Source of the DNA: Nonomuraea coxensis DSM 45129
GTDB lineage: Bacteria > Actinomycetota > Actinomycetes > Streptosporangiales > Streptosporangiaceae
DNA length: 64,000 nucleotides
Assembly (NCBI RefSeq): GCF_019397265.1
Contig: NZ_CP068985.1
Span: forward strand, 1,964,501 to 2,028,500
Reading direction: 5' to 3'
Shown here: positions 1 to 64,000 of the stretch, piece after piece
Layout of the letters: each line of letters starts with the position of its first letter
How positions within the stretch are numbered: the first letter of the stretch is position 1
Made by a program: the position numbers and the translations under genes
Notes under the pieces: generated by a model
Seen by the model: the letters and a program-made list of their open reading frames with translations, nothing else
Told to the model about the DNA's origin: nothing
Databases searched by the model: none

Positions 1-1
1 C

Positions 2-1849
2 GTCAAGCTCGAAGGCCAGGACCCCAACAAGCTGGCCGAGACCACGCAGACCCTGTCGAAGGCCGCCGACCCCGCGCGCGCCGCCGGGCTGGAGGTCGTC
101 CCCGCCGACAGCTCCAGCCCCGCCGACAAGGAGATCAAGACCGGGCCCAGCGAGATCATCGGCGTGGTGTGCGCGCTGCTGGTGCTGGTGTTCGCGTTCG
201 GGACGCTGGTCGCCGCCATGATCCCGATCTTCGCGGCGCTGGTCAGCGTGACCTCGGGCCTCGGCCTGATCGGGCTGCTCGGCTGGGTCGTGGACATGCC
301 CAAGCAGGCCGGCATCATGGCCACGATGATCGGCCTCGGCGTCGGCATCGACTACGCGCTGTTCCTGCTCTCCCGCCACCGCCGGCTGCTCGCCCAAGGC
401 GTGCCGGTGGTCGAGTCCGTACGCCGCACGGTCGCGAGCTCCGGCGGCGCGGTCGTCTTCGCCGGCGGCACCGTGATCATCGCGCTGAGCGCGCTGCTGC
501 TGGCCGGGTTCCCGCTGCTGGCCACGCTCGGCTGGGTCACCGGCATCTCCGTCGTCGCCGCCGTGCTGACCTCCATCACGCTCGTCCCCGCCCTGCTCGG
601 GCTGCTCGGTCACCGCGTCAACGCGCTGAAGGTGCCCGGCCTGCGCGCCGCCGGCTCGGAAGGCCGCTCCGGCGGCGGCTGGGCCGGGCTCGGCTCGTGG
701 GTGGCCCGCCGGCCGTGGCGGGTGCTGCTCGCCAGCGTGGTCGTGCTGGGCGCGCTGGCCGCCCCGGCGCTCGCGCTGAAGCTCGGCTCGCTCGACGAGG
801 GGTACGGCACCCAGGGGTCGGACTCGCGGCGGGCGTACGAGCTGATGGCCACCGCCTTCGGCCCCGGCGCCAACGGCCCGCTCATCGTGGTCGCCGAGCT
901 GCCGGAAAAGGTGAAGGACGCCAAGGACCCGCTGGTCAAGGAGCTCAAGAGCACGGTCGGGGACGTCGAGGGCGTCGCGCACGTCACCGACCCCAAGGTC
1001 AACGACTCGGGCCGCTCGGTGCTGCTCCAGGCGATCCCCGAGTACGCCCCCAGCGACAGCCGGACCGTGGACGTCGTCCACGACGTCAGGAAGATCGCGC
1101 TGCCCGGCGTGGACGTGCACGTCGGCGGCAAGGTCGCGGGCCTCACGGACGCCGGTGACCGCATGGCCGAGCGCACCCCGCTGGTCATCGGCGTGGTGGT
1201 GCTGCTCAGCGCGCTGCTGCTGCTGTTCGCCTTCCGCGCGCCGGTGGTCGCGATCAAGGCGGCGGTGATGAACCTGGTCTCGCTCGGGGCCGCGTTCGGC
1301 GCGCTGGCGCTGGTGTTCTCGGTCGGGCTCGGCAGCGGCCTGGTGGGCATGGACGCGCCGGTCAGCTCGTCCTACCTGCAGACGGTCTTCTTCACCGTGC
1401 CGATCGAGAGCTATGTGCCGCTGATGCTGTTCGCGGTGCTGTTCGGGCTGTCGATGGACTACGAGGTGTTCCTGCTGACGGCGGTGCGGCAGTCGTACGC
1501 GCGGCACGGGCGCAACGCGCGGGCGGTGGCCGAAGGGCTCGGCTCGACCGGGCGGGTCATCACCTCCGCCGCGCTGATCATGGTGGCCGTCTTCGTGGCG
1601 TTCATCGCCTATCCGGACGCGCTGGTGAAGACGTTCGGCGTGGGGCTCGCGGTGGCGATCGCGGTGGACGCCACGATCATCCGCGGCTTCCTGGTGCCGG
1701 CCACGATGGTGCTGCTCGGCCGGGCCAACTGGTGGTGCCCGCGCTGGCTGGACCGCCTCCTGCCGAACCTGTCGGTGGAGGGCCACGAGGAGGACGAGGA
1801 GGAGGCCGCCGCGCCGGCCCCTAGGCACCGCGAACCCGCCGGGGTGTAG
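2..1849 (+). CDS. MMPL-family (RND) membrane transporter, 5' end outside window
   Basis: C-terminal part of an MMPL-type RND transporter. The reading frame is open from base 2, so the true start lies left of the window; 615 residues are visible. The two halves each carry the family signature in a membrane helix: GVGIDYALFLLSRHRR near visible residue 115 and FGLSMDYEVFLL near residue 485. These Asp-containing helices are the proton-relay sites of the family. Several hydrophobic segments surround both motifs, with a soluble extracytoplasmic loop between them (SLDEGYGTQGSDSRRAYE onward). The C-terminal tail is acidic (EEDEEEAA). MMPL proteins export lipids or small hydrophobic compounds; the substrate cannot be read here. 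It is convergent with the next gene across a shared hairpin. Confidence 0.93.
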   Translation, partial: VKLEGQDPNKLAETTQTLSKAADPARAAGLEVVPADSSSPADKEIKTGPSEIIGVVCALLVLVFAFGTLVAAMIPIFAALVSVTSGLGLIGLLGWVVDMPKQAGIMATMIGLGVGIDYALFLLSRHRRLLAQGVPVVESVRRTVASSGGAVVFAGGTVIIALSALLLAGFPLLATLGWVTGISVVAAVLTSITLVPALLGLLGHRVNALKVPGLRAAGSEGRSGGGWAGLGSWVARRPWRVLLASVVVLGALAAPALALKLGSLDEGYGTQGSDSRRAYELMATAFGPGANGPLIVVAELPEKVKDAKDPLVKELKSTVGDVEGVAHVTDPKVNDSGRSVLLQAIPEYAPSDSRTVDVVHDVRKIALPGVDVHVGGKVAGLTDAGDRMAERTPLVIGVVVLLSALLLLFAFRAPVVAIKAAVMNLVSLGAAFGALALVFSVGLGSGLVGMDAPVSSSYLQTVFFTVPIESYVPLMLFAVLFGLSMDYEVFLLTAVRQSYARHGRNARAVAEGLGSTGRVITSAALIMVAVFVAFIAYPDALVKTFGVGLAVAIAVDATIIRGFLVPATMVLLGRANWWCPRWLDRLLPNLSVEGHEEDEEEAAAPAPRHREPAGV

Positions 1850-1860
1850 GCCCCGGCGGG
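1835..1860. terminator. Perfect 10-bp stem hairpin between convergent genes
   Basis: CCCGCCGGGG (1835-1844), a 6-base loop containing the MMPL stop codon, then CCCCGGCGGG (1851-1860). The arms are perfectly complementary and lie between two convergent genes, so it can serve both strands as a GC-rich, T-tract-free actinobacterial terminator. Confidence 0.7.
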
Positions 1861-1863
1861 CCG

Positions 1864-2172
1864 TCAGTCGGGGTCGTCGGTGTCGCAGGCGGGGACCCAG
1901 CCGGTGACGCCGGTGGCCAGGTTGCGGCCGTGGTGCCACAGGGTGCTCTCGAACCAGCCGCAGCGGTGGAGCTCGTGCTCCTCCGAGCGGTAGAGGGCGA
2001 AGCCCTCGCCGGGCTGGCCGAGGCCGTTCTGGAGCGAGCTCGCCGTCGGCTCGCTCCAGAGGACGACGTCGGGCACCGCGAAGTCGTAGAGGCGGGCGGC
2101 GGAGGCCGGGACCGGGCCGCTCAGGGTGAGGACCCCGAGCAGACCGGCCGCGGCGGTGCGGGTGACGCGCAT
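1864..2172 (-). CDS. Small secreted protein, function unknown
   Basis: About 102 residues. The N-terminus MRVTRTAAAGLLGVLTLSG followed by PVPASAA is a typical Sec signal peptide with cleavage after ASA. The mature part is about 75 residues with two cysteines (HRCGWF and VPACDTDD) that could form a disulfide, and a WSEPTASS/TGVTGWVPAC pattern reminiscent of bacterial SH3-like extracellular domains. The start at 2172 is preferred over an in-frame ATG at 2205 because an AGAGGCAGG ribosome site precedes it and the signal peptide begins there. No enzymatic motif is visible and I do not assign a function. Confidence 0.6.
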   Translation of the reverse strand: MRVTRTAAAGLLGVLTLSGPVPASAARLYDFAVPDVVLWSEPTASSLQNGLGQPGEGFALYRSEEHELHRCGWFESTLWHHGRNLATGVTGWVPACDTDDPD

Positions 2173-2217
2173 GTGTGCCTGCCTCTGTCGTGATGGTTCA
2201 GTCACTCGGAGTGAATA

Positions 2218-2850
2218 TCACATTCCGCGCCGCCAGCCCAGATATCCGCCGTCCAGCGGGCGGGCGTCGAAACCGTGCTCGCGCAGCACCCGTACGGCCT
2301 CGGGCGAGACCACGCAGTACGGCCCCCCGCAGTAGGCCACGATCGAGGCGTCGCGCGGCAGCTCGGCCAGCCGTTCGCGCAGCTCGGCCAGCGGCACCGA
2401 GACCGCCCCGGGGACGTGCCCGGCCGCGTAGTCGGCGGCCGGGCGCACGTCGAGGACGAGCGTGGCCGGGTCGGTCAGGCGGCCGGCCAGCTCGCCGGCG
2501 GTGACGCCCTCCATCGTGCCGAGCCGGTCGCGCACGGCGTCGCGCAGGCCGGCCAGCCGGTCGTGGGCGAAGCCCTGCAGCTCGCCGAGGAAGCGGGAGA
2601 CCCGCTCGTCGGCCAGCCGGTAGTAGACCCGCGGGCCGTCCCTCCTGCTGGTCACCAGGTGGGCGGCGCGGAGCTGCTGGAGCTGTGCCGAGGTGTTCTT
2701 GAGCGCGACGCCGGCCGCCGCGGACAGCTCCTCGACCGTGCGCTCGCGCTGGTCGAGCACGTCGAGCAGGCGCAGCCGCACCGGGCTGGCGAGGGCCTTG
2801 GCGACGCGGGCGAGCTGCTGGTAGATCGGCTCCTCGGGGAACTCGGACAT
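2218..2850 (-). CDS. ArsR-family regulator fused to a rhodanese domain
   Basis: 210 residues. Residues 1-95 form an ArsR/SmtB winged helix (LASPVRLRLLDVLDQRERTV, then a recognition helix with KNTSAQLQQLRAAHLV and the wing RRDGPRVYYRL). Residues about 115-205 form a rhodanese domain (LVLDVRPAADYAAGHVPGA) with the active-site loop AYCGGPYC, so the persulfide-carrying cysteine is present. Fusions of this type are often sensors of sulfide/persulfide or related thiol stress. The ATG overlaps the stop of the upstream cupin gene by one base (TGATG), so the two are translationally coupled. A 7+4+7 inverted repeat at 3362-3379 upstream of the cupin gene is the likely autoregulatory operator. Confidence 0.88.
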   Translation of the reverse strand: MSEFPEEPIYQQLARVAKALASPVRLRLLDVLDQRERTVEELSAAAGVALKNTSAQLQQLRAAHLVTSRRDGPRVYYRLADERVSRFLGELQGFAHDRLAGLRDAVRDRLGTMEGVTAGELAGRLTDPATLVLDVRPAADYAAGHVPGAVSVPLAELRERLAELPRDASIVAYCGGPYCVVSPEAVRVLREHGFDARPLDGGYLGWRRGM

Positions 2851-3344
2851 CAGACCATGTACTGGTCGTGCCGGAGGTAGAGGTCCGTCCACTCCTCGGG
2901 CGTGAGCTCCCGGCCGGTGTTCGCGATGTCGGCCAGCTCCTCGAAGTACGCCTCGCGGGGCGCGCCCGGCGTGAAGAGGATCAGCATCGAGGCGGGCGCG
3001 CCGGACTCGTTGCGGAAGGCGTGGATGCCGCCCTCCGGCACGAACAGGAAGTCGCCGGGGCGGCCCGTGGCCCACGTCTCGCCGTTGAACAGCCTGATCT
3101 CGCCGGACAGCACGTAGAACGACTCGGTGATCGTGCGGTGGAAGTGGGGGCTGGGGCCGGACGGGTTGGGGCCCATCTCCCAGCGGTAGAGGCCGAACGC
3201 GCCGCCCGTGGAGTCTCCTGTGCCGAGGTAGTGGACCTGGGTGCCGTTCTCGCACATCCGCAGGTCGGGGGCGCGGTCGCCGGTCCGCAGGACGCCGCCG
3301 GTCGTGCCCTTCTCGCCTTCGTGACGGATCGGGGGGTAGGACAT
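2850..3344 (-). CDS. Single-domain cupin protein
   Basis: 164 residues. A cupin barrel is indicated by motif 1 (PHFHRTITESFYVLSGEIRL, with the H-x-H metal ligands and Glu) and motif 2 (PGDFLFVPEGGIHAFRN, with the third His). The C-terminus ends in an alpha-helical tail (LTPEEWTDLYLRHDQYM). Such proteins range from metal dioxygenases to sugar or thiol-ligand binding proteins, and the substrate is not evident. It is the first gene of a two-gene operon with the ArsR-rhodanese regulator, which suggests it acts on the effector sensed by that regulator. A GGAGG ribosome site precedes the ATG. Confidence 0.85.
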   Translation of the reverse strand: MSYPPIRHEGEKGTTGGVLRTGDRAPDLRMCENGTQVHYLGTGDSTGGAFGLYRWEMGPNPSGPSPHFHRTITESFYVLSGEIRLFNGETWATGRPGDFLFVPEGGIHAFRNESGAPASMLILFTPGAPREAYFEELADIANTGRELTPEEWTDLYLRHDQYMV

Positions 3345-3361
3345 TCCGCCTCCTTCTAATG

Positions 3362-3379
3362 TTCTAAGGAAGCTTAGAA
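3362..3379 (-). promoter_or_regulatory. ArsR-type operator upstream of the cupin-arsR operon
   Basis: Perfect inverted repeat TTCTAAG-GAAG-CTTAGAA, 18 bases upstream of the cupin start codon. Related half-sites flank it (TTCTAAT at 3354-3360 and CTAGAAT at 3384-3390). The AT-rich, TTCTAA/TTAGAA-type dyad is the usual look of ArsR/SmtB operators, and the only ArsR gene nearby is the second gene of the operon it would control. Confidence 0.7.
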
Positions 3380-3383
3380 TAGC

Positions 3384-4466
3384 CTAGAATGTGATGACCG
3401 TGCGCGCCACGGCCCCCTCCCGCACGTGGGCGACCGCGTCGTTGACCGCGTCGAGCGGGAGGCGTTCGGAGATCAGGCCGTCCAGGTCGAGGCGGCCCCG
3501 CCGATGCAGTCCCGCGAGCATGGGCAGGTCGCGGTGCGGCGCGGCGTCGCCGCCCTGGGTGCCCATGAGGCGGCGGGAGGCGAACAGCAGCCCCGGGTCC
3601 AGCTCCACCGGCCGGCCCGCCGGCGGGCTGCCGACCATGACCGTCGTGCCGCCCTGCCGCGTGGCGGCGAACGCCTGCGCCAGCACGCCGGGGACGCCGG
3701 TCACGTCGAAGGCGTAGTCGGCGCCGCCCCGTACCAGCTCGCCCACCTGCCGGGGGAGGTCGGCGGCGAGCAGCGTGTGGGTGGCGCCGAAGCGCTCGGC
3801 CAGCTTGAGCTTGGGCTCGGCCACGTCCGCCGCGACGATCGTGGTCGCGCCCGCCAGCACCGCGCCCTGCACGACGTTGAGCCCCACGCCGCCGCAGCCC
3901 ACGACCAGGACCGACGAGCCCGGCTCCACCCGGGCGACGTTGAGCACCGCGCCCACGCCGGTGACGACGCCGCAGGCCAGCAGGGCCAGCGCGGCGAAGT
4001 CGGCGGCGGGGCCGACCTTGACGCACATGGTCTCGGCGACGACCGCGTACTCGGCGAAGGAGCCGATGCCGATGAAGCGGCGGGTCTCCCGCCCGTCCAG
4101 CCGGACGCGCGGCGCGCCGCCCGTGATGGCCTGCAGCCGGGCCGGGCCCGAGCACAGGTGGAACCGTCCCGCGCCGCAGTGCCGGCAGCGCCCGCACGGG
4201 CCGTTCATGGCGATGACGACGGGCTCGCCCGGCCTGAGCCCCGTGACGCCCGCGCCGACGCTCTCCACCACGCCCGCGCTCTCGTGGCCGAGGATGAACG
4301 GCGGCTCGCGCACGACGGGGCTCTTGCCGTCGATGGCCTTGAGGTCGGAGCCGCACACGCCGGACGCCTTGATCCGCACGCGGACCTCGCCGGGGCCGGG
4401 GTCGTCGATCTCCACCTCGCGGATCTCCATGGGGGCCTGGAACCCGGTCAGCACGGCCGCGCGCAT
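3384..4466 (-). CDS. Zn-dependent medium-chain alcohol dehydrogenase (MDR family)
   Basis: 360 residues. N-terminal GroES-like catalytic domain: catalytic-zinc Cys in KASGVCGSDLKA, His-Glu in ILGHESAGVV, and structural-zinc cysteines in GPCGRCRHCGAGRFHLC. The Rossmann domain has the nucleotide loop VLVVGCGGVGLNVV. It oxidises an alcohol or reduces a carbonyl with NAD(P); the substrate is not readable. The ATG at 4466 has GAGG nine bases upstream; an ATG two codons earlier is too close to that site. A KstR2-like operator lies at 4504-4521, so I place the gene in the lipid/steroid regulon of this window. Confidence 0.9.
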   Translation of the reverse strand: MRAAVLTGFQAPMEIREVEIDDPGPGEVRVRIKASGVCGSDLKAIDGKSPVVREPPFILGHESAGVVESVGAGVTGLRPGEPVVIAMNGPCGRCRHCGAGRFHLCSGPARLQAITGGAPRVRLDGRETRRFIGIGSFAEYAVVAETMCVKVGPAADFAALALLACGVVTGVGAVLNVARVEPGSSVLVVGCGGVGLNVVQGAVLAGATTIVAADVAEPKLKLAERFGATHTLLAADLPRQVGELVRGGADYAFDVTGVPGVLAQAFAATRQGGTTVMVGSPPAGRPVELDPGLLFASRRLMGTQGGDAAPHRDLPMLAGLHRRGRLDLDGLISERLPLDAVNDAVAHVREGAVARTVITF

Positions 4467-4503
4467 CAGCATGCGCCTCACGGTAACCGGGCGGCCATAT
4501 TCG

Positions 4504-4521
4504 AGCAAGCGGTTGCTAGGT
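4504..4521. promoter_or_regulatory. KstR2-like operator upstream of the alcohol dehydrogenase
   Basis: AGCAAGCGGTTGCTAGGT fits the window consensus ACCAAGCR-NN-YGYTAGGT at 15 of 16 specified positions. It lies 37 bases upstream of the dehydrogenase start, in the 86-base gap behind the dienelactone hydrolase gene. Confidence 0.6.
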
Positions 4522-4552
4522 AGGCCGTTGACGCCGGCGCGGTGTTCGCCGC

Positions 4553-5311
4553 CTACCTGGGCTGAGCGTGCCGCTCGGTGAAGGACAGGATCCGCCGCCA
4601 GGCGTCCTCGCAGGCGCTCTCCCACTCCTTGTACGAGCGGTCGAAGAACGAGTGCGGGGCGCCCTCGTACACGTGCTCCTCGTACGGGGTGCCGGCGCGC
4701 TCCAGCGCCGCCTCGTACGCCGCGAACTCCTCCGGCGTGGAGGCCGTGTCCGCGCCGCCGCGCAGCAGCAGGACCGGCGCGCCAGGACCGGTCTCCGGCG
4801 CCTGGATGGCCCGGAGCGCGCCGTAGAAGCCGATGCCGCCGGCGATGCCGTTGCCGCCCTCGTGGGCCTGCCGCCAGGAGTGCGCGCCGCCCATGCAGAA
4901 GCCGACCGTGAAGACCGGGCCGGGCAGCGCGTCGGTGGCGGCGCGCACGTCGGCGCGGATGCCGTCGGCGGTCAGCTGCCTGACGTGCGTCATGTGGTCG
5001 AAGTCGTCGCCGCGGTCGCCGGTGCCCGCGGTGCGGCCGAAGTAGTCGATCGCGATCGTGCGGAAGCCCGCCTCGGCGAAGCGCAGCGCGAGGTCGCGGT
5101 AGAACGGGTGCAGCCCGCGCACGTCCGGCATGATCACGACGCTGCGGCCGTTCGGCTCGGCGGGCTCGGCCCTGAAGGCCATGAAGCGGTTGCCGTCGGC
5201 CGCGGTCAGCTCGAACTGCTCGTGCGAGGCCACCTCGCCCTGGACGGGCGGAGCGGGCGGCCTGCTGTCGGTGGAGTGGCACATGTCCGCCAGCATGCCC
5301 CCAAGGATCAC
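4553..5311 (-). CDS. Dienelactone hydrolase family alpha/beta hydrolase
   Basis: 252 residues. The fold follows dienelactone hydrolase: core strand VVIMPDVRGLHPFYRDLALRF, nucleophile elbow GFCMGG with Cys as nucleophile, Asp in LRGGADTAST and His in EGAPHSFFD. Expected to hydrolyse a small ester or lactone in the cytoplasm. The GTG at 5311 is preceded by AGGTGG at ideal spacing; ATGs at 5296 and 5284 are alternatives. It is divergent from the esterase at 5365. Whether it is co-transcribed with the downstream dehydrogenase is unclear because a separate operator lies between them. Confidence 0.85.
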   Translation of the reverse strand: MILGGMLADMCHSTDSRPPAPPVQGEVASHEQFELTAADGNRFMAFRAEPAEPNGRSVVIMPDVRGLHPFYRDLALRFAEAGFRTIAIDYFGRTAGTGDRGDDFDHMTHVRQLTADGIRADVRAATDALPGPVFTVGFCMGGAHSWRQAHEGGNGIAGGIGFYGALRAIQAPETGPGAPVLLLRGGADTASTPEEFAAYEAALERAGTPYEEHVYEGAPHSFFDRSYKEWESACEDAWRRILSFTERHAQPR

Positions 5312-5364
5312 GGATATCCACCTGCGGAGGAGTATCGCGCCGTCTGTCGTGGAAGGTCAGAGGC

Positions 5365-6330
5365 ATGACCTATCACCCCAACCTCGATCCCGAGCTGCGC
5401 GCCGCGATCGAGGCGGCGCCCATGCCCGTGGTCGACCTCGCGGCCATGACGCCGGAGGAGCTGCGGGCGCGGCGCGCGGAGACCGCCGCGTTCGTGGCCG
5501 CCGTGCCGCGGCCGGAGACCGAGGTGTCCATCGAGGACCGGCACGTCCCTGGGCCGGACGACGCCCCCGAGGTGCGGGTGCGGATCTACCGCCCGCCGGG
5601 CGGCGGCACGGAGTTGCCGGGCCTCTACTGGATCCACGGCGGCGGCATGATCATGGGCAGCCCCGAGTTCGACGACGCCATGATGATCGACTACGTCGAG
5701 CGGCTCGGCCTGGTCGCGGTCTCCGTGGACTACCGGCTGGCCCCGGAGCATCCGCATCCCGCGCCGGTCGAGGACTGTTACGCGGGGCTGGCGTGGACCG
5801 CCAAGTCCGCCGCCGAGCTGGGCATCGACCCGGCCAGGCTGGCGGTGGGCGGGGCCAGCGCGGGCGGCGGGCTCGCGGCGGCGACGGTGCTGCTGGCCCG
5901 CGACCGAGGCGGTCCCGACGTGGCCTTCCAGCTTCTGATCTGCCCCATGCTGGACGACCGTGACGCCACGCACTCCAGCGAGCAGCACGCCGACGCCGTG
6001 GTGTGGGACAGGGCCGCGAACCGCTACGGGTGGAAGGCGCTGCTCGGCGAGCGGGCGGGCGGGCCCGGCGTGTCCCCGTACGCCGCCCCGGCGCGGGCCG
6101 AGGACCTGTCGGGGCTGCCGCCGGCGTTCGTGGACGTGGGCGAGATGGAGGTGTTCCGTGACGAGGACATGGACTACGCCTCGCGGCTGGCGCGGGCCGG
6201 GGTGTCGACCGAGTTCCACCTCTACCCGGGGGCCTTCCACGGGTTCGACATGATGGTGCCGGACGCGGCGCTGAGCCGCCGGGCGCGGGAGGCGAGGATC
6301 GCGGCGCTGCGGCGGGCGTACGGGGTCTGA
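5365..6330 (+). CDS. Alpha/beta hydrolase of the HSL (hormone-sensitive lipase) family
   Basis: 321 residues. The oxyanion motif HGGGMIMGS, the nucleophile GASAGGGLAA and the catalytic His in GAFHGFD define the bacterial HSL/lipase group; the Asp is probably in RDEDMDYASRL. These cytoplasmic esterases cleave short- to medium-chain esters. The gene starts 53 bases from the divergent dienelactone hydrolase and ends just before the operator of the acyl-CoA dehydrogenase operon, so it is probably a separate transcription unit. Confidence 0.88.
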   Translation: MTYHPNLDPELRAAIEAAPMPVVDLAAMTPEELRARRAETAAFVAAVPRPETEVSIEDRHVPGPDDAPEVRVRIYRPPGGGTELPGLYWIHGGGMIMGSPEFDDAMMIDYVERLGLVAVSVDYRLAPEHPHPAPVEDCYAGLAWTAKSAAELGIDPARLAVGGASAGGGLAAATVLLARDRGGPDVAFQLLICPMLDDRDATHSSEQHADAVVWDRAANRYGWKALLGERAGGPGVSPYAAPARAEDLSGLPPAFVDVGEMEVFRDEDMDYASRLARAGVSTEFHLYPGAFHGFDMMVPDAALSRRAREARIAALRRAYGV

Positions 6331-6343
6331 CCGGGAGGCTGGG

Positions 6344-6373
6344 CAACCAACCAAGCGTGCGCTAGGTTGGTTG
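6344..6373. promoter_or_regulatory. KstR2-like operator within a 30-bp near-perfect palindrome, FadE operon
   Basis: Outer arms CAACCAAC (6344-6351) and GTTGGTTG (6366-6373) are perfectly complementary. The core 6350-6367 reads ACCAAGCGTGCGCTAGGT. The segment 6348-6365 is identical over 18 bases to the minus-strand copy at 17684-17701. The site ends two bases before the preferred GTG start at 6376, leaving no room for a normal leader. Confidence 0.75.
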
Positions 6374-6375
6374 TC

Positions 6376-7485
6376 GTGGATCTCGACTTCTCCCCGGCCG
6401 AGCGGGACTTCCGCGCCGAGGTTCGCGACTGGCTGAGCGCCAACGTCCCCGATCCGCCGCTGCCGTCCATGGACACCGCCGAGGGCTTCCAGGCGCACCG
6501 TGCCTGGGAGGCGCGGCTCGCCGCCGCCCGGCTCTCGGTGGTCTCCTGGCCCGAGGAGTACGGCGGCCGCGGCGCCTCCCTCATCGATTGGCTGATCTTC
6601 GAGGAGGAGTACTGGGCCGCCGGCGCGCCGGCCCGCGTCACCCAGAACGGGATCTTCCTGCTGGCCCCGTGCCTCATGCGGTTCGGCACCCCGGAGCAGC
6701 GCGCCCGCTGGCTGCCGCGCATGGCCTCCGGCGCCGACGTCTGGGCCCAGGCCTGGTCCGAGCCCGAGGCGGGCAGCGACCTCGCCGCGCTCACCTCCCG
6801 CGCCGAGCCCGCCCCCGGCGGCGGCTGGCTGCTCCACGGGCACAAGACGTGGAGCTCGCGGGCCGCCCACGCCACCCACGGCTTCGGCCTCTTCCGCACC
6901 TCGGGAGCGCGGCACCAGGGCCTGACCTACGTGATGTTCCCCCTGGACGAGGTCGCGGTCCGCCCGATCGCCCAGCTCGACGGGCTGCCCGGCTTCGCCG
7001 AGCTGCACCTCGACGGCGTACGGGTCGAGGAGTCGATGGTGCTGGGCGAGGCCGGACAGGGCTGGTCCATCGCCATGGCCACCACGTCCTCGGAACGCGG
7101 CCTCACCCTGCGCAGCCCCGGGCGCTTCCTCGCCACCGCCGACCGGCTCCTCGCGCTGGCCCGCGCGTCCGGTGACCCGGCGGCGGCCGACCGGGCGGCG
7201 CGGTGCTGGACGGAGGCGGAGGCGTACCGGCTGCACACGTACGCGACCGCGCGCCGCATCATGGCGGGGGAGGAGACCGGGGCGGCGGCCAGCCTCGGCA
7301 AGATCTTCTGGTCGGAGCTGGACCTGCGCATGCACGCCCTCGCCCTGGAACTGCTCGGCGAGCGGGCGGGGGAGACGCCCTGGCTGGACGGCTTCCTGTT
7401 CGCGCTGGCCGGGCCCATCTACGCGGGCACGAACGAGATCCAGCGCACCATCGTCGCCGAACGCGTCCTGGGGCTGCCGCGATGA
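6376..7485 (+). CDS. Acyl-CoA dehydrogenase, large subunit (FadE type)
   Basis: 369 residues. Standard three-domain acyl-CoA dehydrogenase: N-terminal helices (FSPAERDFRAEVRDWL), the middle strand domain with the FAD/substrate signature WAQAWSEPEAGSDLAA and GHKTWSS, and C-terminal helices ending in the FAD-dimer motif GPIYAGTNEIQRTIVAERVLG. GTG at 6376 is preferred because three preceding in-frame codons lie inside the operator. It overlaps the next, smaller FadE gene by four bases (ATGA). In actinobacterial steroid catabolism such large/small pairs form alpha2-beta2 enzymes (for example FadE28-FadE29). By size this pair could also match the FadE31/FadE32-33 type; the exact step is inference. 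Confidence 0.9.
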   Translation: MDLDFSPAERDFRAEVRDWLSANVPDPPLPSMDTAEGFQAHRAWEARLAAARLSVVSWPEEYGGRGASLIDWLIFEEEYWAAGAPARVTQNGIFLLAPCLMRFGTPEQRARWLPRMASGADVWAQAWSEPEAGSDLAALTSRAEPAPGGGWLLHGHKTWSSRAAHATHGFGLFRTSGARHQGLTYVMFPLDEVAVRPIAQLDGLPGFAELHLDGVRVEESMVLGEAGQGWSIAMATTSSERGLTLRSPGRFLATADRLLALARASGDPAAADRAARCWTEAEAYRLHTYATARRIMAGEETGAAASLGKIFWSELDLRMHALALELLGERAGETPWLDGFLFALAGPIYAGTNEIQRTIVAERVLGLPR

Positions 7486-8432
7486 ACTTCGCCTTCACCG
7501 ACGAGCAGCTCGCGTTCGGCGCGGCCGTCCGCGACGTGCTGCGCGACGCCTGCCCCCCGGCCGCGCTGCGCACCGAGCGGCGGCCCGGCTGGCGGCGGCT
7601 CGCCGGGCTCGGCCTCTTCGCCGCGCTGCTGCCGCCCGAGCGCGACGGGCTCGGGCTCGGGCTGACCGACGTGCTGCCCGCGCTGGAGGAGATCGGGCGG
7701 GCCTGCCTGCCGGGTCCGGTCGCGGAGACCGCCGTGACCGCGCCGCTGCTGCCCGAGGCCGCCGCCGGCGAGGTGTGCGTGAGCGTCCTCGCTCCGGGGC
7801 AGGCGTACGCGGCGGACGCCGACCTCGCCGACCTCCTCGTGGTGCTCGGCGAGGACGAGGCCCGGCTGGTCAGCGGGGAGGCGGCCAGGCTCGACCCGCG
7901 GCCGGGGATCGATCCGTGCCGGCCGCTGTTCGCCGTCGCCTACGACACGTCCGAGCCGCTGGAGGCGCCGGCCGCCCCCGTGCTGCACCGGCTCGCCGTG
8001 GCGGGTGCGGCGCAGCTCGTCGGCGTGGCCAGGGAGCTGCTGGCGCGCTCCGTGGCCTACGCGCGGGTCCGGACGCAGTTCGGGGCGCCCATCGGGACCT
8101 TCCAGGCGGTCAAGCACCGGCTCGCCGACGTGGCGGTGGCCGTGGAGTTCGCGGCGCCGCTCGTGTGGCGGGCCGCCCTCGCGCTGGACGCCGGGGCGCC
8201 CGCCGCCGGCAGGGACGCGAGCGCCGCCAAGGCCGCCGCCGGGGAGGCCGCCGCGCTCGCCGCCCGCTCCGCGCTCCAGGTGCACGGGGCCGTCGGCTAC
8301 ACCGACGAGCTGGACCTGCGGTTCTGGCTGGCCCGCGCCTGGTCGCTCGGGGCGGCGTACGGGACCAGCGCCGTCCACCGCGAGCGGGTGCGGTCCGCGC
8401 TGCTCGGCGGCGACGCGCGGAGGTGGCCGTGA
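7482..8432 (+). CDS. Acyl-CoA dehydrogenase, small subunit (FadE type)
   Basis: 316 residues, shorter than classical acyl-CoA dehydrogenases and with a reduced middle domain. Recognisable features are the N-terminal helix FTDEQLAFGAAVRDVL and the C-terminal domain ARVRTQFGAPIGTFQAVKH and LQVHGAVGYTDELDLRFWL, as in the small partners of heterotetrameric steroid acyl-CoA dehydrogenases. Translationally coupled on both sides: ATGA with the large subunit and GTGA with the LLM gene. The obligate neighbour suggests a mixed alpha2-beta2 enzyme. It may not be active alone. Confidence 0.88.
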   Translation: MNFAFTDEQLAFGAAVRDVLRDACPPAALRTERRPGWRRLAGLGLFAALLPPERDGLGLGLTDVLPALEEIGRACLPGPVAETAVTAPLLPEAAAGEVCVSVLAPGQAYAADADLADLLVVLGEDEARLVSGEAARLDPRPGIDPCRPLFAVAYDTSEPLEAPAAPVLHRLAVAGAAQLVGVARELLARSVAYARVRTQFGAPIGTFQAVKHRLADVAVAVEFAAPLVWRAALALDAGAPAAGRDASAAKAAAGEAAALAARSALQVHGAVGYTDELDLRFWLARAWSLGAAYGTSAVHRERVRSALLGGDARRWP

Positions 8433-9265
8433 AGTTCGGGGTGCCGCTCGGGCTGCTGCATCCGGCCGCGTGGAAGGACGTCGCGGTGGCGGCCGACGAG
8501 CTGGGGTTCGAGTCGGTGTGGCTGCCCGAGCACCTGGTCTTCGCCACCGACCTGTCGCTCGCGGTCTATCCGGGTGGCGACGATCCGGGGATCAGGCCGG
8601 AGACGCCGCTGTTCGACGCGCCCGCGTACCTCTGCTGGCTGGCCGCGCACACCAGCCGGGTCCTGCTCGGCACCGCCGTGCAGCTCCTCGCGCTGCGCCA
8701 CCCCTTCGTGTCGGCGCGCGCCTTCGCCACCCTGGACGTGGTGTCGGGCGGGCGGGCCGTGTGCGGGGTGGGGGCCGGCTGGTACCGGGGCGAGTGGGAC
8801 GCCGCCGGGATCCCGTTCGAGACGCGCGGGGCTCGGCTGGACGAGGCCATCGCGGTGGTACGGCGGCTGTGGACCGAGCCGGTGGTCGCCCACTCCGGCA
8901 GGTTCTACTCCTTCCCGGAGGTCGCCTTCGAGCCCAAGCCGGTGCAGCGGCGGCTGCCGGTGCTCGCGGGCGGCGAGTCGGCGGCGGCGCTGCGCCGGGC
9001 CGCGCGGCTCTGCGACGGGTGGATCAGCATGCCGCACACCCTCGGCTCCATCAGGCCGCAGCTTGACCGGCTGGGGGGCGGGGTGCCGGTGACGGCGCAC
9101 GCGTACGCGCTGGGCTCCCCCGACGAGGTGCCCGCGTGGGCGGCGCTGGGCGTGGAGCGGCTGATCGTCCGGCCGTGGACGCGGGGCCGTGACGCGGTCG
9201 CCGCCCTGACGGCTTTCGCCGCCCGGTACGGGATCGGCCGAGATATACAAACGATCGGTCGTTAA
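8429..9265 (+). CDS. LLM-class flavin/F420-dependent oxidoreductase
   Basis: 278 residues, luciferase-like TIM barrel: FGVPLGLLHPAAWKDVAVAA, the strand ESVWLPEHLVF, LLGTAVQLLALRHPFVSARAFATLD and the loop SGGRAVCGVGAGWYRGEWDAAGI. Similar actinobacterial proteins use F420H2 or FMN. The GTG overlaps the upstream stop (GTGA) and has a strong GGAGGTGG ribosome site. As the last gene of the FadE operon it probably acts on the same acyl-CoA or a derived ketone/alkene. No LLM oxidoreductase belongs to the known mycobacterial KstR2 regulon, so this is an addition. Confidence 0.85.
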   Translation: MKFGVPLGLLHPAAWKDVAVAADELGFESVWLPEHLVFATDLSLAVYPGGDDPGIRPETPLFDAPAYLCWLAAHTSRVLLGTAVQLLALRHPFVSARAFATLDVVSGGRAVCGVGAGWYRGEWDAAGIPFETRGARLDEAIAVVRRLWTEPVVAHSGRFYSFPEVAFEPKPVQRRLPVLAGGESAAALRRAARLCDGWISMPHTLGSIRPQLDRLGGGVPVTAHAYALGSPDEVPAWAALGVERLIVRPWTRGRDAVAALTAFAARYGIGRDIQTIGR

Positions 9266-9288
9266 TGTAGTTTGTGTTCATGACACAA
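9250..9288. promoter_or_regulatory. Two inverted repeats at the start of the tetR-thioesterase unit
   Basis: AACGA-TCGG-TCGTT lies at 9250-9263, overlapping the end of the LLM gene. The perfect dyad TTGTGT-TCATG-ACACAA lies at 9272-9288 and spans both candidate start codons (GTG 9274, ATG 9280) of the TetR gene. Either could be its autoregulatory operator. Confidence 0.5.
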
Positions 9289-9912
9289 GACGGCCGGCGG
9301 CTGCGCGGGTTGCGCAGCCGCGAGGCGATCCTTGAACGGGCGGTGGGCCTGGCCTCCGTCGAAGGGCTGGACGGGCTCTCGCTCGGACGACTGGCGGCGG
9401 CGACCGGCACCAGTAAGTCCGGATTTTTTGCCCATTGGCGCGATAAAGAGCAACTACAGCTCGACGCCGTGGACTGGGCCGCCCGCCAGTGGTCCGAGCG
9501 GGTGGTGGCGCCCGCCCTGCGGGCCCCGGCCGGGGTGCGGCGGCTGTTCGCGCTGCACGAGGCGCGGCTGAGCTTCTACGGCGAGGGCGCGCTTCCCGGC
9601 GGGTGCTTCTTCTTCACCGTCCAGGCCGAGTTCGACGACCGTCCCGGTGCGTTGCGCGACCGCGTGGCGCGCGCCATGCGCGAGTGGCAGGAGTTCATCC
9701 GGCGGCTGGTGACCGAGGCCGTGGCGATGGGCGAGCTCGCGGAGAGCGTGGACGCCGCGCAGCTCGCGTACGAGATCGACGCGCTCGGGGAGATGGCGAT
9801 CATCCACTCGCGCCTGCTCGACGGGCCGGCCTCCCTCGTCCACGCGCGCCGCGCCGTGCTGCAACGCCTGCGCGCGCTCTGCCCCGACCCCACGCTCCTC
9901 CCGGAGGACTGA
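9280..9912 (+). CDS. TetR/AcrR-family transcriptional regulator
   Basis: About 210 residues. The N-terminal helix-turn-helix is clear: LRSREAILERAVGLASVEGLDGLSLGRLAAATGTSKSGFFAHWRDKEQL. Its recognition helix GTSKSGFFAHW resembles the YfiR-like branch. The C-terminal ligand domain (RRAVLQRLRALCPD at the end) is not diagnostic. The start is ATG 9280 or GTG 9274; no Shine-Dalgarno sequence is visible, so the message may be leaderless. It is followed two bases later by a thioesterase gene, which suggests regulation by, or of, an acyl-CoA. Confidence 0.88.
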   Translation: MTQDGRRLRGLRSREAILERAVGLASVEGLDGLSLGRLAAATGTSKSGFFAHWRDKEQLQLDAVDWAARQWSERVVAPALRAPAGVRRLFALHEARLSFYGEGALPGGCFFFTVQAEFDDRPGALRDRVARAMREWQEFIRRLVTEAVAMGELAESVDAAQLAYEIDALGEMAIIHSRLLDGPASLVHARRAVLQRLRALCPDPTLLPED

Positions 9913-9914
9913 TC

Positions 9915-10355
9915 ATGATCGAAGACGGCGTGCACGAACCGGTCCAGGTGCATTTCGACGACCTCGACGCCATGGGCCTGCTGCACAACTCCCGCTACGC
10001 CCTGCTCGTCGAGCGGGCGGTCGGCGCGTACTGGCAGCGCCTGGGCTGGGCCCCGGACCCCGCCGGGTCGGCGTTCAAGGACGTCTTCCTGGCCGTACGC
10101 GAGTTCAAGGTGACCTACCACGTGCCCATCGTGGGGCCAGGCGAGCCGCTGGTGCACTTCTGGATGGAGCGCATGGGCCGCACCAGCGGCGTCTACGGCT
10201 TCCGCGTGCTGTCGGCCGACCGCACGGTGGTCCACGCGGAGGGCTATCGCGTCAACGTCAATCTGGACCCGGCCACCCTGCGGCCCGCGCCGTTCAGCGA
10301 CGAGCTGCGCGCCGCCGCCGGACCGCTGCTCCGCCGGACGGCGGCGGCGTGCTGA
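9915..10355 (+). CDS. Hot-dog acyl-CoA thioesterase (4HBT family)
   Basis: 146 residues, single hot-dog domain. The motif VHFDDLDAMGLLHNSRYALLVERA contains the Asp and Asn-x-x-Tyr pattern of 4-hydroxybenzoyl-CoA thioesterase-type enzymes. Further family strands are FKVTYHVPIVGPGEPLVHFWMERMGRTSG. Expected to hydrolyse an acyl-CoA in the cytoplasm and release CoA. GGAGGA precedes the ATG, and the gene begins two bases after the tetR stop, so both form one operon. It is convergent with the CHAP-domain gene. Confidence 0.85.
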   Translation: MIEDGVHEPVQVHFDDLDAMGLLHNSRYALLVERAVGAYWQRLGWAPDPAGSAFKDVFLAVREFKVTYHVPIVGPGEPLVHFWMERMGRTSGVYGFRVLSADRTVVHAEGYRVNVNLDPATLRPAPFSDELRAAAGPLLRRTAAAC

Positions 10356-10364
10356 GGCCCCCGC

Positions 10365-12344
10365 CTAGGCGCGGTGGCGGCCCCGGCTGCGGTGGCCGGT
10401 GGAGGTGGCGCTGATCGCGCCGACCAGCTCGCGCTCCTCGTGGCGGTGCCGGCGGCCGCGCGGCAGCAGGTCCACGAAGGGCTCCTCGGCGGGCGGGTCC
10501 TGGCGGCGGCGGCGCCCCCGGTAGGAGGCGGGCACGGGGGCGGGGCCGCCGTCGAGGACGTCGCCGGTCCAGGCGGGGGCGAAGGCGTCGAACGAGCTGG
10601 TCGCCTCCGGGATGACGATCCGCTGGAACGGGCCGGTCTCGAAGACGAACGCGCCCGTGTCGCGCGGGTCGGCGTCGTCGTGGATGCGCCGCATCGGGCC
10701 GGTGTCCCAGCACGGCTCGAAGGGGCCGACGTCCACCGGCTCGCCGAAGGCGTCGGCGTCGGCGTGGCGGCCGGCGCGCCGGTAGGGGTTGTCGACGGCG
10801 ATGCCGGTGCGCGGGCCGGGGCCGGCGGCACGACGGCCCCGGCGCAGCGGCGCGGCGTCCGCGAACGGGTCGAAGGGCCGGGCCTCCCTGATGCGGCGTA
10901 CCTGCTCGGCGGGCGAGGCGTCGCTGCCGCTGCCGCCCGCCGCGACGAGACGGGCGTCCCTGGCTCCGACGGGGGACGTGCCGGCCGCGACCACGTCGGC
11001 GTCGCCCCGCACGAACGGCGTCTCGGCGGCGAACAGGTCGGCGTCCTCCCGCGCGAAGAGGGTCTCCGCGGCGGTGCGGGCGAGCGGGGTCTCCGCGGCG
11101 GTGAGGCCGGCGGCGGACGCGGCGAACAGGTCGGGGGTGGCCGTCGCGGCGACGAGGCCGGCCGTGGTGGCCGGTGCCGTGGTGAGGCTGGGGCCCGTGG
11201 CGGGCTCGGCGGCGCCGGCGGCGAGCGTACGGGTCCAGGCGGGCCGCGGGATCGGCACGGCGGCGCCGCGGCGCTTGCGGCGGCGTCCGCCGCGGGACGG
11301 GGCCGGACGCGGGGCGGGGGAGGCGGCGGCCACGGCGGCGCGTACCCGGTTCTGGCGGGTCTTGGCGACGGCGAGCAGCGCCAGGGCGGCCACCAGCGTC
11401 GAGCCGATCAGCGTCGGCGAGGAGATGGCCGGGAGCGGTCCAGTGGCGCTCGGGTCGGCGTGCGCGGGCAGCGGCTCGGCGGTGGCCGCGGTCGTGTCGG
11501 CGGTGGTCGGCTTGGCGTGCTTGCCCAGCTTGTTCCCCTGGCCGGCGGCGGAGGCGGCCGGGGACGGGACGGCGCCCGTGCCGGTCGTCGCATCCGTCGT
11601 CGCGCCCGCCCGCGCGCCCGTCTTCACGTCCGCCGGGGAGCCGGCGGACCGCTCGGTCTTCTTCGGGGGCGTGGTCTGCGTCTTGGAGGCGGTGGTCCGC
11701 TCGCTCTTCTTCTCCCGGGAGGCGAGCGGGGGCCGGGCGCCGCTCTCCTGCTCGGCGCCGGTCTGCGGGATCATCGCGGTGAGCGAGCCGTCCTGCACGT
11801 AGAGCGTGGGGGCGCCGGGGCCGGAGTCGGGCGGCAGCGACCCTTCGACCTCGGACTTCTTCGCCTTTTTCGCGTCGAGCCGGGCCTTGACCACGTCGGG
11901 GTAGCCGTAGCCGACGACCTTGCTGGTGTCACGTTCCTTGCGCTTGGCGACGCCGCCGTCGATGTTGCCCTCGATCGTGATGATCTTGTTGCCCTCGACG
12001 CGGACCACGACGCCGACGTGGTCGATGCGGTCGATGCTCTTGGAGCCGCTCCAGTCGTAGAAGACGAACGCGCCCGGCTTGGGCTTGGTGCCCCAGGCGC
12101 CCTGCTTCTTGAACCACTTCGCGTGCTCCACCGTCCACGCGAACTGCCCCATCCACTCCTCGTAGCCGAGCTTGTGCGCGGCCCAGGAGAGGAACATGTC
12201 GCACCAGGGGGCGGCGGTGTAGTCGGCGTCGAACTCGACGTTCTTGCCGTACCAGTCGCCGAACTTGGTGTACGCGCCGGCCTTCTCGGCGTAGCCGAGC
12301 TGGCTCTGGAGCAACTCGATGAACTTCTGCGTCTCTGGCGTCAT
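10365..12344 (-). CDS. CHAP-domain protein with one membrane segment and long acidic tail
   Basis: 659 residues. Residues 1-160 form a CHAP (NlpC/P60-like amidase/peptidase) domain with catalytic Cys in AAPWCDMFLSWAAHK and His in RIDHVGVVVRVEGNKIITIEGN. A Ser/Thr/Lys-rich linker follows (about 165-305), then one hydrophobic segment (ISSPTLIGSTLVAALALLAVA, about 308-326), a basic stretch (RGGRRRKRRG) and a 300-residue acidic, Ala-rich tail ending in RHRHEERELVG. No signal peptide precedes the CHAP domain, so the topology is unusual. If the single segment is the anchor, CHAP and tail lie on opposite sides. A role in peptidoglycan cleavage is inferred only from the domain. Confidence 0.8.
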   Translation of the reverse strand: MTPETQKFIELLQSQLGYAEKAGAYTKFGDWYGKNVEFDADYTAAPWCDMFLSWAAHKLGYEEWMGQFAWTVEHAKWFKKQGAWGTKPKPGAFVFYDWSGSKSIDRIDHVGVVVRVEGNKIITIEGNIDGGVAKRKERDTSKVVGYGYPDVVKARLDAKKAKKSEVEGSLPPDSGPGAPTLYVQDGSLTAMIPQTGAEQESGARPPLASREKKSERTTASKTQTTPPKKTERSAGSPADVKTGARAGATTDATTGTGAVPSPAASAAGQGNKLGKHAKPTTADTTAATAEPLPAHADPSATGPLPAISSPTLIGSTLVAALALLAVAKTRQNRVRAAVAAASPAPRPAPSRGGRRRKRRGAAVPIPRPAWTRTLAAGAAEPATGPSLTTAPATTAGLVAATATPDLFAASAAGLTAAETPLARTAAETLFAREDADLFAAETPFVRGDADVVAAGTSPVGARDARLVAAGGSGSDASPAEQVRRIREARPFDPFADAAPLRRGRRAAGPGPRTGIAVDNPYRRAGRHADADAFGEPVDVGPFEPCWDTGPMRRIHDDADPRDTGAFVFETGPFQRIVIPEATSSFDAFAPAWTGDVLDGGPAPVPASYRGRRRRQDPPAEEPFVDLLPRGRRHRHEERELVGAISATSTGHRSRGRHRA

Positions 12345-12611
12345 GGAAGTATGCGGGCACCTTCCGGGCAAGACCGGTTTCGCCCCACGCAGCACCGGGT
12401 AGAGATGCCCCCTGTGACTGGTGGGACAAGACCGGAGGCTTGTCATCTACCGTGATGAAGCGAGGTTACCGTGCCGTAACCGCAGGTCAAGCACGCGCAA
12501 AGGGACGGCAAAGCCTGTGGGGCAAGGAAATCGCAGGTCAGGATGCTGCCAGAAATGTCCTAGCGCGCGCTGTTTAACGGTAAAAGATCTACATGTCCCA
12601 AGGGTTAGTAA
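12345..12611. other. 267-base gap: leader of the CHAP gene and 3' region of the SDR gene
   Basis: Holds two perfect dyads: GACAAG-(8)-CTTGTC at 12425-12444 and GGTTAC-(6)-GTAACC at 12464-12481. The string CAAGACCGG occurs twice (12369 and 12427). These could be leader hairpins or regulator sites for the CHAP gene, transcribed leftward. I looked for a c-di-AMP (ydaO-type) riboswitch, common before cell-wall hydrolase genes, and did not see its conserved blocks. Otherwise I see nothing. Confidence 0.35.
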
Positions 12612-13361
12612 TCAGTAGCCCGCGCCCGTGAGCAGGCCGCCGTCCACGGTGAACTCGCTGCCCGTGCAGTAGCTGGACCGGTCCGAGGCGAGGAACGCCA
12701 CCACGTGCGACACCTCCACCGGCTCGGCGAAGCGCCTGATCACCATCGCCTTGACGAACGCCTCCGCGTCCACCTCCCGCGCGAGGTCCGGGTCCTGCAC
12801 CATCGGCGTGTTGATCGCCCCCGGATGCACCGAGTTCACCCGGATCCCGAACCTGGCCAGCTCCCGCGCCGCCGACTTCGTGATGCCGCGCAGCGCGAAC
12901 TTCGAGGCCGCGTACGCCGACAGCCCCGCCGCGCCGATGAGGCCCTCGATGGAGGAGATGTTCACGATCGAGCCGCCGCCGGCCGCCGTCAGGGGGTCGA
13001 TCACCGTCTTGACGCCCAGCCATGCGCCCTTCAGGTTGACGTCGACGACCCGGTCGAACTCCTCGGGCGGCATGTCCGCGATGCGGCCGTACCTGAGGAT
13101 GCCGGCGTTGTTGACCAGCACGTCCAGCCGGCCGTGCAGGCCCAGGGCGGTGCCCACGGCCCGTTGCCACTCGGCCGCGCTGCGCACGTCGTGCCGGACG
13201 TAGGCGGCGCCCGTCTCCTCGGCCAGCGCCTTGCCCTCCTCGTCCAGGACGTCGCCGAACACCACCCGCGCGCCCTCGGCGAGGAACAGCCGCACGTGCG
13301 CCGCGCCCATGCCCCGCGCGCCGCCGGTGATCAGCGCGACCTTGCCGTCAAGCAGCCCCAT
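12612..13361 (-). CDS. SDR oxidoreductase resembling 3-alpha/20-beta-hydroxysteroid dehydrogenase
   Basis: 249 residues, classical SDR. It has the cofactor motif LITGGARGMGAAHVRLFLAE, NNAGILRYG, the catalytic Ser in NISSIEGLIG, and Y-x-x-x-K in SAYAASKFALRG. The C-terminal GSEFTVDGGLLTGAGY is family-typical. The run GARGMGAAHVR plus VVFGDVLDEEGKALA closely resembles, from memory, the mycobacterial 20-beta-hydroxysteroid dehydrogenase FabG3. It is the last gene of a six-gene operon and overlaps the CoA ligase gene by 14 bases. Predicted to oxidise or reduce a steroid-like hydroxyl/keto group with NAD(H). Confidence 0.85.
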   Translation of the reverse strand: MGLLDGKVALITGGARGMGAAHVRLFLAEGARVVFGDVLDEEGKALAEETGAAYVRHDVRSAAEWQRAVGTALGLHGRLDVLVNNAGILRYGRIADMPPEEFDRVVDVNLKGAWLGVKTVIDPLTAAGGGSIVNISSIEGLIGAAGLSAYAASKFALRGITKSAARELARFGIRVNSVHPGAINTPMVQDPDLAREVDAEAFVKAMVIRRFAEPVEVSHVVAFLASDRSSYCTGSEFTVDGGLLTGAGY

Positions 13362-15411
13362 GCTCTCCTCCTGCCGCCACGGCCGCAGCGGCCGCCTCCA
13401 TGGTCCGGTAGACCGGGATGCCCGCCGCCGCCGCGACGCGCCGTACCTCGTCCTCGACGCCCGGCGGCGCGCAGTCGCCGTTCCTGGTGACGAGCGTGAA
13501 CCGGGTGCGCGGCAGCGCCTCCTGGGCGGCGGCCAGCGCGTGCGCGTAGGCGTACAGGGCCTCCGGGGCGTCGCCGTAGGTGAAGAACGCCTGCACGTTG
13601 ACGTGCGCCACCACGTCGCGGAACGCCCGCCGGCGCAGGATCGCCGCGACCACGGCGGGCACCAGGTCCGGACGGCCGAGAGGGCCCACCGGCACCTCCA
13701 GGGGGTTGCCGGAGGCCGCCACGCCGAGCCCGCGCAGCTCGCCGGCCACGTCCCCGGGCAGCGGGTCCAGGCGCACCCCGGCGGCGCCGAACGCGTCCGC
13801 CGCCAGCACGCTCGCGCCCCCGCTCGGCCCCACCACCAGCACCCCGTCCCCGTCGGCGGGACGTGAGCCGTGGGCCTGGAAGTACGCGAGCACGCCGATG
13901 AGGTCGTCCTGGCTCGTCACCAGCGCCGCCCCGGCCTGCTCGGCGACCGCCTCCCACAGGCGCAGGTCGCTCACCAGGCCGCCGGTGTGCGAGGCGGCGG
14001 CCGCCCTGCCCTGCCCGGTACGCCCGCCCACCAGCAGCACGACCGGCCGGTCCAGAACGCGCAGCGCCTCGTACAGCTCCCGCCCGTCGCGCGGGTCCTC
14101 CAGGTACAGGCCGACGGCCCGCGTCCGCTCGTCCCGCGCCAGCCAGCGCAGCAACTCGGCGGGGGTGACGTCGGCGGCGTTCCCGACGGTGACGACCCGG
14201 CTGAACGCGAGGCCGCGCCGCTCCCCGACCTTGATCACCTCGCCGGCGAGGCCGCCGCTCTGCGAGATCAGCGCCACCGAGCCCGGCGGCCCCAGCCCGC
14301 CGCCGACGAACGTCTGCCGGCCGCGCGGGCAGTAGACGCCCATGCAGTTGGGCCCCAGCAGGCGGGTGCCCGCCGCGCGGGCGGCGGCGGCCAGCTCCTC
14401 CTCCAGCGTGGCGCGGCCCGCCTCGCCGAAGCCGCCGCTCATCACCTGCACGAACGGCACGCCCGCCGCCTGCGCCACCACCTCGGCGCAGCGCTCGGCG
14501 GGCACGGCGACCAGCGCGTAGTCCACGCCGGCGGTCGCGGCGGCCTCGGCGAGCGAGCGCACGGCCGGCACGCCCGCCACCTCCTCCGCCCTTGGGTGCA
14601 CGGCGACCAGCGGGACCCCGGCGGCCCGGTAGAAGTCGAGGAACATGTTCCCGAAGGTGGGCCGCGTGGCGGAGGCGCCCACGACGGCCACCGCCCGCGG
14701 CTCGAACAGCGGCAGGAAGTCGGTCGCCGCGCCGCGCACGACGGCTGGGGGCGGCGCGGCGGGCAGGTGGCGGGCGTCCACCGCCGTCACGCCGTCCGGG
14801 GTCGCGATCACGGGGTTCAGCTCGAACTCGCCGAGCTCCAGCCGTTCCCACAGCCCGCCGGGACCGCCGACCGCCAGCAGCAGCTTGACCAGCGCGGCCA
14901 GGTCCACCGGCGGCCGGCCCCTGCTCCCCGCGAGCAGCGGGGCGGCGCGCAGCGAGGCCAGCATGCGCCGCACGTCCGGCTCCGGCACCGGGCACAGCCG
15001 CAGCGCCGTGTCGCGCAGCGTCTCCGCCCACACGCCGCCCAGCCCGGTGAGCAGCACCGGGCCGAACGCGGGGTCCCTGACCAGGCCCACGATCAGCTCG
15101 ACCCCGGCCGCCGCCTGCTCCTCGACCAGGAACCCGGCGAGGTGCGGCACCCGTTCGCGCATCCGGGCCGCCGCGCCAGGCAGCTCGGCCGCGCGCAGCC
15201 CGAGCACCACCGCCCCGGCCTCCGACTTGTGCACCAGCCCTGGCCCGAACGCCTTCAGTACCAGCGGCTCGGCCAGCTCGCCGGCCGCACCGAAGTCCTC
15301 CGCGCCGGCGGGGAGCACGATGCCGCGCGGCACCGGCACCCCGGCCTCGCGCAGCATCGCCTTGACGGCGTGCTCGTGCACGTGCTCGGGGACCTGCTCC
15401 TGCGCGCTCAC
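13348..15411 (-). CDS. NDP-forming acyl-CoA synthetase (ATP-grasp plus succinyl-CoA-ligase domains)
   Basis: 687 residues. The ATP-grasp domain comes first (about 1-215: LVLKAFGPGLVHKSEAGAVVLGL and ELIVGLVRDPAFGPVLLTG). It is followed by a CoA-binding Rossmann domain (PRAVAVVGASATRPTFGNMFLDF) and the ligase domain with MSGGFGEAG, GPNCMGVYC, LISQSGGLAGEV and the phospho-His region in AASHTGGLVSD. It makes an acyl-CoA with cleavage to ADP and phosphate, or runs in reverse. It overlaps the AMP-forming ligase upstream (GTGA) and the SDR downstream. Finding both ligase types in one operon is unusual; they may act on different chain lengths or on a released fragment. Confidence 0.85.
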   Translation of the reverse strand: MSAQEQVPEHVHEHAVKAMLREAGVPVPRGIVLPAGAEDFGAAGELAEPLVLKAFGPGLVHKSEAGAVVLGLRAAELPGAAARMRERVPHLAGFLVEEQAAAGVELIVGLVRDPAFGPVLLTGLGGVWAETLRDTALRLCPVPEPDVRRMLASLRAAPLLAGSRGRPPVDLAALVKLLLAVGGPGGLWERLELGEFELNPVIATPDGVTAVDARHLPAAPPPAVVRGAATDFLPLFEPRAVAVVGASATRPTFGNMFLDFYRAAGVPLVAVHPRAEEVAGVPAVRSLAEAAATAGVDYALVAVPAERCAEVVAQAAGVPFVQVMSGGFGEAGRATLEEELAAAARAAGTRLLGPNCMGVYCPRGRQTFVGGGLGPPGSVALISQSGGLAGEVIKVGERRGLAFSRVVTVGNAADVTPAELLRWLARDERTRAVGLYLEDPRDGRELYEALRVLDRPVVLLVGGRTGQGRAAAASHTGGLVSDLRLWEAVAEQAGAALVTSQDDLIGVLAYFQAHGSRPADGDGVLVVGPSGGASVLAADAFGAAGVRLDPLPGDVAGELRGLGVAASGNPLEVPVGPLGRPDLVPAVVAAILRRRAFRDVVAHVNVQAFFTYGDAPEALYAYAHALAAAQEALPRTRFTLVTRNGDCAPPGVEDEVRRVAAAAGIPVYRTMEAAAAAVAAGGEHGAA

Positions 15412-16928
15412 CCGAGCAGGTGCCCGTACTGGTCGCGGATGGCCTTGCGGAGCAGCTTGCCCGGCCCGCCCGAGGCGTCCTGCGAGTGCGGCAGCTCCTC
15501 CGCCACCACGATGTGGTCGGGACGCCGGTGCGCCGGCAGGGTGTCGGCCAGGGCGAGCGCGAGCTTGGAGGCGTCCAGCGAGTGCCCGGCGCGCGGCACG
15601 ACGGCCAGCAGGATGCGCTGGTCGGCGGCGCCCTCGGGCACCCCGACGGCCCCCGCCTCGGCGACGCCGTCGAGCGCCGCGGCTGCCTCCTCGACGGCGG
15701 CGGGCTGCGTCCACACACCGCCCTTGACGATCGCGTCCTCGCGGCGGCCCAGGACGCGCAGCACGCCGTCGGCGGAGACGGAGCCGAGGTCGCCGCCGAC
15801 GTACCAGTCGCCGCGCAGCACCTCGGCCGTCCGCTCCGGCAGGCCGTCGTAGCCCGCCATGCGGTGCGGCCCGGCCAGGTTGATCTCGCCGACCTCGTCG
15901 ATCACCCGGCGGCCGCCCGGGTCCGTGACCCGTACGGCGTTGCCGGTGCGGGCCCGGCCCGAGGAGCCGAGCGGCGTCGAGCCGTCGTCCACCCGGCCCA
16001 TGCACGTGTACGGAGCCTCGGTCTGCCCGTAATAGGAGTAGACGCCCGCCTCGGGCAGCCGGGCCTTGATCCGGTCGAGCATGGGAGCGGTGAGCGGCTC
16101 GCCGCCCAGCATGATCACCCGGATGGACGACAGGTCCACGCCCTCGTGATCGGGCGAGCCCAGCAGCGCCGCGTAGAACGACGGGATCTGCGACACGTGC
16201 GTGACCCGCTCGCGCGGCACGACCCGCAGGAAGTTCGCCGGCCCCCAGTCCTGCTCCAGCACCAGGCGCAGGCCGGCGTACAGGGCGGGGCCGACGATGG
16301 CGGGGAAGCCGATGCCCCAGATGATCGCGCCGGTGCCGAACACCGCGTCCGGGCCGCGCGGCACGTCCAGCCAGATCTGCGCGGTGGCCAGCGACGAGGC
16401 GTGCGTGTGCACGACCGCCTTCGGCAGGCCGGTGGTGCCCGAGGTGTAGTAGAGCGCGAGCGGGTCGTCGTGGAAACCGGCGAGCGGCGGCTCGGCGTCC
16501 GGGCCGCCGGCCAGTTCGCCGGCGTCGATCCACGTGGTGACCTGGGGCAGCGAGTCCCTGATCCGCCCGACCGTCTCCGCCACGGTCGCGTCGTGCACGA
16601 ACGCCGTGCAGCCGGAGGCGGCCACCACGTCCCGCAGCGTCTCGACCGGCCAGTACGGGTTCAGCGCCGCCGTCACCGCCCCGATCTTGGCCTGCGCCAG
16701 GTAGACCTCGGCCACCGTCAGCGTCTCGTTGAGCAGCGCCGCCACCCGCCGCCCCGGGCCGATCCCGGCGGCGAGCAGGGCGTTGGCGCGGCGGTTGACG
16801 TTGGCGTTCAGCTCCTCGTAGGTGAAGCTCCGCTCGCCGCAGTACGTCAGCGCCACCCGGTCGGGGGTGCGCATCGCGCCGGCGGTCAGGATCGCGTGGC
16901 CGTAGTTGCCGTACGGTGATCGTGCCAT
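15408..16928 (-). CDS. AMP-forming acyl-CoA synthetase (FadD type)
   Basis: 506 residues. ANL-superfamily motifs are complete: P-loop ALYYTSGTTGLPKAVVHTHA, A5 motif YSYYGQTEAP, the hinge region GGDLGSVSADGVLRVLGRREDAIVKGG and a C-terminal GKLLRKAIRD carrying the adenylation lysine. It activates a carboxylic acid to acyl-AMP and then acyl-CoA. GGAGG lies seven bases before the ATG. It is the third gene of the operon that begins with the OB-fold protein, behind the KstR2-like operator at 17682-17699. In the steroid pathway such an enzyme would load a propionate side chain or cleaved ring acid onto CoA; the substrate is inferred from context only. Confidence 0.9.
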   Translation of the reverse strand: MARSPYGNYGHAILTAGAMRTPDRVALTYCGERSFTYEELNANVNRRANALLAAGIGPGRRVAALLNETLTVAEVYLAQAKIGAVTAALNPYWPVETLRDVVAASGCTAFVHDATVAETVGRIRDSLPQVTTWIDAGELAGGPDAEPPLAGFHDDPLALYYTSGTTGLPKAVVHTHASSLATAQIWLDVPRGPDAVFGTGAIIWGIGFPAIVGPALYAGLRLVLEQDWGPANFLRVVPRERVTHVSQIPSFYAALLGSPDHEGVDLSSIRVIMLGGEPLTAPMLDRIKARLPEAGVYSYYGQTEAPYTCMGRVDDGSTPLGSSGRARTGNAVRVTDPGGRRVIDEVGEINLAGPHRMAGYDGLPERTAEVLRGDWYVGGDLGSVSADGVLRVLGRREDAIVKGGVWTQPAAVEEAAAALDGVAEAGAVGVPEGAADQRILLAVVPRAGHSLDASKLALALADTLPAHRRPDHIVVAEELPHSQDASGGPGKLLRKAIRDQYGHLLG

Positions 16929-16953
16929 GGGGGCGCCTCCAGGTCGGCGGGGC

Positions 16954-17277
16954 TCAGAGGGGGGAATAGAGCACGAAGACGTTGCCCGAGGGATCGCGCA
17001 GCACGGCCCGCCGCTCGTGCGGCCCCTCCTCGGGGCCGCGCACCACCTCGGCCCCGCGCCCGGCCAGCTCGCGCACGCTCTCCCGCACGTCGTCCACCTT
17101 GTACGACGGCGCCGCCGCCGGCGTGACGTGCTCGGCCGGCCCGGCCAGCGCCACGGTGACGCCGCCCCCGTCCAGCGCCGCGAACCGGTCGCCGTCGCGG
17201 AACTTCACCGGCAGCCCGTAGAAGGCGATGGCCTCGTCCAGGTCGGCCACCGGGATCAGCACGTTGCCCAGCTTCAC
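16954..17277 (-). CDS. VOC-superfamily (glyoxalase/bleomycin-resistance fold) protein
   Basis: 107 residues with the paired beta-alpha-beta-beta-beta fold: NVLIPVADLDEAIAFY in the first half and YKVDDVRESVRELAGRGAEV with RDPSGNVFVLYSP in the second. The usual metal ligands (His/Gln near the start, Glu after the GN motif) are not visible, since the last motif reads NVFVLYS. It may therefore bind rather than transform a ligand. The GTG overlaps the stop of the OB-fold gene (GTGA), with GGAGG in front, so it is translationally coupled in the catabolic operon. Confidence 0.8.
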   Translation of the reverse strand: MKLGNVLIPVADLDEAIAFYGLPVKFRDGDRFAALDGGGVTVALAGPAEHVTPAAAPSYKVDDVRESVRELAGRGAEVVRGPEEGPHERRAVLRDPSGNVFVLYSPL

Positions 17278-17672
17278 GCGGGCCTCCAATGCGGCAACTC
17301 GTTGACGAACGTCACCCGCACCGGCATGCCGATGCGTACCTCCTCCGGCGCGCACCCCACCACGTGCCCGAACGCGCGCACGCCGGCGGGCAGGTCCACC
17401 CACGCCGTCACGTACGGCTCCCGCCCCTGGTAGCCGGGCGCGAACGACCGGTGGACGACGGTGAACGTGTGGACCACGCCTGTCCCGCCGACCGGCTCGT
17501 ACGTCAGCTCGCCGCCGCCGCACCACGGGCACGCCGCCTCGGGGAGCTGCACCCATCGGCCGCAGCCCGCGCAGCGCTGGACGACCAGCTCGCCCCGCGC
17601 GCAGGCGGCCCGGTACCCGGCCAGGTGGGCGGGCGGGTCGGGGGGAGGGCTGGTGGCGGTGTCGGCGCTCAT
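17274..17672 (-). CDS. OB-fold/Zn-ribbon protein (DUF35 family), probable partner of an Ltp-type aldolase
   Basis: 132 residues. A rubredoxin-like zinc ribbon (QRCAGCGRWVQLPEAACPWCGGG, two C-x-x-C pairs) is followed by an OB-fold (TYEPVGGTGVVHTFTVVHR and VTAWVDLPAGVRAFGHVVG). In actinobacterial steroid side-chain catabolism DUF35 proteins or domains pair with Ltp thiolase-like proteins to form retro-aldolases that remove a short acyl-CoA. No Ltp gene is adjacent, but one lies at 43880-44959 behind the same operator type. First gene of a six-gene operon; its ATG is nine bases from the operator with no ribosome site, which suggests a leaderless transcript. Confidence 0.88.
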   Translation of the reverse strand: MSADTATSPPPDPPAHLAGYRAACARGELVVQRCAGCGRWVQLPEAACPWCGGGELTYEPVGGTGVVHTFTVVHRSFAPGYQGREPYVTAWVDLPAGVRAFGHVVGCAPEEVRIGMPVRVTFVNELPHWRPA

Positions 17673-17681
17673 CGCTTGCCA

Positions 17682-17699
17682 AGCTAGCGCACGCTTGGT
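17682..17699. promoter_or_regulatory. KstR2-like operator of the six-gene CoA-ligase operon
   Basis: Minus strand reads ACCAAGCGTGCGCTAGCT. Perfect 6-base arms CCAAGC/GCTTGG surround an 8-base centre at 17679-17698. Bases 17684-17701 are the exact complement of the 18-mer at 6348-6365. The operator lies nine bases from the ATG of the OB-fold gene. Confidence 0.75.
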
Positions 17700-17721
17700 T
17701 GCCCGGCAAGGGCGTGTCCCG

Positions 17722-19554
17722 TCACTCGACGGGGACCAGCGTCCCCACGTGCTCGGGCGCCCCGCCGGGATCGCGGGACGCGGCGTCGCCGGCGGGGGTG
17801 GCGTCCTCGGCGGTGGCGACGTTCTCGGCGGTTGTGGGGTCGTTGGCGGGGTCGTTGGCGGTGGCCGGGGCGTTCACGGGGCTGGGGGAGGGGCCGGTGG
17901 GCGGGGTCGAGGCCGGGGTGGGGCAGGCGGGACCGTCCACCGGGACCTCGCTCACCTGGGGGCCGTTGCCCGAGGCGGGCTCGGTCATCACCAGGATGCC
18001 GACGTAGACGCGCCGGTCGCAGGCCACCGTGCCGGGGTCGTGACCGACGGCGCTGGTGTACGACGTGTGGCCGCTCAGGACGAGGGTCTCCTGGTGCAGC
18101 GTCGTGGCGGGGGCGTCGTCGCCGTCGCGCCGCGTGTAGGTCACCCGCAGCCGCACCTGGCCGGTCCCGTTCGCGGCGACCCGTACCGAGCCGGACCGGC
18201 CGCTCCAGCCGACGATCGTGGCCGCCCGCACGGCGGGCCGCGCGGGCCCGGTGGCCGACGCGGTGGCGGTGGCGGACGGGGTGGCGGTGGCGGACGGGGT
18301 GGCGGACGGGGTGCGGCGAGGGGCGGCGGCGCTGGTCCTGCCCGGCGTGGCGGCGGGCGTGCGCGGCGCGGCCCCGCCGGTGGCGCCGGGCGTGGGACGC
18401 CTGGTGGGCCCGGTCGTGGGGCCGGTCGTGGGCACGGTCGCGCCGGTGGTGGCGTCGGCGGGCGAGGGGGCGGGCTCGGACTTCTCCTCGGGCGGCGGCA
18501 GGAGGATCGCCCCCGGCCCGGTAGGCAGCCGCCCGCCCGACAGCACGATCCCGATCGCCACCGCCATGACCAGCACGCCCGTCACCCACAGGTGCGGCGG
18601 GAGGCGCGGCATGCGCGCGAGCCGGTCGCGCAGCGCCACCGCCGGGCCGCCGCCGCTGGTGGCGCGGTCGGTGCGTGCCAGCGGGAAACGGAGGGCCAGC
18701 AGCGTGGCCAGCTCGGCCAGGTGGCGGCGACCGCGTTTCTCCCACTCGGGGCCGTAGCCGGCGACCGCGTCCTCCTCCAGCTCGGCGGCGAACCGGCGGG
18801 CGGAGGCGTACCGGTCGGCCGGGTCCTTGGCCAGGCCGCGCCGGAGCAGGTCGCGCAGCGTGTCCGGCACCACCTCCAGAGGGATCGGCTCGGTCAGGTG
18901 CCGGTCCCTGGTGGCCGGCACGTCCAGCTCCTCCTGGCCGCCCTCCCCGGCGGCGCGGAACGGCGGCCGTCCCCTGACCGCCTCGAACAGGGTGCAGGCG
19001 GCGGCGTACAGGTCGGCGGGCGGGCCGGTCTCGTGCCTGGTCCACAGCTCGGGCGACATGTACGGCGGGCTGCCCGCGGGCACGCCAGGCTCCTCGGCGT
19101 GCACCACGACGCCGAAGTCGGTGAGCTTGCTGGTGCCGTCCGCCTGGACGAGGACGTTCTCCGGCTTGACGTCGCGGTGCGCCACGCCCCGCTCGTGCGC
19201 GGCGGCCAGGGCCAGCAGGACGCCCTTGAGCACGGCGAGCGCGGCCTCCGGTGTCACGTGGCCGTGCTCGTCCAGCAGCGTGCGCAGGGAGACGCCGTCC
19301 ACCAGCTCCATGACGAGCGCCGCGCGGGTCGGGGTCTCGACGTACTCGTAGAGGCGGACGATGTCGGGGTCGTCGAGCTCGACCAGCTGGTGGGTGTCCG
19401 ACCGGAAGCGCTCCATGAACTCGGCGTCCCTGCGCAGCGTGGCGTTCAGGTATTTGATCGCCACGTAGGCGCCGGTCGCCTGGTACGTGGCGAGGAACAC
19501 GCGGCCGGTGCGGCCCGCGCCGAGCTGGCGTACTTCACGGTAACCAGGGACCAA
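17722..19554 (-). CDS. Membrane Ser/Thr protein kinase (Pkn type)
   Basis: 610 residues. The N-terminal Hanks-type kinase domain (about 5-265) shows a Gly loop (LGAGRTGRVFLA), Lys in VAIKYLN, catalytic HRDVKPENVLV, a DFG motif in LTDFGVVVH and SPELW in place of APE. One membrane helix follows (LWVTGVLVMAVAIGIVL, about 321-337). The extracytoplasmic part has a Pro/Thr/Ala-rich repetitive linker, a beta-rich domain (about 455-540) with one Cys in TVACDRR and another in DGPACP, and a low-complexity tail. It would sense an external cue and phosphorylate cytoplasmic proteins. Start is a TTG at 19554, with GGGGGTAGGA upstream. Confidence 0.9.
   Translation of the reverse strand: MVPGYREVRQLGAGRTGRVFLATYQATGAYVAIKYLNATLRRDAEFMERFRSDTHQLVELDDPDIVRLYEYVETPTRAALVMELVDGVSLRTLLDEHGHVTPEAALAVLKGVLLALAAAHERGVAHRDVKPENVLVQADGTSKLTDFGVVVHAEEPGVPAGSPPYMSPELWTRHETGPPADLYAAACTLFEAVRGRPPFRAAGEGGQEELDVPATRDRHLTEPIPLEVVPDTLRDLLRRGLAKDPADRYASARRFAAELEEDAVAGYGPEWEKRGRRHLAELATLLALRFPLARTDRATSGGGPAVALRDRLARMPRLPPHLWVTGVLVMAVAIGIVLSGGRLPTGPGAILLPPPEEKSEPAPSPADATTGATVPTTGPTTGPTRRPTPGATGGAAPRTPAATPGRTSAAAPRRTPSATPSATATPSATATASATGPARPAVRAATIVGWSGRSGSVRVAANGTGQVRLRVTYTRRDGDDAPATTLHQETLVLSGHTSYTSAVGHDPGTVACDRRVYVGILVMTEPASGNGPQVSEVPVDGPACPTPASTPPTGPSPSPVNAPATANDPANDPTTAENVATAEDATPAGDAASRDPGGAPEHVGTLVPVE
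18263..18310. repeat. Tandem 18-bp repeat in the kinase linker
   Basis: GTGGCGGTGGCGGACGGG at 18263-18280 is repeated exactly at 18281-18298, followed by a 12-base partial copy to 18310. On the minus strand it encodes the TPSATATPSATAT-type linker of the kinase. Such repeats expand and contract by slippage. Confidence 0.85.
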
Positions 19555-19683
19555 GTCCTACCCCCATGTGGCGGCCGTCTCTGGGTTCGACGGTCTCACC
19601 CGGGGTTCGGGTTGTCACGAGTGCGGCTATTTCGCCGTGAGTTAACCCCTTATGACGGGAGGTGGCGGTGATACCCTCCTTAT

Positions 19684-19701
19684 ACCAAGCAAGCGCTCGG
19701 G
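19684..19701. promoter_or_regulatory. KstR2-like operator, isochorismatase-like/SDR unit
   Basis: ACCAAGCAAGCGCTCGGG, three bases before the ATG at 19705. The first ten bases are identical to the minus-strand site at 62266-62283. A GTTAACCCC/TTATGACG stretch upstream (about 19640) could hold the promoter. Confidence 0.6.
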
Positions 19702-19704
19702 TAA

Positions 19705-20313
19705 ATGAAGTGGGGTGGGCGGGTGGAGGGCGTGGCGGTGCTCGTGATGGAGATGCAGCGGGGCGTCGTCGGTGATCTCACGAAATTTCCGGACCTGCGG
19801 GCGGCGTGCGAGCGGCACGGCGTCGTCCCCACCATCGCCCGGCTCCTCGCGGCCGCCCGCGCCGCCGCGATCCCCGTCGTGCACTGCACGGCCGCCTTCC
19901 GCGCCGACCGGGCCGGCTCCCACACCGCGAACTGCCCCTTCATCGTCTCCCTCCTCAAGGACCCCGCCCACATGCTGGAGGGCACCCCCGCCGTCGAGGT
20001 GCTGCCCGGCCTGCGCGCCCCCGGCGACCTGGAGAGCCGCAGGAACCACGGCTTCTCGCCGTTCACCGGCACCTCGCTCGACATGACGCTGCGCTCGCTC
20101 GGCGTCTCCACCGTGGTCGCCGCCGGGGTCTCGCTCAACCTCGGCATCCCCGGCCTGGCGCTGGAGGCGGTCAACCTCGGCTACCGGGTCACGGTCGTCA
20201 CGGACGCGGTCGCGGGCATCCCCGACGACTACGCGCGGGCCGTCCTGCGGAACACGATCGGCCTGCTCGCCACCCGCGCCACCGCCGCCGACCTCGCCGG
20301 GAGCTGGACATGA
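19705..20313 (+). CDS. Isochorismatase-like protein lacking the catalytic cysteine
   Basis: 202 residues or fewer. The isochorismatase/nicotinamidase fold is recognisable: first strand VAVLVMEMQRGVVG, middle AAIPVVHCTAAFRADRAG and nucleophile region AAGVSLNLGIPGLALEAVNLGY. The usual Asp of the D-M-Q motif is Glu, and the normal G-V-x-T-x-x-C nucleophile loop reads GVSLNLG, so the catalytic Cys is missing. It may be a binding or regulatory protein, or use other chemistry. The ATG at 19705 directly follows the operator; GTGs at 19723, 19732 and 19738 are possible starts (GGAGGG precedes the last). Overlaps the SDR gene by ATGA. Confidence 0.75.
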   Translation: MKWGGRVEGVAVLVMEMQRGVVGDLTKFPDLRAACERHGVVPTIARLLAAARAAAIPVVHCTAAFRADRAGSHTANCPFIVSLLKDPAHMLEGTPAVEVLPGLRAPGDLESRRNHGFSPFTGTSLDMTLRSLGVSTVVAAGVSLNLGIPGLALEAVNLGYRVTVVTDAVAGIPDDYARAVLRNTIGLLATRATAADLAGSWT

Positions 20314-21101
20314 GCGACATGGACGGCATGGACGGCATGGGCGACATGTATGGCATGGACGGACTGGACGGCATGCGACTGGACGGCCGCGCCGCCGTCA
20401 TCACCGGGGGAGCGGGCGCGATCGGCGCGGCCATCGCCGCCGACCTGGCCGCGCTCGGCGCCCGCGTCGTGCTCGGCGACGTGGACCTGCCCGGCGCGGA
20501 GCGGGTCGCCGCCGGACTGCCGGGCGCGCGGGCCGCCGCCCTCGACCTCACCGATCCGGAGTCGGTCGCGGCGTTCGCCCGCGCCGCCGGTGACGTGGAC
20601 GTGCTCGTGCACAACGCCGGGGTCGCGGTGATCGGGCCGTTCACGGAGAGCGACCCGGCCTCGTGGGACCTCATGTGGCAGGTCAACCTGCGCGGCCCGA
20701 TGCTGCTGACCAAGCTGCTGCTGCCCGGGATGACGGCCAGGGGCTGGGGGCGGCTGGTGTTCGTCTCCAGCGACGGGGCACGGGCCGGCTCGGGCGGCGA
20801 GGGCGCGTACGCGGCCACGAAGGCGGGCCTGTTCGGGCTGGCCAAGACGCTCGCCAGGGAGGCCGCCCGCGGCCGGGTCACCTCGAACGTGGTCTGCCCC
20901 GGCCCCACGGACACGCCGATGCTGCGCCGGGTCGCGGCGGCCGAGCCCGGGCTGGTCGACCGGATCGCCCGGGGCATCCCGCTGCGCCGCCTCGGCGTGC
21001 CCGCGGACGTTTCCGGGCTGGTCGCCTTCCTCTGCACCGAACGGGCGGCGTACATCACCGGCCAGACGCTGTCCGTCAGCGGCGGCGTCACGATGCATTG
21101 A
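20310..21101 (+). CDS. SDR oxidoreductase with Met/Asp/Gly repeat leader
   Basis: 263 residues. Residues about 23-263 are a classical SDR: AAVITGGAGAIGAAIAADLA, HNAGVAVIG, FVSSDGARAG and Y-x-x-x-K in GAYAATKAGLFG, ending in GQTLSVSGGV. The first 22 residues are an odd leader with five MDG/GDM-type repeats, encoded by copies of ATGGACGGC and rich in alternative in-frame ATGs; translation could begin at any of them. Coupled to the upstream isochorismatase-like gene (ATGA overlap), so both lie behind the operator at 19684. Substrate unknown; a hydroxyacyl-CoA or sterol-type alcohol fits the context. Confidence 0.83.
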   Translation: MSDMDGMDGMGDMYGMDGLDGMRLDGRAAVITGGAGAIGAAIAADLAALGARVVLGDVDLPGAERVAAGLPGARAAALDLTDPESVAAFARAAGDVDVLVHNAGVAVIGPFTESDPASWDLMWQVNLRGPMLLTKLLLPGMTARGWGRLVFVSSDGARAGSGGEGAYAATKAGLFGLAKTLAREAARGRVTSNVVCPGPTDTPMLRRVAAAEPGLVDRIARGIPLRRLGVPADVSGLVAFLCTERAAYITGQTLSVSGGVTMH

Positions 21102-21106
21102 CCGGC

Positions 21107-22327
21107 TCAGAGCGACTGGTAGACCGCCTCCACGAGGCGGATGCCGCGCAGGTTGCCCGAGAGCGCGTTGGCCATCCTGTTCATGACGTAGGCGATGCCG
21201 AGCCCGCGCTCGGGATCGCCGAGGCCGATCGAGCCGCCCATGCCGCTGTGCCCGAACGCGCTCCCCGACGGCATCAGGAACGTCAGCGACGGCCGCATGT
21301 AGCCCAGCCCGAACGCCGTGTCCAGGAGCAGGACGCGGTCGGGGCCGTTCACCCGGGTGCGGGTGGCCTCGCGCAGCGTCTCGGGGCGGAGGATGTCGCC
21401 GGCGGCGAGGGAGCGGTAGAAGCCGGCCAGGCCCCTGGCCGTGGTCACCAGGCCGGCGGCGGGCCAGCCGGCGCGCAGGATGACCGGGTTGTTCGCGCCG
21501 CCCTGGAGGCGGTGCATGGCGGGGTTGCCGAGCGCGCGGTTCATGAGGCTCTGCGGGTCGAGAGCGGCCCGGGTCATCGCGGCCACGAGGTCCTCAGGCC
21601 GCCCTTGCCCAGTGCCGCCCGCGCCGCCGGCGGCCCCGGGCGTGGCCGCACCCTCGCCCGTGGGGGCGGCGCCGGCCTCGGTGACCTTGAGGGCCTGGGG
21701 GCGTTCCGCCGCCTTCAGCCGGGCCGTCCTCGGGATCACGTCGTCCGGCGCGCCCACCCACAGCTCCAGACCGAGCGGCCCGGCGATCTCCGCCGCCACC
21801 AGCTCGCCCACCGACTTGCCGGTCACCCGCCGGACCACCTCGCCCACCAGGAACCCGTACGTCAGCGCGTGGTAGCCGTGCGCCGTCCCCGGCTCCCACA
21901 GCGGCTCCTGCCCGGCGAGCCGGGCCGCGATGGCGGCCTGGTCCTCGAACGCCTCCACCGGCACCGGCTCCTCCAGCACCGGCAGCCCCGACTGGTGGGT
22001 GAGCAGGTGCTCGACGGTGACCGCCGCCTTGCCCCGCGCCGCGAACTCCGGCCACACCTCGGCCACCGGCGCGCTCACGTCCACCAGGCCGCGCTCGGCG
22101 AGCTGCAGCAGCACGGTGGCGGTGACCGCCTTCGTGCAGGAGTAGGCGAAGGCCGGCGTGTCGCGCTCCCAGGGCCGTCCCGTGTGCCGGTCGGCGACGC
22201 CGTCCCACAGGTCCACGACCAGCTCGCCGTCCTGGTAGACGGCGAAGGCCGCGCCGAGCTCCTCGCCGTCGGCGAAGTGCCGTTCGAAGACCTCGCGGAC
22301 GCGGGAGAAGCGGGGATCGCAGTGCAT
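21107..22327 (-). CDS. Serine hydrolase of the class C beta-lactamase family (EstB/LipL-like)
   Basis: 406 residues. Nucleophile motif S-x-x-K is SCTKAVTATVLLQLAERG and the Tyr motif is in TAHGYHALTYGFLVGEVV. The C-terminal GHSGMGGSIGLGDPERG corresponds to the third active-site element. No signal peptide, so a cytoplasmic esterase is more likely than a beta-lactamase. The region APTGEGAATPGAAGGAGGTGQG (about residue 235) is a low-complexity insertion. Convergent with the SDR gene across five bases and divergent from the cyclase-family gene 28 bases away. Confidence 0.85.
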   Translation of the reverse strand: MHCDPRFSRVREVFERHFADGEELGAAFAVYQDGELVVDLWDGVADRHTGRPWERDTPAFAYSCTKAVTATVLLQLAERGLVDVSAPVAEVWPEFAARGKAAVTVEHLLTHQSGLPVLEEPVPVEAFEDQAAIAARLAGQEPLWEPGTAHGYHALTYGFLVGEVVRRVTGKSVGELVAAEIAGPLGLELWVGAPDDVIPRTARLKAAERPQALKVTEAGAAPTGEGAATPGAAGGAGGTGQGRPEDLVAAMTRAALDPQSLMNRALGNPAMHRLQGGANNPVILRAGWPAAGLVTTARGLAGFYRSLAAGDILRPETLREATRTRVNGPDRVLLLDTAFGLGYMRPSLTFLMPSGSAFGHSGMGGSIGLGDPERGLGIAYVMNRMANALSGNLRGIRLVEAVYQSL

Positions 22328-22355
22328 CGGACCTCCACGGAAAGGGAGCGCTTAC

Positions 22356-23264
22356 GTGGTTCACGAGCCTAACAACTGGGGACGATTCGGCCCAGACGAC
22401 CAGCGCGGCACCCTGAACCTCCTCACCCCGTCCGTCGTCCTCGACGCCCTGCGCGCGGCCACGACCGGCGAGGTGCTGAGCCTGGCCCTGCCGATCCGCG
22501 GCGCGACCTCCTCGCCGGCTCCCACCACCGTGCCGCACCTGCGGGGCCGGCCGCTGCCGCAGCACTTCATGTCCGTGGACGGCGGCGACTACGCGGCCGG
22601 CGCGCGGCCGATCGGCGAGGGCCTGTGCGTGGCGGACGACGCCCTCGTCGTGACCCCGCACGGCACCACCACCCACATGGACGCCCTCTGCCACATGTGG
22701 TCGGGCGACCGGATCTACAACGGCCATCCGGCGGCCCGCGTCCGCTCGTACGGGGCGGCCCGGTGCGGCATCGAGCAGGTCGGCGGCGTGGTCGCCCGGG
22801 GGGTGCTGTTCGACGTGCCCCGGCGGCTCGGCCTCGACCATCTGCCCGCCGGGCACCGGATCGAGCCCGGCGCGCTGGAGGAGATCGGCGTGCCGCGGCC
22901 CGGGGACGTGGCGGTGATCCGTACCGGCTGGCCGAAGGTGTGGGAGCGGTCGCCCGAGGAGTACTGGTCGGGCCAGCCGGGGCTGTCGGCGGCGGCCGGA
23001 CGCTGGCTCGCCGCGCACGACGTCGCCGCGGTGGCCGCGGACAACGCCGCGGTCGGCGGGCTCGACGCGCGTGGCCTGGCCGCCGAGGGCGTGGCCGACG
23101 ACCTGCACCTCATCCTGCTCCACCGGCACGGCATCCACCTGATCGAGATGCTGTGGCTGGAGGAGCTGGCGGCGACGGGACGGACGGAGTTCGTGTTCGT
23201 GGCGGCCCCGCTGCGCGTCGAGGGCGGCACCGGCAGCCCGCTGACCCCGCTCGCGATCCTCTAG
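22356..23264 (+). CDS. Cyclase-family metal-dependent hydrolase (kynurenine-formamidase-like)
   Basis: 302 residues. The cyclase/KynB motif is clear: VVTPHGTTTHMDALCHMW supplies the H-x-x-x-x-H-x-D metal ligands, and a later region with VAVIRTGWPKVWE and AVAADNAAVGGL is typical of the longer cyclase proteins of actinobacteria. Such enzymes hydrolyse amides, lactones or related compounds; the substrate is not evident. GGGAG lies eight bases before the GTG. Single gene, divergent from the serine hydrolase. Confidence 0.82.
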   Translation: MVHEPNNWGRFGPDDQRGTLNLLTPSVVLDALRAATTGEVLSLALPIRGATSSPAPTTVPHLRGRPLPQHFMSVDGGDYAAGARPIGEGLCVADDALVVTPHGTTTHMDALCHMWSGDRIYNGHPAARVRSYGAARCGIEQVGGVVARGVLFDVPRRLGLDHLPAGHRIEPGALEEIGVPRPGDVAVIRTGWPKVWERSPEEYWSGQPGLSAAAGRWLAAHDVAAVAADNAAVGGLDARGLAAEGVADDLHLILLHRHGIHLIEMLWLEELAATGRTEFVFVAAPLRVEGGTGSPLTPLAIL

Positions 23265-23367
23265 TTTCTCTGGGCGAGCGAGTTTCGAGTCGGGTCAGTG
23301 GTCGTAGGCGCTCAGTAAGCGGGTAATGGGCTGGCCGATTGTCTGGTGGCTCCGACGCCAGGCGGAG

Positions 23368-23724
23368 CTACGCGTTCGTGAGCTGGCGGTGATGTACCGT
23401 CAGAGGCTCGATATCGGTGGTGTCGTCGTCGACGACGAGCTCGACGCGGAATCGAACCCCCATCGCCGCGCCGAGGCGCAGCAGTGTCGCTATGTCCGGG
23501 ATGCCGCCACCGCCCTCGATGCGAGACAAGGCGGGCTGGGACATCCCGGCGCGTTCCGCTACGACCTTCTGGGACAAGCCTCGGCGCTTACGGATCTCAC
23601 GCAACTGGTCGCCGAGCTCCAGGTCACGGCCAGCCTGCTCGTACTCGGCGTGGGGGTGCGCGTCCGCTTCCATCTCGCGCAGACGCTTCGCCTTGTAGGT
23701 TTCCCAACGGCTGTGACCCATCAT
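23368..23724 (-). CDS. XRE/HigA-type antitoxin
   Basis: 118 residues. The Cro/C1-type helix-turn-helix is in the centre: LGDQLREIRKRRGLSQKVVAERAGMSQPALSRIEGG. A basic N-terminal segment (RWETYKAKRLREMEADA) precedes it. It is the second gene of a toxin-first pair; its ATG at 23724 overlaps the toxin stop by ATGA with GAGAGGAG in front, so the two are co-translated. Expected to bind the toxin and repress the operon through the dyad upstream. A stem-loop GCTCCG-(8)-CGGAGC at 23349-23368 sits at its stop codon and may end transcription. Confidence 0.87.
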   Translation of the reverse strand: MMGHSRWETYKAKRLREMEADAHPHAEYEQAGRDLELGDQLREIRKRRGLSQKVVAERAGMSQPALSRIEGGGGIPDIATLLRLGAAMGVRFRVELVVDDDTTDIEPLTVHHRQLTNA

Positions 23725-24092
23725 GCGCTCCTCTCGAACACGTGCGTGGTGGCTAGGTCGTGCTCTGCTTCGCACCGCTTCCTGGCAGCGATTGCACGGT
23801 CGATATCGGCGGTCTGCGTCCCATCCTGTGTCTTGCGGAAGACCGTCAGGATAACGATCACCTTGTCGGCCGGCTTCCAAAAGGTCAACCGCCAGGTCGT
23901 GCGGTCAAGAGCAACGCGCAGCTCGTGCACACCCTCGGCGTCCTTCAGCTTCTTCATATGATCCCCATCGGGGACGCCGCCTGTGACGAGGTGGTCGTCC
24001 ACGTTCCGCATGACCCGCTGGTAGAGCGGAAAAGAAAGACTGTCCAGCCAAGCCTCCACCTCCGGCTCCAGGTCGATCCCCCACTGAGACAT
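23721..24092 (-). CDS. HigB/RelE-like toxin (phage-derived Gp49-like family)
   Basis: 123 residues. Family features: EVEAWLDSLSFPLYQRVMRNVDDHL, then GDHMKKLKDAEGVHELRVALDRTTWRLTFWKPADKVIVILTVFRKTQ, with the basic and aromatic residues on the strands typical of ribosome-dependent mRNA interferases. Predicted to cleave mRNA when unneutralised. Paired with the downstream XRE antitoxin in HigBA order. The region has a lower GC content than neighbouring genes, consistent with acquired DNA. Confidence 0.82.
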   Translation of the reverse strand: MSQWGIDLEPEVEAWLDSLSFPLYQRVMRNVDDHLVTGGVPDGDHMKKLKDAEGVHELRVALDRTTWRLTFWKPADKVIVILTVFRKTQDGTQTADIDRAIAARKRCEAEHDLATTHVFERSA

Positions 24093-24121
24093 ACCATGAA
24101 TAATATATGCACTCGATGGTA
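24092..24121. promoter_or_regulatory. Promoter/operator of the first toxin-antitoxin operon
   Basis: Inverted repeat TACCAT (24092-24097) and ATGGTA (24116-24121) with 18 bases between, starting at the toxin start codon. The AT-rich centre (AATAATATAT) is unlike the rest of the window and could be the -10 region. Suits autorepression by the HigA-like protein. Confidence 0.5.
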
Positions 24122-24206
24122 ACCCGTGGCGGTGGTGAATACCAGGCTTGGCCGGTGCCCACTTCCTCGAACCTGGGTTGTTCCAGATCAGTCGCTCCCG
24201 AATCCT

Positions 24207-25355
24207 TCAGTCCCAGGTCACCGGCAGGCGGCCGACCCCGAACACCGTCGCGTCCTGCCGGAGCGGCACCTCGGCGGCGGGGACGGCCAGCCGCAGCGTG
24301 GGGAAGCGCTCGAACAGGGCGCGGTAGCCGATGCGCAGCTCGTTCCTGGCGAGCTGCTGGCCGAGGCACTGGTGGACGCCGTGGCCGAAGGCCAGATGGC
24401 GGCGGGCGTCCGGGCGGGCCGGGTCGAGCGTGTCCGGCGCGGCGAAGGCGGCCGGGTCGCGGTTGACCATGGGCAGCGACAGCGCCACCGTCTCGCCCTT
24501 CGCGACCCGTACGCCGGCCACCTCGACGTCCTCCAACGCGGCCCTGCTGGGCGCGCCGAGGTGCAGGATCGACAGCCAGCGCAGCAGCTCCTCCTCCGTC
24601 CCCTCCTCGTACGCCAGGCCCGCCGTGAGCAGGGCGAGGACGCCGAGGGCGAGCATGTTCGCGGTGGTCTCGTGCCCGGCGACGAGCAGGATCATCGCGA
24701 CGTTGGCCGTCTCGGCGTCGTCGGTGAGCTCGCCGGTCAGGCCGCTGATCAGGTCGTCGCCGGGCTCGGCCCGCCTGCGGCGCACCAGGTCCGCGAGGTA
24801 GGCGTGCAGGTCGGCGCTCGCGCCCGCCACGTCGCCGCCGGGCGAGACCAGCTCCTGGCTGCGTTCCTGGAAGAAGGCGTGGTCGGCGTACGGGACGCCG
24901 AGCAGCTCGCAGATGACCATGGACGGGATCGGCAGCGCGTACGCGGTCACCAGGTCGGCGGGCGGCCCGGCCGCCGCCATGGCGTCGAGGTGGTCGGCGG
25001 CGATGCGCTCGATGCGCGGCTCCAGCAGGCGCATCCTGCGCAGCGTGAACTGGCCGGTGAGCAGCCGCCGGTAGCGCGTGTGCTCGGGCGGGTCGGTGGT
25101 GGCGAAGAACCCCGGCGGCGCGGGGCGGCCGGGTCCGGCGACGGCGGCCGACGACTGTACGGCGGGGTGCTTGAGCTCCTGCCGGGCGCTGAACCGGGGG
25201 TCGCCGAGGACGGTGCGGGCGGCGTCGAGCGTGGTGGCGAGCCAGCCGAGGTGGCCGTCGGCCATCTCCAGGCGGGCCATGGGCGGCAGCCCGCGGAGGG
25301 CGGGCGGCGGGTCGAGGGGGCGTCGAGGGTCGCGTTCGACGGGAAGTTTGCGCAT
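24207..25355 (-). CDS. Cytochrome P450
   Basis: 382 residues. I-helix oxygen-activation motif LLVAGHETTANML, K-helix E-x-x-R in EELLRWLS and haem loop FGHGVHQCLGQQLARNEL with the axial Cys near residue 330. No membrane segment, as usual for bacterial CYP105/107-type enzymes. It would hydroxylate a small hydrophobic molecule using ferredoxin electrons; no ferredoxin gene is adjacent. Divergent from a TetR gene across an inverted repeat, so that regulator probably controls it. Confidence 0.93.
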   Translation of the reverse strand: MRKLPVERDPRRPLDPPPALRGLPPMARLEMADGHLGWLATTLDAARTVLGDPRFSARQELKHPAVQSSAAVAGPGRPAPPGFFATTDPPEHTRYRRLLTGQFTLRRMRLLEPRIERIAADHLDAMAAAGPPADLVTAYALPIPSMVICELLGVPYADHAFFQERSQELVSPGGDVAGASADLHAYLADLVRRRRAEPGDDLISGLTGELTDDAETANVAMILLVAGHETTANMLALGVLALLTAGLAYEEGTEEELLRWLSILHLGAPSRAALEDVEVAGVRVAKGETVALSLPMVNRDPAAFAAPDTLDPARPDARRHLAFGHGVHQCLGQQLARNELRIGYRALFERFPTLRLAVPAAEVPLRQDATVFGVGRLPVTWD

Positions 25356-25360
25356 GATGG

Positions 25361-25376
25361 TGAGAGTAGACTCTCA
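25361..25376. promoter_or_regulatory. Palindromic operator between P450 and tetR genes
   Basis: TGAGAGT-AG-ACTCTCA, perfect 7-base arms, five bases from the P450 start. Two direct copies of GAAAGTTG follow at 25380 and 25394. The arrangement fits autoregulation by the TetR protein and repression of the P450 gene. Confidence 0.65.
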
Positions 25377-25454
25377 ATTGAAAGTTGACTAGCGAAAGTT
25401 GGAAAATGCGTCGTGAGTGGACGTGCCGGGGCGGACCCTTCAGAATGCGATGCC

Positions 25455-26066
25455 ATGAGCGACGGACCCGGGCTCCGGGAGCGGAAGAAGGCCAAGACCA
25501 GGGCCCTGATCCAGAAAGTGGCGCTGCGGCTGTTCCGCGAGCGGGGATACGCGGAGACGACGGTCGAGCAGATCGCGGAGGCGGCCGAGGTCGCGCCCAG
25601 CACCGTGTTCCGCTATTTCCCGACGAAGGAGGATCTGGTGCTGGTCGACCAGTACCCACCCTTCGTCGAGGCGCTGCGCGCCGCGCCGCCCGAGCTCAAC
25701 CCCGTCCAGGCCGTACGCGCCGCGATCGGCCAGGTGTTCGCGGCGCAGACGCCCGAGGAGCGCAACGACGGCCTGGAGCGCGAGCGGCTCATGTTCACCG
25801 TCCCCGAGCTGTGGACGGCGAGCATCGACAACATCCGCGGCGTCCTCGCCGGCCTGCGCGCCGAGCTGGCCGCCCGCGAGGGCCGCGACCCCGGCGACCC
25901 CGAGATCCGCAACGTCACCGGGGCGGTCTCGGGGGTGATGCTCGCGCTGTGGTTCGAGTGGGCCGCCGATCCCGGGCTCGACGCGCCCGCCGCGTTCGAC
26001 CGGGCCCTCGCCCATCTGGAGGCGGGCCTGCCGATCGCCCGTCAGGCCGACGGCGAGCCCGGGTAG
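25455..26066 (+). CDS. TetR-family regulator, divergent from P450
   Basis: About 203 residues. Helix-turn-helix: LRERKKAKTRALIQKVALRLFRERGYAETTVEQIAEAAEVAPSTVFRYFPTKEDLVL. The C-terminal helices include the F-E-W segment LALWFEWAADPG. Start ATG 25455 is preferred; a GTG at 25413 would add 14 residues. Its 3' end overlaps the convergent FadD-like gene by 25 bases. The likely target is the dyad at 25361-25376, controlling itself and the P450. Confidence 0.87.
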   Translation: MSDGPGLRERKKAKTRALIQKVALRLFRERGYAETTVEQIAEAAEVAPSTVFRYFPTKEDLVLVDQYPPFVEALRAAPPELNPVQAVRAAIGQVFAAQTPEERNDGLERERLMFTVPELWTASIDNIRGVLAGLRAELAAREGRDPGDPEIRNVTGAVSGVMLALWFEWAADPGLDAPAAFDRALAHLEAGLPIARQADGEPG

Positions 26067-27538
26067 TTGCCGCCGCCGTGGGCGGCGTCGAGGGCGTCGT
26101 AGTCGGGGGTGAAGCCGCGCTTCGGGATCTCCTCGACGAACGCCACCTCCCTCGGCCTCTTGTACGCCGCCACCTGCCCCCTGACGTGCTCGACCAGCTC
26201 CTCGGCGGTCGCCGCCGCCCCTTCGCGGAGCGCCACGACGGCCTTGACCGCCTGGTGCCAGGCAGGGTCCGGCACGCCGATCACGGCGGCGTCCGCCACG
26301 GCGGGATGGGACTTGAGCGCGCGCTCGACCTCCGCCGGGTAGACGTTCTCGGCGCCGGACTTGATCATGCGCAGTCTGGGGCCGATGAAGGTGATGGTGC
26401 CGTCGGGCTCGCGGCGGCCGAGGTCGCCGGTGTGGTGCCAGCCGTTCCGCAGCTTTTCCGCATTTAAGTCGGGCCGGGCGAAATATCCGGAGAAGAGGGT
26501 CTTGCCGCGGGCGCAGATCTCGCCCACCTCGCCCGCCGGCACCTCCACGTCGTCCGGCCCCATGATCCGCACCTGCGCCAGCGGCGACGGCCGCCCCGCG
26601 TACCCGGCCCCGCCCTCCGCCAGCCCGAGGAAGGTCAGCATGCCGCCCACCTCGGTCTGCCCGTACCCGCCCATCTTCGACCGGCACCACGGCGAGTCGT
26701 CGACCGTGATCATCGCGTTCCACTCGTCGGAGGCGGCGACGAAGCGCAGCGAGGACAGGTCGTACTTGCCGCCCGCGTTCGCCTTCACCACCGCGTCGAT
26801 CATCGGCCCGAACAGGAACGCCTGCGTCACCCGCTCGGCGTCCACCAGCCGGCACACCTCCTCCGGGTCGAAGGCGGGGGTGAAGACGTTCGTGCCGCCG
26901 ATCTGCAGCGTGGCCAGGCAGAACATCATCGTCCCCACGTGGAAGAGCGGCCCGTTGTTGAGGAAGGTGAAGCCCGGCTCCATCTGGCGTACGACGAGCA
27001 GCGACGTGGCGTGCGCGACCAGCGCAGCGCTGCTGAGCAGGGCCGCGTTCGGACGCCCGTCGAAGGCGGCGGTGTAGAGCGCGAGGACCGGCTCGGCGTC
27101 GGCGACCTGCGGGAACTCCCGCACCGACCCGCCCGCCACCAGTTCCTCGTAGTCCGCGCCCGCCCGCACCCACCCGCCGTCGCGGTCGAGGGCGCCGACG
27201 GCGTCGGACGGCTCCCAGACCACGACCGCCGGGCCGAGATCCTGGAGCACGAAACGCAGCTCGTCCGCCGACTGCCGCCAGTTCGCCGGGCAGAACACCG
27301 CGCCCAGGCGACTGCACGCGAGCAGCAGTTCCAGCACGGCGTGGCTGTTCTGGCCGAGCCACACCACCCGGTCGCCGCCGCCGACGCCGCGCCCGGCCAG
27401 CGCGTCGGCGAGCCGGGACACGCGGACGTCCAGCTCCGGATAGGTGAGCCGGAGCTCCCCGTCCACCACGGCCGTCGTACCGGGGCGGCTGCGGGCGTGC
27501 TCGGCGAGGACGTCGGACAGGGACAGGCTGTGGATCAT
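26042..27538 (-). CDS. ANL-superfamily (FadD-like) protein with altered P-loop and no C-terminal lysine motif
   Basis: 498 residues. The overall fold matches acyl-CoA synthetases (MGGYGQTEVGG, GWHHTGDLGRREPDGTITFIGPRLRMIKSGAENVYPAEVERAL). The ATP P-loop, however, reads YTAAFDGRPNAALLS instead of YTSGTTGxPKG, so the Ser/Thr/Gly cluster and the Lys are lost. The end (EEIPKRGFTPDYDAL) lacks the usual GK adenylation lysine. It may bind acyl-AMP or acyl-CoA without normal adenylation, or use a different chemistry. The gene follows the LLM gene by 21 bases with GGAGG before its ATG, behind the operator at 28637. Confidence 0.8.
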   Translation of the reverse strand: MIHSLSLSDVLAEHARSRPGTTAVVDGELRLTYPELDVRVSRLADALAGRGVGGGDRVVWLGQNSHAVLELLLACSRLGAVFCPANWRQSADELRFVLQDLGPAVVVWEPSDAVGALDRDGGWVRAGADYEELVAGGSVREFPQVADAEPVLALYTAAFDGRPNAALLSSAALVAHATSLLVVRQMEPGFTFLNNGPLFHVGTMMFCLATLQIGGTNVFTPAFDPEEVCRLVDAERVTQAFLFGPMIDAVVKANAGGKYDLSSLRFVAASDEWNAMITVDDSPWCRSKMGGYGQTEVGGMLTFLGLAEGGAGYAGRPSPLAQVRIMGPDDVEVPAGEVGEICARGKTLFSGYFARPDLNAEKLRNGWHHTGDLGRREPDGTITFIGPRLRMIKSGAENVYPAEVERALKSHPAVADAAVIGVPDPAWHQAVKAVVALREGAAATAEELVEHVRGQVAAYKRPREVAFVEEIPKRGFTPDYDALDAAHGGGNYPGSPSA

Positions 27539-27559
27539 CGTCAGCCTCCGGGAGGGGGG

Positions 27560-28615
27560 TTACGGGAAGGCGGGCATGACCTCGGCCGCGAAGAAGCGCA
27601 TGACCCGCTTCATGTCCGCCAGCGGCATGGGGCGGGTGCTGCCGAAGTCGCAGAGCAGGTTCGAGAACCCGGCGTCCCTGAGCAGCGTGATCTGCTCGAC
27701 GACCCGCGCCGGGTCCCCGATGACCTCCAACTGCTCCCACCGGAAGTCGGCCGAGACCGTGCCGCCCTTCAGATAGCGGTCCTGGTAGTACTCGAAGCCC
27801 TCGGCGGTCCGGCCCGTCCTGGGGTCGATGGGGGCGCTCCGGTCGTTGAAGATGCGCGAGCGGTCGAACGACGCCTCGAAGCGCTCCTGGTCCTCGCGGG
27901 CCCGCTCCAGGGTGGGGGCGACGTACACGCTGCGGGCCACCACCAGCTCGGCCCCCTCAGGGTGGCCGGCCCGCGCCGCCGTCTCCCGCCAGGTCTCGGC
28001 CGCCTTGACGACCTTCCTGAACGGCGCCGCCGGATCGGCCAGGATGGGCAGGCCGCGCTCGGCGTACATGGTGACCGTCTCGGGGGAGACCGCCGCGACG
28101 TGCAGCGGCGGATGGGGGGCCTGCACGGGCCTGGGCACCAGCGAGACCTCGGTCCCGGTCCGGTAGAACTTCCCCTCGTGCCGGTACGTCTCCCGCGTCC
28201 ACAGTCCGACGATCACCTCCAGCGCCTCGTTGAACCGGTCGCGCGCCTCGGCCAGATCGACCCCGAACCCCTCGAACTCGTAGCTCTGGTAGCCGCGCCC
28301 GATGCCGAGCTCCAGCCGCCCGCCGGACAGCACGTCCACCTGCGCGGCCTCCTCGGCCACGTGAACGGGGTTGTGCAGGGGCAGGACGACGATCCCGGTG
28401 CCGAGCCGCAGCCGCTCGGTGCGCGCGGCGGCGTGGGCGAGCATGGTGAACAGGTTGGGGACGACGCCGTAGTCGCGGAAGTGGTGCTCGGCCAGCCGTA
28501 CCCCGTCGAAGCCCAGTTCCTCGGCCAGCTCGATGAGCTCCAGGTGGTAGTCGTAGACGTCCTTGAAGCTCTGGCCGTCGAAGCGGTGGAAGAGGTGGAA
28601 GGTCGAGAACTTCAT
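27560..28615 (-). CDS. LLM-class flavin/F420-dependent oxidoreductase
   Basis: 351 residues, luciferase-like TIM barrel: FSTFHLFHRFDG, GFDGVRLAEHHFRDYGVVPNLF, LRLGTGIVVLPLHNPVHVAEEAAQVDVLSGGRLELGIGRGYQ. The EHHF segment is typical of LLM monooxygenases/oxidoreductases; FMNH2 or F420H2 could be the cofactor. First gene of a two-gene operon with the FadD-like protein, with a perfect 18-base KstR2-like operator 21 bases upstream. It is the second LLM enzyme of the proposed regulon. The reaction is unknown. Confidence 0.87.
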   Translation of the reverse strand: MKFSTFHLFHRFDGQSFKDVYDYHLELIELAEELGFDGVRLAEHHFRDYGVVPNLFTMLAHAAARTERLRLGTGIVVLPLHNPVHVAEEAAQVDVLSGGRLELGIGRGYQSYEFEGFGVDLAEARDRFNEALEVIVGLWTRETYRHEGKFYRTGTEVSLVPRPVQAPHPPLHVAAVSPETVTMYAERGLPILADPAAPFRKVVKAAETWRETAARAGHPEGAELVVARSVYVAPTLERAREDQERFEASFDRSRIFNDRSAPIDPRTGRTAEGFEYYQDRYLKGGTVSADFRWEQLEVIGDPARVVEQITLLRDAGFSNLLCDFGSTRPMPLADMKRVMRFFAAEVMPAFP

Positions 28616-28636
28616 GCGGCGGCCCCTCGGAGGTAA

Positions 28637-28654
28637 ACCAAGCGCTCGCTTGGT
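28637..28654. promoter_or_regulatory. KstR2-like operator, best palindrome of the set
   Basis: ACCAAGCG-CT-CGCTTGGT, perfect 8-base arms, 21 bases before the LLM start codon. The most symmetric of the eight strong copies in the window. Confidence 0.75.
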
Positions 28655-28994
28655 AGCGTATCACGACTGGGCTCCAACGCACGGCCTCCGCCGGGGGCGC
28701 TCCGCGCCGGAAGTCTCCAGACAGCGCCTCCCCGAGGGCTCCGCCCCCTCCGACCCCCCTGAAACCACCCGCCCGTTGCCCGATCACCGGGTTGACCGGC
28801 GGGAGCCCACCCAAAGGACCTCGCTACCGCTCGGGCGTCCTGACAGGGAGATCGAGGCTCCGCCCCGATCTCCGGCGAGAGGGCCTGCCGGCCCCCTCGC
28901 GCTCCCCTGGAAGTTGACCGGTCGCCCGGGGTCGCCGGTATTGCCTCGCTCGGCCCTGCCTCAGGGAACCAGCGGCGAGGCATGGCGGAGTTCC
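28655..28994. other. 340-base gap without a gene
   Basis: GC-rich, with no credible coding signal on either strand. Contains one hairpin, GGAGATCG (28847-28854), 11-base loop, CGATCTCC (28866-28873), which could end transcription of the toxin-antitoxin unit entering from the right. Rearranged-looking CTCCGCCCC repeats occur but I see no clear unit. Confidence 0.4.
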
Positions 28995-29438
28995 TCAGTC
29001 GTCGGCATCCCCTGGTCGCACCCCGAACCGCACCGAAGCCACTTCGACATCCCCGACGTCCAGAATCCATTCGTAGACGCCGTCGGGAGTCAGGGGCAGC
29101 GGCGGGATGCTTAGGGCGAAGGACAGGTTCATGGGCACCTGGCGCTCCACTCCCTCTTTCGGCCGGTCGTCGCCGATGCCGAGCTGGCCCTGGAAACCCA
29201 CCATTCTGGTCTTTCCGTCGATCAGAGGGACCTCGACCGGGTTGCGATCGGCGTCGACCAGGCGAAGATGGAAGGTGAGATCGTCCTTGACGTCATCCCA
29301 AGGAACGCGCAGGAAGCCCGCCACCGCCGAAGACGGTACGGCTGGACCGGTCAGCGACCAGCCTGCACCGAGCAGGTGGATCTTCCCGGTCGCCTGTTCG
29401 GTGTTGCCGGAGTCCGCAAGGACGAGGAATCCCTCCAT
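28995..29438 (-). CDS. Uncharacterised beta-rich protein coupled to a toxin-antitoxin pair
   Basis: 147 residues. I do not recognise a named function. It looks beta-rich: MEGFLVLADSGNTEQATGKI, then GAGWSLTGPAVPSSAVAGFLRVPW, and a repeat-like second half (YEWILDVGDVEVASVRFGV). The opening resembles the small DUF6941-type proteins of actinobacteria, from memory. The ATG shares one base with the stop of the XRE gene (TGATG), so it is translated with the antitoxin. Role unknown; possibly cargo or a third component of the module. Confidence 0.6.
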   Translation of the reverse strand: MEGFLVLADSGNTEQATGKIHLLGAGWSLTGPAVPSSAVAGFLRVPWDDVKDDLTFHLRLVDADRNPVEVPLIDGKTRMVGFQGQLGIGDDRPKEGVERQVPMNLSFALSIPPLPLTPDGVYEWILDVGDVEVASVRFGVRPGDADD

Positions 29439-29833
29439 CACGGTGCTGCTCGCGTGAGACTGATGCTCGCGGTTGCGGACGTTTGCGGCCTTGCCGACTC
29501 CCAGCCGCACACCTCAATCTTGGCGGGTGTGGAGCTTGTCTGGCTGACTTCTTCAGGCACGCTCACCGAATGGAACACGTCCACGCCGATGGCCAGCGCA
29601 TAGCGCCGGATGGTGGACAGGTGAGGGTCGCCTCCAAGACGCTCGAAGTCGGACACCGCCGGCTGGCTGCGTCCCATTCGTTCCGCGACGTCGCTCTGAG
29701 TCAGGCCACGCTGCCGGCGGATGCCCACCAATGTCTCTATCAGCCGCATGTCCCGATCGATCGCGGCGTTCTCGCGCTGGACTTCGGGATCGTCAAGGTC
29801 GATGCCCAAAAGTTCGGCGATGTGAGGGTCCAT
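29438..29833 (-). CDS. XRE-family antitoxin
   Basis: 131 residues. Helix-turn-helix LIETLVGIRRQRGLTQSDVAERMGRSQPAVSDFERLGGDP with upstream acidic helix (DPHIAELLGIDLDDPEVQRENAAID). ATG 29833 has GGGGAGG nine bases upstream; ATG 29839 and TTG 29842 are alternatives. It lies 30 bases downstream of the RelE-like toxin gene and is coupled to the unknown gene that follows. The C-terminal Thr/Ser-rich tail is longer than in typical HigA proteins. Confidence 0.8.
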   Translation of the reverse strand: MDPHIAELLGIDLDDPEVQRENAAIDRDMRLIETLVGIRRQRGLTQSDVAERMGRSQPAVSDFERLGGDPHLSTIRRYALAIGVDVFHSVSVPEEVSQTSSTPAKIEVCGWESARPQTSATASISLTRAAP

Positions 29834-29863
29834 GACCATCAACCTCCCCGTATCGGCTTCACC

Positions 29864-30226
29864 TTATATTCTCTCCAGCCACTCGGCCAGTCGACCCCTG
29901 GCGGTGCTGATGACTCGATCCTGAGCTCCTCTGCTTCCCTTCATGTGGAAGGCAAGACCGAGTAGGACGTGCTCGCCCTGCGGCCCATGTGCGAAGTAGA
30001 GGCGGAACTCGTTGCTCCTGTGGGTCAAGCGGGCTTCGTACAGGCCATGGCCGAGATATCTGGTGTCCCGGGGAAGGGCTCGGTTGTACTGAATTCTGCC
30101 GAGTAAGGCGCCTAGTTCCTTCTTGGGGGGACCGTCGCCGAGCGCGTCTCTTATCTCTTCGCTGACTACAGGGCGACCGTTCGGCGTGCGGTAGAAGTGC
30201 CAGACCGCATCGGGCTTCTCCTGCAC
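29864..30226 (-). CDS. RelE/HigB-like toxin
   Basis: 120 residues. PVVSEEIRDALGDGPPKKELGALLGRIQY, GLYEARLTHRSNEFRLYFAHGPQGEHVLLGLAFHMKGSR follow the Gp49/RelE pattern (compact strands with Arg, Tyr and Lys for mRNA cleavage). Toxin-first order with the XRE gene. GTG start with GGTGG just upstream. Base composition is less GC-biased than surrounding genes. With the module at 23.4-24.1 kb this makes two independent pairs in the window. Confidence 0.75.
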   Translation of the reverse strand: MQEKPDAVWHFYRTPNGRPVVSEEIRDALGDGPPKKELGALLGRIQYNRALPRDTRYLGHGLYEARLTHRSNEFRLYFAHGPQGEHVLLGLAFHMKGSRGAQDRVISTARGRLAEWLERI

Positions 30227-30609
30227 TTCGCCACCCTAAGGGCCGGTACTGAGCTGGACGAATGAATCTATCGCGGTCGTGTCACAGGTGCCTACTTTGG
30301 TTTCCCGAAATTGGCTATCTCGGGCGAATTGCGATCTGGGCTCGTCGTGCCGCTCGCATTGCGAATAGCGGCGATTGTGAAGGGTATCCGTTTTCCTGCC
30401 TCGCCATCCCGTGGAACGTGCTCGCCCCGGCCGGTTCGCGGTGGCATGAGGTGGTCGCGCGCACGCGGCGGCACCATTCGTGCCTCGCTGGTGGGCGAGC
30501 ACGCCCGAGGGTGGAAGCTGCGGGTCGGCGGGCCGGGTCGAGTGGGATCGGGCCGGGGTTCATGCGCACCCGTGCCGGCGCCGACTACCGGGCCCAGGAC
30601 CTGGGGCCC
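30227..30609. other. Non-coding stretch right of the second toxin-antitoxin module
   Basis: Lower-GC, mixed-codon sequence with frames that stop frequently and show no conserved motif. I see no gene, repeat or RNA here. Likely eroded DNA continuous with the methyltransferase remnant that follows. Confidence 0.4.
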
Positions 30610-30905
30610 TGCTCGGCCGCGCCCGGGTCGAGGGCGGTGAGCAGGTCGAGCCCAGCCCGTACCCGGTGATGAACGTGATGTCGGCGTGGGACGTCCACAC
30701 GATGCTGGAGCTCGTCGCGCCCGGCATCCAGCACCGGTTCATCACGTACGACGCCGGCCCCGACCGGGTCGCCCTCATGGCCCACCCCGACGGCTCGTGG
30801 GCCCGCGCGGAACAGGTCGGCGGCAGGGTCGTGGTTCACCAAGGCGGCCCGCGCCGCCTCCATAACCTGCTGAATCAGGCGCGAGCACTGGCTCACGTAT
30901 CGCGA
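30610..30905 (+). pseudogene. Remnant of a PCMT-like methyltransferase C-terminus
   Basis: In one plus-strand frame the translation reads SAWDVHTMLELVAPGIQHRF, then ALMAHPDGSWARAEQVGGRV and VVHQGGPRRLHNLLNQAR. This is reminiscent of the C-terminal part of protein-L-isoaspartate-methyltransferase-like enzymes that accompany ATP-grasp peptide (graspetide) maturation systems, notably the DGSWA...VxQGGPRRLW block. No N-terminal SAM-binding domain is present upstream and the frame runs on into unrelated sequence. I therefore call a decayed fragment; family assignment is from memory and uncertain. Confidence 0.4.
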
Positions 30906-31086
30906 ATTGCCCATCCGGGATACGCAACGCCCATCGACCCGGAGGGGGCGATCACACCCTCTCGTGACACCCGCTTGGGGTGCGGTGCGGTCCATGACTC
31001 CTTGATGGTCGAGTGCCGCAGAGTCGTAGAGGTGTAATGGATAGCGATGTTCAACCGGGTGTCTGAGGGGTATCCTTTCCCTGCCG

Positions 31087-31152
31087 CCCCCTGTGAGGGG
31101 GAGAGGAAGTGAGCCCGGGCTTACCGCCGGAATTGACGGGAACCCGGGCTTT
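31087..31152. terminator. Two hairpins, second followed by TTT
   Basis: CCCCC-TGTGA-GGGGG at 31087-31101, then AGCCCGGG (31112-31119), 23-base loop and CCCGGGCT (31143-31150) followed by TT. Lies just downstream of the minus-strand gene ending at 31165, so it could terminate that gene, or transcription entering from the left. The 31.0-kb sequence left of it shows nothing else. Confidence 0.5.
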
Positions 31153-31164
31153 GCGCTGTCCGCG

Positions 31165-31710
31165 TTAATCGCAGCTTATGCGCTCGACCAGGTGATCACC
31201 GCATAGGAGATCCTCCAGGGTCCGATCGCCCGTCTCGGCTCTCGCGAAGATGCCCGCCACCACGTCGGGGAGCCAGAGGAGTTCTTCGACCAGAGGGCTG
31301 GCCCACTCGACATGGAGGTCCTGAGGCAGTGCTTCGCGGGCGCGTAGCGCGTTGACCATGTCGAGGTCCTCCTTATCGCCTTCAGCGCTCCGCCGCTCCA
31401 TGACGACGCGCGACACATCACGACATGTGAGATGCCAGAGCAGCCGTTCCAGGCACTTGCGCCGCGCTCGTCGCTGCTTTGCTGGCATGAGGCGGGTGCC
31501 GATGACGATGACCGTGTTCGGATGGAGGGCCGCCACAGCGTAGGTGATCTCGAGACGGCGTTTCGGCCGTTCGTCGCGCCAATGCAGCCGGGGTTGTTTC
31601 CCCAGCAGCAGAGCGCGAAGCGCGGCTCGGTGCTCGTCCGCATACCCGCAGGGCACGATGACAGCGGCCAGTACATAGAGTCCATCGTGGACCCGCATGG
31701 ACTCGTCCAC
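31165..31710 (-). CDS. Probable DUF3800-type protein
   Basis: 181 residues. Begins with MDESMRVHDGLYVLAAVIVP, similar to the YxDESG...YxLAAVxV opening of DUF3800 (an RNase H-like fold of unknown function); codons just before the GTG would read Ala-Tyr. Later blocks include LHPNTVIVIGTRLM, VSRVVMERRSAEGDKEDLDMVNALRA and LPDVVAGIFARAETGD, which match the D/E-rich second half of such proteins. No ribosome site is visible before the GTG, and an in-frame stop lies four codons upstream, so the gene may be slightly shortened. Lower-GC neighbourhood suggests transferred DNA. Confidence 0.5.
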   Translation of the reverse strand: MDESMRVHDGLYVLAAVIVPCGYADEHRAALRALLLGKQPRLHWRDERPKRRLEITYAVAALHPNTVIVIGTRLMPAKQRRARRKCLERLLWHLTCRDVSRVVMERRSAEGDKEDLDMVNALRAREALPQDLHVEWASPLVEELLWLPDVVAGIFARAETGDRTLEDLLCGDHLVERISCD

Positions 31711-31884
31711 GTATGCATGTGACTACCCGTACATGGCTTGACACTTTACGGTGTCTCTCTCTGGGGAAGAGGAACTTTTGATGGAGCGCATCGTCCGTCA
31801 CACCAAGGCCTTGTGGAGCCGGAGGTCACCTTGAGGCGGCTGGACGGCGACCATCGGCGGGCTAGGGCTGCCAGAATCGGGAGA

Positions 31885-32676
31885 GTGCCCCCTGATGCGC
31901 GCCTGCGCGCGACCTTCGACGTGGCGGCCGAGACCTACCAGGACGCCCGCCCCGACTATCCGGGCGAGCTGTACGCCGACCTGCTCGCGATCACCGGGCT
32001 CAGGCCGCCGGCGCGGCTGCTCGAAGTGGGGTGCGGGCCGGGGAAGGCGACGGTGCCCCTCGCCCGGAGGGGCTTCACCGTCACGGCGGTGGAGCTCGGG
32101 CCCGCGCTGGCGGAGGAGGCGCGGCGGCGGCTGACCGGGTACGCCGGGGCGTCGGTGGTCACGTCGGCGTTCGAGGAGTGGGAGCCGCCGGCGGGGGTGC
32201 GTTTCGACCTGGTGTACGCGGCCACGGCCTGGAAGTGGGTGGATCCGGCGGTCAGGTACGACAAGGCCGCCGGCCTGCTCGCCCCCGGCGGTCACCTGGC
32301 CGTGTGGAACGCCGACCACGCGCTGCCCGTCGGCTTCGACCCCTTCTTCGCCGAGATCCAGAAGGTCTACGAGGAGATCGGCGAGGGACACCCCGGCCCG
32401 TGGCCGCCGCCGGAGGACCGGGCCGATCCCACCGCGGCCGAGTTCGCCGCCTCCGGGCGGTTCACGGTGGTGGCGGCGCGGCGCTACCTGTGGGCGCTGC
32501 GCTACACGGCGGACGCCTACCTCGCGCTGCTCGACACGTTCTCCGGTCATATCGCCATGGAGCCGGACAAGCGGGCGCACCTCTACCGGGAGATCCGCCG
32601 CCTGCTCGCCGCCCGCCCGGACGGGCGGCTCACCCGCCACTGGTCGGCCGTCCTGACGGTCGGCCGCCGGTCGTGA
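31885..32676 (+). CDS. Class I SAM-dependent methyltransferase
   Basis: 263 residues. The SAM motif is RLLEVGCGPGKATVPLARRGFTVTAVELGP, followed by FDLVYAATAWKWVDPAVRYDKAAGLLAPGGHLAVWN (motifs II-III). N-terminal ATFDVAAETYQDARPDYP is typical of UbiE/COQ5-like small-molecule methyltransferases. The acceptor substrate is unknown. Start GTG 31885 is chosen because the conserved N-terminus begins there; a leader sequence with GGGAGA lies very close. Single gene followed by a small hypothetical gene. Confidence 0.85.
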   Translation: MPPDARLRATFDVAAETYQDARPDYPGELYADLLAITGLRPPARLLEVGCGPGKATVPLARRGFTVTAVELGPALAEEARRRLTGYAGASVVTSAFEEWEPPAGVRFDLVYAATAWKWVDPAVRYDKAAGLLAPGGHLAVWNADHALPVGFDPFFAEIQKVYEEIGEGHPGPWPPPEDRADPTAAEFAASGRFTVVAARRYLWALRYTADAYLALLDTFSGHIAMEPDKRAHLYREIRRLLAARPDGRLTRHWSAVLTVGRRS

Positions 32677-32756
32677 GCGGTTCAGGACGCGGCGAGGCCC
32701 GCCGCGCCCCGGGGCGTGGCAAGCTGGACTCGACGGCCGGAACGAGGAGATCGACG

Positions 32757-33044
32757 ATGACTGACCCAGCCCTACGGCGCACCCCGCTGACCCCGGACGA
32801 GCGCGTCCGCGCCGAGGCGGGCTTCGTCCCGCTGGTGACCGAGCACCTGCGGGCGAGCGGCCGGTTCAGGATCACCGCCGACAGCCCCGAGATGGCCGAC
32901 CTGTGGCAGTCGGTGGCCCGCCAGGCGGGGGAGGTGCTGCGGCGGCCGGTGGTGAGTTACGCCAACGGCCGCGACATCGTGATCATGTTCGGCGGCGAGC
33001 CGTCGAACATGCCGGTGAGCGTGACGGCTCAGAACGAGCCGTAA
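32757..33044 (+). CDS. Small protein of unknown function
   Basis: 95 residues. MTDPALRRTPLTPDERVRAE, a predicted helical middle (VPLVTEHLRASGRFRITADSPEMADLWQSVARQAGEVL) and an end with strands (VVSYANGRDIVIMFGG). No motif I recognise. GAGGAG precedes the ATG at good spacing and codon use is typical for the genome, so I accept it as real. The 3' end overlaps the convergent DHFR-like gene by 16 bases. Confidence 0.6.
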   Translation: MTDPALRRTPLTPDERVRAEAGFVPLVTEHLRASGRFRITADSPEMADLWQSVARQAGEVLRRPVVSYANGRDIVIMFGGEPSNMPVSVTAQNEP

Positions 33045-33628
33045 CTCGGCTTGCCCGCCGGCCGGTAGACGTTGAGCACGCAGCCGCTCTCGGCCGTCGC
33101 CGACTCGATCAGGCGCAGCGCCGTCGGCACCCGGCCCGGCTCGAACAGCCGCTTCCCGCTGCCCAGGACGACCGGGAACGTCCACAGCCGCAGCTCGTCG
33201 ATCAGCCCCCGGTCCAGCAGCGCCTGGGCGAGCATGCCGCTGCCGTGGACCTGCAGCTCGCGGCCGGGCCGCGCGCGCAGCGCCGCGATGTCGTCCAGCG
33301 AGCGGACGATCGTCGTGTTGTGCCAGTCCGCGCTCTTCATGGTGGTCGAGACGACATACTTCGGCAGCGCGTTGAGCGGCCCTGCGATGGGGTCGTCCGG
33401 GTCGGTGACGGCCGGCCAGTGGCCGGCGAAGATGTCGTACGTCCGCCGCCCCAGCAGGAACGCGTCCGCCTCGCCGAACCAGCGGATGATCTGCGCCCCC
33501 GTGTCCTCGCCGGCGTAGGGGAACTGCCAGCCGCCGTGCTCGAAGCCGCCGCTGGTGTCCTCCTCGGGGCCGCCAGGTCCCTGCATGACGCCGTCCAGTG
33601 ACAGGAACGTCGCCAAGGTGATCTTCAT
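33029..33628 (-). CDS. Dihydrofolate-reductase/RibD-like oxidoreductase
   Basis: 199 residues. RibD C-terminal/DHFR-like fold: ITLATFLSLDGVMQGPGGPEED, DAFLLGRRTYDIFAGHWP, KYVVSTTMKSADWHNT, ELQVHGSGMLAQALLDRGLIDELRLWTFPVVLGSGKRLF. Binds NADPH; the substrate of this widespread actinobacterial group is unknown. A GAGAAGGAGAA site precedes the ATG. Monocistronic, convergent with the small hypothetical gene. Confidence 0.9.
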   Translation of the reverse strand: MKITLATFLSLDGVMQGPGGPEEDTSGGFEHGGWQFPYAGEDTGAQIIRWFGEADAFLLGRRTYDIFAGHWPAVTDPDDPIAGPLNALPKYVVSTTMKSADWHNTTIVRSLDDIAALRARPGRELQVHGSGMLAQALLDRGLIDELRLWTFPVVLGSGKRLFEPGRVPTALRLIESATAESGCVLNVYRPAGKPSYGSF

Positions 33629-33703
33629 ACCGTTCTCCTTCTCGTTCAGGTATCAGGAGAGACCGGCGCGGGCCGGAGAACTCATCGCCCGTCCGCGAGA
33701 AGA

Positions 33704-35143
33704 TCAGGCCGTGGGCACGGGCTCCCGTAGCGGCAGGCGCACCTCGAACCATGTCTCGCCCGGCACCGAGCGCACCTTGATCTCGCCGCCGTGCCGGCCG
33801 GCCACGATGCGGTAGGAGATGTCCAGGCCGAGCCCCGTGCCCTCGCCCACGCTCTTGGTCGTGAAGAACGGCTCGAAGATGCGGTCCAGGATCGCCTCGG
33901 GCACCCCGTGGCCGGTGTCGCCGATCTCGACGATCGCCTCGTCCTCGTCGTGCGCCGTGCGGACGGTGAGGGTGCCGACGTCCTCCATGGCGTCGAGGGC
34001 GTTGTGGATGAGGTTCGTCCACACCTGGTTGAGCTCGCCGGCGTAGCAGGGGATGGGTGGCAGCGTGCGGTCGTAGTCAGTGACCACCGTGATGCCGGGC
34101 GGGATCTTGCCGCGGAAGATGGCGAGCGTGCTGTCGAGCAGCTCGTGCACGTCCACGTTCTGGAACGGCGCCCGGTCCATCTGGGAGTACTGCTTCGCCG
34201 AGCGGATCAGCGTGGTGATGCGCTCGGTCGCCTCGCCCACCTCGCTCAGCATCTGTGAGATCTCGACGGCCTCGGCCAGCCAGCGCACCGCCGCCGGGGC
34301 GTGCTCCTCGCCCACCTTCGCCCGGATCTTCTCCAGGTCCTCCGGCGAGAACTCGGCCTGGACCAGCGCGGGGGCGAGGTCCCAGGCGTCCTCGACGCCC
34401 AGCTCGTCCAGCGCCTCGCCGAGCTCGTCCTCGGCGTCGGAGATCTGCAGCGGCGAGCGCTGCGGCTGCTTGCCCAGCTTGTTCGTGCACGCCTCCTGCG
34501 CGTCGATGAGCGCCCGCAACTTCTCCGGCGGGATGCCGTCCTCGGCGAGCTGGGCGAGCTGCAGCCGGGAGTTCTTGATGAGCTGGCGCAGCTCGCCGAC
34601 GGCGCGTACGGCCGCCGCGGCCGGGTTGTTCAGCTCGTGGGTGAGGCCGGCGGTGATCGTGCCGAGCGCGGTCAGCCGCTGCCGCCGGTCGATGATCTCG
34701 CGCTGCATGCGCCCGCCCGACAGCATGCCGTCCAGCAGGTGCATCGCCATCGGGAACCATTCGGCCACGATGTAGGCGAACTTCCTGGCGGGCAGGATGA
34801 ACATCCGCGACGGGGCGGTGGCGCGCAGCGTGTGCTGGTAGGTCTGGGGGGCGCGGTCGCCGAGGTAGGCGCTGGTGGCGCCGCCGTACACGCCGGGCTG
34901 GGAGGCGCGCGGCATGGCGACGGTGCCGGCGCTGACCGTCTCGCTGATCATCTGGATCTCGCCCTCGATCAGCACGGCGAAGCAGTCGGCCGGCTCGCCC
35001 TGCCGGACGATGTCCTCGTCGGCCGCGAACGTGGCCATCCGGCCGCTGTCGGCGAGCTTGGTGAGCTGGGCGTCGGTCAGCCGCTCGAACAGGAAGAGCT
35101 TGCGCAGCTCGTCGATGTCGACGCGGGCGTCTGTCTCGGTCAC
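33704..35143 (-). CDS. Sensor histidine kinase with N-terminal cyclic-nucleotide-binding domain
   Basis: 479 residues. Residues about 10-135 form a cNMP-binding (Crp-like) domain (LFLFERLTDAQLTKLADSG and EDIVRQGEPADCFAVLIEGEI). The phospho-acceptor helix is LTAGLTHELNNPAAAAVRAV. The HATPase domain has NQVWTNLIHNALDAM, GDTGHGVP, IFEPFFTTKSVGEGTGLGL. No membrane segment, so it senses an internal signal. The gene overlaps the upstream response-regulator/reductase fusion by four bases, making a coupled pair. A regulator fused to a flavin reductase suggests redox input or output. Confidence 0.92.
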   Translation of the reverse strand: MTETDARVDIDELRKLFLFERLTDAQLTKLADSGRMATFAADEDIVRQGEPADCFAVLIEGEIQMISETVSAGTVAMPRASQPGVYGGATSAYLGDRAPQTYQHTLRATAPSRMFILPARKFAYIVAEWFPMAMHLLDGMLSGGRMQREIIDRRQRLTALGTITAGLTHELNNPAAAAVRAVGELRQLIKNSRLQLAQLAEDGIPPEKLRALIDAQEACTNKLGKQPQRSPLQISDAEDELGEALDELGVEDAWDLAPALVQAEFSPEDLEKIRAKVGEEHAPAAVRWLAEAVEISQMLSEVGEATERITTLIRSAKQYSQMDRAPFQNVDVHELLDSTLAIFRGKIPPGITVVTDYDRTLPPIPCYAGELNQVWTNLIHNALDAMEDVGTLTVRTAHDEDEAIVEIGDTGHGVPEAILDRIFEPFFTTKSVGEGTGLGLDISYRIVAGRHGGEIKVRSVPGETWFEVRLPLREPVPTA

Positions 35144-36789
35144 TGTTTCTCCAGGTAGCGGTGCACGAGCGCGACGGCCATCGCGCCCTCCCCGACGGCG
35201 GAGGCCACCCTCTTGATCGACTCGGCGCGCACGTCGCCCGCGGCGAACACCCCGGGCACGTTGGTCTCCAGGTAGTACGGCTCACGCCGCAGCGGCCAGT
35301 TGCGCGGCCGCCTGCCCCCCTGGACCAGGTCGGGCCCGGTGAGCACGAACCCGCGCGGGTCGCGCTCGACGGTCTCGCCCAGCCACGACGTGAACGGCTC
35401 CGCGCCGATGAACACGAACAGCCACTGGGCGTCGACCGTGCGCTCCTCGCCCCTGGTCGACAGCGTCAGCCGCTCCAGGTGCCCCGTGCCGCCGCCGCCG
35501 GCGACCTCGGTCTCCAGGTGCACCTCGATGTTGGGGATCGCGGCGATCTGCTCGATGAGGTAATGGGACATGGACTTCTCCAAACCATCACCCCTCACCA
35601 ACAAATGAACCTTGCTCGCGAATCCCGCCAGGTAGACGGCGGCCTGCCCGGCCGAGTTGGCCGCGCCCACGATGTGGACCTCGGCGTCGGAGCAGGCGGG
35701 CGCCTCGGTGAGGGCCGCGCCGTAGAAGACGCCGCGGCCGACGAACTCGTCCAGGCCCGGCGCGTCCAGCCGCCGGTAGGTGACCCCGGTGGCCAGGATC
35801 ACGGCGTGCGCGGCGATCTCGCCGCCGTCCTTGAAGCCGACCACGCGGGCCTGGCCGCGCGGCTCCAGCAGGGTCACCTTGCGCGCGGTCAGCAGCTCGG
35901 CGCCGAACTTCAGCGCCTGCCGCCGCGCCCGGTCGGCGAGCTGCTGGCCGGAGACGCCGTCGGGGAAGCCCAGGTAGTTCTCGATCCGGGAGCTCTGGCC
36001 CGCCTGGCCGCCCGAGGAGTGCGACTCGACGAGCACGGTGTTGAGCCCCTCCGAGGCGCCGTAGACGGCCGCGCCCAGCCCGGCGGGGCCGCCGCCGACC
36101 ACGATCAGGTCGTAGAAGTCGGTGGCCGGGGTGGTGGACAGGCCCACGGCCGTGGCCAGCGTGGCCTGGTCGGGCGACTCCAGCGTGGTGCCGTCGGTGG
36201 TGACCACGAGCGGCAGGTGGCAGCCCTCGCCGGCCGCCTTCACGAGCTGCGCGCCCTCCGGGTCCTCGGCGAGCATCCACTGGTACGGCACGTGGTTGCG
36301 GGCCAGGAAGTCACGCACCCGGTACGACTGCGCCGACCACCGGTCGCCCACCACCCGCAGCTCCGAGCGCTCGATCCGGTCGGTGCGCAGCCAGGCGTCG
36401 AGCTGCCCGTCGATGACCGGGTAGAACTTCTCCTCCGGCGGGTCCCACGGCTTGAGCAGGTAGTGGTCGAGGTCCACCACGTTGATCGCCTGGATGGCCG
36501 CCTCGGTGTCGGCGTAGGCGGTCAGCAGCACGCGCCGCGCGTACGGGTACATGTCCATGGCGGCTTCGAGGAACTGCACGCCGTTCATCTGCGGCATGCG
36601 GTAGTCGGCCAGGATGGCCGCCACGTCGTCGCCGCGCAGCCGCATCTCCTTGACCGCCTCGATGCCGTCGAGGGCGGTCTCGGCACGGACGATGCGATAT
36701 TCCTGGCCGTAGCGGCGTCGCAGGTCGCGCGCCACCGCCCGCGACACGCCCGGGTCGTCGTCCACGGTCACGATGACCGGCTTGTCCAT
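35140..36789 (-). CDS. Response regulator fused to thioredoxin-reductase-like flavoprotein lacking the CxxC
   Basis: 549 residues. Residues 1-125: receiver domain (VIVTVDDDPGVSRAVARDL, phospho-Asp in AAILADYRMPQMNGVQFLEAA, YLLKPW). Residues about 135-210: a glutaredoxin/thioredoxin-like segment. Residues about 225-549: FAD/NAD reductase of the thioredoxin-reductase family (DLIVVGGGPAGLGAAVYGASEG, VILATGV, GVFAAGDVRAESIKRVASAVGEGAMAVAL). The dithiol C-x-x-C region reads ALTEAPACSDAEVHIVG, so the redox pair is absent. It is predicted to be a phosphorylation-controlled flavoprotein. Coupled to the cNMP-domain kinase by ATGA. Confidence 0.9.
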   Translation of the reverse strand: MDKPVIVTVDDDPGVSRAVARDLRRRYGQEYRIVRAETALDGIEAVKEMRLRGDDVAAILADYRMPQMNGVQFLEAAMDMYPYARRVLLTAYADTEAAIQAINVVDLDHYLLKPWDPPEEKFYPVIDGQLDAWLRTDRIERSELRVVGDRWSAQSYRVRDFLARNHVPYQWMLAEDPEGAQLVKAAGEGCHLPLVVTTDGTTLESPDQATLATAVGLSTTPATDFYDLIVVGGGPAGLGAAVYGASEGLNTVLVESHSSGGQAGQSSRIENYLGFPDGVSGQQLADRARRQALKFGAELLTARKVTLLEPRGQARVVGFKDGGEIAAHAVILATGVTYRRLDAPGLDEFVGRGVFYGAALTEAPACSDAEVHIVGAANSAGQAAVYLAGFASKVHLLVRGDGLEKSMSHYLIEQIAAIPNIEVHLETEVAGGGGTGHLERLTLSTRGEERTVDAQWLFVFIGAEPFTSWLGETVERDPRGFVLTGPDLVQGGRRPRNWPLRREPYYLETNVPGVFAAGDVRAESIKRVASAVGEGAMAVALVHRYLEKQ

Positions 36790-36806
36790 GCCGTTGCCTC
36801 TCCCCT

Positions 36807-36827
36807 TTGGTCCCGAAAATTGGTCCC
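36807..36827. repeat. Direct repeat TTGGTCCC upstream of the response-regulator fusion
   Basis: TTGGTCCC at 36807-36814 and again at 36820-36827, 13 bases apart, in the 108-base divergent region before the TetR gene. On the minus strand the copies read GGGACCAA and precede the GGGGAGAGG ribosome site. May be half-sites for a regulator or the TetR protein. Confidence 0.4.
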
Positions 36828-36897
36828 TAAAGGAAGCATGTCATGCGGGGGCGAACAGGCGGGAATCCGCTCGGCCGGCCGCTCCTATGATGGGCGG

Positions 36898-37470
36898 ATG
36901 GGCACCCGCGAGCGCATCGTCGACGCCGCCGAGCAGGTCGTTCGCGAGTTCGGCATCGTGGGCGCGACCACCAAGCGCATCGCGTCGGCGGCCGGCTGCT
37001 CCGAGGCGCTGCTCTACAAGCACTTCCCGGGCAAGGAGTCGCTGCTGCTGGCCGTGCTGCTGGAGCGGCTGCCCGCGCTCGGTCCCGCGCTCACCCGGCT
37101 GCGGCTCGTGATCGGCTCCGGTGACGTGGCCGACCACCTCACCGTGTTCACGCTGGCCGCGCTGGAGTTCTACACGCGGGCGGCGGGCATCGCCGCGGGC
37201 GTGCTGGCCGACCCCTCGCTCACGGAGGGCTTCCGCGCCATGCTCGCGAGGAGCGGGTCGGGCCCGCACGTGCCGATCCAGGCGCTCGCCGAGGTGATCG
37301 CCGGTGAGCAGGCCCGCGACCGGATCGACCCGAAGCTCGATCCGGGCGCCGCGGCGTCCATGCTCATGGGCGCCTGCTTCCACCGGGCCAACCTGTCCTG
37401 CTACGTCGACCTGCCCGACGACGACGCCGTCTGGGCCGCCGCGATCGTGGGCACGCTGCTCAGGCGATGA
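36898..37470 (+). CDS. TetR-family regulator
   Basis: 190 residues. TRERIVDAAEQVVREFGIVGATTKRIASAAGCSEALLYKHFPGKESLLLAV is a clear helix-turn-helix. The C-terminal domain (LAEVIAGEQARDRIDPKLDPGAAASMLMGACF) is of the AcrR type without a diagnostic ligand motif. Divergent from the two-component/reductase operon and convergent with an SDR gene whose 3' end it overlaps by 11 bases. Target unknown; the repeat at 36807-36827 is one candidate. Confidence 0.87.
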   Translation: MGTRERIVDAAEQVVREFGIVGATTKRIASAAGCSEALLYKHFPGKESLLLAVLLERLPALGPALTRLRLVIGSGDVADHLTVFTLAALEFYTRAAGIAAGVLADPSLTEGFRAMLARSGSGPHVPIQALAEVIAGEQARDRIDPKLDPGAAASMLMGACFHRANLSCYVDLPDDDAVWAAAIVGTLLRR

Positions 37471-38221
37471 CGCGGCTCTCGCCGCCGTCGACCAGCAGCG
37501 ACACCCCGTTCACGAACGAGGCCCGCTCGCTGGCCAGGAACGCCACGACGTCCCCCACCTCCTCGGGCCGCCCGATCCGGCCCACCGGCACACTCCTGCC
37601 ACGCTCGGCGAGCTTCTCCTCGCCGCCCGACGTCTGGCGCAGCCGGTCGGTGTCGATCGGGCCCGGCAGCACGTTGTTGACCAGCACGCCGTCGCCGGCG
37701 ACCTCGCGGGCGAGCGTGCGCACCACCCCGGCCACGGCCGAGCGGGTGGCGTTCGACAGGGCCAGGCCGTCCAGCGCCTCGCGCACCGACCGGCTGGTGA
37801 CCGTCACGATCCGGCCCCAGCCGCGGGCGCGCATCTCCGGCAGCACGGCGTGGATCAGGCGTACGGTGCCGAGCAGGTTGCGCTGGACGGCGACGTCCCA
37901 GTCGGCGAGGCTCGTGTCGGTGAAGCGGCCGGGCGGCGGGCCGCCCGCGTTGGCGACCAGGATGTCCACCGGGCCGAGCACGTCGCGGGTCTCCTCGACG
38001 ACGCGCCGGGCGGCCGACGGGTCCTCCACGTCGGCCAGCACGGCGTGCACGACCTTGCCGAACTCCTGCAGTTCCACGACCGCGTCCGCGAGCCGCTCAG
38101 GAGTGCGGCCGACGACGCAGACGTCGCAGCCCTCGCGCGCGAGGCTCTTGGCCGCGGCGAGTCCGATGCCCGCGCTGCCACCGGTGACCAGGGCGACCTT
38201 GCCCGAGATGCCGAGATCCAT
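37460..38221 (-). CDS. SDR-fold oxidoreductase with non-canonical active site
   Basis: 253 residues. The cofactor motif is intact (ALVTGGSAGIGLAAAKSLARE) and the family motif VANAGGPPPG present. The catalytic region reads VTVTSRSVREALDGLALSNATRSAVAGVVRTLA, where Tyr-x-x-x-Lys is replaced by Ser-x-x-x-Arg. C-terminal VNGVSLLVDGGES is standard. It belongs to the SDR subgroup in which the YxxxK pair is degenerate, so the activity is uncertain. Located nine bases from the sigma factor gene; it is the last gene of a leftward series. Confidence 0.8.
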   Translation of the reverse strand: MDLGISGKVALVTGGSAGIGLAAAKSLAREGCDVCVVGRTPERLADAVVELQEFGKVVHAVLADVEDPSAARRVVEETRDVLGPVDILVANAGGPPPGRFTDTSLADWDVAVQRNLLGTVRLIHAVLPEMRARGWGRIVTVTSRSVREALDGLALSNATRSAVAGVVRTLAREVAGDGVLVNNVLPGPIDTDRLRQTSGGEEKLAERGRSVPVGRIGRPEEVGDVVAFLASERASFVNGVSLLVDGGESRVIA

Positions 38222-38229
38222 GGGGCTGA

Positions 38230-39126
38230 CTATAGATCGTCCTGGCCCGCTGGGCGGACGCGGGCCAGTTTGTCCGGGTTGAGGATGCTGTAGATGCCGT
38301 GGATCCGGCCGTCCCTGATCTCGATCATGGTGAGCTGGTGGTTGTCACCGAACCGCGTCCACAGGGCCGGCAGGCCGTTGACCTCCAGCAGGCGGCCCTC
38401 GCCGTAGTCGAAGCGGCTGAGCAGGCCGCCGAGGAAGGCCACCACCTTGCGCCGGCCGAGGATCGGGCGCAGCGCGGCGCGCACCTTGCCGCCGCCGTCG
38501 TTCCAGGCCACGACGTCCTCGTGGAAGAGGTCCTTCAGCGCGTCGAGGTCGCCGCCGGACGCCGCCGCCATGAACCTGCGCAGCAGCCGCGTGTGGTCCT
38601 CCGCCGAGGGCGTGAACCGGTCGCGGCCCTCGGCCAGCCGCACCGAGGCCCGGCGGTGGAGCTGGCGGGCGTTGGCGACCGAGACGCCGACGATCTCCGA
38701 GATCTGGTCGTAGGGCAGCTCGAACGCCTCCCGCAGCACGAACACCGCCCGCTCCGGCGGCGACAGCCGCTCCATCAGGTGCAGCGTCGCGTAGGAGACG
38801 GTGTCGCGCAGCTCGGCGGTGTCCATCGGCCCCGCCTCGCCCGTCGCGACGGGCTCGGGCAGCCACGGCCCGGTGTACGCCTCCCGCTTCACCCGCGCCG
38901 AGCGGAGCTGGTCCAGCGCCAGCCGCGACACCACGGTCACCAGGAACGCCCGCGGCTCCCTGACCTGGGCACGGTCGGTGCCCTGCCAGCGCAACCAGGC
39001 CTCCTGCACCACGTCCTCGGCGTCCCACATGCTGCCCAGCAGGCGGTAGGCCAGCCCGAGCAGCGCCGGCCGGTGCTGTTCGAAGTCGCTGTCGGAGTCC
39101 GTTCGCGTCTCCACGTCAGGCATCAT
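38230..39126 (-). CDS. ECF RNA polymerase sigma factor, SigJ type with SnoaL-like C-terminus
   Basis: 298 residues. Sigma-2 region: HRPALLGLAYRLLGSMWDAEDVVQEAWLRWQ. Sigma-4: ATLHLMERLSPPERAVFVLREAFELPYDQISEIVGVSVANARQLHRRASVRL. A C-terminal SnoaL/NTF2-like domain (FMAAASGGDLDALKDLFHEDVVAWNDGGGKV) marks the SigJ group, in which this domain replaces or complements an anti-sigma factor. The ATG overlaps the epimerase stop (ATGA) behind GGAGGAG, so both are co-translated. Linked to oxidative-stress or cofactor responses in other actinobacteria; the target genes cannot be read here. Confidence 0.92.
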   Translation of the reverse strand: MMPDVETRTDSDSDFEQHRPALLGLAYRLLGSMWDAEDVVQEAWLRWQGTDRAQVREPRAFLVTVVSRLALDQLRSARVKREAYTGPWLPEPVATGEAGPMDTAELRDTVSYATLHLMERLSPPERAVFVLREAFELPYDQISEIVGVSVANARQLHRRASVRLAEGRDRFTPSAEDHTRLLRRFMAAASGGDLDALKDLFHEDVVAWNDGGGKVRAALRPILGRRKVVAFLGGLLSRFDYGEGRLLEVNGLPALWTRFGDNHQLTMIEIRDGRIHGIYSILNPDKLARVRPAGQDDL

Positions 39127-39992
39127 GCCGTCTCCTCCAGGAAGGCGGTGTGCCGGGGCCGCCAGTTCAGCAGCAGCCGCGCCCTGCAGTTGTCCGCGCC
39201 GCGCAGCCGGGTCATGTACGCCACCCCGAACGCCCCCACCGCCATCCGGGCGAGGAACGCCGGCACCCGCCGCGGCGGCGGCGCGCCCAGCCGCGCGGCG
39301 AACGCGGGCAGCCACTCGCGCATCGTCACGGGGGTGTCGTCCACGATGTTGAGCGCGCCGGTGACGTCCCGGTCGAGGGCGGCCACCACGGCGGTCGCGG
39401 CGTCGTGCGCGTGGGTGAACGACAGGACCGAGCCGCCGTCGCCGACGACCGGCATCCTGCCCGCCAGCACGGACCGCGTGGTCGAGCCGTCCTCGGCGTA
39501 GGCCGAGCCGGGGCCGGTCAGGTGCCCGAAGCGCAGCACCAGGCCGCCGGCCGCGACCGTCTGCCGCTCCAGCGACTCCAGCGCCGCCACCACCGGCCGG
39601 TACGCCGTGGGCGCCTCCCGCCACAGCGGCGCGTCCTCGTCGGCCAGGCCGGGCGCGGGCGCGTAGGCGTAGGCCAGGCCCTGGGCGATGATCCTGGCCC
39701 CGGGCGCCGCCTCGACGAGGGTGCGGGTGCCCTCGTCGCGCAGCCGGTTCGTCAGCGCGAACTGGCGGCCGATCCGGCGCGGGTCGATCACCGGCGGGAT
39801 GGCCGTGAGCAGGTGGACCACGGCGTCCGGCCGCACCCGCCGTACCGCGCGCACGGTCGCCTCCCTGTCGAGGGCGTCCACGGCGAGGTCACCGCGCCTG
39901 GACAGCGTCACCACCTCGTGGCCCACCGCCTTGAGCAGCGGGACGAGCTGCCGGCCGATCACGCCCGTCGCCCCCGCCACCAGAACCTTCAT
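39123..39992 (-). CDS. NAD(P)-dependent epimerase/dehydratase
   Basis: 289 residues, extended SDR fold. Cofactor motif MKVLVAGATGVIGRQLVPLL and VVHLLTAIPPV. The remainder (GLVLRFGHLTGPGSAYAEDGS, FTHAHDAATAVVAALDRDVTGALNIVDD) matches the atypical NAD-epimerase group that often accompanies SigJ. The first methionine has a GAGGAGGAGAC ribosome site. Operon with the sigma factor downstream. Substrate unknown; sugar-nucleotide or flavonol-like reductase activity is possible. Confidence 0.87.
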   Translation of the reverse strand: MKVLVAGATGVIGRQLVPLLKAVGHEVVTLSRRGDLAVDALDREATVRAVRRVRPDAVVHLLTAIPPVIDPRRIGRQFALTNRLRDEGTRTLVEAAPGARIIAQGLAYAYAPAPGLADEDAPLWREAPTAYRPVVAALESLERQTVAAGGLVLRFGHLTGPGSAYAEDGSTTRSVLAGRMPVVGDGGSVLSFTHAHDAATAVVAALDRDVTGALNIVDDTPVTMREWLPAFAARLGAPPPRRVPAFLARMAVGAFGVAYMTRLRGADNCRARLLLNWRPRHTAFLEETA

Positions 39993-40092
39993 GTCTCCTC
40001 CTCGTGTCCGGCTCGATGGATGGACGGGGGAGCGGGCCCGGACGTGACAGTCCCGGGTGGTCAAGTCATCACAACCGTGATGGGCTGGGCGA

Positions 40093-40767
40093 GTGGCAAG
40101 AAACCTGATCCTGTCAGGCGGCGTGTTCCACGACTTCGCCGCCACCTCGGCCGCCCTGGCGGAGGTGCTGGCCGAGGTGGGGGTCGACTCCGAGATCACC
40201 GAGGACATCGCGGGCGCGCTCGGCGAGCCCCCGGAGGTCCAGCTCATCACCGTCAACGCGCTGCGCTGGCGGATGCGCCAGGACCGCTTCGCCGGCCTGC
40301 GCCCCCGGTGGCGCTTCGAGTTGCCGGCCGGGGCCCGCACCACGATCCTCGACCATCTCGACCGGGGCGGCGGGCTGCTGTGCATGCACGCGGCGTCCAT
40401 CTGCTTCGACGACTGGCAGGGCTGGCCGCGCGTGCTCGGTGGCCGCTGGGCCTGGCCGAAGTCGCACCATCCGCCGCTCGGCTGGACCAGCGTGCGCGTC
40501 CACGGCGGGCATCCGGTGGTGGAGGGCCTGCGCGACTTCGACGTGGTGGACGAGGTCTACAGCGACCTCGACCTGCTGCCCGACGTCGAGCCGCTGGCCT
40601 CGGCGAACGGCCAGCCGCTGGTGTGGGCCCGGCCGGTGCGGCGCGGCCGGGTGTTCTACGACGCCCTCGGCCACGACACCCGCTCCTACGACAACGAGGT
40701 GCACAGGACGATGCTCAAGCGGGCCGCGCTCTGGCTGCTCAAGCGGCCGGTCACGGTGGCGGAGTAG
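40093..40767 (+). CDS. ThuA-domain protein
   Basis: 224 residues. ThuA-like class-I glutaminase-type fold: LILSGGVFHDF, GARTTILDHLDRGGGLLCMHAASICFDDW, HHPPLGWTSVRVHGGHPVVEGLRDFDVVDEVY, GRVFYDALGHDTRSYDNEVHRTMLKRAALWL. ThuA proteins take part in keto-disaccharide (trehalulose, trehalose) catabolism in other bacteria. Here no sugar genes adjoin. GTG start. It is convergent with the PPOX gene by 17 bases. Confidence 0.85.
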   Translation: MARNLILSGGVFHDFAATSAALAEVLAEVGVDSEITEDIAGALGEPPEVQLITVNALRWRMRQDRFAGLRPRWRFELPAGARTTILDHLDRGGGLLCMHAASICFDDWQGWPRVLGGRWAWPKSHHPPLGWTSVRVHGGHPVVEGLRDFDVVDEVYSDLDLLPDVEPLASANGQPLVWARPVRRGRVFYDALGHDTRSYDNEVHRTMLKRAALWLLKRPVTVAE

Positions 40768-41170
40768 CCGCCCAGCCGCGCCGGCGGGTCACCTCCACCA
40801 CGACGGCCGGCCCGGCGGGGCGGCGCTCGCGGTACTGCGGGTACTTGGCCGTCAGCGCGTCCAGCGCGGCCTCGCGCTCGGGGCCGTCCTCGGCGACCCT
40901 GGCCAGGCCGTCGGCGCGGACCCACCACAGCAGCGACCAGTCCTCGTCGTAGTGGTCGGCCAGCAGGCCGACGCGCGGGTCGGCGCGGATGTCGGACAGC
41001 CGGCGCAGGTCGGTGGTCGTCTTCGGCTTGTGGTCGACGGCGAACACCACGCGCTCCCCGATCACCGCGAACACGACGGGCACCAGGCGCGGCGCGCCGT
41101 CGCCGCGCACGGTGGCCAGCCGCGCCACCCGCGCCCCGGCGAACCGGCGCCGCGCCTCCTCCTCGTCCAT
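40751..41170 (-). CDS. PPOX-class (F420/pyridoxamine-oxidase fold) probable F420-dependent enzyme
   Basis: 139 residues. RFAGARVARLATVRGDGAPRLVPVVFAVIGERVVFAVDHKPKTT and DWSLLWWVRADGLARV follow the split-barrel FDOR/PPOX pattern of the Rv0121c-type subgroup (C-terminal AKYPQYRERRPAGPAVVVEV). Likely binds F420 or flavin. Single gene on the minus strand; overlaps the ThuA gene by 17 bases at their 3' ends. AATGGGGGC lies before the ATG at 41170. Confidence 0.87.
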   Translation of the reverse strand: MDEEEARRRFAGARVARLATVRGDGAPRLVPVVFAVIGERVVFAVDHKPKTTTDLRRLSDIRADPRVGLLADHYDEDWSLLWWVRADGLARVAEDGPEREAALDALTAKYPQYRERRPAGPAVVVEVTRRRGWAATPPP

Positions 41171-41249
41171 GCCCCCATTCTCCCGTCCGGGGCGGCCGGC
41201 GTCCGGAATCTCCAAGACTGCACGTCGCAGGCCCGGGCACGATGGGCCC

Positions 41250-42137
41250 ATGAACGTGAACCTCGACCTGATCCCCGGCTTCCTCGCGACCCACGCCCGG
41301 CTGCTCGACCGCAGACGGTACGCGTCGCTCATGGGCGGCGGCGGCGAGGCGGGCGTGCTGGCCGCCCTGGAGGGCTACCGCAACGCGGACGGCGGCTACG
41401 GGTGGGGTCTGGAGCCCGACCTGCGCTCGCCGGAGAGCCAGCCGGGCGCCGCGCTGCACGCCTTCGAGGTGTTCGAGGAGGTCGCGCCGCGCACCTCCCC
41501 GGCGGCCGCGGCGCTGTGCGACTACCTGGAGTCGGTGACGCTGCCGGACGGCGGGCTGCCGTTCGCGCTGCCGCTGACCGTGGCCGACGGCACCGCGCCC
41601 TGGTGGGCGGGCGCCGATCCGGCCACGTCGTCCCTGCAGACCACGGCCGTGTCGGCGGCGGCCGCGCACCGGGTGGCCGCCCACGACCCGGCCGTGGCCG
41701 CCCATCCGTGGCTGGCTACGGCCACCCGCTACTGCCTGGACGCGATCCAAGGGCTGGAGGAGCGGCCGCACGCGTACGTGCTGTCGTTCGCCGTCGGCTT
41801 CCTCGACGCCGTGCACGACACCGAGCCCCGCGCGGCCGGCCTGCTGAAGCGGCTGGCCGGGCACATCCCGGCGGACGGCCGGGTGCCCGTCGAGGGCGGC
41901 ACGGCGGACGAGGCGCTGCGCCCGCTCGACTTCGCGCCCTTCCCGGGGCGGCCGGTCCGCGACCTGTTCGCGCCCGAGGTGATCGCCGCCGACCTCGTAC
42001 GGCTGGCGGAGGGCCAGCAGGACGACGGCGGCTGGACGGTGGACTTCGCCAGGATCTCGCCCGCCGGGTCGCTGGAGTGGCGGGGCGCGGTCACCGTGCG
42101 GGCGGTGCTGATCCTGCGGGCCAACGGCCTGCTGTGA
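41250..42137 (+). CDS. Terpene-cyclase/prenyltransferase-like alpha-toroid protein
   Basis: 295 residues. Contains repeated helices and QW-like motifs: AALEGYRNADGGYGWGLEPDL, CDYLESVTLPDGGLPFALPL and VRLAEGQQDDGGWTVDFARISPAGSLEWRG. Such proteins are common near regulators in actinobacteria and are annotated as prenyltransferase/squalene-oxidase repeat proteins; no DxDD or DCTAE catalytic motif is visible, so cyclase activity is doubtful. Start ATG 41250. Convergent with the MerR gene across four bases. Confidence 0.72.
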   Translation: MNVNLDLIPGFLATHARLLDRRRYASLMGGGGEAGVLAALEGYRNADGGYGWGLEPDLRSPESQPGAALHAFEVFEEVAPRTSPAAAALCDYLESVTLPDGGLPFALPLTVADGTAPWWAGADPATSSLQTTAVSAAAAHRVAAHDPAVAAHPWLATATRYCLDAIQGLEERPHAYVLSFAVGFLDAVHDTEPRAAGLLKRLAGHIPADGRVPVEGGTADEALRPLDFAPFPGRPVRDLFAPEVIAADLVRLAEGQQDDGGWTVDFARISPAGSLEWRGAVTVRAVLILRANGLL

Positions 42138-42141
42138 GGAG

Positions 42142-42759
42142 TTACGCCAGCCGGCGGGCCGACTCCGACTCCTGGGCCATGCGGCGCAGCGCGTCGAACG
42201 CCTTGCCGTACAGCACCGAGCCCAGCACCAGGGCCTCCACGGCGGCGTCGCGCGGCCCGTCGAAGGGGATGGTGTCCATCTCGACCTCGGCGACCAGCCT
42301 GCGCGCCGCCTCGACGTAGGGCCGCAGGTCGACGCGGAGGCCGAGCTGGCGCATCCGCACCAGCGTCTGGGCCAGCTCGTCGCGGGTGGGGGCGTCCGGG
42401 TGGATGCGCCAGCCGAGGTCGTCGATGAGGGCGTCCACGTGGGCGCGGGCGGCGTGCCACTCCTCTCCCGGCTCCGGTTCGACGGTGGGGCCGAGGGCGT
42501 AGTGGGCGGTGCCGAGCATCTCGTGGATGGGCAGTGACTCGTCGTCCACGGCCTCGATGATCGTCTTGATCGAGGCCACCGGCAGCTTGCCCACCTCCAG
42601 CAGCGCCCGGATGAGGCGGAGCCTGCGCAGGTGCGAGTCGTCGTACTCGGCGCGGGTCGCCGCCGTCTGCTCGCCCTGGTGCAGCAGCCCCTCGCGCAGG
42701 TAGTACTTGATCGTGGGGATGGCGACGCCGGAGCGGGAGCTGAGTTCGGAGATGCGCAT
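42142..42759 (-). CDS. MerR-family transcriptional regulator
   Basis: 205 residues. N-terminal winged HTH MRISELSSRSGVAIPTIKYYLREGLLHQGEQTAATRAEYDDSHLRRLRLI. The remainder is helical (dimerisation helix KTIIEAVDDESLPIHEMLGTAHY) with an effector region DLRPYVEAARRLVAEVEMD. No Cys or His cluster, so metal sensing is unlikely. An inverted repeat at 42763-42781 sits directly upstream. It follows the LysR gene by 15 bases in the same direction. Confidence 0.88.
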   Translation of the reverse strand: MRISELSSRSGVAIPTIKYYLREGLLHQGEQTAATRAEYDDSHLRRLRLIRALLEVGKLPVASIKTIIEAVDDESLPIHEMLGTAHYALGPTVEPEPGEEWHAARAHVDALIDDLGWRIHPDAPTRDELAQTLVRMRQLGLRVDLRPYVEAARRLVAEVEMDTIPFDGPRDAAVEALVLGSVLYGKAFDALRRMAQESESARRLA

Positions 42760-42762
42760 CGT

Positions 42763-42781
42763 TGGATAATAGCGCTATCCA
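42763..42781. promoter_or_regulatory. Overlapping dyads upstream of the merR gene
   Basis: TGGATA-(7)-TATCCA (42763-42781) encloses the perfect 10-base palindrome ATAGCGCTAT (42769-42778). The site overlaps the stop codon of the LysR gene. Probably the autoregulatory site of the MerR protein. Confidence 0.6.
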
Positions 42782-43623
42782 GTGCGGGCGACGTGGCGGG
42801 CCGCGCTGACCAGCTCGGGGACGTCCGCCTGCCGGTTCCACAGGAAGACCACCTCCAGCGGCGGCACGTCCTCCTTGACCGGCAGGAAGGTCAGGGCGTC
42901 CGGCACCGGCGTCCCCTCGTGCACGCAGAGCGTATAGCCCGCGCCGCGCTCGATCATCGTGATCGCCAGGTCGTGGGTCGCGGCCGACGGGCCGAGCCGC
43001 GGATGCAGGCGGTGCCGGACGAAGCCCTCCAGGAACCGGCGCGCGCCCGCCACCGCGTCCGACTCCGGCATCACCAGCGGCTCGGCGGCGAGGTCCGCCA
43101 GCGACACCGCCTCCGCCCCGGCGAGCGGGTGGTCGCGGTGCATCAGCGCGCGCACGGGGAAGCGGTGGATCAGCATCCGGGCCACGCCGCGCGGCGTCGA
43201 GCCGGGGGCGTACCCGAGGCCGGCCTGGAGGGTGCCGTCCACGATGGAGACGATCTGCTCGGCGGTGCTCATGGGGGCCACCCGCAGCCGCAGGCCGTGG
43301 AGCTGCGCCAGCACGCGGGCGACCACGTCGGCCAGGCCGTCGGCCACGCCCAGGCGGGCGTCCCCGCCGCTGCTCCTGGCCGCCGCCACGGCCCGCTCGA
43401 AGGCGTCGACCGCGACCGTGGCCTGGGCGAGGAACGCCTCGCCCGCCTCGGTGAGCTGCACGCCGCTGGAGGAGCGGCTGAACAGCTCGACCCCGATCTC
43501 CTTTTCCAGCGCCCTGAGCTGCTCCGACAGCGTGGGCTGGGCGATGTGCAGCGCGGCGGCGGCGCGGCGCAGGCTCCCGGCCCGTGCGATCGCCATGGCG
43601 TAGCGGACGTAGCGTAGATCCAT
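42775..43623 (-). CDS. LysR-family transcriptional regulator
   Basis: 282 residues. HTH: MDLRYVRYAMAIARAGSLRRAAAALHIAQPTLSEQLRALEKEIGVELFSR, followed by the LysR effector-binding domain (ARLGVADGLADVVARVLAQL, DHPLAGAEAVSLADLAAEPLVMPE). The perfect dyad TCACCT-CA-AGGTGA (43627-43640) just upstream overlaps its GAGGTGA ribosome site and may be the binding box. The neighbouring target gene is uncertain; the Ltp gene is divergent but has its own KstR2-like operator. Confidence 0.88.
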   Translation of the reverse strand: MDLRYVRYAMAIARAGSLRRAAAALHIAQPTLSEQLRALEKEIGVELFSRSSSGVQLTEAGEAFLAQATVAVDAFERAVAAARSSGGDARLGVADGLADVVARVLAQLHGLRLRVAPMSTAEQIVSIVDGTLQAGLGYAPGSTPRGVARMLIHRFPVRALMHRDHPLAGAEAVSLADLAAEPLVMPESDAVAGARRFLEGFVRHRLHPRLGPSAATHDLAITMIERGAGYTLCVHEGTPVPDALTFLPVKEDVPPLEVVFLWNRQADVPELVSAARHVARTG

Positions 43624-43845
43624 CGCTCACCTCAAGGTGATGGTGATGGGCTGTCGGAAGATCGCACCTCCGTATTACAAGACGGGACAGCTCCCGTGAA
43701 GACGCTCAGTCACCACGGGAGCGTGGCCTCGCCGGGGACGGGGCCGTACGTGCTGGTGACGGGCGCCGCCGGCGGCGCCGGGCCTTCGCGGCGGGCGGGC
43801 TCCGGGCGGGCCAGGGGCGGGGTTGCGGCCGGCCGATACATACTT

Positions 43846-43863
43846 GCCTAGCAAGCGCTTGGC
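43846..43863. promoter_or_regulatory. KstR2-like operator upstream of the Ltp gene
   Basis: Minus strand reads GCCAAGCGCTTGCTAGGC, 13 of 16 consensus positions, 16 bases before the GTG of the Ltp gene. The inner 14-mer on the plus strand, AGCAAGCGCTTGGC, differs from the mycobacterial KstR2 motif only in the final base. The rest of the 222-base space to the LysR gene shows no gene. Confidence 0.65.
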
Positions 43864-43879
43864 CGGATAGCGTGGGCGG

Positions 43880-44959
43880 GTGGGAACGCAGGCGTTCGCC
43901 GGGCGGGCGGCCGTGGCCGGGATCGGGATGACGGCGCTGACCCGGCGCTCCGGGCGCGCCGAGCTGGAGCTCGCCGCCGAGGCGTGCCGCGCCGCCTGCG
44001 CCGACGCCGGGCTGCGGCCCGGCGACGTGGACGCGATGCTCAGCTACCACCTCGGCGACTCCGCGCCCGTCGTCCAGGTCGCCCGCGCCCTCGGCGTCGA
44101 ACGGCTCGGCTGGCACAACGACATCGCCGGCGGCGGCACGCAGGCCGCCTCGATCCTCGGCGACGCGGCCATGCTCATCCACGCGGGGCTGGCGCGGCAC
44201 GTCCTGATCTACCGCGCGCTCAACGGCCGGTCCGGCCGGCGCATGAACACCGTCCCGACCGGCCCCCAGGAACGGCTCACCTACGGGCTCGCCGGGCCGA
44301 TCCCGCTGTTCGCCCTGGCCGCCACCCGCTACCTGCACGAGACCGGCCTGACCGAGGAGCACCTGCACGCCGTGGTCGCCCAGTCCAGGGAGAACGCCAG
44401 GGACAACCCCCGGGCGCTGCGCCGGGAGCCGCTGGACCTCGCCGGGTACCTCGCCCGCCCCTACGTCGCCACGCCGCTGCGCACCGTGGACTGCTGCCAG
44501 GAGACCGACGGGGCCTGCGCGCTGCTGGTCAGCGGCGAGCTGGACGGGCCGCGGGTGCGCGCCGTGGTGCGCGGGGGCGGGCCGGGCTGCTCGTCGATGG
44601 ACCGGGCGGCCGACGTCAGCGCGATCTTCTCGGCGTACGTGGCCCCCATGCTCTGGGACGCCTCCGGCATGCGGCCCGCGGACGTGGACGTCATGCTGCC
44701 CTACGACGCCTACTCGTGGCTGGTGCCCAGGCAGCTGGAGGACTTCGGGCTGGCGGCCCGGGAGGAGCTGGGGGAGTACCTGCTGGAGCGCCGCCACGCC
44801 TGGCTGAACCCGCACGGCGGCCTGCTGTCGGAGGGGTACGTGCACGGGCTCAACAACGTGGCCCAGGCGGTCCGCGAGCTGCGTACCGGGCGGCACGAGG
44901 TGGCCCTGGTGACCGGCTTCGGCGGCAGCTACGGCAGCGCGGCCCTCCTCACCGCGTGA
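43880..44959 (+). CDS. Ltp/thiolase-like acyl-CoA C-C lyase subunit
   Basis: 359 residues, thiolase superfamily of the SCP-x/lipid-transfer-protein (Ltp) type. RAAVAGIGMTALTRRSGRAELELAAEACRAAC is the N-terminal thiolase half. VDCCQETDGACALLV provides a Cys-rich block, and LNPHGGLLSEGYVHGLNNVAQAVRELR with GFGGSYGSAALL is the hallmark of Ltp proteins. Ltp2 acts as a retro-aldolase with a DUF35 partner in steroid side-chain removal; the candidate partner is the OB-fold protein at 17274-17672. GTG start, 16 bases after the operator. The classical second thiolase Cys/His arrangement is only partial. Confidence 0.87.
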   Translation: MGTQAFAGRAAVAGIGMTALTRRSGRAELELAAEACRAACADAGLRPGDVDAMLSYHLGDSAPVVQVARALGVERLGWHNDIAGGGTQAASILGDAAMLIHAGLARHVLIYRALNGRSGRRMNTVPTGPQERLTYGLAGPIPLFALAATRYLHETGLTEEHLHAVVAQSRENARDNPRALRREPLDLAGYLARPYVATPLRTVDCCQETDGACALLVSGELDGPRVRAVVRGGGPGCSSMDRAADVSAIFSAYVAPMLWDASGMRPADVDVMLPYDAYSWLVPRQLEDFGLAAREELGEYLLERRHAWLNPHGGLLSEGYVHGLNNVAQAVRELRTGRHEVALVTGFGGSYGSAALLTA

Positions 44960-44989
44960 GACGCACGCCCCGGCGGCGGCGGGGGGCGG

Positions 44990-45973
44990 TCAGGGGCCGA
45001 GCCCGGTGAAGACGCCGTGCAGCGCCTTCGCCTCGTCCTCCGCCAGCAGGGGACGGGCCGCCAGCCAGGCGGCCGCGCCCGCCGCGTCGCGGGCCGTGCT
45101 GACCGGCACCCCGGGCAGCCGCGCGGTCACGGCCGCGCGCACCGGCCCTTCGCTGGTCAGCACGCTGCCGGCGAGCACCACCGGGCCGGAGACGTGCACC
45201 CGGCGCAGTGTCGCGGCCAGCCGGTCGGCGGCGTCCTCGACGATCGTGACGGCCATCGGGTCGCCCGCCGCGGCGGCCCGGCTGACCAGCGCCGCGAGGG
45301 TCGCCAGCCGCATGGGGGCGGCCTGCGCCAGCCGGACGACGCGCGAGGCGACGGCGCGCGGCGTGTCCGGCCGCTCCGCGCCGAGGAAGTCCCGCCCCAC
45401 CAGGGGCACGAGCCGGTCCGCCGGGTCGTCCAGCGCCGTGACCGGCAGCCCGCGGTCGAAGGCGTCCACCACGGCCATCGCCGCCGCGCGCCCGATCCAG
45501 AACCCGGACCCGGCGTCGGCCAGCAGCCAGCCGAGCGCGTCGGCGACCGCGTCGAGCCGGAAGCCGGTGATCCTGGCCGCCGCCGCGCCGGTGCCGGACA
45601 GCAGCAGCGCCCCGTCGGGCTCGGCCGAGCCGGCGACGTAGCCGATGAGCAGGTCGCCCTCGCACCGCGGCCCCTCGGCCACGCCGTGATCGGCCCAGAC
45701 CTTCGCGAGCTCCCGCGTCAGCTCGGGCACGTGCCCGGCGACCCCGGCGAGGGAGGCCACGACCTGGCCGCCGTCGTGCCCGGCGAGCGCGGCCGACAGC
45801 GCCTCCCGCACCGCGGCCACCGCCTTGTCCAGCCCGTGGGCGGTGGGGTTGCCCGCTCCGGCCCGCGCGTAGCCCACCCGCGTGCCGTCGAGCGTGTGCA
45901 CGGCGATCCGGGTGGAGGTGGCTCCGGCGTCGACGCCGATCACCAGCGCTCCGCCCACTCCCGATTTCGTCAC
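44990..45973 (-). CDS. BadF/BadG-type ATPase, probable N-acetylglucosamine (or MurNAc) kinase
   Basis: 327 residues. ASKHA fold: LVIGVDAGATSTRIAVHTLDG (phosphate 1), VVASLAGVAG, GALLLSGTGAAAARITG (adenosine-side GTG), and a C-terminal VVLAGSVLTSEGPVRAAV. GxGx and DAG motifs are typical of eukaryote-like N-acetylglucosamine kinases. Start GTG 45973, with GTG 45958 possible. It is divergent from an RpiR regulator followed by a SIS gene and an NgcEFG transporter, so it probably phosphorylates imported GlcNAc or MurNAc to the 6-phosphate. Confidence 0.87.
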   Translation of the reverse strand: MTKSGVGGALVIGVDAGATSTRIAVHTLDGTRVGYARAGAGNPTAHGLDKAVAAVREALSAALAGHDGGQVVASLAGVAGHVPELTRELAKVWADHGVAEGPRCEGDLLIGYVAGSAEPDGALLLSGTGAAAARITGFRLDAVADALGWLLADAGSGFWIGRAAAMAVVDAFDRGLPVTALDDPADRLVPLVGRDFLGAERPDTPRAVASRVVRLAQAAPMRLATLAALVSRAAAAGDPMAVTIVEDAADRLAATLRRVHVSGPVVLAGSVLTSEGPVRAAVTARLPGVPVSTARDAAGAAAWLAARPLLAEDEAKALHGVFTGLGP

Positions 45974-46034
45974 GGTCCGAGTCTGGGGGTTGACTACGCC
46001 CGTTAGCAAGAATAATTTTCGCCGCAAGACCGGG

Positions 46035-46049
46035 TATTCGGAAGGAATA
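46035..46049. promoter_or_regulatory. Candidate operator for the RpiR regulator
   Basis: TATTC-GGAAG-GAATA, perfect 5-base arms, three bases before the rpiR-type GTG, with a further GAATA half-site at 46010. The spacer contains the GGAAGG ribosome site, so binding would also block translation. Located in the 79-base divergent region of the amino-sugar cluster. Confidence 0.5.
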
Positions 46050-46052
46050 TTC

Positions 46053-46922
46053 GTGACTTCAGGTGCCCTCGCACGTGTCGAGACAGAGCTGCCCGGTTTG
46101 CCGGAGGCGTTGCGCCGGGTCGGCGAGGTGATACTCGGCGACCCCGCCGAGGCCGCGCGATCGACGATCATCGCGCTGGCCGAGCGGGCCGGCAGCTCGC
46201 CCGCGACCGTGACCAGGTTCTGCCGGGCCTTCGGCTTCTCCGGCTACGCCGAGCTGCGCGTCGCGCTGGCCACCGAGACCGGCCGCGCCGCCCAGGCGGG
46301 CTGGGGCGCGGGCGTGGGCCACGAGATCGGGCCCGACGACCCGCTCGACACCGCCATCGAGGTCATGGCCGCCGCCGACACCCGCCTCATCCAGGACACC
46401 GCCGCCCAGCTCGACCTGGACACCGTGGCCAGGGTCGCCGACGCCGTCGTGGCGGCGCCCCGGGTGCTCCTCGTCGGCGTCTCCACCAGCGGCGACGTCG
46501 CGCGGATGCTGGAGGGGCGGCTGCGCAGGATCGGCGTCCCCGGCTGGAGCGCGGGCGACGCGCACGTGGCCCTCGCGGAGGCGGCGCTGCTCAAGGAGGG
46601 CGACGTGGCCGTCGGCATCAGCCACCGGGGCCGCACCCGCGAGGTCATGGAAGCGCTGGCCGAGGCGGGCAGCCACGGCGCGCTGACGGTCGCCGTCACC
46701 TCCTTCCCGCGCAGCCCGCTGGCCGAGCTGGCCGACCTGGTGCTGACCACCGCCAGCAGGGAGACGACGTTCCGGCTGGGCGGGCTGGCCGCCGTCCACT
46801 CGCAGGTCTTCGTGCTGGACGCCGTGTACGTGGCCGTCGCCCAGCGCACCTACGAGCGCACGAACGAGGCGTTCGAGCGCACCATCAGCGCCGTGGAGAG
46901 CCACCGGGTGGAAAGAGGCTGA
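46053..46922 (+). CDS. MurR/RpiR-family transcriptional regulator
   Basis: 289 residues. N-terminal RpiR HTH (AARSTIIALAERAGSSPATVTRFCRAFGFSGYAELRVAL) and a C-terminal SIS (sugar-isomerase) domain (VLLVGVSTSGDVARMLEGRL, GDVAVGISHRGRTREVMEALAEAG). These regulators sense a sugar phosphate, here probably GlcNAc-6-P or MurNAc-6-P. It heads the rightward gene series SIS-ngcEFG; GGAAGGA precedes the GTG. The next gene begins immediately at its stop (TGA|ATG), so they are coupled. Confidence 0.9.
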   Translation: MTSGALARVETELPGLPEALRRVGEVILGDPAEAARSTIIALAERAGSSPATVTRFCRAFGFSGYAELRVALATETGRAAQAGWGAGVGHEIGPDDPLDTAIEVMAAADTRLIQDTAAQLDLDTVARVADAVVAAPRVLLVGVSTSGDVARMLEGRLRRIGVPGWSAGDAHVALAEAALLKEGDVAVGISHRGRTREVMEALAEAGSHGALTVAVTSFPRSPLAELADLVLTTASRETTFRLGGLAAVHSQVFVLDAVYVAVAQRTYERTNEAFERTISAVESHRVERG

Positions 46923-47657
46923 ATGTCGTACGTCAACGAGGTCCTGGAGCTGGCCCGCAGGGTCGCGGAGAGCCAGGCGCAGCCCGTCCAGCGCGCGGCC
47001 GCGCTGCTGGTGGCCGCGCTGCGGGCCGGCGGGGTGGTCCAGGCCTTCGGCTCCGGCCACTCCGAGGCCATCGCCATGGAGATCGCCGGACGGGCGGGCG
47101 GGCTCGTCCCGAGCAACCGCCTCTCGCCCCGCGACCTGGTCCTGCACGGGGGCCGCCCGCCGGGCGTGCTCACCCCCGAGCTGGAACGCGATCCCGCCAT
47201 CGCGCACGAGATCTACGCGCTCGCGCCGGTCGAGCCGCAGGACGTGTTCGTGCTGATCTCCAGCTCCGGCGTCAACGGCGCGGTCGTCGAGCTCGCCCGG
47301 CTCGTCAAGGACCGCGGCCACCCCCTCATCGCCCTCACCTCGGTCGCGCACAGCACCGCGATGACCTCGCGCCACCCGTCCGGGGCCAAGGTCATGGACC
47401 TGGCCGACGTCGTCCTGGACAACGGGGCGCCGTACGGGGACGCCATCCTCGACCTGCCCGGCGGCGGCAGCTACGGCGCGGTGTCCACGATCACCTCGGC
47501 GCTGCTGGCGCAGATGGTGGTCACCGAGGCGGTGGACGAGCTCGTCGCCCTGGGGGAGACGCCCCCCGTCTACCTGTCCGCGAACGTGACGGGCGGTGAC
47601 GAGCACAACAAGGCCCTGGAGAGCCGCTACCAGGGCCGCATCAGACGCGGAGCGTGA
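46923..47657 (+). CDS. SIS-domain protein (UPF0309 family)
   Basis: 244 residues. SIS sugar-phosphate-binding fold: AGGVVQAFGSGHSEAIAMEIAGRAGGLVP, QDVFVLISSSGVNGAVVELARLVKDRGHPLIALTS. Typical of UPF0309 proteins; SIS proteins bind or isomerise amino-sugar phosphates (MurQ-like etherase activity possible). The C-terminus contains ANVTGGDEHNKALESRYQGRI. Located between the RpiR regulator and ngcE, so it probably acts in the GlcNAc/MurNAc pathway. Confidence 0.86.
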   Translation: MSYVNEVLELARRVAESQAQPVQRAAALLVAALRAGGVVQAFGSGHSEAIAMEIAGRAGGLVPSNRLSPRDLVLHGGRPPGVLTPELERDPAIAHEIYALAPVEPQDVFVLISSSGVNGAVVELARLVKDRGHPLIALTSVAHSTAMTSRHPSGAKVMDLADVVLDNGAPYGDAILDLPGGGSYGAVSTITSALLAQMVVTEAVDELVALGETPPVYLSANVTGGDEHNKALESRYQGRIRRGA

Positions 47658-47693
47658 CGATCCGCGAATCGCAGAAAGTCAGGAGTAGTCGTT

Positions 47694-49103
47694 ATGCCCA
47701 CCCCCCATATCAGCAGGCGTGAACTCCTCCGCGGCGCGGCCCTCGTGCCCGTCGCCGGCGCGCTCGCCGCTTGCGCCACCCCCGCCGCCAAGCCCTCGGC
47801 GTCCGGCTCGGCCGCGCCGGTCGCGACCAGCGCCGCCAACCCGTTCGGCGTGGACGGCAAGAAGCCGCTGGAGGTGTGGATCTTCGACGGCGGCTTCGGC
47901 CAGGACTACGCCAAGAACATCCACCAGCCGCTGTTCGCCGCCAAGTACCCCGACGCGCCGATCAAGCACAACGCGACCAAGGAGATCACCAAGGTCCTCC
48001 AGCCGCGCTTCGCCGGCGGCAACCCGCCCGACGTGATCGACAACTCCGGCGCCAACGCCATGGACTTCGGCGCCCTCGCCCAGGACTCCCAGCTCCAGGA
48101 CCTCACCCCGCTGCTCGACGCCCCGAGCTGGGACGACCCCAACGTCAAGGTCCGCGACACCATCGACCAGGCCGTCATCGACCTCGGCACCTACGACGGC
48201 ACCTTCAGCGTGCTCGGCTACGTCAACTACATCTTCGGCATCTGGTACTCCCAGAAGGCGTTCCGCGACAACGGCTGGGAGGCGCCGAAGACCTGGGACG
48301 AGTTCCTCAAGCTCTGCGAGACCATCAAGAAGTCCGGCAAGATGGCGCCCTTCACCTACGCCGGCAAGTTCCCCCAATACCTGTACGAGCCGCTGCTCAC
48401 CATGGCCGCCAAGATCGGCGGCAACGAGGTCCTGGTCAACATCGACAACCTGGAGGACGGCGCCTGGACCAGCGAGGCCATGAAGACCTCGGCCACCGCC
48501 TGGGCCGAGATCGGCGCGAAATACCTCATGGAGGGCACCCCGGGCCTCGACCACGTCCAGACCCAGACCGCCCAGAACAAGTACAAGGTCGCCATGCTGC
48601 CCTCCGGCTCCTGGCTGGAGAACGAGCAGAAGACCACCACCCCGGCCGACTTCGAGTACGGGATGTTCCCCATCCCCGACATCACCGGCTCCGACGCGAT
48701 GCCGTACGGCACCCTGCACAGCCAGCCGAGCGAGAACTTCATCGTCCCGTCCAAGTCCCCCAACCCGCAGGGCGGCATGGAGTACCTGCGGGCCATGCTG
48801 TCGAAGAAGGCGGCCGGCGACTTCAGCGAGCTGGTCAGGACCGTCTCGGTGGTCAAGGGCGCGGGCGATGGCCGCCAGCTCTCCCCGGGCGCGGCCAGCG
48901 CCACCAAGGCGTTCGCCGACGCCGGCCAGAACGTCGTCTACTACCGCTGGCAGACCTGGTACGCCCAGCTCAAGGACGAGGCCATCGCCGCCACCGGCGA
49001 GCTGATGACCGGCGGGCTCAAGCCGGAGGCCTACCTGGAGCGCCTGCAGAAGAAGGCCGACGACCTCAAGAAGGACTCCTCGATCAAGAAGTACAAGCGC
49101 TGA
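47694..49103 (+). CDS. ngcE: NgcE-type substrate-binding lipoprotein for GlcNAc/chitobiose
   Basis: 469 residues. Twin-arginine-like signal ISRRELLRGAALVPVAGALA, with lipobox LAAC and acylated Cys near residue 25, so it is anchored outside the membrane. The mature part resembles NgcE-type binding proteins (NPFGVDGKKPLEVWIFDGG and KITKVLQPRFAGGNPPDVID-like blocks, rich in Trp/Tyr for sugar binding). It captures GlcNAc or N,N'-diacetylchitobiose for the NgcFG permeases. AGGAG precedes the ATG. Shares one base with ngcF (TGATG). Confidence 0.88.
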   Translation: MPTPHISRRELLRGAALVPVAGALAACATPAAKPSASGSAAPVATSAANPFGVDGKKPLEVWIFDGGFGQDYAKNIHQPLFAAKYPDAPIKHNATKEITKVLQPRFAGGNPPDVIDNSGANAMDFGALAQDSQLQDLTPLLDAPSWDDPNVKVRDTIDQAVIDLGTYDGTFSVLGYVNYIFGIWYSQKAFRDNGWEAPKTWDEFLKLCETIKKSGKMAPFTYAGKFPQYLYEPLLTMAAKIGGNEVLVNIDNLEDGAWTSEAMKTSATAWAEIGAKYLMEGTPGLDHVQTQTAQNKYKVAMLPSGSWLENEQKTTTPADFEYGMFPIPDITGSDAMPYGTLHSQPSENFIVPSKSPNPQGGMEYLRAMLSKKAAGDFSELVRTVSVVKGAGDGRQLSPGAASATKAFADAGQNVVYYRWQTWYAQLKDEAIAATGELMTGGLKPEAYLERLQKKADDLKKDSSIKKYKR

Positions 49104-50014
49104 TGCTGTTCAACAGATATCGCCGTGGGCTGTTCATCACCTCGTTCCTGGCAGCCCCGGTGATTCTCTACCTGGTCTACGTGATCTCGCCGTACGCCCA
49201 GGCGTTCTACATCGCGACGACCGACTGGCGGGGCGTGACGGCCACGCCCGCCTTCATCGGCCTGGACAACTTCGTCCGGCTCTTCGGCGACGACATCTTC
49301 TGGAAGGCCGTCACGCACAACGCGGCCCTGCTGGTGCTGCTGCCGCTGATCACGATCGTCATCGCGTTGTTCTTCGCCTTCCTGCTCAACGTGGGCGGCG
49401 CCCAGGGCCTGACCGGCATCCGCGGGTCGAAGTTCTACCGCGTGGTGTTCTTCTTCCCGCAGGTGCTCGCCGTCGCCGTGGTGGCGGTGCTGTTCCAGCA
49501 GGTGTTCCGGCCGGACGGCAGCGGCATGCTCAACGGCCCGCTCATGGCGCTCGGCGTCAGGCCGATCGGGTTCCTGTCGGACCCCGACGTGGCGTTCTGG
49601 TCGGTGCTCGGCGTCATGGTGTGGCAGGCCGTCGGCTTCTACGTCGTGCTGTTCTCGGCGGGCCTGGCGAGCATCCCCCGGGACATGTTCGAGGCGGCGC
49701 AGATCGACGGCGCCGGCCGGCTCAGCCTCTTCTTCCGCATCACGCTCCCGCTGCTCTGGGACACCGTCCAGGTCGCCTGGGTCTACCTCGGCATCCTCGC
49801 CCTGGACGTGTTCGCGATCGTGTGGGTGATGACCGACCAGCACGGCGGCCCCGACTGGTCGACCACGGTCATGGCCGCCGAGATCTACCGCAACGCCTTC
49901 CAGTACTTCCGCTTCGGCTACGCCTCCGCCCTCGGCGTGATGATGTTCTTCTTCATCGTCGGGTTCGCCGTCCTGTCGCTGCGCCTGTCCCGGCGCGAAC
50001 GAATCGAGTACTAG
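49103..50014 (+). CDS. ngcF: ABC sugar permease (NgcF type)
   Basis: 303 residues, MalF-like permease with about six membrane helices (LFITSFLAAPVILYLVYVI, AALLVLLPLITIVIALFFAF and others). The EAA loop is MFEAAQIDGAGRLSLFFRITLPLL, the site for the ATPase. Partner of NgcG in GlcNAc/chitobiose import. Translationally coupled with ngcE. No ATPase gene in the cluster; a shared MsiK-type ATPase elsewhere is expected. Confidence 0.88.
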   Translation: MLFNRYRRGLFITSFLAAPVILYLVYVISPYAQAFYIATTDWRGVTATPAFIGLDNFVRLFGDDIFWKAVTHNAALLVLLPLITIVIALFFAFLLNVGGAQGLTGIRGSKFYRVVFFFPQVLAVAVVAVLFQQVFRPDGSGMLNGPLMALGVRPIGFLSDPDVAFWSVLGVMVWQAVGFYVVLFSAGLASIPRDMFEAAQIDGAGRLSLFFRITLPLLWDTVQVAWVYLGILALDVFAIVWVMTDQHGGPDWSTTVMAAEIYRNAFQYFRFGYASALGVMMFFFIVGFAVLSLRLSRRERIEY

Positions 50015-50016
50015 AG

Positions 50017-50937
50017 ATGAGCACGACGACGACGTCATGGACGGTGGCGAACTCGCGCAGGCTCGCCCGCCGGGAGCGCAGGAGGCGGCTCGGTCCGCTG
50101 GGCGTGCTCACGCACGTGGCGCTGCTGGTCTGGACGCTGCTGGTGATCGTGCCGATGGTGTGGACGTTCCTGGCGTCGGTCAAGAGCGAGGACGAGATCT
50201 TCGGCGACGCCTGGTCGCTGCCTGCCGCCCTGCGCTGGGACAACTTCGCGCGGGCCTGGGAGCAGGCGCACATCGGGCAGTACATGCTGAACAGTGTGGT
50301 CGTGGTGGCGTTCAGCACGTTCGGCACGATGCTCGTCGGGTCGATGGCGGCGTACGTGCTGGCCCGCTACCCCTTCCGCGGCAACCGGGCGATCTACCTG
50401 CTGTTCGTCTCGGGCCTGGCCTTCCCCGTCTACCTGGCGCTGACGCCGCTGTTCTTCGTCGTCCAGAACATGGGCAACGTGCCGGTCGTCGGGCCGTTCA
50501 TCGGGCTCAACACGCACGCCGGGCTCGTGCTGGTGTACATCGCGTACTCGATGCCGTTCACCGTCTTCTTCCTGTCGGCCTTCTTCCGTACGCTGCCGAC
50601 GGCGGTGGGGGAGGCGGCCATGGTGGACGGGGCCTCGCACACGCGGGTGTTCTTCCAGATCATGCTGCCGATGGCGCGGCCGGGCATCGTCAGCATCACG
50701 ATCTTCAACGTGCTGGGCCAGTGGAACCAGTACCAGCTCCCGCTGGTGCTGCTCCAGGAGCGGGACAAATGGGTGCTCACGCAGGGCATCGCCGACATCT
50801 CGACCGCCGCCGGCTACGACCAGGACTGGTCGGCCCTGTTCGCCGCCCTGACCCTGGCCATCCTGCCGATGCTGGTCGTCTACACGGTCTTCCAGCGCCA
50901 GATCCAGGCCGGCCTGACCGCGGGTGCGGTGAAATAG
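50017..50937 (+). CDS. ngcG: ABC sugar permease (NgcG type)
   Basis: 306 residues, MalG-like permease. Basic N-terminus (RRLARRERRRRLG), then about six helices (LTHVALLVWTLLVIVPMVWTF at first). EAA loop: GEAAMVDGASHTRVFFQIMLPMARPGI. The last gene of the importer operon, two bases after ngcF. Transcription ends at the strong hairpin that starts at its stop codon. Confidence 0.88.
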   Translation: MSTTTTSWTVANSRRLARRERRRRLGPLGVLTHVALLVWTLLVIVPMVWTFLASVKSEDEIFGDAWSLPAALRWDNFARAWEQAHIGQYMLNSVVVVAFSTFGTMLVGSMAAYVLARYPFRGNRAIYLLFVSGLAFPVYLALTPLFFVVQNMGNVPVVGPFIGLNTHAGLVLVYIAYSMPFTVFFLSAFFRTLPTAVGEAAMVDGASHTRVFFQIMLPMARPGIVSITIFNVLGQWNQYQLPLVLLQERDKWVLTQGIADISTAAGYDQDWSALFAALTLAILPMLVVYTVFQRQIQAGLTAGAVK

Positions 50938-50969
50938 GCCGGGCGCGCGGTCGGCCCGCGCGCCCGGCC
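50937..50969. terminator. Perfect 14-bp stem hairpin between ngcG and metE
   Basis: Arm 1 (50937-50950) and arm 2 (50956-50969) are perfectly complementary (GGCCGGGCGCGCGG and its complement) around a 5-base loop. It sits between convergent genes and can terminate both. No T-tract follows. Confidence 0.8.
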
Positions 50970-50996
50970 GCCCCCGCGGCTGTCCCCTGGCCCGGC

Positions 50997-53168
50997 TCAG
51001 GCCGGGGACAGCCCGGCGCGCAGGCGGCGGGCGGCCGTTACCACGTTGGTGAGCGCCGCCTCCACCTGCTCGTACGTCCGCGTCTTCAGCCCGCAGTCCG
51101 GGTTGACCCACACCCGGCCGGCCGGCAGCGCCCGCAACGTCCTGCGCAGCAGCTCCTCGACCTCCTCCGCCGGCGGCACCCGGGGCGAGTGGATGTCGTA
51201 GACGCCCGGCCCGAGCCCGCGCCCGAACCCCTCCACCGCCCCCAGGATGCGCGCCCCCGACCGGGCCGACTCGATGGTGGTCACGTCGGCGTCCAGCCCG
51301 TCGATCGCGGCCAGGATCTGGTCGGCGTCCGAGTAGCACAGGTGCGTGTGGATCTGCGTGCTGTCCCCGGCCCCCGATGTGGCCCTCCGGTACGCCGCCA
51401 CCGCCCACTCCAGGTACTCCTCCTGCGCCGCCCGCCGCAGCGGCAGCAGCTCGCGCAGCGCCGGCTCGTCCACCTGGATGATCGGCAGCCCGGCCGCCTC
51501 CAGGTCGGCCACCTCCTCCCTGACGGCCTCCGCGACCTGGAACACCACGTCCCGCAGCGGCAGGTCGTCGCGGCGGAACGACCAGGCCACGATCGTCACC
51601 GGCCCGGTCAGCATGCCCTTGACCGGCTTGTCCGTCAGCGACCGCGCGTGCTCCGCCCACCGGACGGTGATCGGCGCGGGCCGGCGCACGTCGCCGTGCA
51701 GGATCGGCGGCCGGGTGCAGCGCGAGCCGTAGGACTGGACCCAGCCGTTCCTGGTGACGGCGAAGCCGTCGAGGCGCTCGGCGAAGTACTGCACCATGTC
51801 GTTGCGCTCGGGCTCGCCGTGCACGAGGACGTCCAGGCCGAGCCGTTCCTGCAGCCGGATCACCCGCTCGATCTCGGCGGCGACGCGCCGCTCGTAGGCG
51901 TCCTCGGTGAGGGTGCCCGCCGCGACGGCGGCGCGGGCCGCGCGCAGCTCCCCGGTCTGCGGGAACGAGCCGATCGTCGTCACCGGCAGCGGCGGCAGCC
52001 CGAGGCGCGCGGCCTGCGCCGCCGCCCGCACCGGGTAAGGGGACCGGCCCCCGTCGGGCGGCGGCACGGGCAGCGCCACGGACGGCCCGCTCTCTCGCGG
52101 CCCGGACGCGGGCAGGTCGTCCAGCGCTCCCGCCAGGGCGACGACCTCGGCCACCTTCTGGTCGGCGAACGCGAGGCGGGCCCGCAGCGCCGGATCCAGC
52201 TCCGGCTCGTCCGCCAGGTCGTGGGGGACGTGCAGCAGCGAGCACGACGTGCTCACCACGACCCGCTCCGCCCCGGTCGCGGACAGGGCCGCCAGCGTCG
52301 CGAGCGCCCGCTCCGGCGGGGTCCGCCACACGTCCCGCCCGGACACCACGCCCGCGACCACGGTCTTCCCCGCCAGGTCCACGGCGGGGACGCCGCCCCG
52401 TACCAGGTCCAGGCCGATCGCCTCCACCGGCGTGGCCGCCAGCGCGGGCAGCGCCGCGCCCGGCTCGCCGAAGTACGACGCCACGAACAGCCGGGGCCGC
52501 GCCCGCACCGCGCCCAGCCGCTCGTAGGCGGCGCGCACGGCGGCCAGCTCCTCCGGCGTCCGGTCGGCCGCGAGCGCGGGCTCGTCGAGCTGCGCCCAGG
52601 CCACGCCCTCGGCGGCCAGCTCGCCGAGCAGCTGCTCGTAGAGGGGAAGCACGTCGTCCAGCCGGTCGAGCGCCCCGGCGAGCAGCAGGAACGTCACCGG
52701 GCCCACGAACACCGGCCGGGTCTCGTAACCGAGGGCGCGCGCCTCCCGGATCTCGCCGAGCGGCTTGGCGGCGTCCAGCTTGAACGCCGTGTCCGGGCCG
52801 AGCTCGGGGACGAGGCAGTGGTAGTTCGTGTCGAACCACTTCGTCATGCGCAGCGGCGCGAGCCCGTCGGTGCCCCTCGCCATCGCGAAGTAGGGGTCGG
52901 CGGCCTCCCTGTAGCGCTCCGGCACCGCGCCCAGCAGCACCGCCGTGTCGAGCACGTGGTCGTACAGGGAGAAGGTGTTGGACGGCAGCCCCTCCAGCCC
53001 CAGCCCGGCCAGCCTGCGCCAGGTCCGCGCGCGCAGCTCCGCCCCGGCCCGCTCCAGCTCGGCCCGCGTGCTCCGCCCGTCCCAGTACGACTCCAGCGCC
53101 CGCTTCAGCTCCCTGCGCGGACCGATCCGCGGATATCCCAGCACGGTGGACGTCGGAAACGGCGACAT
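50997..53168 (-). CDS. metE: Cobalamin-independent methionine synthase
   Basis: 723 residues, about the usual MetE length. N-terminal half: [26 protein letters not shown] and the folate-binding half. C-terminal catalytic half: [67 protein letters not shown] and [10 protein letters not shown], which give the His, Cys and Cys zinc ligands. It transfers a methyl group from methyltetrahydrofolate polyglutamate to homocysteine. A LysR gene is divergent 89 bases away. I see no cobalamin riboswitch in this short gap, so control is probably by the LysR protein. Confidence 0.95.
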
Positions 53169-53257
53169 CTTGCCCTCGGCTTCCTCTTCGGCGAACGAGT
53201 GAACGACTGATCGCCGTGATCGTGCCGACCCGAGGTCCGGTCGTGCACGATGGATCG

Positions 53258-54118
53258 ATGCTGCTTATGCTCAGGGAGATCCACTGCTTCACCCGGGTCG
53301 CCGCCCGGCTCAGCTTCTCGGCCGCCGCCGCCGACCTGGGCATGTCGCAGCCGGCGATGAGCCAGGCCATCACCCGCCTGGAGCGCGCCGCCGGGGTCCG
53401 CCTCTTCGAGCGCTCGGCCCGCGAGGTACGCCTCACCGCGGCGGGCAAGGCCCTGCTGCCCTACGCCGAGCAGGCGCTGGAGTCGGCCGCCGCGTTCACC
53501 GCCGAGGCCGCCAGGCTCGCCCGCCCGACCATTCACCTGGCTTATCCACCGCTCGTCGGCACGCTCGCCGCCCGCGTCGTCCGCCGCCTGGCCGGGCGCG
53601 GCCCGTCGATGGGGCCGTCGATCGGGGTGGAACTGCGGGCCGCCGGCCGTGCCGAGGCCGCGCGGGCGCTGGCCGCGGGCGAGGTCTCCGCGGCCATCCT
53701 CGCCACGCCGGCGCCGGCCGCGTTCGTCACGGCGGCGCGCTTCCACGTGACCGTCGACCACGTGGCCGTGCCCGCCGGGCACCGCCTGGCCGCCCGCCCC
53801 CGGCTGGTCCCGGACGACCTGGCGGGCCAGACCCTGCTCACCCCCTCCGCCCGCCCGTGGGCCGGGCTGCCCGGCCACGCGCGGCTGGTGCCCGACGACG
53901 ACTTCGCCGCCGGCCTCGACCTGGTGGCCGCCGGCGCGGGCGTGCTGCCGATCCCGCAGCTCCTGGTCCGCGCCGTGCGCAGGGACGACGTGCGCTTCGT
54001 GCCGCTGGAGGCGGGGGAGCTGCGGATCACGTACGCGCTGGCGTGGTCGAGGGAACGGGTGACGCCCGAGCTCATGGCCCTGGTGCAGGCCGTCCAGGAC
54101 GCCCTGTGGACCAGGTAG
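53258..54118 (+). CDS. LysR-family regulator, probable controller of metE
   Basis: 286 residues. [63 protein letters not shown]. The effector domain ends in [26 protein letters not shown] 53258 (or 53267) fits the family's N-terminus better than the GTG at 53216. Divergent from metE in MetR-like arrangement; effector and site are unproven. The 3' end lies six bases from the pentapeptide-repeat gene. Confidence 0.87.
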
Positions 54119-54124
54119 GGGCGC

Positions 54125-54796
54125 CTAGAGGACGGTGATGCCGCGGGCGGCGAGGATGGCGTTGGCCTGGGCCTGGTTGATCACCGCGCCCGCGAAGGCG
54201 CGCAGCTTGGCGTCGTCGGGCTGCCCGAGGTCGGCGCCCCGCAGGTCGGCCTTGGCGAACGTGGTGCCGAGCAGCCGGGTGCCGATGAAGCGGCAGTCGC
54301 TGAAGGTGGCGCCGGTGAAGTCGCAGCCCGACAGGTCGGCGTCGTCGAAGCGCACGCCCTCGACCAGCTCGCCGCGCAGCGAGCAGCCGCCGAGGTTGGC
54401 GAGCGTGAGGTTTGAGCGGGCCAGCCGGAAGCCGGTGCCGCGCGAGGCGGTCAGCGAGGCGCCGATCATGCGGCAGCCGGTGAAGGAGGCGTCGGTGAGC
54501 AGCGCCCCGGCGAACTGGGCCGACGACAGGTCGACGTCGGTGAAGGCGGCGTCGATGAGGTCGGCGTCGGTGAAGCGGACGCGCATCCCGCCCCCGCCGG
54601 TGAACACCGCCCCGTCGAGATCGGCCCGGCGGAAGTCGGTCTGGTCGAGCACGCACGAGTCGAAGACGGCCCCGCCCAGCGAGGCGCCCCACAGGTCGGT
54701 CTCGGTGAGGTCGCAGCCTCGGAAGACATGCGGCTCGCCGGAGGGCAGCCGCTCGCTCAGCGCCTTGCGGGAGAGGTCCTCGCCGTCGAACTCCAC
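54125..54796 (-). CDS. Pentapeptide-repeat protein
   Basis: 223 residues. Repeats of A(D/N)LxX type cover the centre: CDLTETDLWGASLGGAVFDSC, FRRADLDGAVF, ADLIDAAFTDVDLSSAQFAGALLTDASF, LARSNLTLANLGGCSLRGE, DDADLSGCDFTGATFSD. They form a right-handed quadrilateral beta-helix. Many such proteins mimic DNA and bind gyrase, but this cannot be told from sequence. C-terminal helical cap DAKLRAFAGAVINQAQANAILAARG. Follows the nagZ-like gene by three bases on the same strand. Confidence 0.88.
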   Translation of the reverse strand: MEFDGEDLSRKALSERLPSGEPHVFRGCDLTETDLWGASLGGAVFDSCVLDQTDFRRADLDGAVFTGGGGMRVRFTDADLIDAAFTDVDLSSAQFAGALLTDASFTGCRMIGASLTASRGTGFRLARSNLTLANLGGCSLRGELVEGVRFDDADLSGCDFTGATFSDCRFIGTRLLGTTFAKADLRGADLGQPDDAKLRAFAGAVINQAQANAILAARGITVL

Positions 54797-54799
54797 GGC

Positions 54800-56362
54800 T
54801 CAGAGCCTACCGGTCAGCACCTCCGCCGCCGCCTGCCCGCAGACCCGGGCCGAGCCGTACGTGGCGACGTGCGCCGCGCCGAGGTCGGCCCGCGCGGGCA
54901 GGCCCATCTCCACCACGACCGCGTCGGGGCGGGCGCTCAGCAGGTGCCGCAGTGCCTCGCCCTGCCAGGCGTAGCGGTGGGCGTCGCGCACGGCGATCAC
55001 CAGCGGGCGGCCGGTCGCCGCGCCGAGCAGGCGCTCCAGCGCCGCGCCCGTCGCCTCGGCGGCGGTCAGCCGGGCGACGGTGGTGCCGGGCAGCAGGCGC
55101 GACAGCGGCTCGCCGACGCCCCACGGGGTGCCCTTGTCGATGGCGAGGTTCATCTCGGGCGCCAGCTCCACGACGGACGCCGGTCCGGACAGCGGCAGCA
55201 CCGGGGCGGTGGAGCGGCGGGTCACCCGCACGGCCCGCCGGGCCGCCACCAGCCCCAGCTCACTCCCCGGCCCCGGCCCTCCGCCCGGCCCCGGCCCTCC
55301 GTCCGGCCCCGGCACGCCGTCCGGGGAGCCGGTCCGGGAGCCGGTCCCGGATGTCAGGGTGCCGCCCGAGGAGGTGGCGGCCCAGGTCGCCAGCTCGCGG
55401 ACCCGGCGTGCGGCGTCGGCCAGCCGCTCCTCGGGCAGCAGTCCGCCGGCCACGGCGGCGGCGACGGCGTCGCGGATCTCCACGGCCGTCGCCTCGTCGG
55501 CCCGCTCTCCGCCGACGCAGATCGCGTCCGCCCCGGCGGCGATGGCGCGGGCGGCGGCGCCCCCGATCCCGTACGCCCCTGACACGGCCGCCATCTCGAT
55601 GCCGTCGGTCACGATCACGCCGTCGAAGCCCAGCTCCTCGCGGAGCAGCCCGGTGAGCAGCTTGGGGCTGAGCGTGGCGGGCAGCTCGGCGTCGTACGAC
55701 GGCACGAGCAGGTGCCCCGTCATGACGGTCCTGACGCCCTCCTTGATCGCCTCCCGGAACGGCAGCAGCGCGTCCTCGACGCCGTCGCCCGCGACCACGG
55801 GCACGCCGTGGTGCGAGTCGACCGAGGTGTCGCCGTGCCCGGGGAAGTGCTTGGCGCAGGCCGCCACGCCCGCCGCCTGCAGCCCCCGGACGAACGCCCG
55901 CGTGTGCCGCGCGACCAGCTCAGGGTCCGCGCCGAACGCCCGCAGCCCGATGACCGGGTTGTCCGGGTTGGCGTTGACGTCGGCGGACGGCGCGAAGTCG
56001 ACGGTGATCCCGGCCCTCGCGAGGTCCGCGCCGAGGTCGCGGGCGACGGCCTCGGTCAGGGCCTCGTCGTCCACGACGCCGAGCGCGTACGCGCCGGGCC
56101 TGCTGCTGCCGCGCGCGACCTCCAGGCGGGTGACCTCGCCGGACTCCTCGTCGGTGCCGACCAGCACCAGGGGGTTCTCGGCGCGCAGCCCGGCGGTGAG
56201 CCGGGCGAGCTGTTCGGGGTCGGCGATGTTGCGTGAGAACAGCGCGACGCCGGCCAGCCCCTCGCCGAGCCTGCGGCGGAGCCAGTCGGGTGGCGTCCGC
56301 CCGGTGAAGCCCGGGAAGAGGACGGCGTCGGCGAGGCGCAGCAGGTCACCGCTCTGTGGCAT
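54800..56362 (-). CDS. nagZ: Glycoside hydrolase family 3, NagZ-type beta-N-acetylglucosaminidase
   Basis: 520 residues. GH3 TIM barrel: VALFSRNIADPEQLARLTAGL, LVLVGTDEESGEVTRLE, ACAKHFPGHGDTSVDSHHGVP (the NagZ-specific His-Asp dyad motif KHFPGHG...DSH) and nucleophile Asp in GVIVTDGIEM. A C-terminal domain follows a Gly/Pro-rich linker (GPDGGPGPGGGPGPG, about residue 350). NagZ removes GlcNAc from cell-wall muropeptides or chitin fragments. No signal peptide, so cytoplasmic. A 19-base inverted repeat precedes it; amino-sugar control is likely. Downstream pentapeptide gene may be co-transcribed. Confidence 0.87.
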   Translation of the reverse strand: MPQSGDLLRLADAVLFPGFTGRTPPDWLRRRLGEGLAGVALFSRNIADPEQLARLTAGLRAENPLVLVGTDEESGEVTRLEVARGSSRPGAYALGVVDDEALTEAVARDLGADLARAGITVDFAPSADVNANPDNPVIGLRAFGADPELVARHTRAFVRGLQAAGVAACAKHFPGHGDTSVDSHHGVPVVAGDGVEDALLPFREAIKEGVRTVMTGHLLVPSYDAELPATLSPKLLTGLLREELGFDGVIVTDGIEMAAVSGAYGIGGAAARAIAAGADAICVGGERADEATAVEIRDAVAAAVAGGLLPEERLADAARRVRELATWAATSSGGTLTSGTGSRTGSPDGVPGPDGGPGPGGGPGPGSELGLVAARRAVRVTRRSTAPVLPLSGPASVVELAPEMNLAIDKGTPWGVGEPLSRLLPGTTVARLTAAEATGAALERLLGAATGRPLVIAVRDAHRYAWQGEALRHLLSARPDAVVVEMGLPARADLGAAHVATYGSARVCGQAAAEVLTGRL

Positions 56363-56374
56363 GCCCTCGAATCT

Positions 56375-56393
56375 AATAGGAAAGTTTCTTATT
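56375..56393. promoter_or_regulatory. 19-base inverted repeat before nagZ
   Basis: AATAGGAAAGTTTCTTATT: GAAA-G-TTTC flanked by AATA/TATT, symmetric except one pair and the centre. It lies 12 bases upstream of the nagZ start and overlaps the end of fadA6. A candidate operator of an amino-sugar regulator, distinct from the KstR2-like sites. Confidence 0.65.
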
Positions 56394-57564
56394 TGCTAGA
56401 GGCATCTTCTGACGTCAGGCGTTCGATGACGGTGACGTTCGCCTGGCCGCCGCCCTCGCACATGGTCTGCAGGCCGTACCTGCCGCCGGTCCGCTCCAGC
56501 TCGTGCAGCAGCTTGACGGCCAGCACCGCGCCGGTCGCGCCGAGCGGGTGGCCGAGGGCGATCGCGCCGCCGTTCGGGTTGACCCGGGCCGGGTCCGCCC
56601 CGGTCTCCTTGATCCAGGCCAGGACGACCGGGGCGAACGCCTCGTTCACCTCGATCGCGTCGAAGTCGTCGATCGACATGCCGGTCCTGCCGAGCGCGTG
56701 CGCGGTGGCCGGGATCGGCGCGGTCAGCATGGTGATCGGGTCGTCGCCGCGGGCCGAGAGATGGTGGACGCGGGCGCGCGGGGTCAGGCCGTGGTCGCGT
56801 ACCGCGCGGGGGGAGGCGACGAGCAGGGCGGCGGCCGCGTCCGAGATCTGCGAGGCGAGCGCGGCGGTCAGCCGGCCGCCCGGGACGAGGGGCTTCAGTG
56901 CGGCCATCCGCTCCGGCGTGGTGTCGCGGCGCGGGCCCTCGTCGTCGGCCACGCCGTCGCAGGGGGCGATCTCCCGCCGGAAATATCCGGCGTCGATGGC
57001 GTGCAGGGCCCGGCGGTGCGACTCGCAGGCGTAGCGCTCCATGTCCTCGCGCGACAGGTCCCACCGCTCGGCGATCCGCTCCGCGCCGGTGAACTGGGAG
57101 ACCTCCTGGGTTCCGTACCTGGCGGCCCAGCCCTTGGAGCCGGTGAACGGGTCCGCGTGCCCGAGCGCCTGCCCGGCGAGCATGGCCGAGGAGATCGGGA
57201 TCATGCTCATGTTCTGCACGCCGCCCGCCACGACCAGGTCGCTCGTGCCCGACAGCACGGCCTGGGCGGCGAAGTGCAGCGCCTGCTGGGCCGAGCCGCA
57301 CTGGCGGTCCACCGTGACCCCGGGCACCTCCTCGGGCAGTCCGGCGGCCAGCCAGCAGGTACGGGCCACGTCCCCCGCCTGCGGGCCGACGGTGTCCACG
57401 CAGCCGAAGATGACGTCCTCGACGGCCGAGGGATCGGCGTCCACGCCGCTCATCAGCTCCTTGAGCACGTGGGCGCCGAGGTCGGCGGGATGGGTGCGGG
57501 CCAGGCCGCCGTTCCTGCGCCCGACGGGGCTGCGGACGGCGCCGACGATGTACGCCTCTCTCAT
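56389..57564 (-). CDS. fadA6: Acetyl-CoA acetyltransferase (thiolase) FadA6 of steroid ring C/D degradation
   Basis: 391 residues. Thiolase with the nucleophile Cys in VTVDRQCGSAQQALHFAAQA, VVAGGVQNMSMIPISSAM, EVNEAFAPVVLAWIKETGAD, GGAIALGHPLGATGAVL with catalytic His, and the second Cys in LQTMCEGGGQANV. The sequence follows mycobacterial FadA6 closely over its whole length (from memory). FadA6 acts in the last steps of the HIP-CoA pathway by cleaving a beta-ketoacyl-CoA. Divergent from kstR2 with a full KstR2 operator between. Its stop overlaps the nagZ operator. Confidence 0.92.
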   Translation of the reverse strand: MREAYIVGAVRSPVGRRNGGLARTHPADLGAHVLKELMSGVDADPSAVEDVIFGCVDTVGPQAGDVARTCWLAAGLPEEVPGVTVDRQCGSAQQALHFAAQAVLSGTSDLVVAGGVQNMSMIPISSAMLAGQALGHADPFTGSKGWAARYGTQEVSQFTGAERIAERWDLSREDMERYACESHRRALHAIDAGYFRREIAPCDGVADDEGPRRDTTPERMAALKPLVPGGRLTAALASQISDAAAALLVASPRAVRDHGLTPRARVHHLSARGDDPITMLTAPIPATAHALGRTGMSIDDFDAIEVNEAFAPVVLAWIKETGADPARVNPNGGAIALGHPLGATGAVLAVKLLHELERTGGRYGLQTMCEGGGQANVTVIERLTSEDASSK

Positions 57565-57571
57565 CCCGGCA

Positions 57572-57589
57572 TCCTAACAAGCGCTTGGT
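57572..57589. promoter_or_regulatory. KstR2 operator between fadA6 and kstR2
   Basis: Minus strand reads ACCAAGCGCTTGTTAGGA. It contains AACAAGCGCTTGGT (57576-57589), a full match to the mycobacterial KstR2 motif AnCAAGnnCTTGnT. A second, weaker copy (AACAAGCGATTGTG, 8 of 10 fixed positions) lies at 57628-57641, closer to the kstR2 start, so autoregulation is likely. Confidence 0.85.
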
Positions 57590-57661
57590 AAAGCGCGGAA
57601 TGCCGGATGAGCTGGGCTCGTACTGTGAACAAGCGATTGTGCGAGGGCTCATAATGGTGAC

Positions 57662-58330
57662 GTGACCACGCGAAAGAACTCCGGCAGCACCACCACACCG
57701 GCGAAGCGCCAGCGGGCCGCATCAGGCTCGGCCTCCGAGCGCCGCGACCACCTCGTCAAGCTCGCCGCGGAGCTCTTCGCGCGCAAGGGCTTCCAGGCCA
57801 CGACCGTACGCGAGATCGCCGACGAGGCGGGCATCCTCTCCGGAAGTCTCTACCACCACTTCGACTCCAAGGAGACGATCGTCGACGAGGTGCTCTCCAC
57901 CTTCCTCGACGACCTCATCGCCCGCTACCGCGCCGCCGTCGACACCAGCGCCGACCCGCGCACGGTGCTGTCGGACATGGTCCGCATCGGCTTCGGCACC
58001 CTGGAGCCCCACAGGGCCGCCATCACCGTCATGCAGAACGACTGGAACTACCTGCGCCAGTTCGAGCGCTTCAACTACCTCGTCAAGGCCGAGGACGAGG
58101 TCGAGCAGATCTGGGTCACCCAGATCAAGGCCGGCCAGGCCGCCGGGCAGTTCCGCGCCGACGTCGACCCCAAGCTCACCTACCGGATGATCCGCGACAC
58201 CATCTGGGTCGCGGTGCGCTGGTTCCGCCCGGGAGGCAGGCTCAACACCAACGGCCTGGCCGAGCACTACATCACGGTGTTGTTCGACGGTCTCGCCACC
58301 GGCGAGCGGACGACGCAGCCCCAAGGATGA
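57662..58330 (+). CDS. kstR2: TetR-family repressor KstR2
   Basis: 222 residues. HTH: RDHLVKLAAELFARKGFQATTVREIADEAGILSGSLYHHFDSKETIVDEVLSTFL, with the run AGILSGSLYHHF shared with mycobacterial KstR2. The C-terminal domain TYRMIRDTIWVAVRWFRPGGRLNTNGLAEHY also matches KstR2 (RDTxWVxVRWxRPGG). KstR2 of mycobacteria is released by HIP-CoA. An N-terminal extension rich in Ser/Thr/Lys (about 25 residues) precedes the HTH. It is the likely controller of the operator set in this window. Coupled with the next gene by ATGA. Confidence 0.92.
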   Translation: MTTRKNSGSTTTPAKRQRAASGSASERRDHLVKLAAELFARKGFQATTVREIADEAGILSGSLYHHFDSKETIVDEVLSTFLDDLIARYRAAVDTSADPRTVLSDMVRIGFGTLEPHRAAITVMQNDWNYLRQFERFNYLVKAEDEVEQIWVTQIKAGQAAGQFRADVDPKLTYRMIRDTIWVAVRWFRPGGRLNTNGLAEHYITVLFDGLATGERTTQPQG

Positions 58331-59031
58331 GCCTGGGCAAAGCGGTCCGGCTGGCCCTCCAGGAGGCGGCCGAGCCGGACAAGGCGGAGACCATGCGGGC
58401 CTACATGAAGTCCCGCATGCCGTTCCTCGGCGTCCAGGCGGTGCCGCGGCGGGCCACGCTGCGCCGCGTCTTCGCCGAGCACCGCATCGACAGCGCCCCC
58501 GAGTGGCGGCGCGCGGTCCTCACGCTGTGGCGCGAGGCGGAATACCGCGAGGAGCGCTACGCCGCCGTCGACCTGTCCGGCCACCACTACTACCGGCGCT
58601 TCCAGACCCTCTACACCATCCCCATGTACGAGGAGATGATCGTCACCGGCGCCTGGTGGGACCTCGTGGACGAGCTGGCGACCCACCGCGTCGGCGGCCT
58701 GCTCGCCGCCTACCCCGACTCGATGCGCCCCCTCATGCTGGAGTGGGCGCACGACGCCGACCTGTGGAAGCGCCGCACCGCCATCCTCTGCCAGAACCGC
58801 TTCAAGTCCCGCACCGACACCGCGCTCCTGTACGCCTGCATCGAGCCCAGCCTGTCGGACAACGACTTCTTCGCCCGCAAGGCGATCGGCTGGGCGTTAC
58901 GCGAATACGCCAAGACCAACCCGGCCGAGGTCGTCCGCTACGTCCGCGCCAAGGGCCTGTCGGGCCTGAGCCGCCGCGAGGCGCTCAAGAACGTCCCAGC
59001 CGCCCTAGCGCCTCCGCCGCCTCGGCCATGA
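58327..59031 (+). CDS. AlkD-like DNA alkylation repair protein
   Basis: 234 residues, helical-repeat (HEAT/ARM-like) fold: AYMKSRMPFLGVQAVPRRATLRRVF, YRRFQTLYTIPMYEEMIVTGAWWDLVDELATHRVG, DLWKRRTAILCQNRFKSRTD, DFFARKAIGWALREYAKTNPAEVVRYV. The motif WWDLVDELATHRVG with Trp-Trp-Asp and KRRTAI/RKAIGWALREY corresponds to the AlkD DNA-glycosylase family. Its ATG overlaps the kstR2 stop (ATGA), so a repair gene is translated with a lipid-metabolism repressor. Its 3' end overlaps ipdC by 47 bases on the other strand. Confidence 0.88.
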   Translation: MSLGKAVRLALQEAAEPDKAETMRAYMKSRMPFLGVQAVPRRATLRRVFAEHRIDSAPEWRRAVLTLWREAEYREERYAAVDLSGHHYYRRFQTLYTIPMYEEMIVTGAWWDLVDELATHRVGGLLAAYPDSMRPLMLEWAHDADLWKRRTAILCQNRFKSRTDTALLYACIEPSLSDNDFFARKAIGWALREYAKTNPAEVVRYVRAKGLSGLSRREALKNVPAALAPPPPRP

Positions 59032-60013
59032 CCCGCTCCACGAGCTCCTGACACGTCGGCAGGTCGTCGATCACCCCCACGACCTGCCCCGACGCCATCA
59101 CCCCGAGGTCCGCCCTGCCCTCGACCATGGCCGCGCGCAGCAACATCGGGGTGTTGGCCGCCTGCAGCACCTGCGCCCAGCTCAGCTCCCTGGCCCGGCG
59201 CGTTCGCCGGCCCTCGCGCAGCACCGCCGCCCACGACAGGCCCGACAGCCGCCGGAAACGGGCCGCGTTCAGCACCGCGCGGGCCAGGCGCAGGCGTTCG
59301 AGCCCGGCCACGAACGGCGTGGCGAGCACCCGGTGCGGCACCCCGTCCACCTTGGTGGTCACCACGGTCTCGCGGGCGGCCAGATAGACCTTCTTCACCT
59401 CGTCGGGCACGGGCGAGTCCGCGGTGAGCAGGAAGCGGGTGCCCATGGCGACGCCGCAGGCCCCGTACGCCAGGGCCGCCACCAGGCCGCGCCCGTCGAA
59501 GAAGCCCCCGGCCGCGATCACCGGGATGTCCACCGCGTCCACCACCTGGGGCAGCAGCAGGGTGGTGGCGAGCGGTCCTGTGTGGCCGCCGCCCTCGCCG
59601 CCCTGCACGATCACGGCGTCCACGCCCCACGCGGCCACCTTCTCGGCGTGCCGGCGCGCGCCCACCGACGGGATCGTGACCACGCCCGCGTCCTTGAGCC
59701 GGGCGATCAGGTCCCGCCGGGGCGCCTGCGCGAAGGAGGCCACCCGCACGCCCTCGCGCACCAGCACCTCCACCCGCTCGGCCGCGTCGTCGGCGTCGGA
59801 GCGCAGGTTGACGCCGAACGGCTGGTCCGTGCGCTCCTTGACGCGGCGGATGGCCGCGGTCATCTCCTCGACCGACAGGGTGGCCGCGCCGATCACGCCG
59901 AGCGCGCCGGCCCGGGAGGCGGCCGCCGCGAGCCGGGCGCCCGCGACGTACCCCATGCCGGTCTGCACGATCGGATGCCGGCAGCCCACCAGGGAGGTCA
60001 GCGCGGTCCTCAC
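58985..60013 (-). CDS. ipdC: IpdC-type nitronate-monooxygenase-family flavoprotein of the HIP-CoA pathway
   Basis: 342 residues. NPD/2-nitropropane-dioxygenase barrel: HPIVQTGMGYVAGARLAAAASRAGALGVIGA, the FMN loop VIVQGGEGGGHTGPLATTLLLPQVVDAV and VIAAGGFFDGRGLVAALAYGACGVAMGTRFLLT. In mycobacteria IpdC is a flavin enzyme in the pathway and is not a nitronate oxidase. GTG 60013 overlaps the ipdB stop (GTGA). It is the last gene of the operon echA20-ipdA-ipdB-ipdC and overlaps the convergent AlkD gene. Confidence 0.9.
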   Translation of the reverse strand: MRTALTSLVGCRHPIVQTGMGYVAGARLAAAASRAGALGVIGAATLSVEEMTAAIRRVKERTDQPFGVNLRSDADDAAERVEVLVREGVRVASFAQAPRRDLIARLKDAGVVTIPSVGARRHAEKVAAWGVDAVIVQGGEGGGHTGPLATTLLLPQVVDAVDIPVIAAGGFFDGRGLVAALAYGACGVAMGTRFLLTADSPVPDEVKKVYLAARETVVTTKVDGVPHRVLATPFVAGLERLRLARAVLNAARFRRLSGLSWAAVLREGRRTRRARELSWAQVLQAANTPMLLRAAMVEGRADLGVMASGQVVGVIDDLPTCQELVERVMAEAAEALGRLGRS

Positions 60014-60735
60014 GCCGGGACCTCGCGCTCGCGGGCCCGTCCGGGGTCGAGCCGGTCGAGGATGTCCAGCTCCGCGGCGGTCGGCTCCCTCGTCACCGGC
60101 ACCTCGGCGGGCACCGTGAGCTCGAAGCCGGTCGCCGCCACCACGTCGGCCACGCTCACCCCCGGATGCACCGACGCCAGCCGCATCGACCCGTCCGGGG
60201 TGGCGAAGTCGAGCACGGCCAGGTTCGTCACCACGCGGCGCAGGTCGTACGCGCCCCGGTCGGTGCCGATCCCGCTCACCATGTCCACCCGCGGCACGAA
60301 CACGCGCGGCGTGTGCCGGGGGATCCAGTAGCTCGTCGGGTCGCACCGGGTGTTGCCCGGCGCGCCGCGCACGCCCAGGAGCTGCGCCTTCGGCCGGGCC
60401 CAGTCGCCCACGCAGGAGATGTTGGTGTTGCCGTGCCGGTCGATCTGGCTCGCGCCGAGCATGACGTGCCTGCGGCCGTTCAGCACCAGCCACAGGTGGT
60501 CGCGGAACGGCAGCCACCCCTCCACGACCTCCGGAGGCCGCCCCAGCGCGGGCACGTCGCCGGTGAGCAGGCAGACGCCGTCGTGGGTGAGCAGGCCGGG
60601 CTCGAACGTCAGCCGCGCCAGCCGCGCCGCCAGCACCGTGACCGCCCCGCCGATCCCGGCCGCCAGGATCTCGCCGTCGCCGCGGAACGCCTCGGCGCAG
60701 GCCAGCACGCACACGTCAGCCCTGCTCGTCATCAC
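60010..60735 (-). CDS. ipdB: IpdB, CoA-transferase-like subunit of the ring-cleaving COCHEA-CoA hydrolase
   Basis: 241 residues. Class I CoA-transferase beta-type fold: ACAEAFRGDGEILAAGIGGAV, TGDVPALGRPPEVVEGWLPFRDHLWLVLNGRRHVMLGASQIDRHGNTNIS and VTNLAVLDFATPDGSMRLASVHPGV. IpdA and IpdB form a complex that hydrolyses ring C of the steroid intermediate, not a CoA transferase. GGAG lies seven bases before GTG 60735; ATG 60732 is an alternative. Overlaps ipdA by 20 bases and ipdC by four. Confidence 0.93.
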   Translation of the reverse strand: MMTSRADVCVLACAEAFRGDGEILAAGIGGAVTVLAARLARLTFEPGLLTHDGVCLLTGDVPALGRPPEVVEGWLPFRDHLWLVLNGRRHVMLGASQIDRHGNTNISCVGDWARPKAQLLGVRGAPGNTRCDPTSYWIPRHTPRVFVPRVDMVSGIGTDRGAYDLRRVVTNLAVLDFATPDGSMRLASVHPGVSVADVVAATGFELTVPAEVPVTREPTAAELDILDRLDPGRAREREVPA

Positions 60736-61516
60736 GCCCCGTCTCCACGTAACGCCGCTGACGCTCCTCGTCGCGCCCGTAGTCCGGCTCGCACGCGGTG
60801 AAGCCGGCGCCGCCGGGCGCCTCCACCACGCCGGTCACCATGGACCTGCTGATCAGCAGCGACTGTGCAGGCCCCTCCTTCAGCAGGTCGGCGGTGTCGA
60901 CCAGGCGCTCGCAGGAGACGTAGCAGCGGGCCGCCGCCTTGGCGTAGAGGTCGTCGAAGTACGGGTCGGGGCCGAGATACTGGGCGTTGCCCCGGGGGTC
61001 GGCCCTGTTGAGGTGCACCAGCGCCACGTCCATGGCGAGCGCGGGCACCGCGACCAGCTCCTCCCCGTCCCCGTACGGCGAGCGCACCGTCCGCAGCTCC
61101 GGGTTGACCCGCAGCACGTCCGAGCCGAGACCCGCCCGCGTCGGCAGGAACGGCAGCCGGTGCGCCGCCGCCAGCAGGCCGAACATGAACATGCCCTCGT
61201 CGTACTCGGTGAACTCGATCTCCCCGGCCTGCCGGGCGCGGCGGAAGTGCGGCTCCAGGGGGATCGAGTCGAGCGTGACGAACGGCGCCACCACCCGGCG
61301 CACCTTCCCGGCCGCGCACAGCATGCCGACGTCCGGCCCGCCGTACGAGACGACGGTGAGGTCACGGACGGGCGAGCGCAGGACGGCCGCCACCAGGGCC
61401 ATCGGCTTGCGCCGCGACCCCCAGCCGCCGATGCCGACGGTCATGCCGCTCTCCAGGCCGGCCGCGACCTGCTCGGCGGTCATCACCTTCGTCCGGGGCA
61501 CGTTCATGGGGGTCAC
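60716..61516 (-). CDS. ipdA: IpdA, CoA-transferase-like subunit of the ring-cleaving COCHEA-CoA hydrolase
   Basis: 266 residues. Alpha-type CoA-transferase fold: MTAEQVAAGLESGMTVGIGGWGSRRKPMALVAAVL, LTVVSYGGPDVGMLCAAGKVRRVV, EIEFTEYDEGMFMFGLLAAAHRLPFLPTRAGLGSDVL and LVAVPALAMDVALVHLNRADPRGNAQYLG. Member of the IpdAB pair acting on COCHEA-CoA. GTG 61516 overlaps the echA20 stop (GTGA) with GGGAGCGG in front; ATG 61507 is a less supported alternative. Slightly shorter at the ends than the mycobacterial protein. Confidence 0.93.
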   Translation of the reverse strand: MTPMNVPRTKVMTAEQVAAGLESGMTVGIGGWGSRRKPMALVAAVLRSPVRDLTVVSYGGPDVGMLCAAGKVRRVVAPFVTLDSIPLEPHFRRARQAGEIEFTEYDEGMFMFGLLAAAHRLPFLPTRAGLGSDVLRVNPELRTVRSPYGDGEELVAVPALAMDVALVHLNRADPRGNAQYLGPDPYFDDLYAKAAARCYVSCERLVDTADLLKEGPAQSLLISRSMVTGVVEAPGGAGFTACEPDYGRDEERQRRYVETGRDDEQG

Positions 61517-62241
61517 CGGAACCGCTCCCTGTGCCGATCGCCCGCGCCCATCAGGTTGAGCTCGAAGGTGAAGCCCTGCTCGAAGCGGTAGCTGCGCCGG
61601 ACGTCCACCGGGTCGATGCCGTTGAGCGACTCCTTGGCGCGGCGGACGACGTACGGGTCCTTGGCCGCGATCTGCCCCGCCACCTCCAGCGCCGCCTCGC
61701 GCAGCTTGTCGCGCGGCGCGACCTCCAGCACCGAGCCGAACGCGCGCAGCTCGGCCGCCGTGACGTTCCTGCACGTGTAGACCATGGCCCGCATGAGGTG
61801 CTGCGGCACCAGCCGGGCGAGGTGGGTGGCCGCGCCGAGCGCGCCCCGGTCCACCTCGGGCAGCCCGAAGTAGGCGTCCTCGGCGGCCACCACGATGTCG
61901 GCGTTGCCGGCCAGGCCGACGCCGCCGCCCAGGCAGTGTCCCTGCACGGCGGCGATCACGGGGACCGCGCACTCGTAGACGGCGGCGAAGGCGGCGTAGC
62001 AGGCCCGGTTGACGGCGACCAGCGCCTCGTGGCCGGGTGCGTCCCGCAGTTCCTTGATGTCCACTCCGGCGTTGAAGCCGCGCCCCTCGGCGCGCAGCAC
62101 GACCACGCGGGTCGCGGGGTCGTCCCCGGCCGCCCGCAGGGTCGTGGCCAGCTCGTCCCAGGCCCGTACGGTCAGCGCGTTCACCGGGGGGACGTCCATG
62201 ACGACCTCGGCGACCGGCCCGGCCCGCAGCGTGATCCCCAT
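61513..62241 (-). CDS. echA20: EchA20, crotonase-family ring D hydrolase of steroid degradation
   Basis: 242 residues. Crotonase fold: VVVLRAEGRGFNAGVDIKELR (oxyanion hole), AVQGHCLGGGVGLAGNADIVVAAEDAYFGLPEVDRGALGAATHLARLVPQHLMRAM, and the C-terminal YRFEQGFTFELNLMG. The combination GRGFNAGVDIKE, ALGAATHL and FEQGFTFELNL follows mycobacterial EchA20 closely. EchA20 opens ring D by hydrolysing a bicyclic beta-diketone CoA thioester. First gene of the ipd operon. ATG 62241; AGGAGG lies about a dozen bases upstream. The shared operator at 62266-62283 is 24 bases away. Confidence 0.93.
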   Translation of the reverse strand: MGITLRAGPVAEVVMDVPPVNALTVRAWDELATTLRAAGDDPATRVVVLRAEGRGFNAGVDIKELRDAPGHEALVAVNRACYAAFAAVYECAVPVIAAVQGHCLGGGVGLAGNADIVVAAEDAYFGLPEVDRGALGAATHLARLVPQHLMRAMVYTCRNVTAAELRAFGSVLEVAPRDKLREAALEVAGQIAAKDPYVVRRAKESLNGIDPVDVRRSYRFEQGFTFELNLMGAGDRHRERFR

Positions 62242-62265
62242 CCCGCCGCCCCACCTCCTGGTTGC

Positions 62266-62283
62266 ACCTAACGCTTGCTTGGT
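62266..62283. promoter_or_regulatory. KstR2-like operator between echA20 operon and the SDR gene
   Basis: Minus strand reads ACCAAGCAAGCGTTAGGT: ACCAAGCR-NN-YGYTAGGT satisfied at every specified position. It lies in the 54-base divergent gap, 24 bases from echA20 and 12 bases from the SDR gene. In mycobacteria a KstR2 site also lies between echA20 and a divergent SDR gene. Confidence 0.75.
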
Positions 62284-62295
62284 ACGGTAGCACCC

Positions 62296-63018
62296 GTGAC
62301 CGTCACTTACGACTACACGGGCAGGTCCGTCCTGGTGACCGGCGGCACCAAGGGCATCGGGCTCGGCGTCGCACGGGCCTTCGCGCGGGCGGGCGCCGAC
62401 GTCACCGTGTGCGCCCGGCATCCGCCCGAGCGGGCCGAGTTCCGGTTCGTCCCGGCCGACGTGCGGGTGCCGGAGGACGTCGAGCGGCTGATGGCCGGGT
62501 TCGGGCGGCTCGACGTGGTGGTCAACAACGCGGGCGGGTCGCCGTACGCGCCGCTGGCCGGCACCTCGCCGCGCCTGCACGCCCGGGTCATCGAGCTCAA
62601 CCTGACGGCTCCGCTCCTGGTCGCGCAGTACGCCCGGCCCCTGCTGGCCGCCGCGCGCGGGGCGGTGGTGATGATCGGGAGCGTGAGCGGCGTCCGTCCC
62701 TCGCCCGGCACCTCCGCCTACGGCGCCGCCAAGGCCGGGCTGCACCACCTCGCCCGCTGCCTCGCCGCCGAGTGGGCGCCCGAGGTGCGGGTCAACACGG
62801 TCGTGGTGGGCCTGGCCGCGACCGAGACCGCCGCCACCGGCCACTACGGCGACCAGGGCCTCGGGGCGGCGATCCCGGCCGGCCGCCTCGCCACCCCGGC
62901 CGACGTGGCGCAGGCGTGCCTGTGGCTCGCCGCCCCCGGCTACGTGACGGGCGCGGAGGTACGGGTGGACGGCGGCGGCGAGACCCCCCTCTGGCGCCAC
63001 CTCGCGGAGAACGGCTGA
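62296..63018 (+). CDS. SDR oxidoreductase divergent from echA20
   Basis: 240 residues. Classical SDR: SVLVTGGTKGIGLGVARAFARAGADVTVCAR, NNAGGSPYAPL, IGSVSGVRPSPGTSAYGAAKAGLHHLA with Ser, Tyr and Lys present, ending in GAEVRVDGGGETPLW. Same position and orientation as the SDR divergent from echA20 in mycobacteria. It would oxidise a beta-hydroxyacyl-CoA or reduce a ketone of the pathway, by analogy. GTG 62296; an in-frame start a few codons upstream would overlap the operator. IpdF identity was not established. Confidence 0.87.
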   Translation: MTVTYDYTGRSVLVTGGTKGIGLGVARAFARAGADVTVCARHPPERAEFRFVPADVRVPEDVERLMAGFGRLDVVVNNAGGSPYAPLAGTSPRLHARVIELNLTAPLLVAQYARPLLAAARGAVVMIGSVSGVRPSPGTSAYGAAKAGLHHLARCLAAEWAPEVRVNTVVVGLAATETAATGHYGDQGLGAAIPAGRLATPADVAQACLWLAAPGYVTGAEVRVDGGGETPLWRHLAENG

Positions 63019-63037
63019 CCGCGGCTGATGGAGCACA

Positions 63038-63781
63038 ATGGCCCGCATGTCTGCTACGCCCGAGAAGCGAGTCAAGGCCGCCTACGACAGCATCGCCGAG
63101 GGGTACACGGCGGAGAACGAGACCAGTCTCGTGAACGCCTACTACGAACGCCCCGCGATGCTGGAGCTCGCCGGCGACGTCACCGGACGGCGGATCCTCG
63201 ACGCCGGCTGCGGCTCGGGCCCCCTGTTCTCGGCGCTGCGCGATCGAGGCGCCGTCGTGACGGGCGTCGACGCGAGCGCCGGGATGCTGGAGATGGCGCG
63301 GCGGCGCCTGGGCCCCGACGCGGACCTGCGGGTCGCCGACCTGGCGGGCCCGCTGCCCTTCCCCGACGGCGCGTTCGACGACGTCATCGCGTCCCTGGTG
63401 CTGCACTACCTGGAGGACTGGGGGCCGGCGCTGGCCGAGCTGCGGCGCGTGCTGCGGCCCGGCGGCCGGCTCCTCGTCTCGGTCGACCATCCTTTCGCCA
63501 TCACCCTCGTGCAGTACGCGGCCGGGGAGAAGCCCCGGTACTTCGAGACCCGCAACCGGATCGAGGAATGGCACATGGGCGGGCAGACCGCCCGGCTGAG
63601 CTTCTGGGACCGGCCGCTGCACGCGATGACCGCGGCCTTCACGGAGGCGGGCTTCCGCATCGGCGTCATCAGCGAACCGCCCGCCGTGCCGGAGGCCCGC
63701 GAGGTGTTCCCCGAGCAGTTCCGCGAGCGCACCGGCCTGAGCTTCCTGAGCTTCCTGTTCTTCGTCCTCGAAGCCGCCTGA
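63038..63781 (+). CDS. Class I SAM-dependent methyltransferase
   Basis: 247 residues. VKAAYDSIAEGYTAENETS, SAM-binding motif RRILDAGCGSGPLFSALRDRGAVVTGVDASAGMLEMARRRL, then FDDVIASLVLHYLEDWGPALAELRRVLRPGGRLLVSVDHP. UbiE/Coq5-like group; substrate unknown. Start ATG 63038 has GGAG nearby; ATG 63047 is possible. Follows the SDR gene by 19 bases, so it may share its transcript. Confidence 0.85.
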   Translation: MARMSATPEKRVKAAYDSIAEGYTAENETSLVNAYYERPAMLELAGDVTGRRILDAGCGSGPLFSALRDRGAVVTGVDASAGMLEMARRRLGPDADLRVADLAGPLPFPDGAFDDVIASLVLHYLEDWGPALAELRRVLRPGGRLLVSVDHPFAITLVQYAAGEKPRYFETRNRIEEWHMGGQTARLSFWDRPLHAMTAAFTEAGFRIGVISEPPAVPEAREVFPEQFRERTGLSFLSFLFFVLEAA

Positions 63782-63801
63782 CGGTGCGGCGACCGGTCTC
63801 C

Positions 63802-64000
63802 TCAGGGGCCGCCGAGTCCGTGGAGGAGCAGGTCGGTCAGGGTGTCGATGATCTCGTCGGAGGAGGGGTCAGCGCATGGCGGAGCGCGCCGTGGGGCGAA
63901 GACGGAGCCGTTGCGGCGCCCCCGTCAGCCGCGACCCCACCAGCGGCAGATCCACCGCCGCCACGTCCGCCGCCACGTCCGCCGCCAGGTCCGCCGCCGG
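63802..64000 (-). CDS. Probable 3' end of a minus-strand gene, possibly frameshifted TetR
   Basis: Two frames look partly coding. One, ending at 63802, reads DPSSDEIIDTLTDLLLHGLG, the kind of C-terminus seen in TetR proteins. It stops going upstream near 63925. The neighbouring frame is open from there to the window edge and reads AADVAADVAAVDLPLVGSRL before its own stop at 63869. Together they suggest one TetR-like gene with a frameshift, or a small sequence error. Three near-copies of GCCGCCACGTCC (63957-63992) form a tandem repeat. The start lies outside the window. Confidence 0.35.

Follow-up and report, generated by a model that had tools for sequence, protein, structure and literature searches.

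A dithiol-free receiver, glutaredoxin-like and thioredoxin reductase-like fusion encoded beside a soluble cNMP-fold histidine kinase in Nonomuraea coxensis

In a 64,000-nucleotide stretch of the Nonomuraea coxensis DSM 45129 genome (hereafter the window), a cytoplasmic histidine kinase gene is paired with a gene for a receiver fused to glutaredoxin-like (Grx) and thioredoxin reductase-like (TrxR) domains, from which both redox-active dithiols are missing. We propose, with a probability of roughly 0.5, that the pair forms a kinase-gated flavoprotein system, in which electrons would reach an external acceptor by a path that involves no dithiol relay.

The gene pair and its phosphorylation modules

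The host genome is a single contig of 9.07 Mb. Both genes lie on the minus strand and overlap by 4 bp, at the positions given in the initial annotation, and their features are listed below. Conservation is expressed over receiver fusions (126), kinases (129) and signalling-type relatives (155), the last of which are not 155 independent cases, as 80 of them came from a search favouring close sequences.

33704-35143, minus strand: gene for the soluble cNMP-fold sensor histidine kinase, 479 aa
33725-34036, minus strand: HATPase_c domain, residues 370-473 (Pfam)
34313-34528, minus strand: helical insertion between the two DHp helices, residues 206-277 (AlphaFold, alignment)
34637-34639, minus strand: predicted phosphorylated His169 in THELNNP (129 of 129 kinases)
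34724-35116, minus strand: cNMP-fold sensor domain, residues 10-140, canonical Glu and Arg missing (Pfam cNMP_binding)
35140-36789, minus strand: gene for the receiver, glutaredoxin-like and TrxR-like fusion, 549 aa
35143-36120, minus strand: TrxR-like FAD/NAD(P) domains, residues 224-549 (Pfam Pyr_redox_2, structure match)
35557-35598, minus strand: residues 398-411, VRGDGLEKSMSHYL, replacing HRRxxxR; R399, M407, S408, Y410 and L411 in 155 of 155 relatives
35692-35694, minus strand: Cys366 (120 of 126 receiver fusions)
35710-35721, minus strand: GAAL, residues 357-360, at the position of the lost CxxC (alignments)
36145-36363, minus strand: glutaredoxin-like domain, residues 143-215, CPDC changed to SAQS (alignment with Grx(CPDC)-TrxR relatives)
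36376-36789, minus strand: receiver domain, residues 1-138 (Pfam Response_reg)
36604-36606, minus strand: predicted phospho-acceptor Asp62 (126 of 126 receiver fusions)

The kinase had been described as carrying a Crp-like sensor and no membrane segment, and both points agree with the Pfam cNMP_binding assignment and with the maximum 19-residue hydropathy of the two proteins (1.04 and 1.36), which indicates no membrane-like stretch in either. The sensor domain matches cNMP domains in the PDB and the regulator DNR. The canonical Glu and Arg of the phosphate-binding cassette are replaced by Ala89 (Glu in 9 of 126 kinases) and Tyr102 (Arg in 3 of 126), so that usual cyclic-nucleotide binding, and cAMP as the ligand, are doubtful. 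In the catalytic part the phosphorylatable His and the N, G1, F and G2 boxes are present, with Pfam HisKA matched only at an E-value of 0.049; 128-129 of 129 kinases keep His169, N381 and the glycines that bind the nucleotide. The AlphaFold model of the kinase (mean pLDDT 75.8, with the His169 region itself of low confidence) places the DHp helices at residues 131-201 and 282-323, split by the helical insertion of about 75 residues. Two variant arrangements were seen among the relatives: on a Nostoc plasmid (L117) the nearby kinase has a receiver replacing the cNMP domain, and in L121 (693-5043, minus strand) three cNMP-type kinase genes lie in a row behind one receiver-TrxR fusion gene.

The receiver residues D10, D11, D62, T90 and K113 are conserved in all 126 receiver fusions, with D12 being either D or E. 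In 122 of these 126 a kinase is encoded on the same strand no more than 3 kb away, a pairing far beyond chance. Nine relatives with the same Grx-TrxR core carry decayed receivers (L133, L134, L135, L138, L143, L144, L157, L158 and L159), eight of them having lost T90 and seven D62; a tenth row of this class, L104, proved to be a genuine receiver truncated at the end of its contig. None of the eight pseudo-receiver relatives that could be assessed has a kinase gene nearby. The intact receiver goes with a kinase, and the pseudo-receivers serve as a natural control. Position and motifs together suggest that phosphotransfer from the kinase to the fusion is cognate.

The best-matching segment of the fusion protein is identical to that of Nonomuraea wenchangensis. 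A sigma-70-like promoter was looked for at the locus and none was found. The neighbouring RibD_C gene was considered as a partner and rejected, being present in only 2 of 80 loci. All 33 Nonomuraea loci compared, together with two from Planomonospora, have a gene for an SDR-family oxidoreductase close to the fusion (37460-38221, minus strand, in the window), and in most cases it lies directly upstream on the fusion's strand; here and in some other genomes a TetR gene (36898-37470, plus strand in the window) sits between the two.

Lost dithiols and the flavin site

The initial annotation had given the partner of the kinase a receiver, a glutaredoxin-like segment and a flavin reductase, with a flavoprotein rather than a DNA-binding domain as the output and no CxxC. 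This architecture stands, including the absence of CxxC, the only cysteines of the protein being C190 and C366. The proposed dithiol region, APACSDAE, was misplaced. Alignment with the host's own TrxB (WCATCDGFF, L002) and with CxxC-type relatives (FCATCDGPFYK) puts the dithiol positions at G357 and L360 of YGAAL; APACSDAE spans residues 363-370, downstream of this true CxxC-equivalent site, and was rejected as a modified active site. Its Cys366 lies six residues past the CxxC site, at a Lys/Arg position of the CxxC-type relatives. The glutaredoxin-like segment is a true homologue of the Pfam glutaredoxin domain, which Pfam confirms in the relative L150, and it has SAQS in place of CPDC, thus neither CxxC nor CxxS. 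With only C190 and C366 available, the protein has no conventional internal dithiol.

The loss extends across the family. The TrxR cysteines are absent at both positions in 155 of 155 signalling-type relatives, and 148 of them have no Grx cysteine at either position; all four cysteines are present in 7 of 7 CxxC-type Grx-TrxR fusions. The lone row with a single TrxR cysteine is the TrxB of the host, whose site is divided by a gap in the alignment. A tree computed after removal of the trait columns sets the dithiol-less rows apart by a branch with an SH-aLRT of 99, and among them receiver and cNMP forms are largely separate. A single ancestral loss of both dithiols is likely rather than proven, because the outgroup consists of one long branch.

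Every one of the 155 relatives keeps the GD motif and the glycines for binding FAD, and FAD binding by the fusion is strongly predicted from these invariant motifs. Nicotinamide binding is uncertain, because 123 of 126 receiver fusions have GxAxxA in place of the dinucleotide motif GxGxxA, and the NADPH motif HRRxxxR is gone, VRGDGLE standing in its place in the fusion. On the alignments, a new conserved site stands in for the old NADPH motif, and the invariance of R399, M407-S408 and Y410-L411 argues for kept, altered chemistry and not for drift. AlphaFold gives the fusion a pLDDT of 68, a confidence too low for positioning Cys366 or the receiver with respect to the FAD.

Proposed mechanism and competing explanations

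In the mechanism that we propose, the cytoplasmic kinase would sense a signal, probably not a cyclic nucleotide, through its cNMP-fold domain, autophosphorylate on His169 and phosphorylate the fusion in turn on Asp62. The FAD and NAD(P) domains may then be repositioned or assemble differently, and the flavoprotein would accept electrons from a nicotinamide nucleotide, or from some other donor, and deliver them to an external acceptor. The internal dithiol relay of thioredoxin reductases is not available to it, since both the Grx CPDC and the TrxR CATC have been lost family-wide. TrxR-like ferredoxin/flavodoxin NADP+ reductases (FNR) use this fold without dithiols, which makes a dithiol-free flavin path in the fusion plausible. 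The fusion itself was rejected as a member of that group, as it matches TrxR at an E-value of 2e-45 versus 4e-14 for FNR. In favour of this mechanism are the kinase gene beside nearly all receiver fusions, the intact catalytic residues, the kinase-less pseudo-receivers, the invariant FAD motifs and new motif, and the contrast between signalling-type relatives and CxxC-type fusions in their TrxR cysteines. A sister form adds to these, since its cNMP domain sits directly on the same Grx-TrxR core and so couples a like input to an identical output. Against it stand the uncertain nicotinamide binding, the weak model of the fusion, and the neighbourhoods of the relatives, in which no acceptor gene was found consistently adjoining the pair. 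Active catalysis, its gating and the acceptor are conjectural.

The main rival, which we regard as rather unlikely, is a pseudoenzyme or sensor in which the TrxR-like part would bind FAD, perhaps together with a nucleotide, without net catalysis. Such a protein could read the redox or nucleotide state, or act as a phosphorylation-controlled platform for partners such as a zf-UBP protein. The loss of both dithiols and the altered NAD(P) motifs would fit it, as would the zf-UBP genes that adjoin some members (15 of 92 receiver fusions and 4 of 8 cNMP-fused members); however, the invariance of the FAD motifs and of the new residues over several phyla is beyond what a bare scaffold would need. Less probable still is a single-thiol enzyme, in which Cys366 would replace the dithiol by forming a mixed disulfide with a partner or a low-molecular-weight thiol. 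Cys366 is found in most receiver fusions and in 10 of 16 cNMP-fused members, some of which are adjoined by thioredoxin genes, but it is absent from 6 of 126 receiver fusions (one from Deinococcus) and from most pseudo-receiver members. Its alignment past the CxxC, at a Lys/Arg position, also speaks against this role, and a single-cysteine mechanism is weakened by the relatives without it. That the fusion is an ordinary thioredoxin reductase carrying a regulatory domain is very improbable: although the closest sequence and fold matches are thioredoxin reductases, and databases name the sister proteins thioredoxin-disulfide reductase, neither redox domain has a CxxC, and the fusion scores 218.7 against the cut-off of 343.45 for TIGR01292 (thioredoxin reductase equivalog), which the host's separate TrxB, with CATC and HRRDELR, passes at 397.5; we rejected this assignment on the missing dithiols.

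If the gated flavoprotein is correct, phosphorylation would connect two-component sensing directly to redox metabolism. A broader and more tentative reading, to which we give somewhat less than even odds, is that an entire Grx-TrxR fusion enzyme gave up both of its dithiol centres and evolved into a signalling flavoprotein free of dithiols, with three N-terminal controls, namely a kinase-receiver pair, a directly fused cNMP domain and a kinase-less pseudo-receiver. Receiver phosphorylation would in that case switch flavin electron transfer, and the output of the two-component system would act on redox chemistry itself. With receiver, pseudo-receiver, cNMP-fused and CxxC-type forms all occurring in nature, the question can be put to the test. 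In many genomes these genes are named thioredoxin reductase or FAD-dependent oxidoreductase, yet their sequences rule out the usual way of carrying out that reaction.

Known classes, relatives and gene neighbourhoods

Response regulators joining a receiver to a TrxB domain already form a class in the literature (REC-TrxB; Galperin 2018). Among the two-component systems of Streptomyces coelicolor, a review lists TrxB as an effector class, together with the pair SCO7297/SCO7298 (PMC9739842), and a survey of cyanobacteria counted one TrxB-class regulator (PMC9953108). SCO7298 has the same receiver and TrxR-like domain, with the gene for its kinase SCO7297 adjacent; the Nonomuraea fusion likewise has an intact receiver joined to a TrxR-like domain and an adjacent kinase gene, and the comparison brought out no essential difference from the class. 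Since the class has been catalogued, the combination of receiver and flavoprotein is not peculiar to the Nonomuraea genome. In their accessible portions, the REC-TrxB papers list the class only and do not mention missing dithiols or a Grx-like domain. A literature search, with most subscription journals outside it, found no functional study of the class and no mention of the missing dithiols. The architecture is known, whereas no description seems to exist of the loss of both dithiols or of the branches with a fused cNMP domain or a pseudo-receiver.

Low-Mr TrxB shares its fold and FAD motifs with the fusion, which lacks CxxC and HRRxxxR. The top Foldseek match, AhpF, also combines a thioredoxin-fold N-terminal part with a TrxR-like core, but it works by dithiols, of which the fusion has none. 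Grx(CPDC)-TrxR(CATC) fusions have the same domain order minus the receiver, keep both dithiols and fall outside the signalling clade; those identified (L150, L151 and L163-L167) come from other Actinomycetota classes. Within the clade, the sister form is represented by a protein that NCBI names cyclic nucleotide-binding domain-containing thioredoxin-disulfide reductase (WP_260640578.1). It has the same dithiol-less Grx-TrxR core and differs in that the cNMP domain is fused to it directly, without a receiver or a nearby kinase; trxA and zf-UBP genes adjoin some members, in the order trxA, zf-UBP, cNMP-Grx-TrxR.

The pair ranges over Actinomycetota, Deinococcota, Cyanobacteriota and Burkholderiales, and a member of the wider family occurs in 95 of 396 sampled genomes of the host's phylum (about a quarter). 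In Streptomyces and Tsukamurella a gene for a small zf-UBP protein follows the pair, and in Deinococcus, Gloeothece and Caballeronia the pair occurs without it; a zf-UBP protein as an obligatory third component was rejected, given its presence near so few receiver fusions. On Streptomyces and Rhodococcus plasmids (L120, 1-6299; L171, 1-6242) the genes DnaJ, CbpM, ClpB, trxA and zf-UBP, in this order, immediately precede a dithiol-less cNMP-Grx-TrxR gene, apparently forming a chaperone/redox stress island. The zf-UBP, trxA and chaperone contexts hint at protein-quality or oxidative stress and do not identify the acceptor. The host genome carries two zf-UBP genes elsewhere (L162, 1414-1698, and L161), the former adjoining a gene for an antiporter-like membrane protein.
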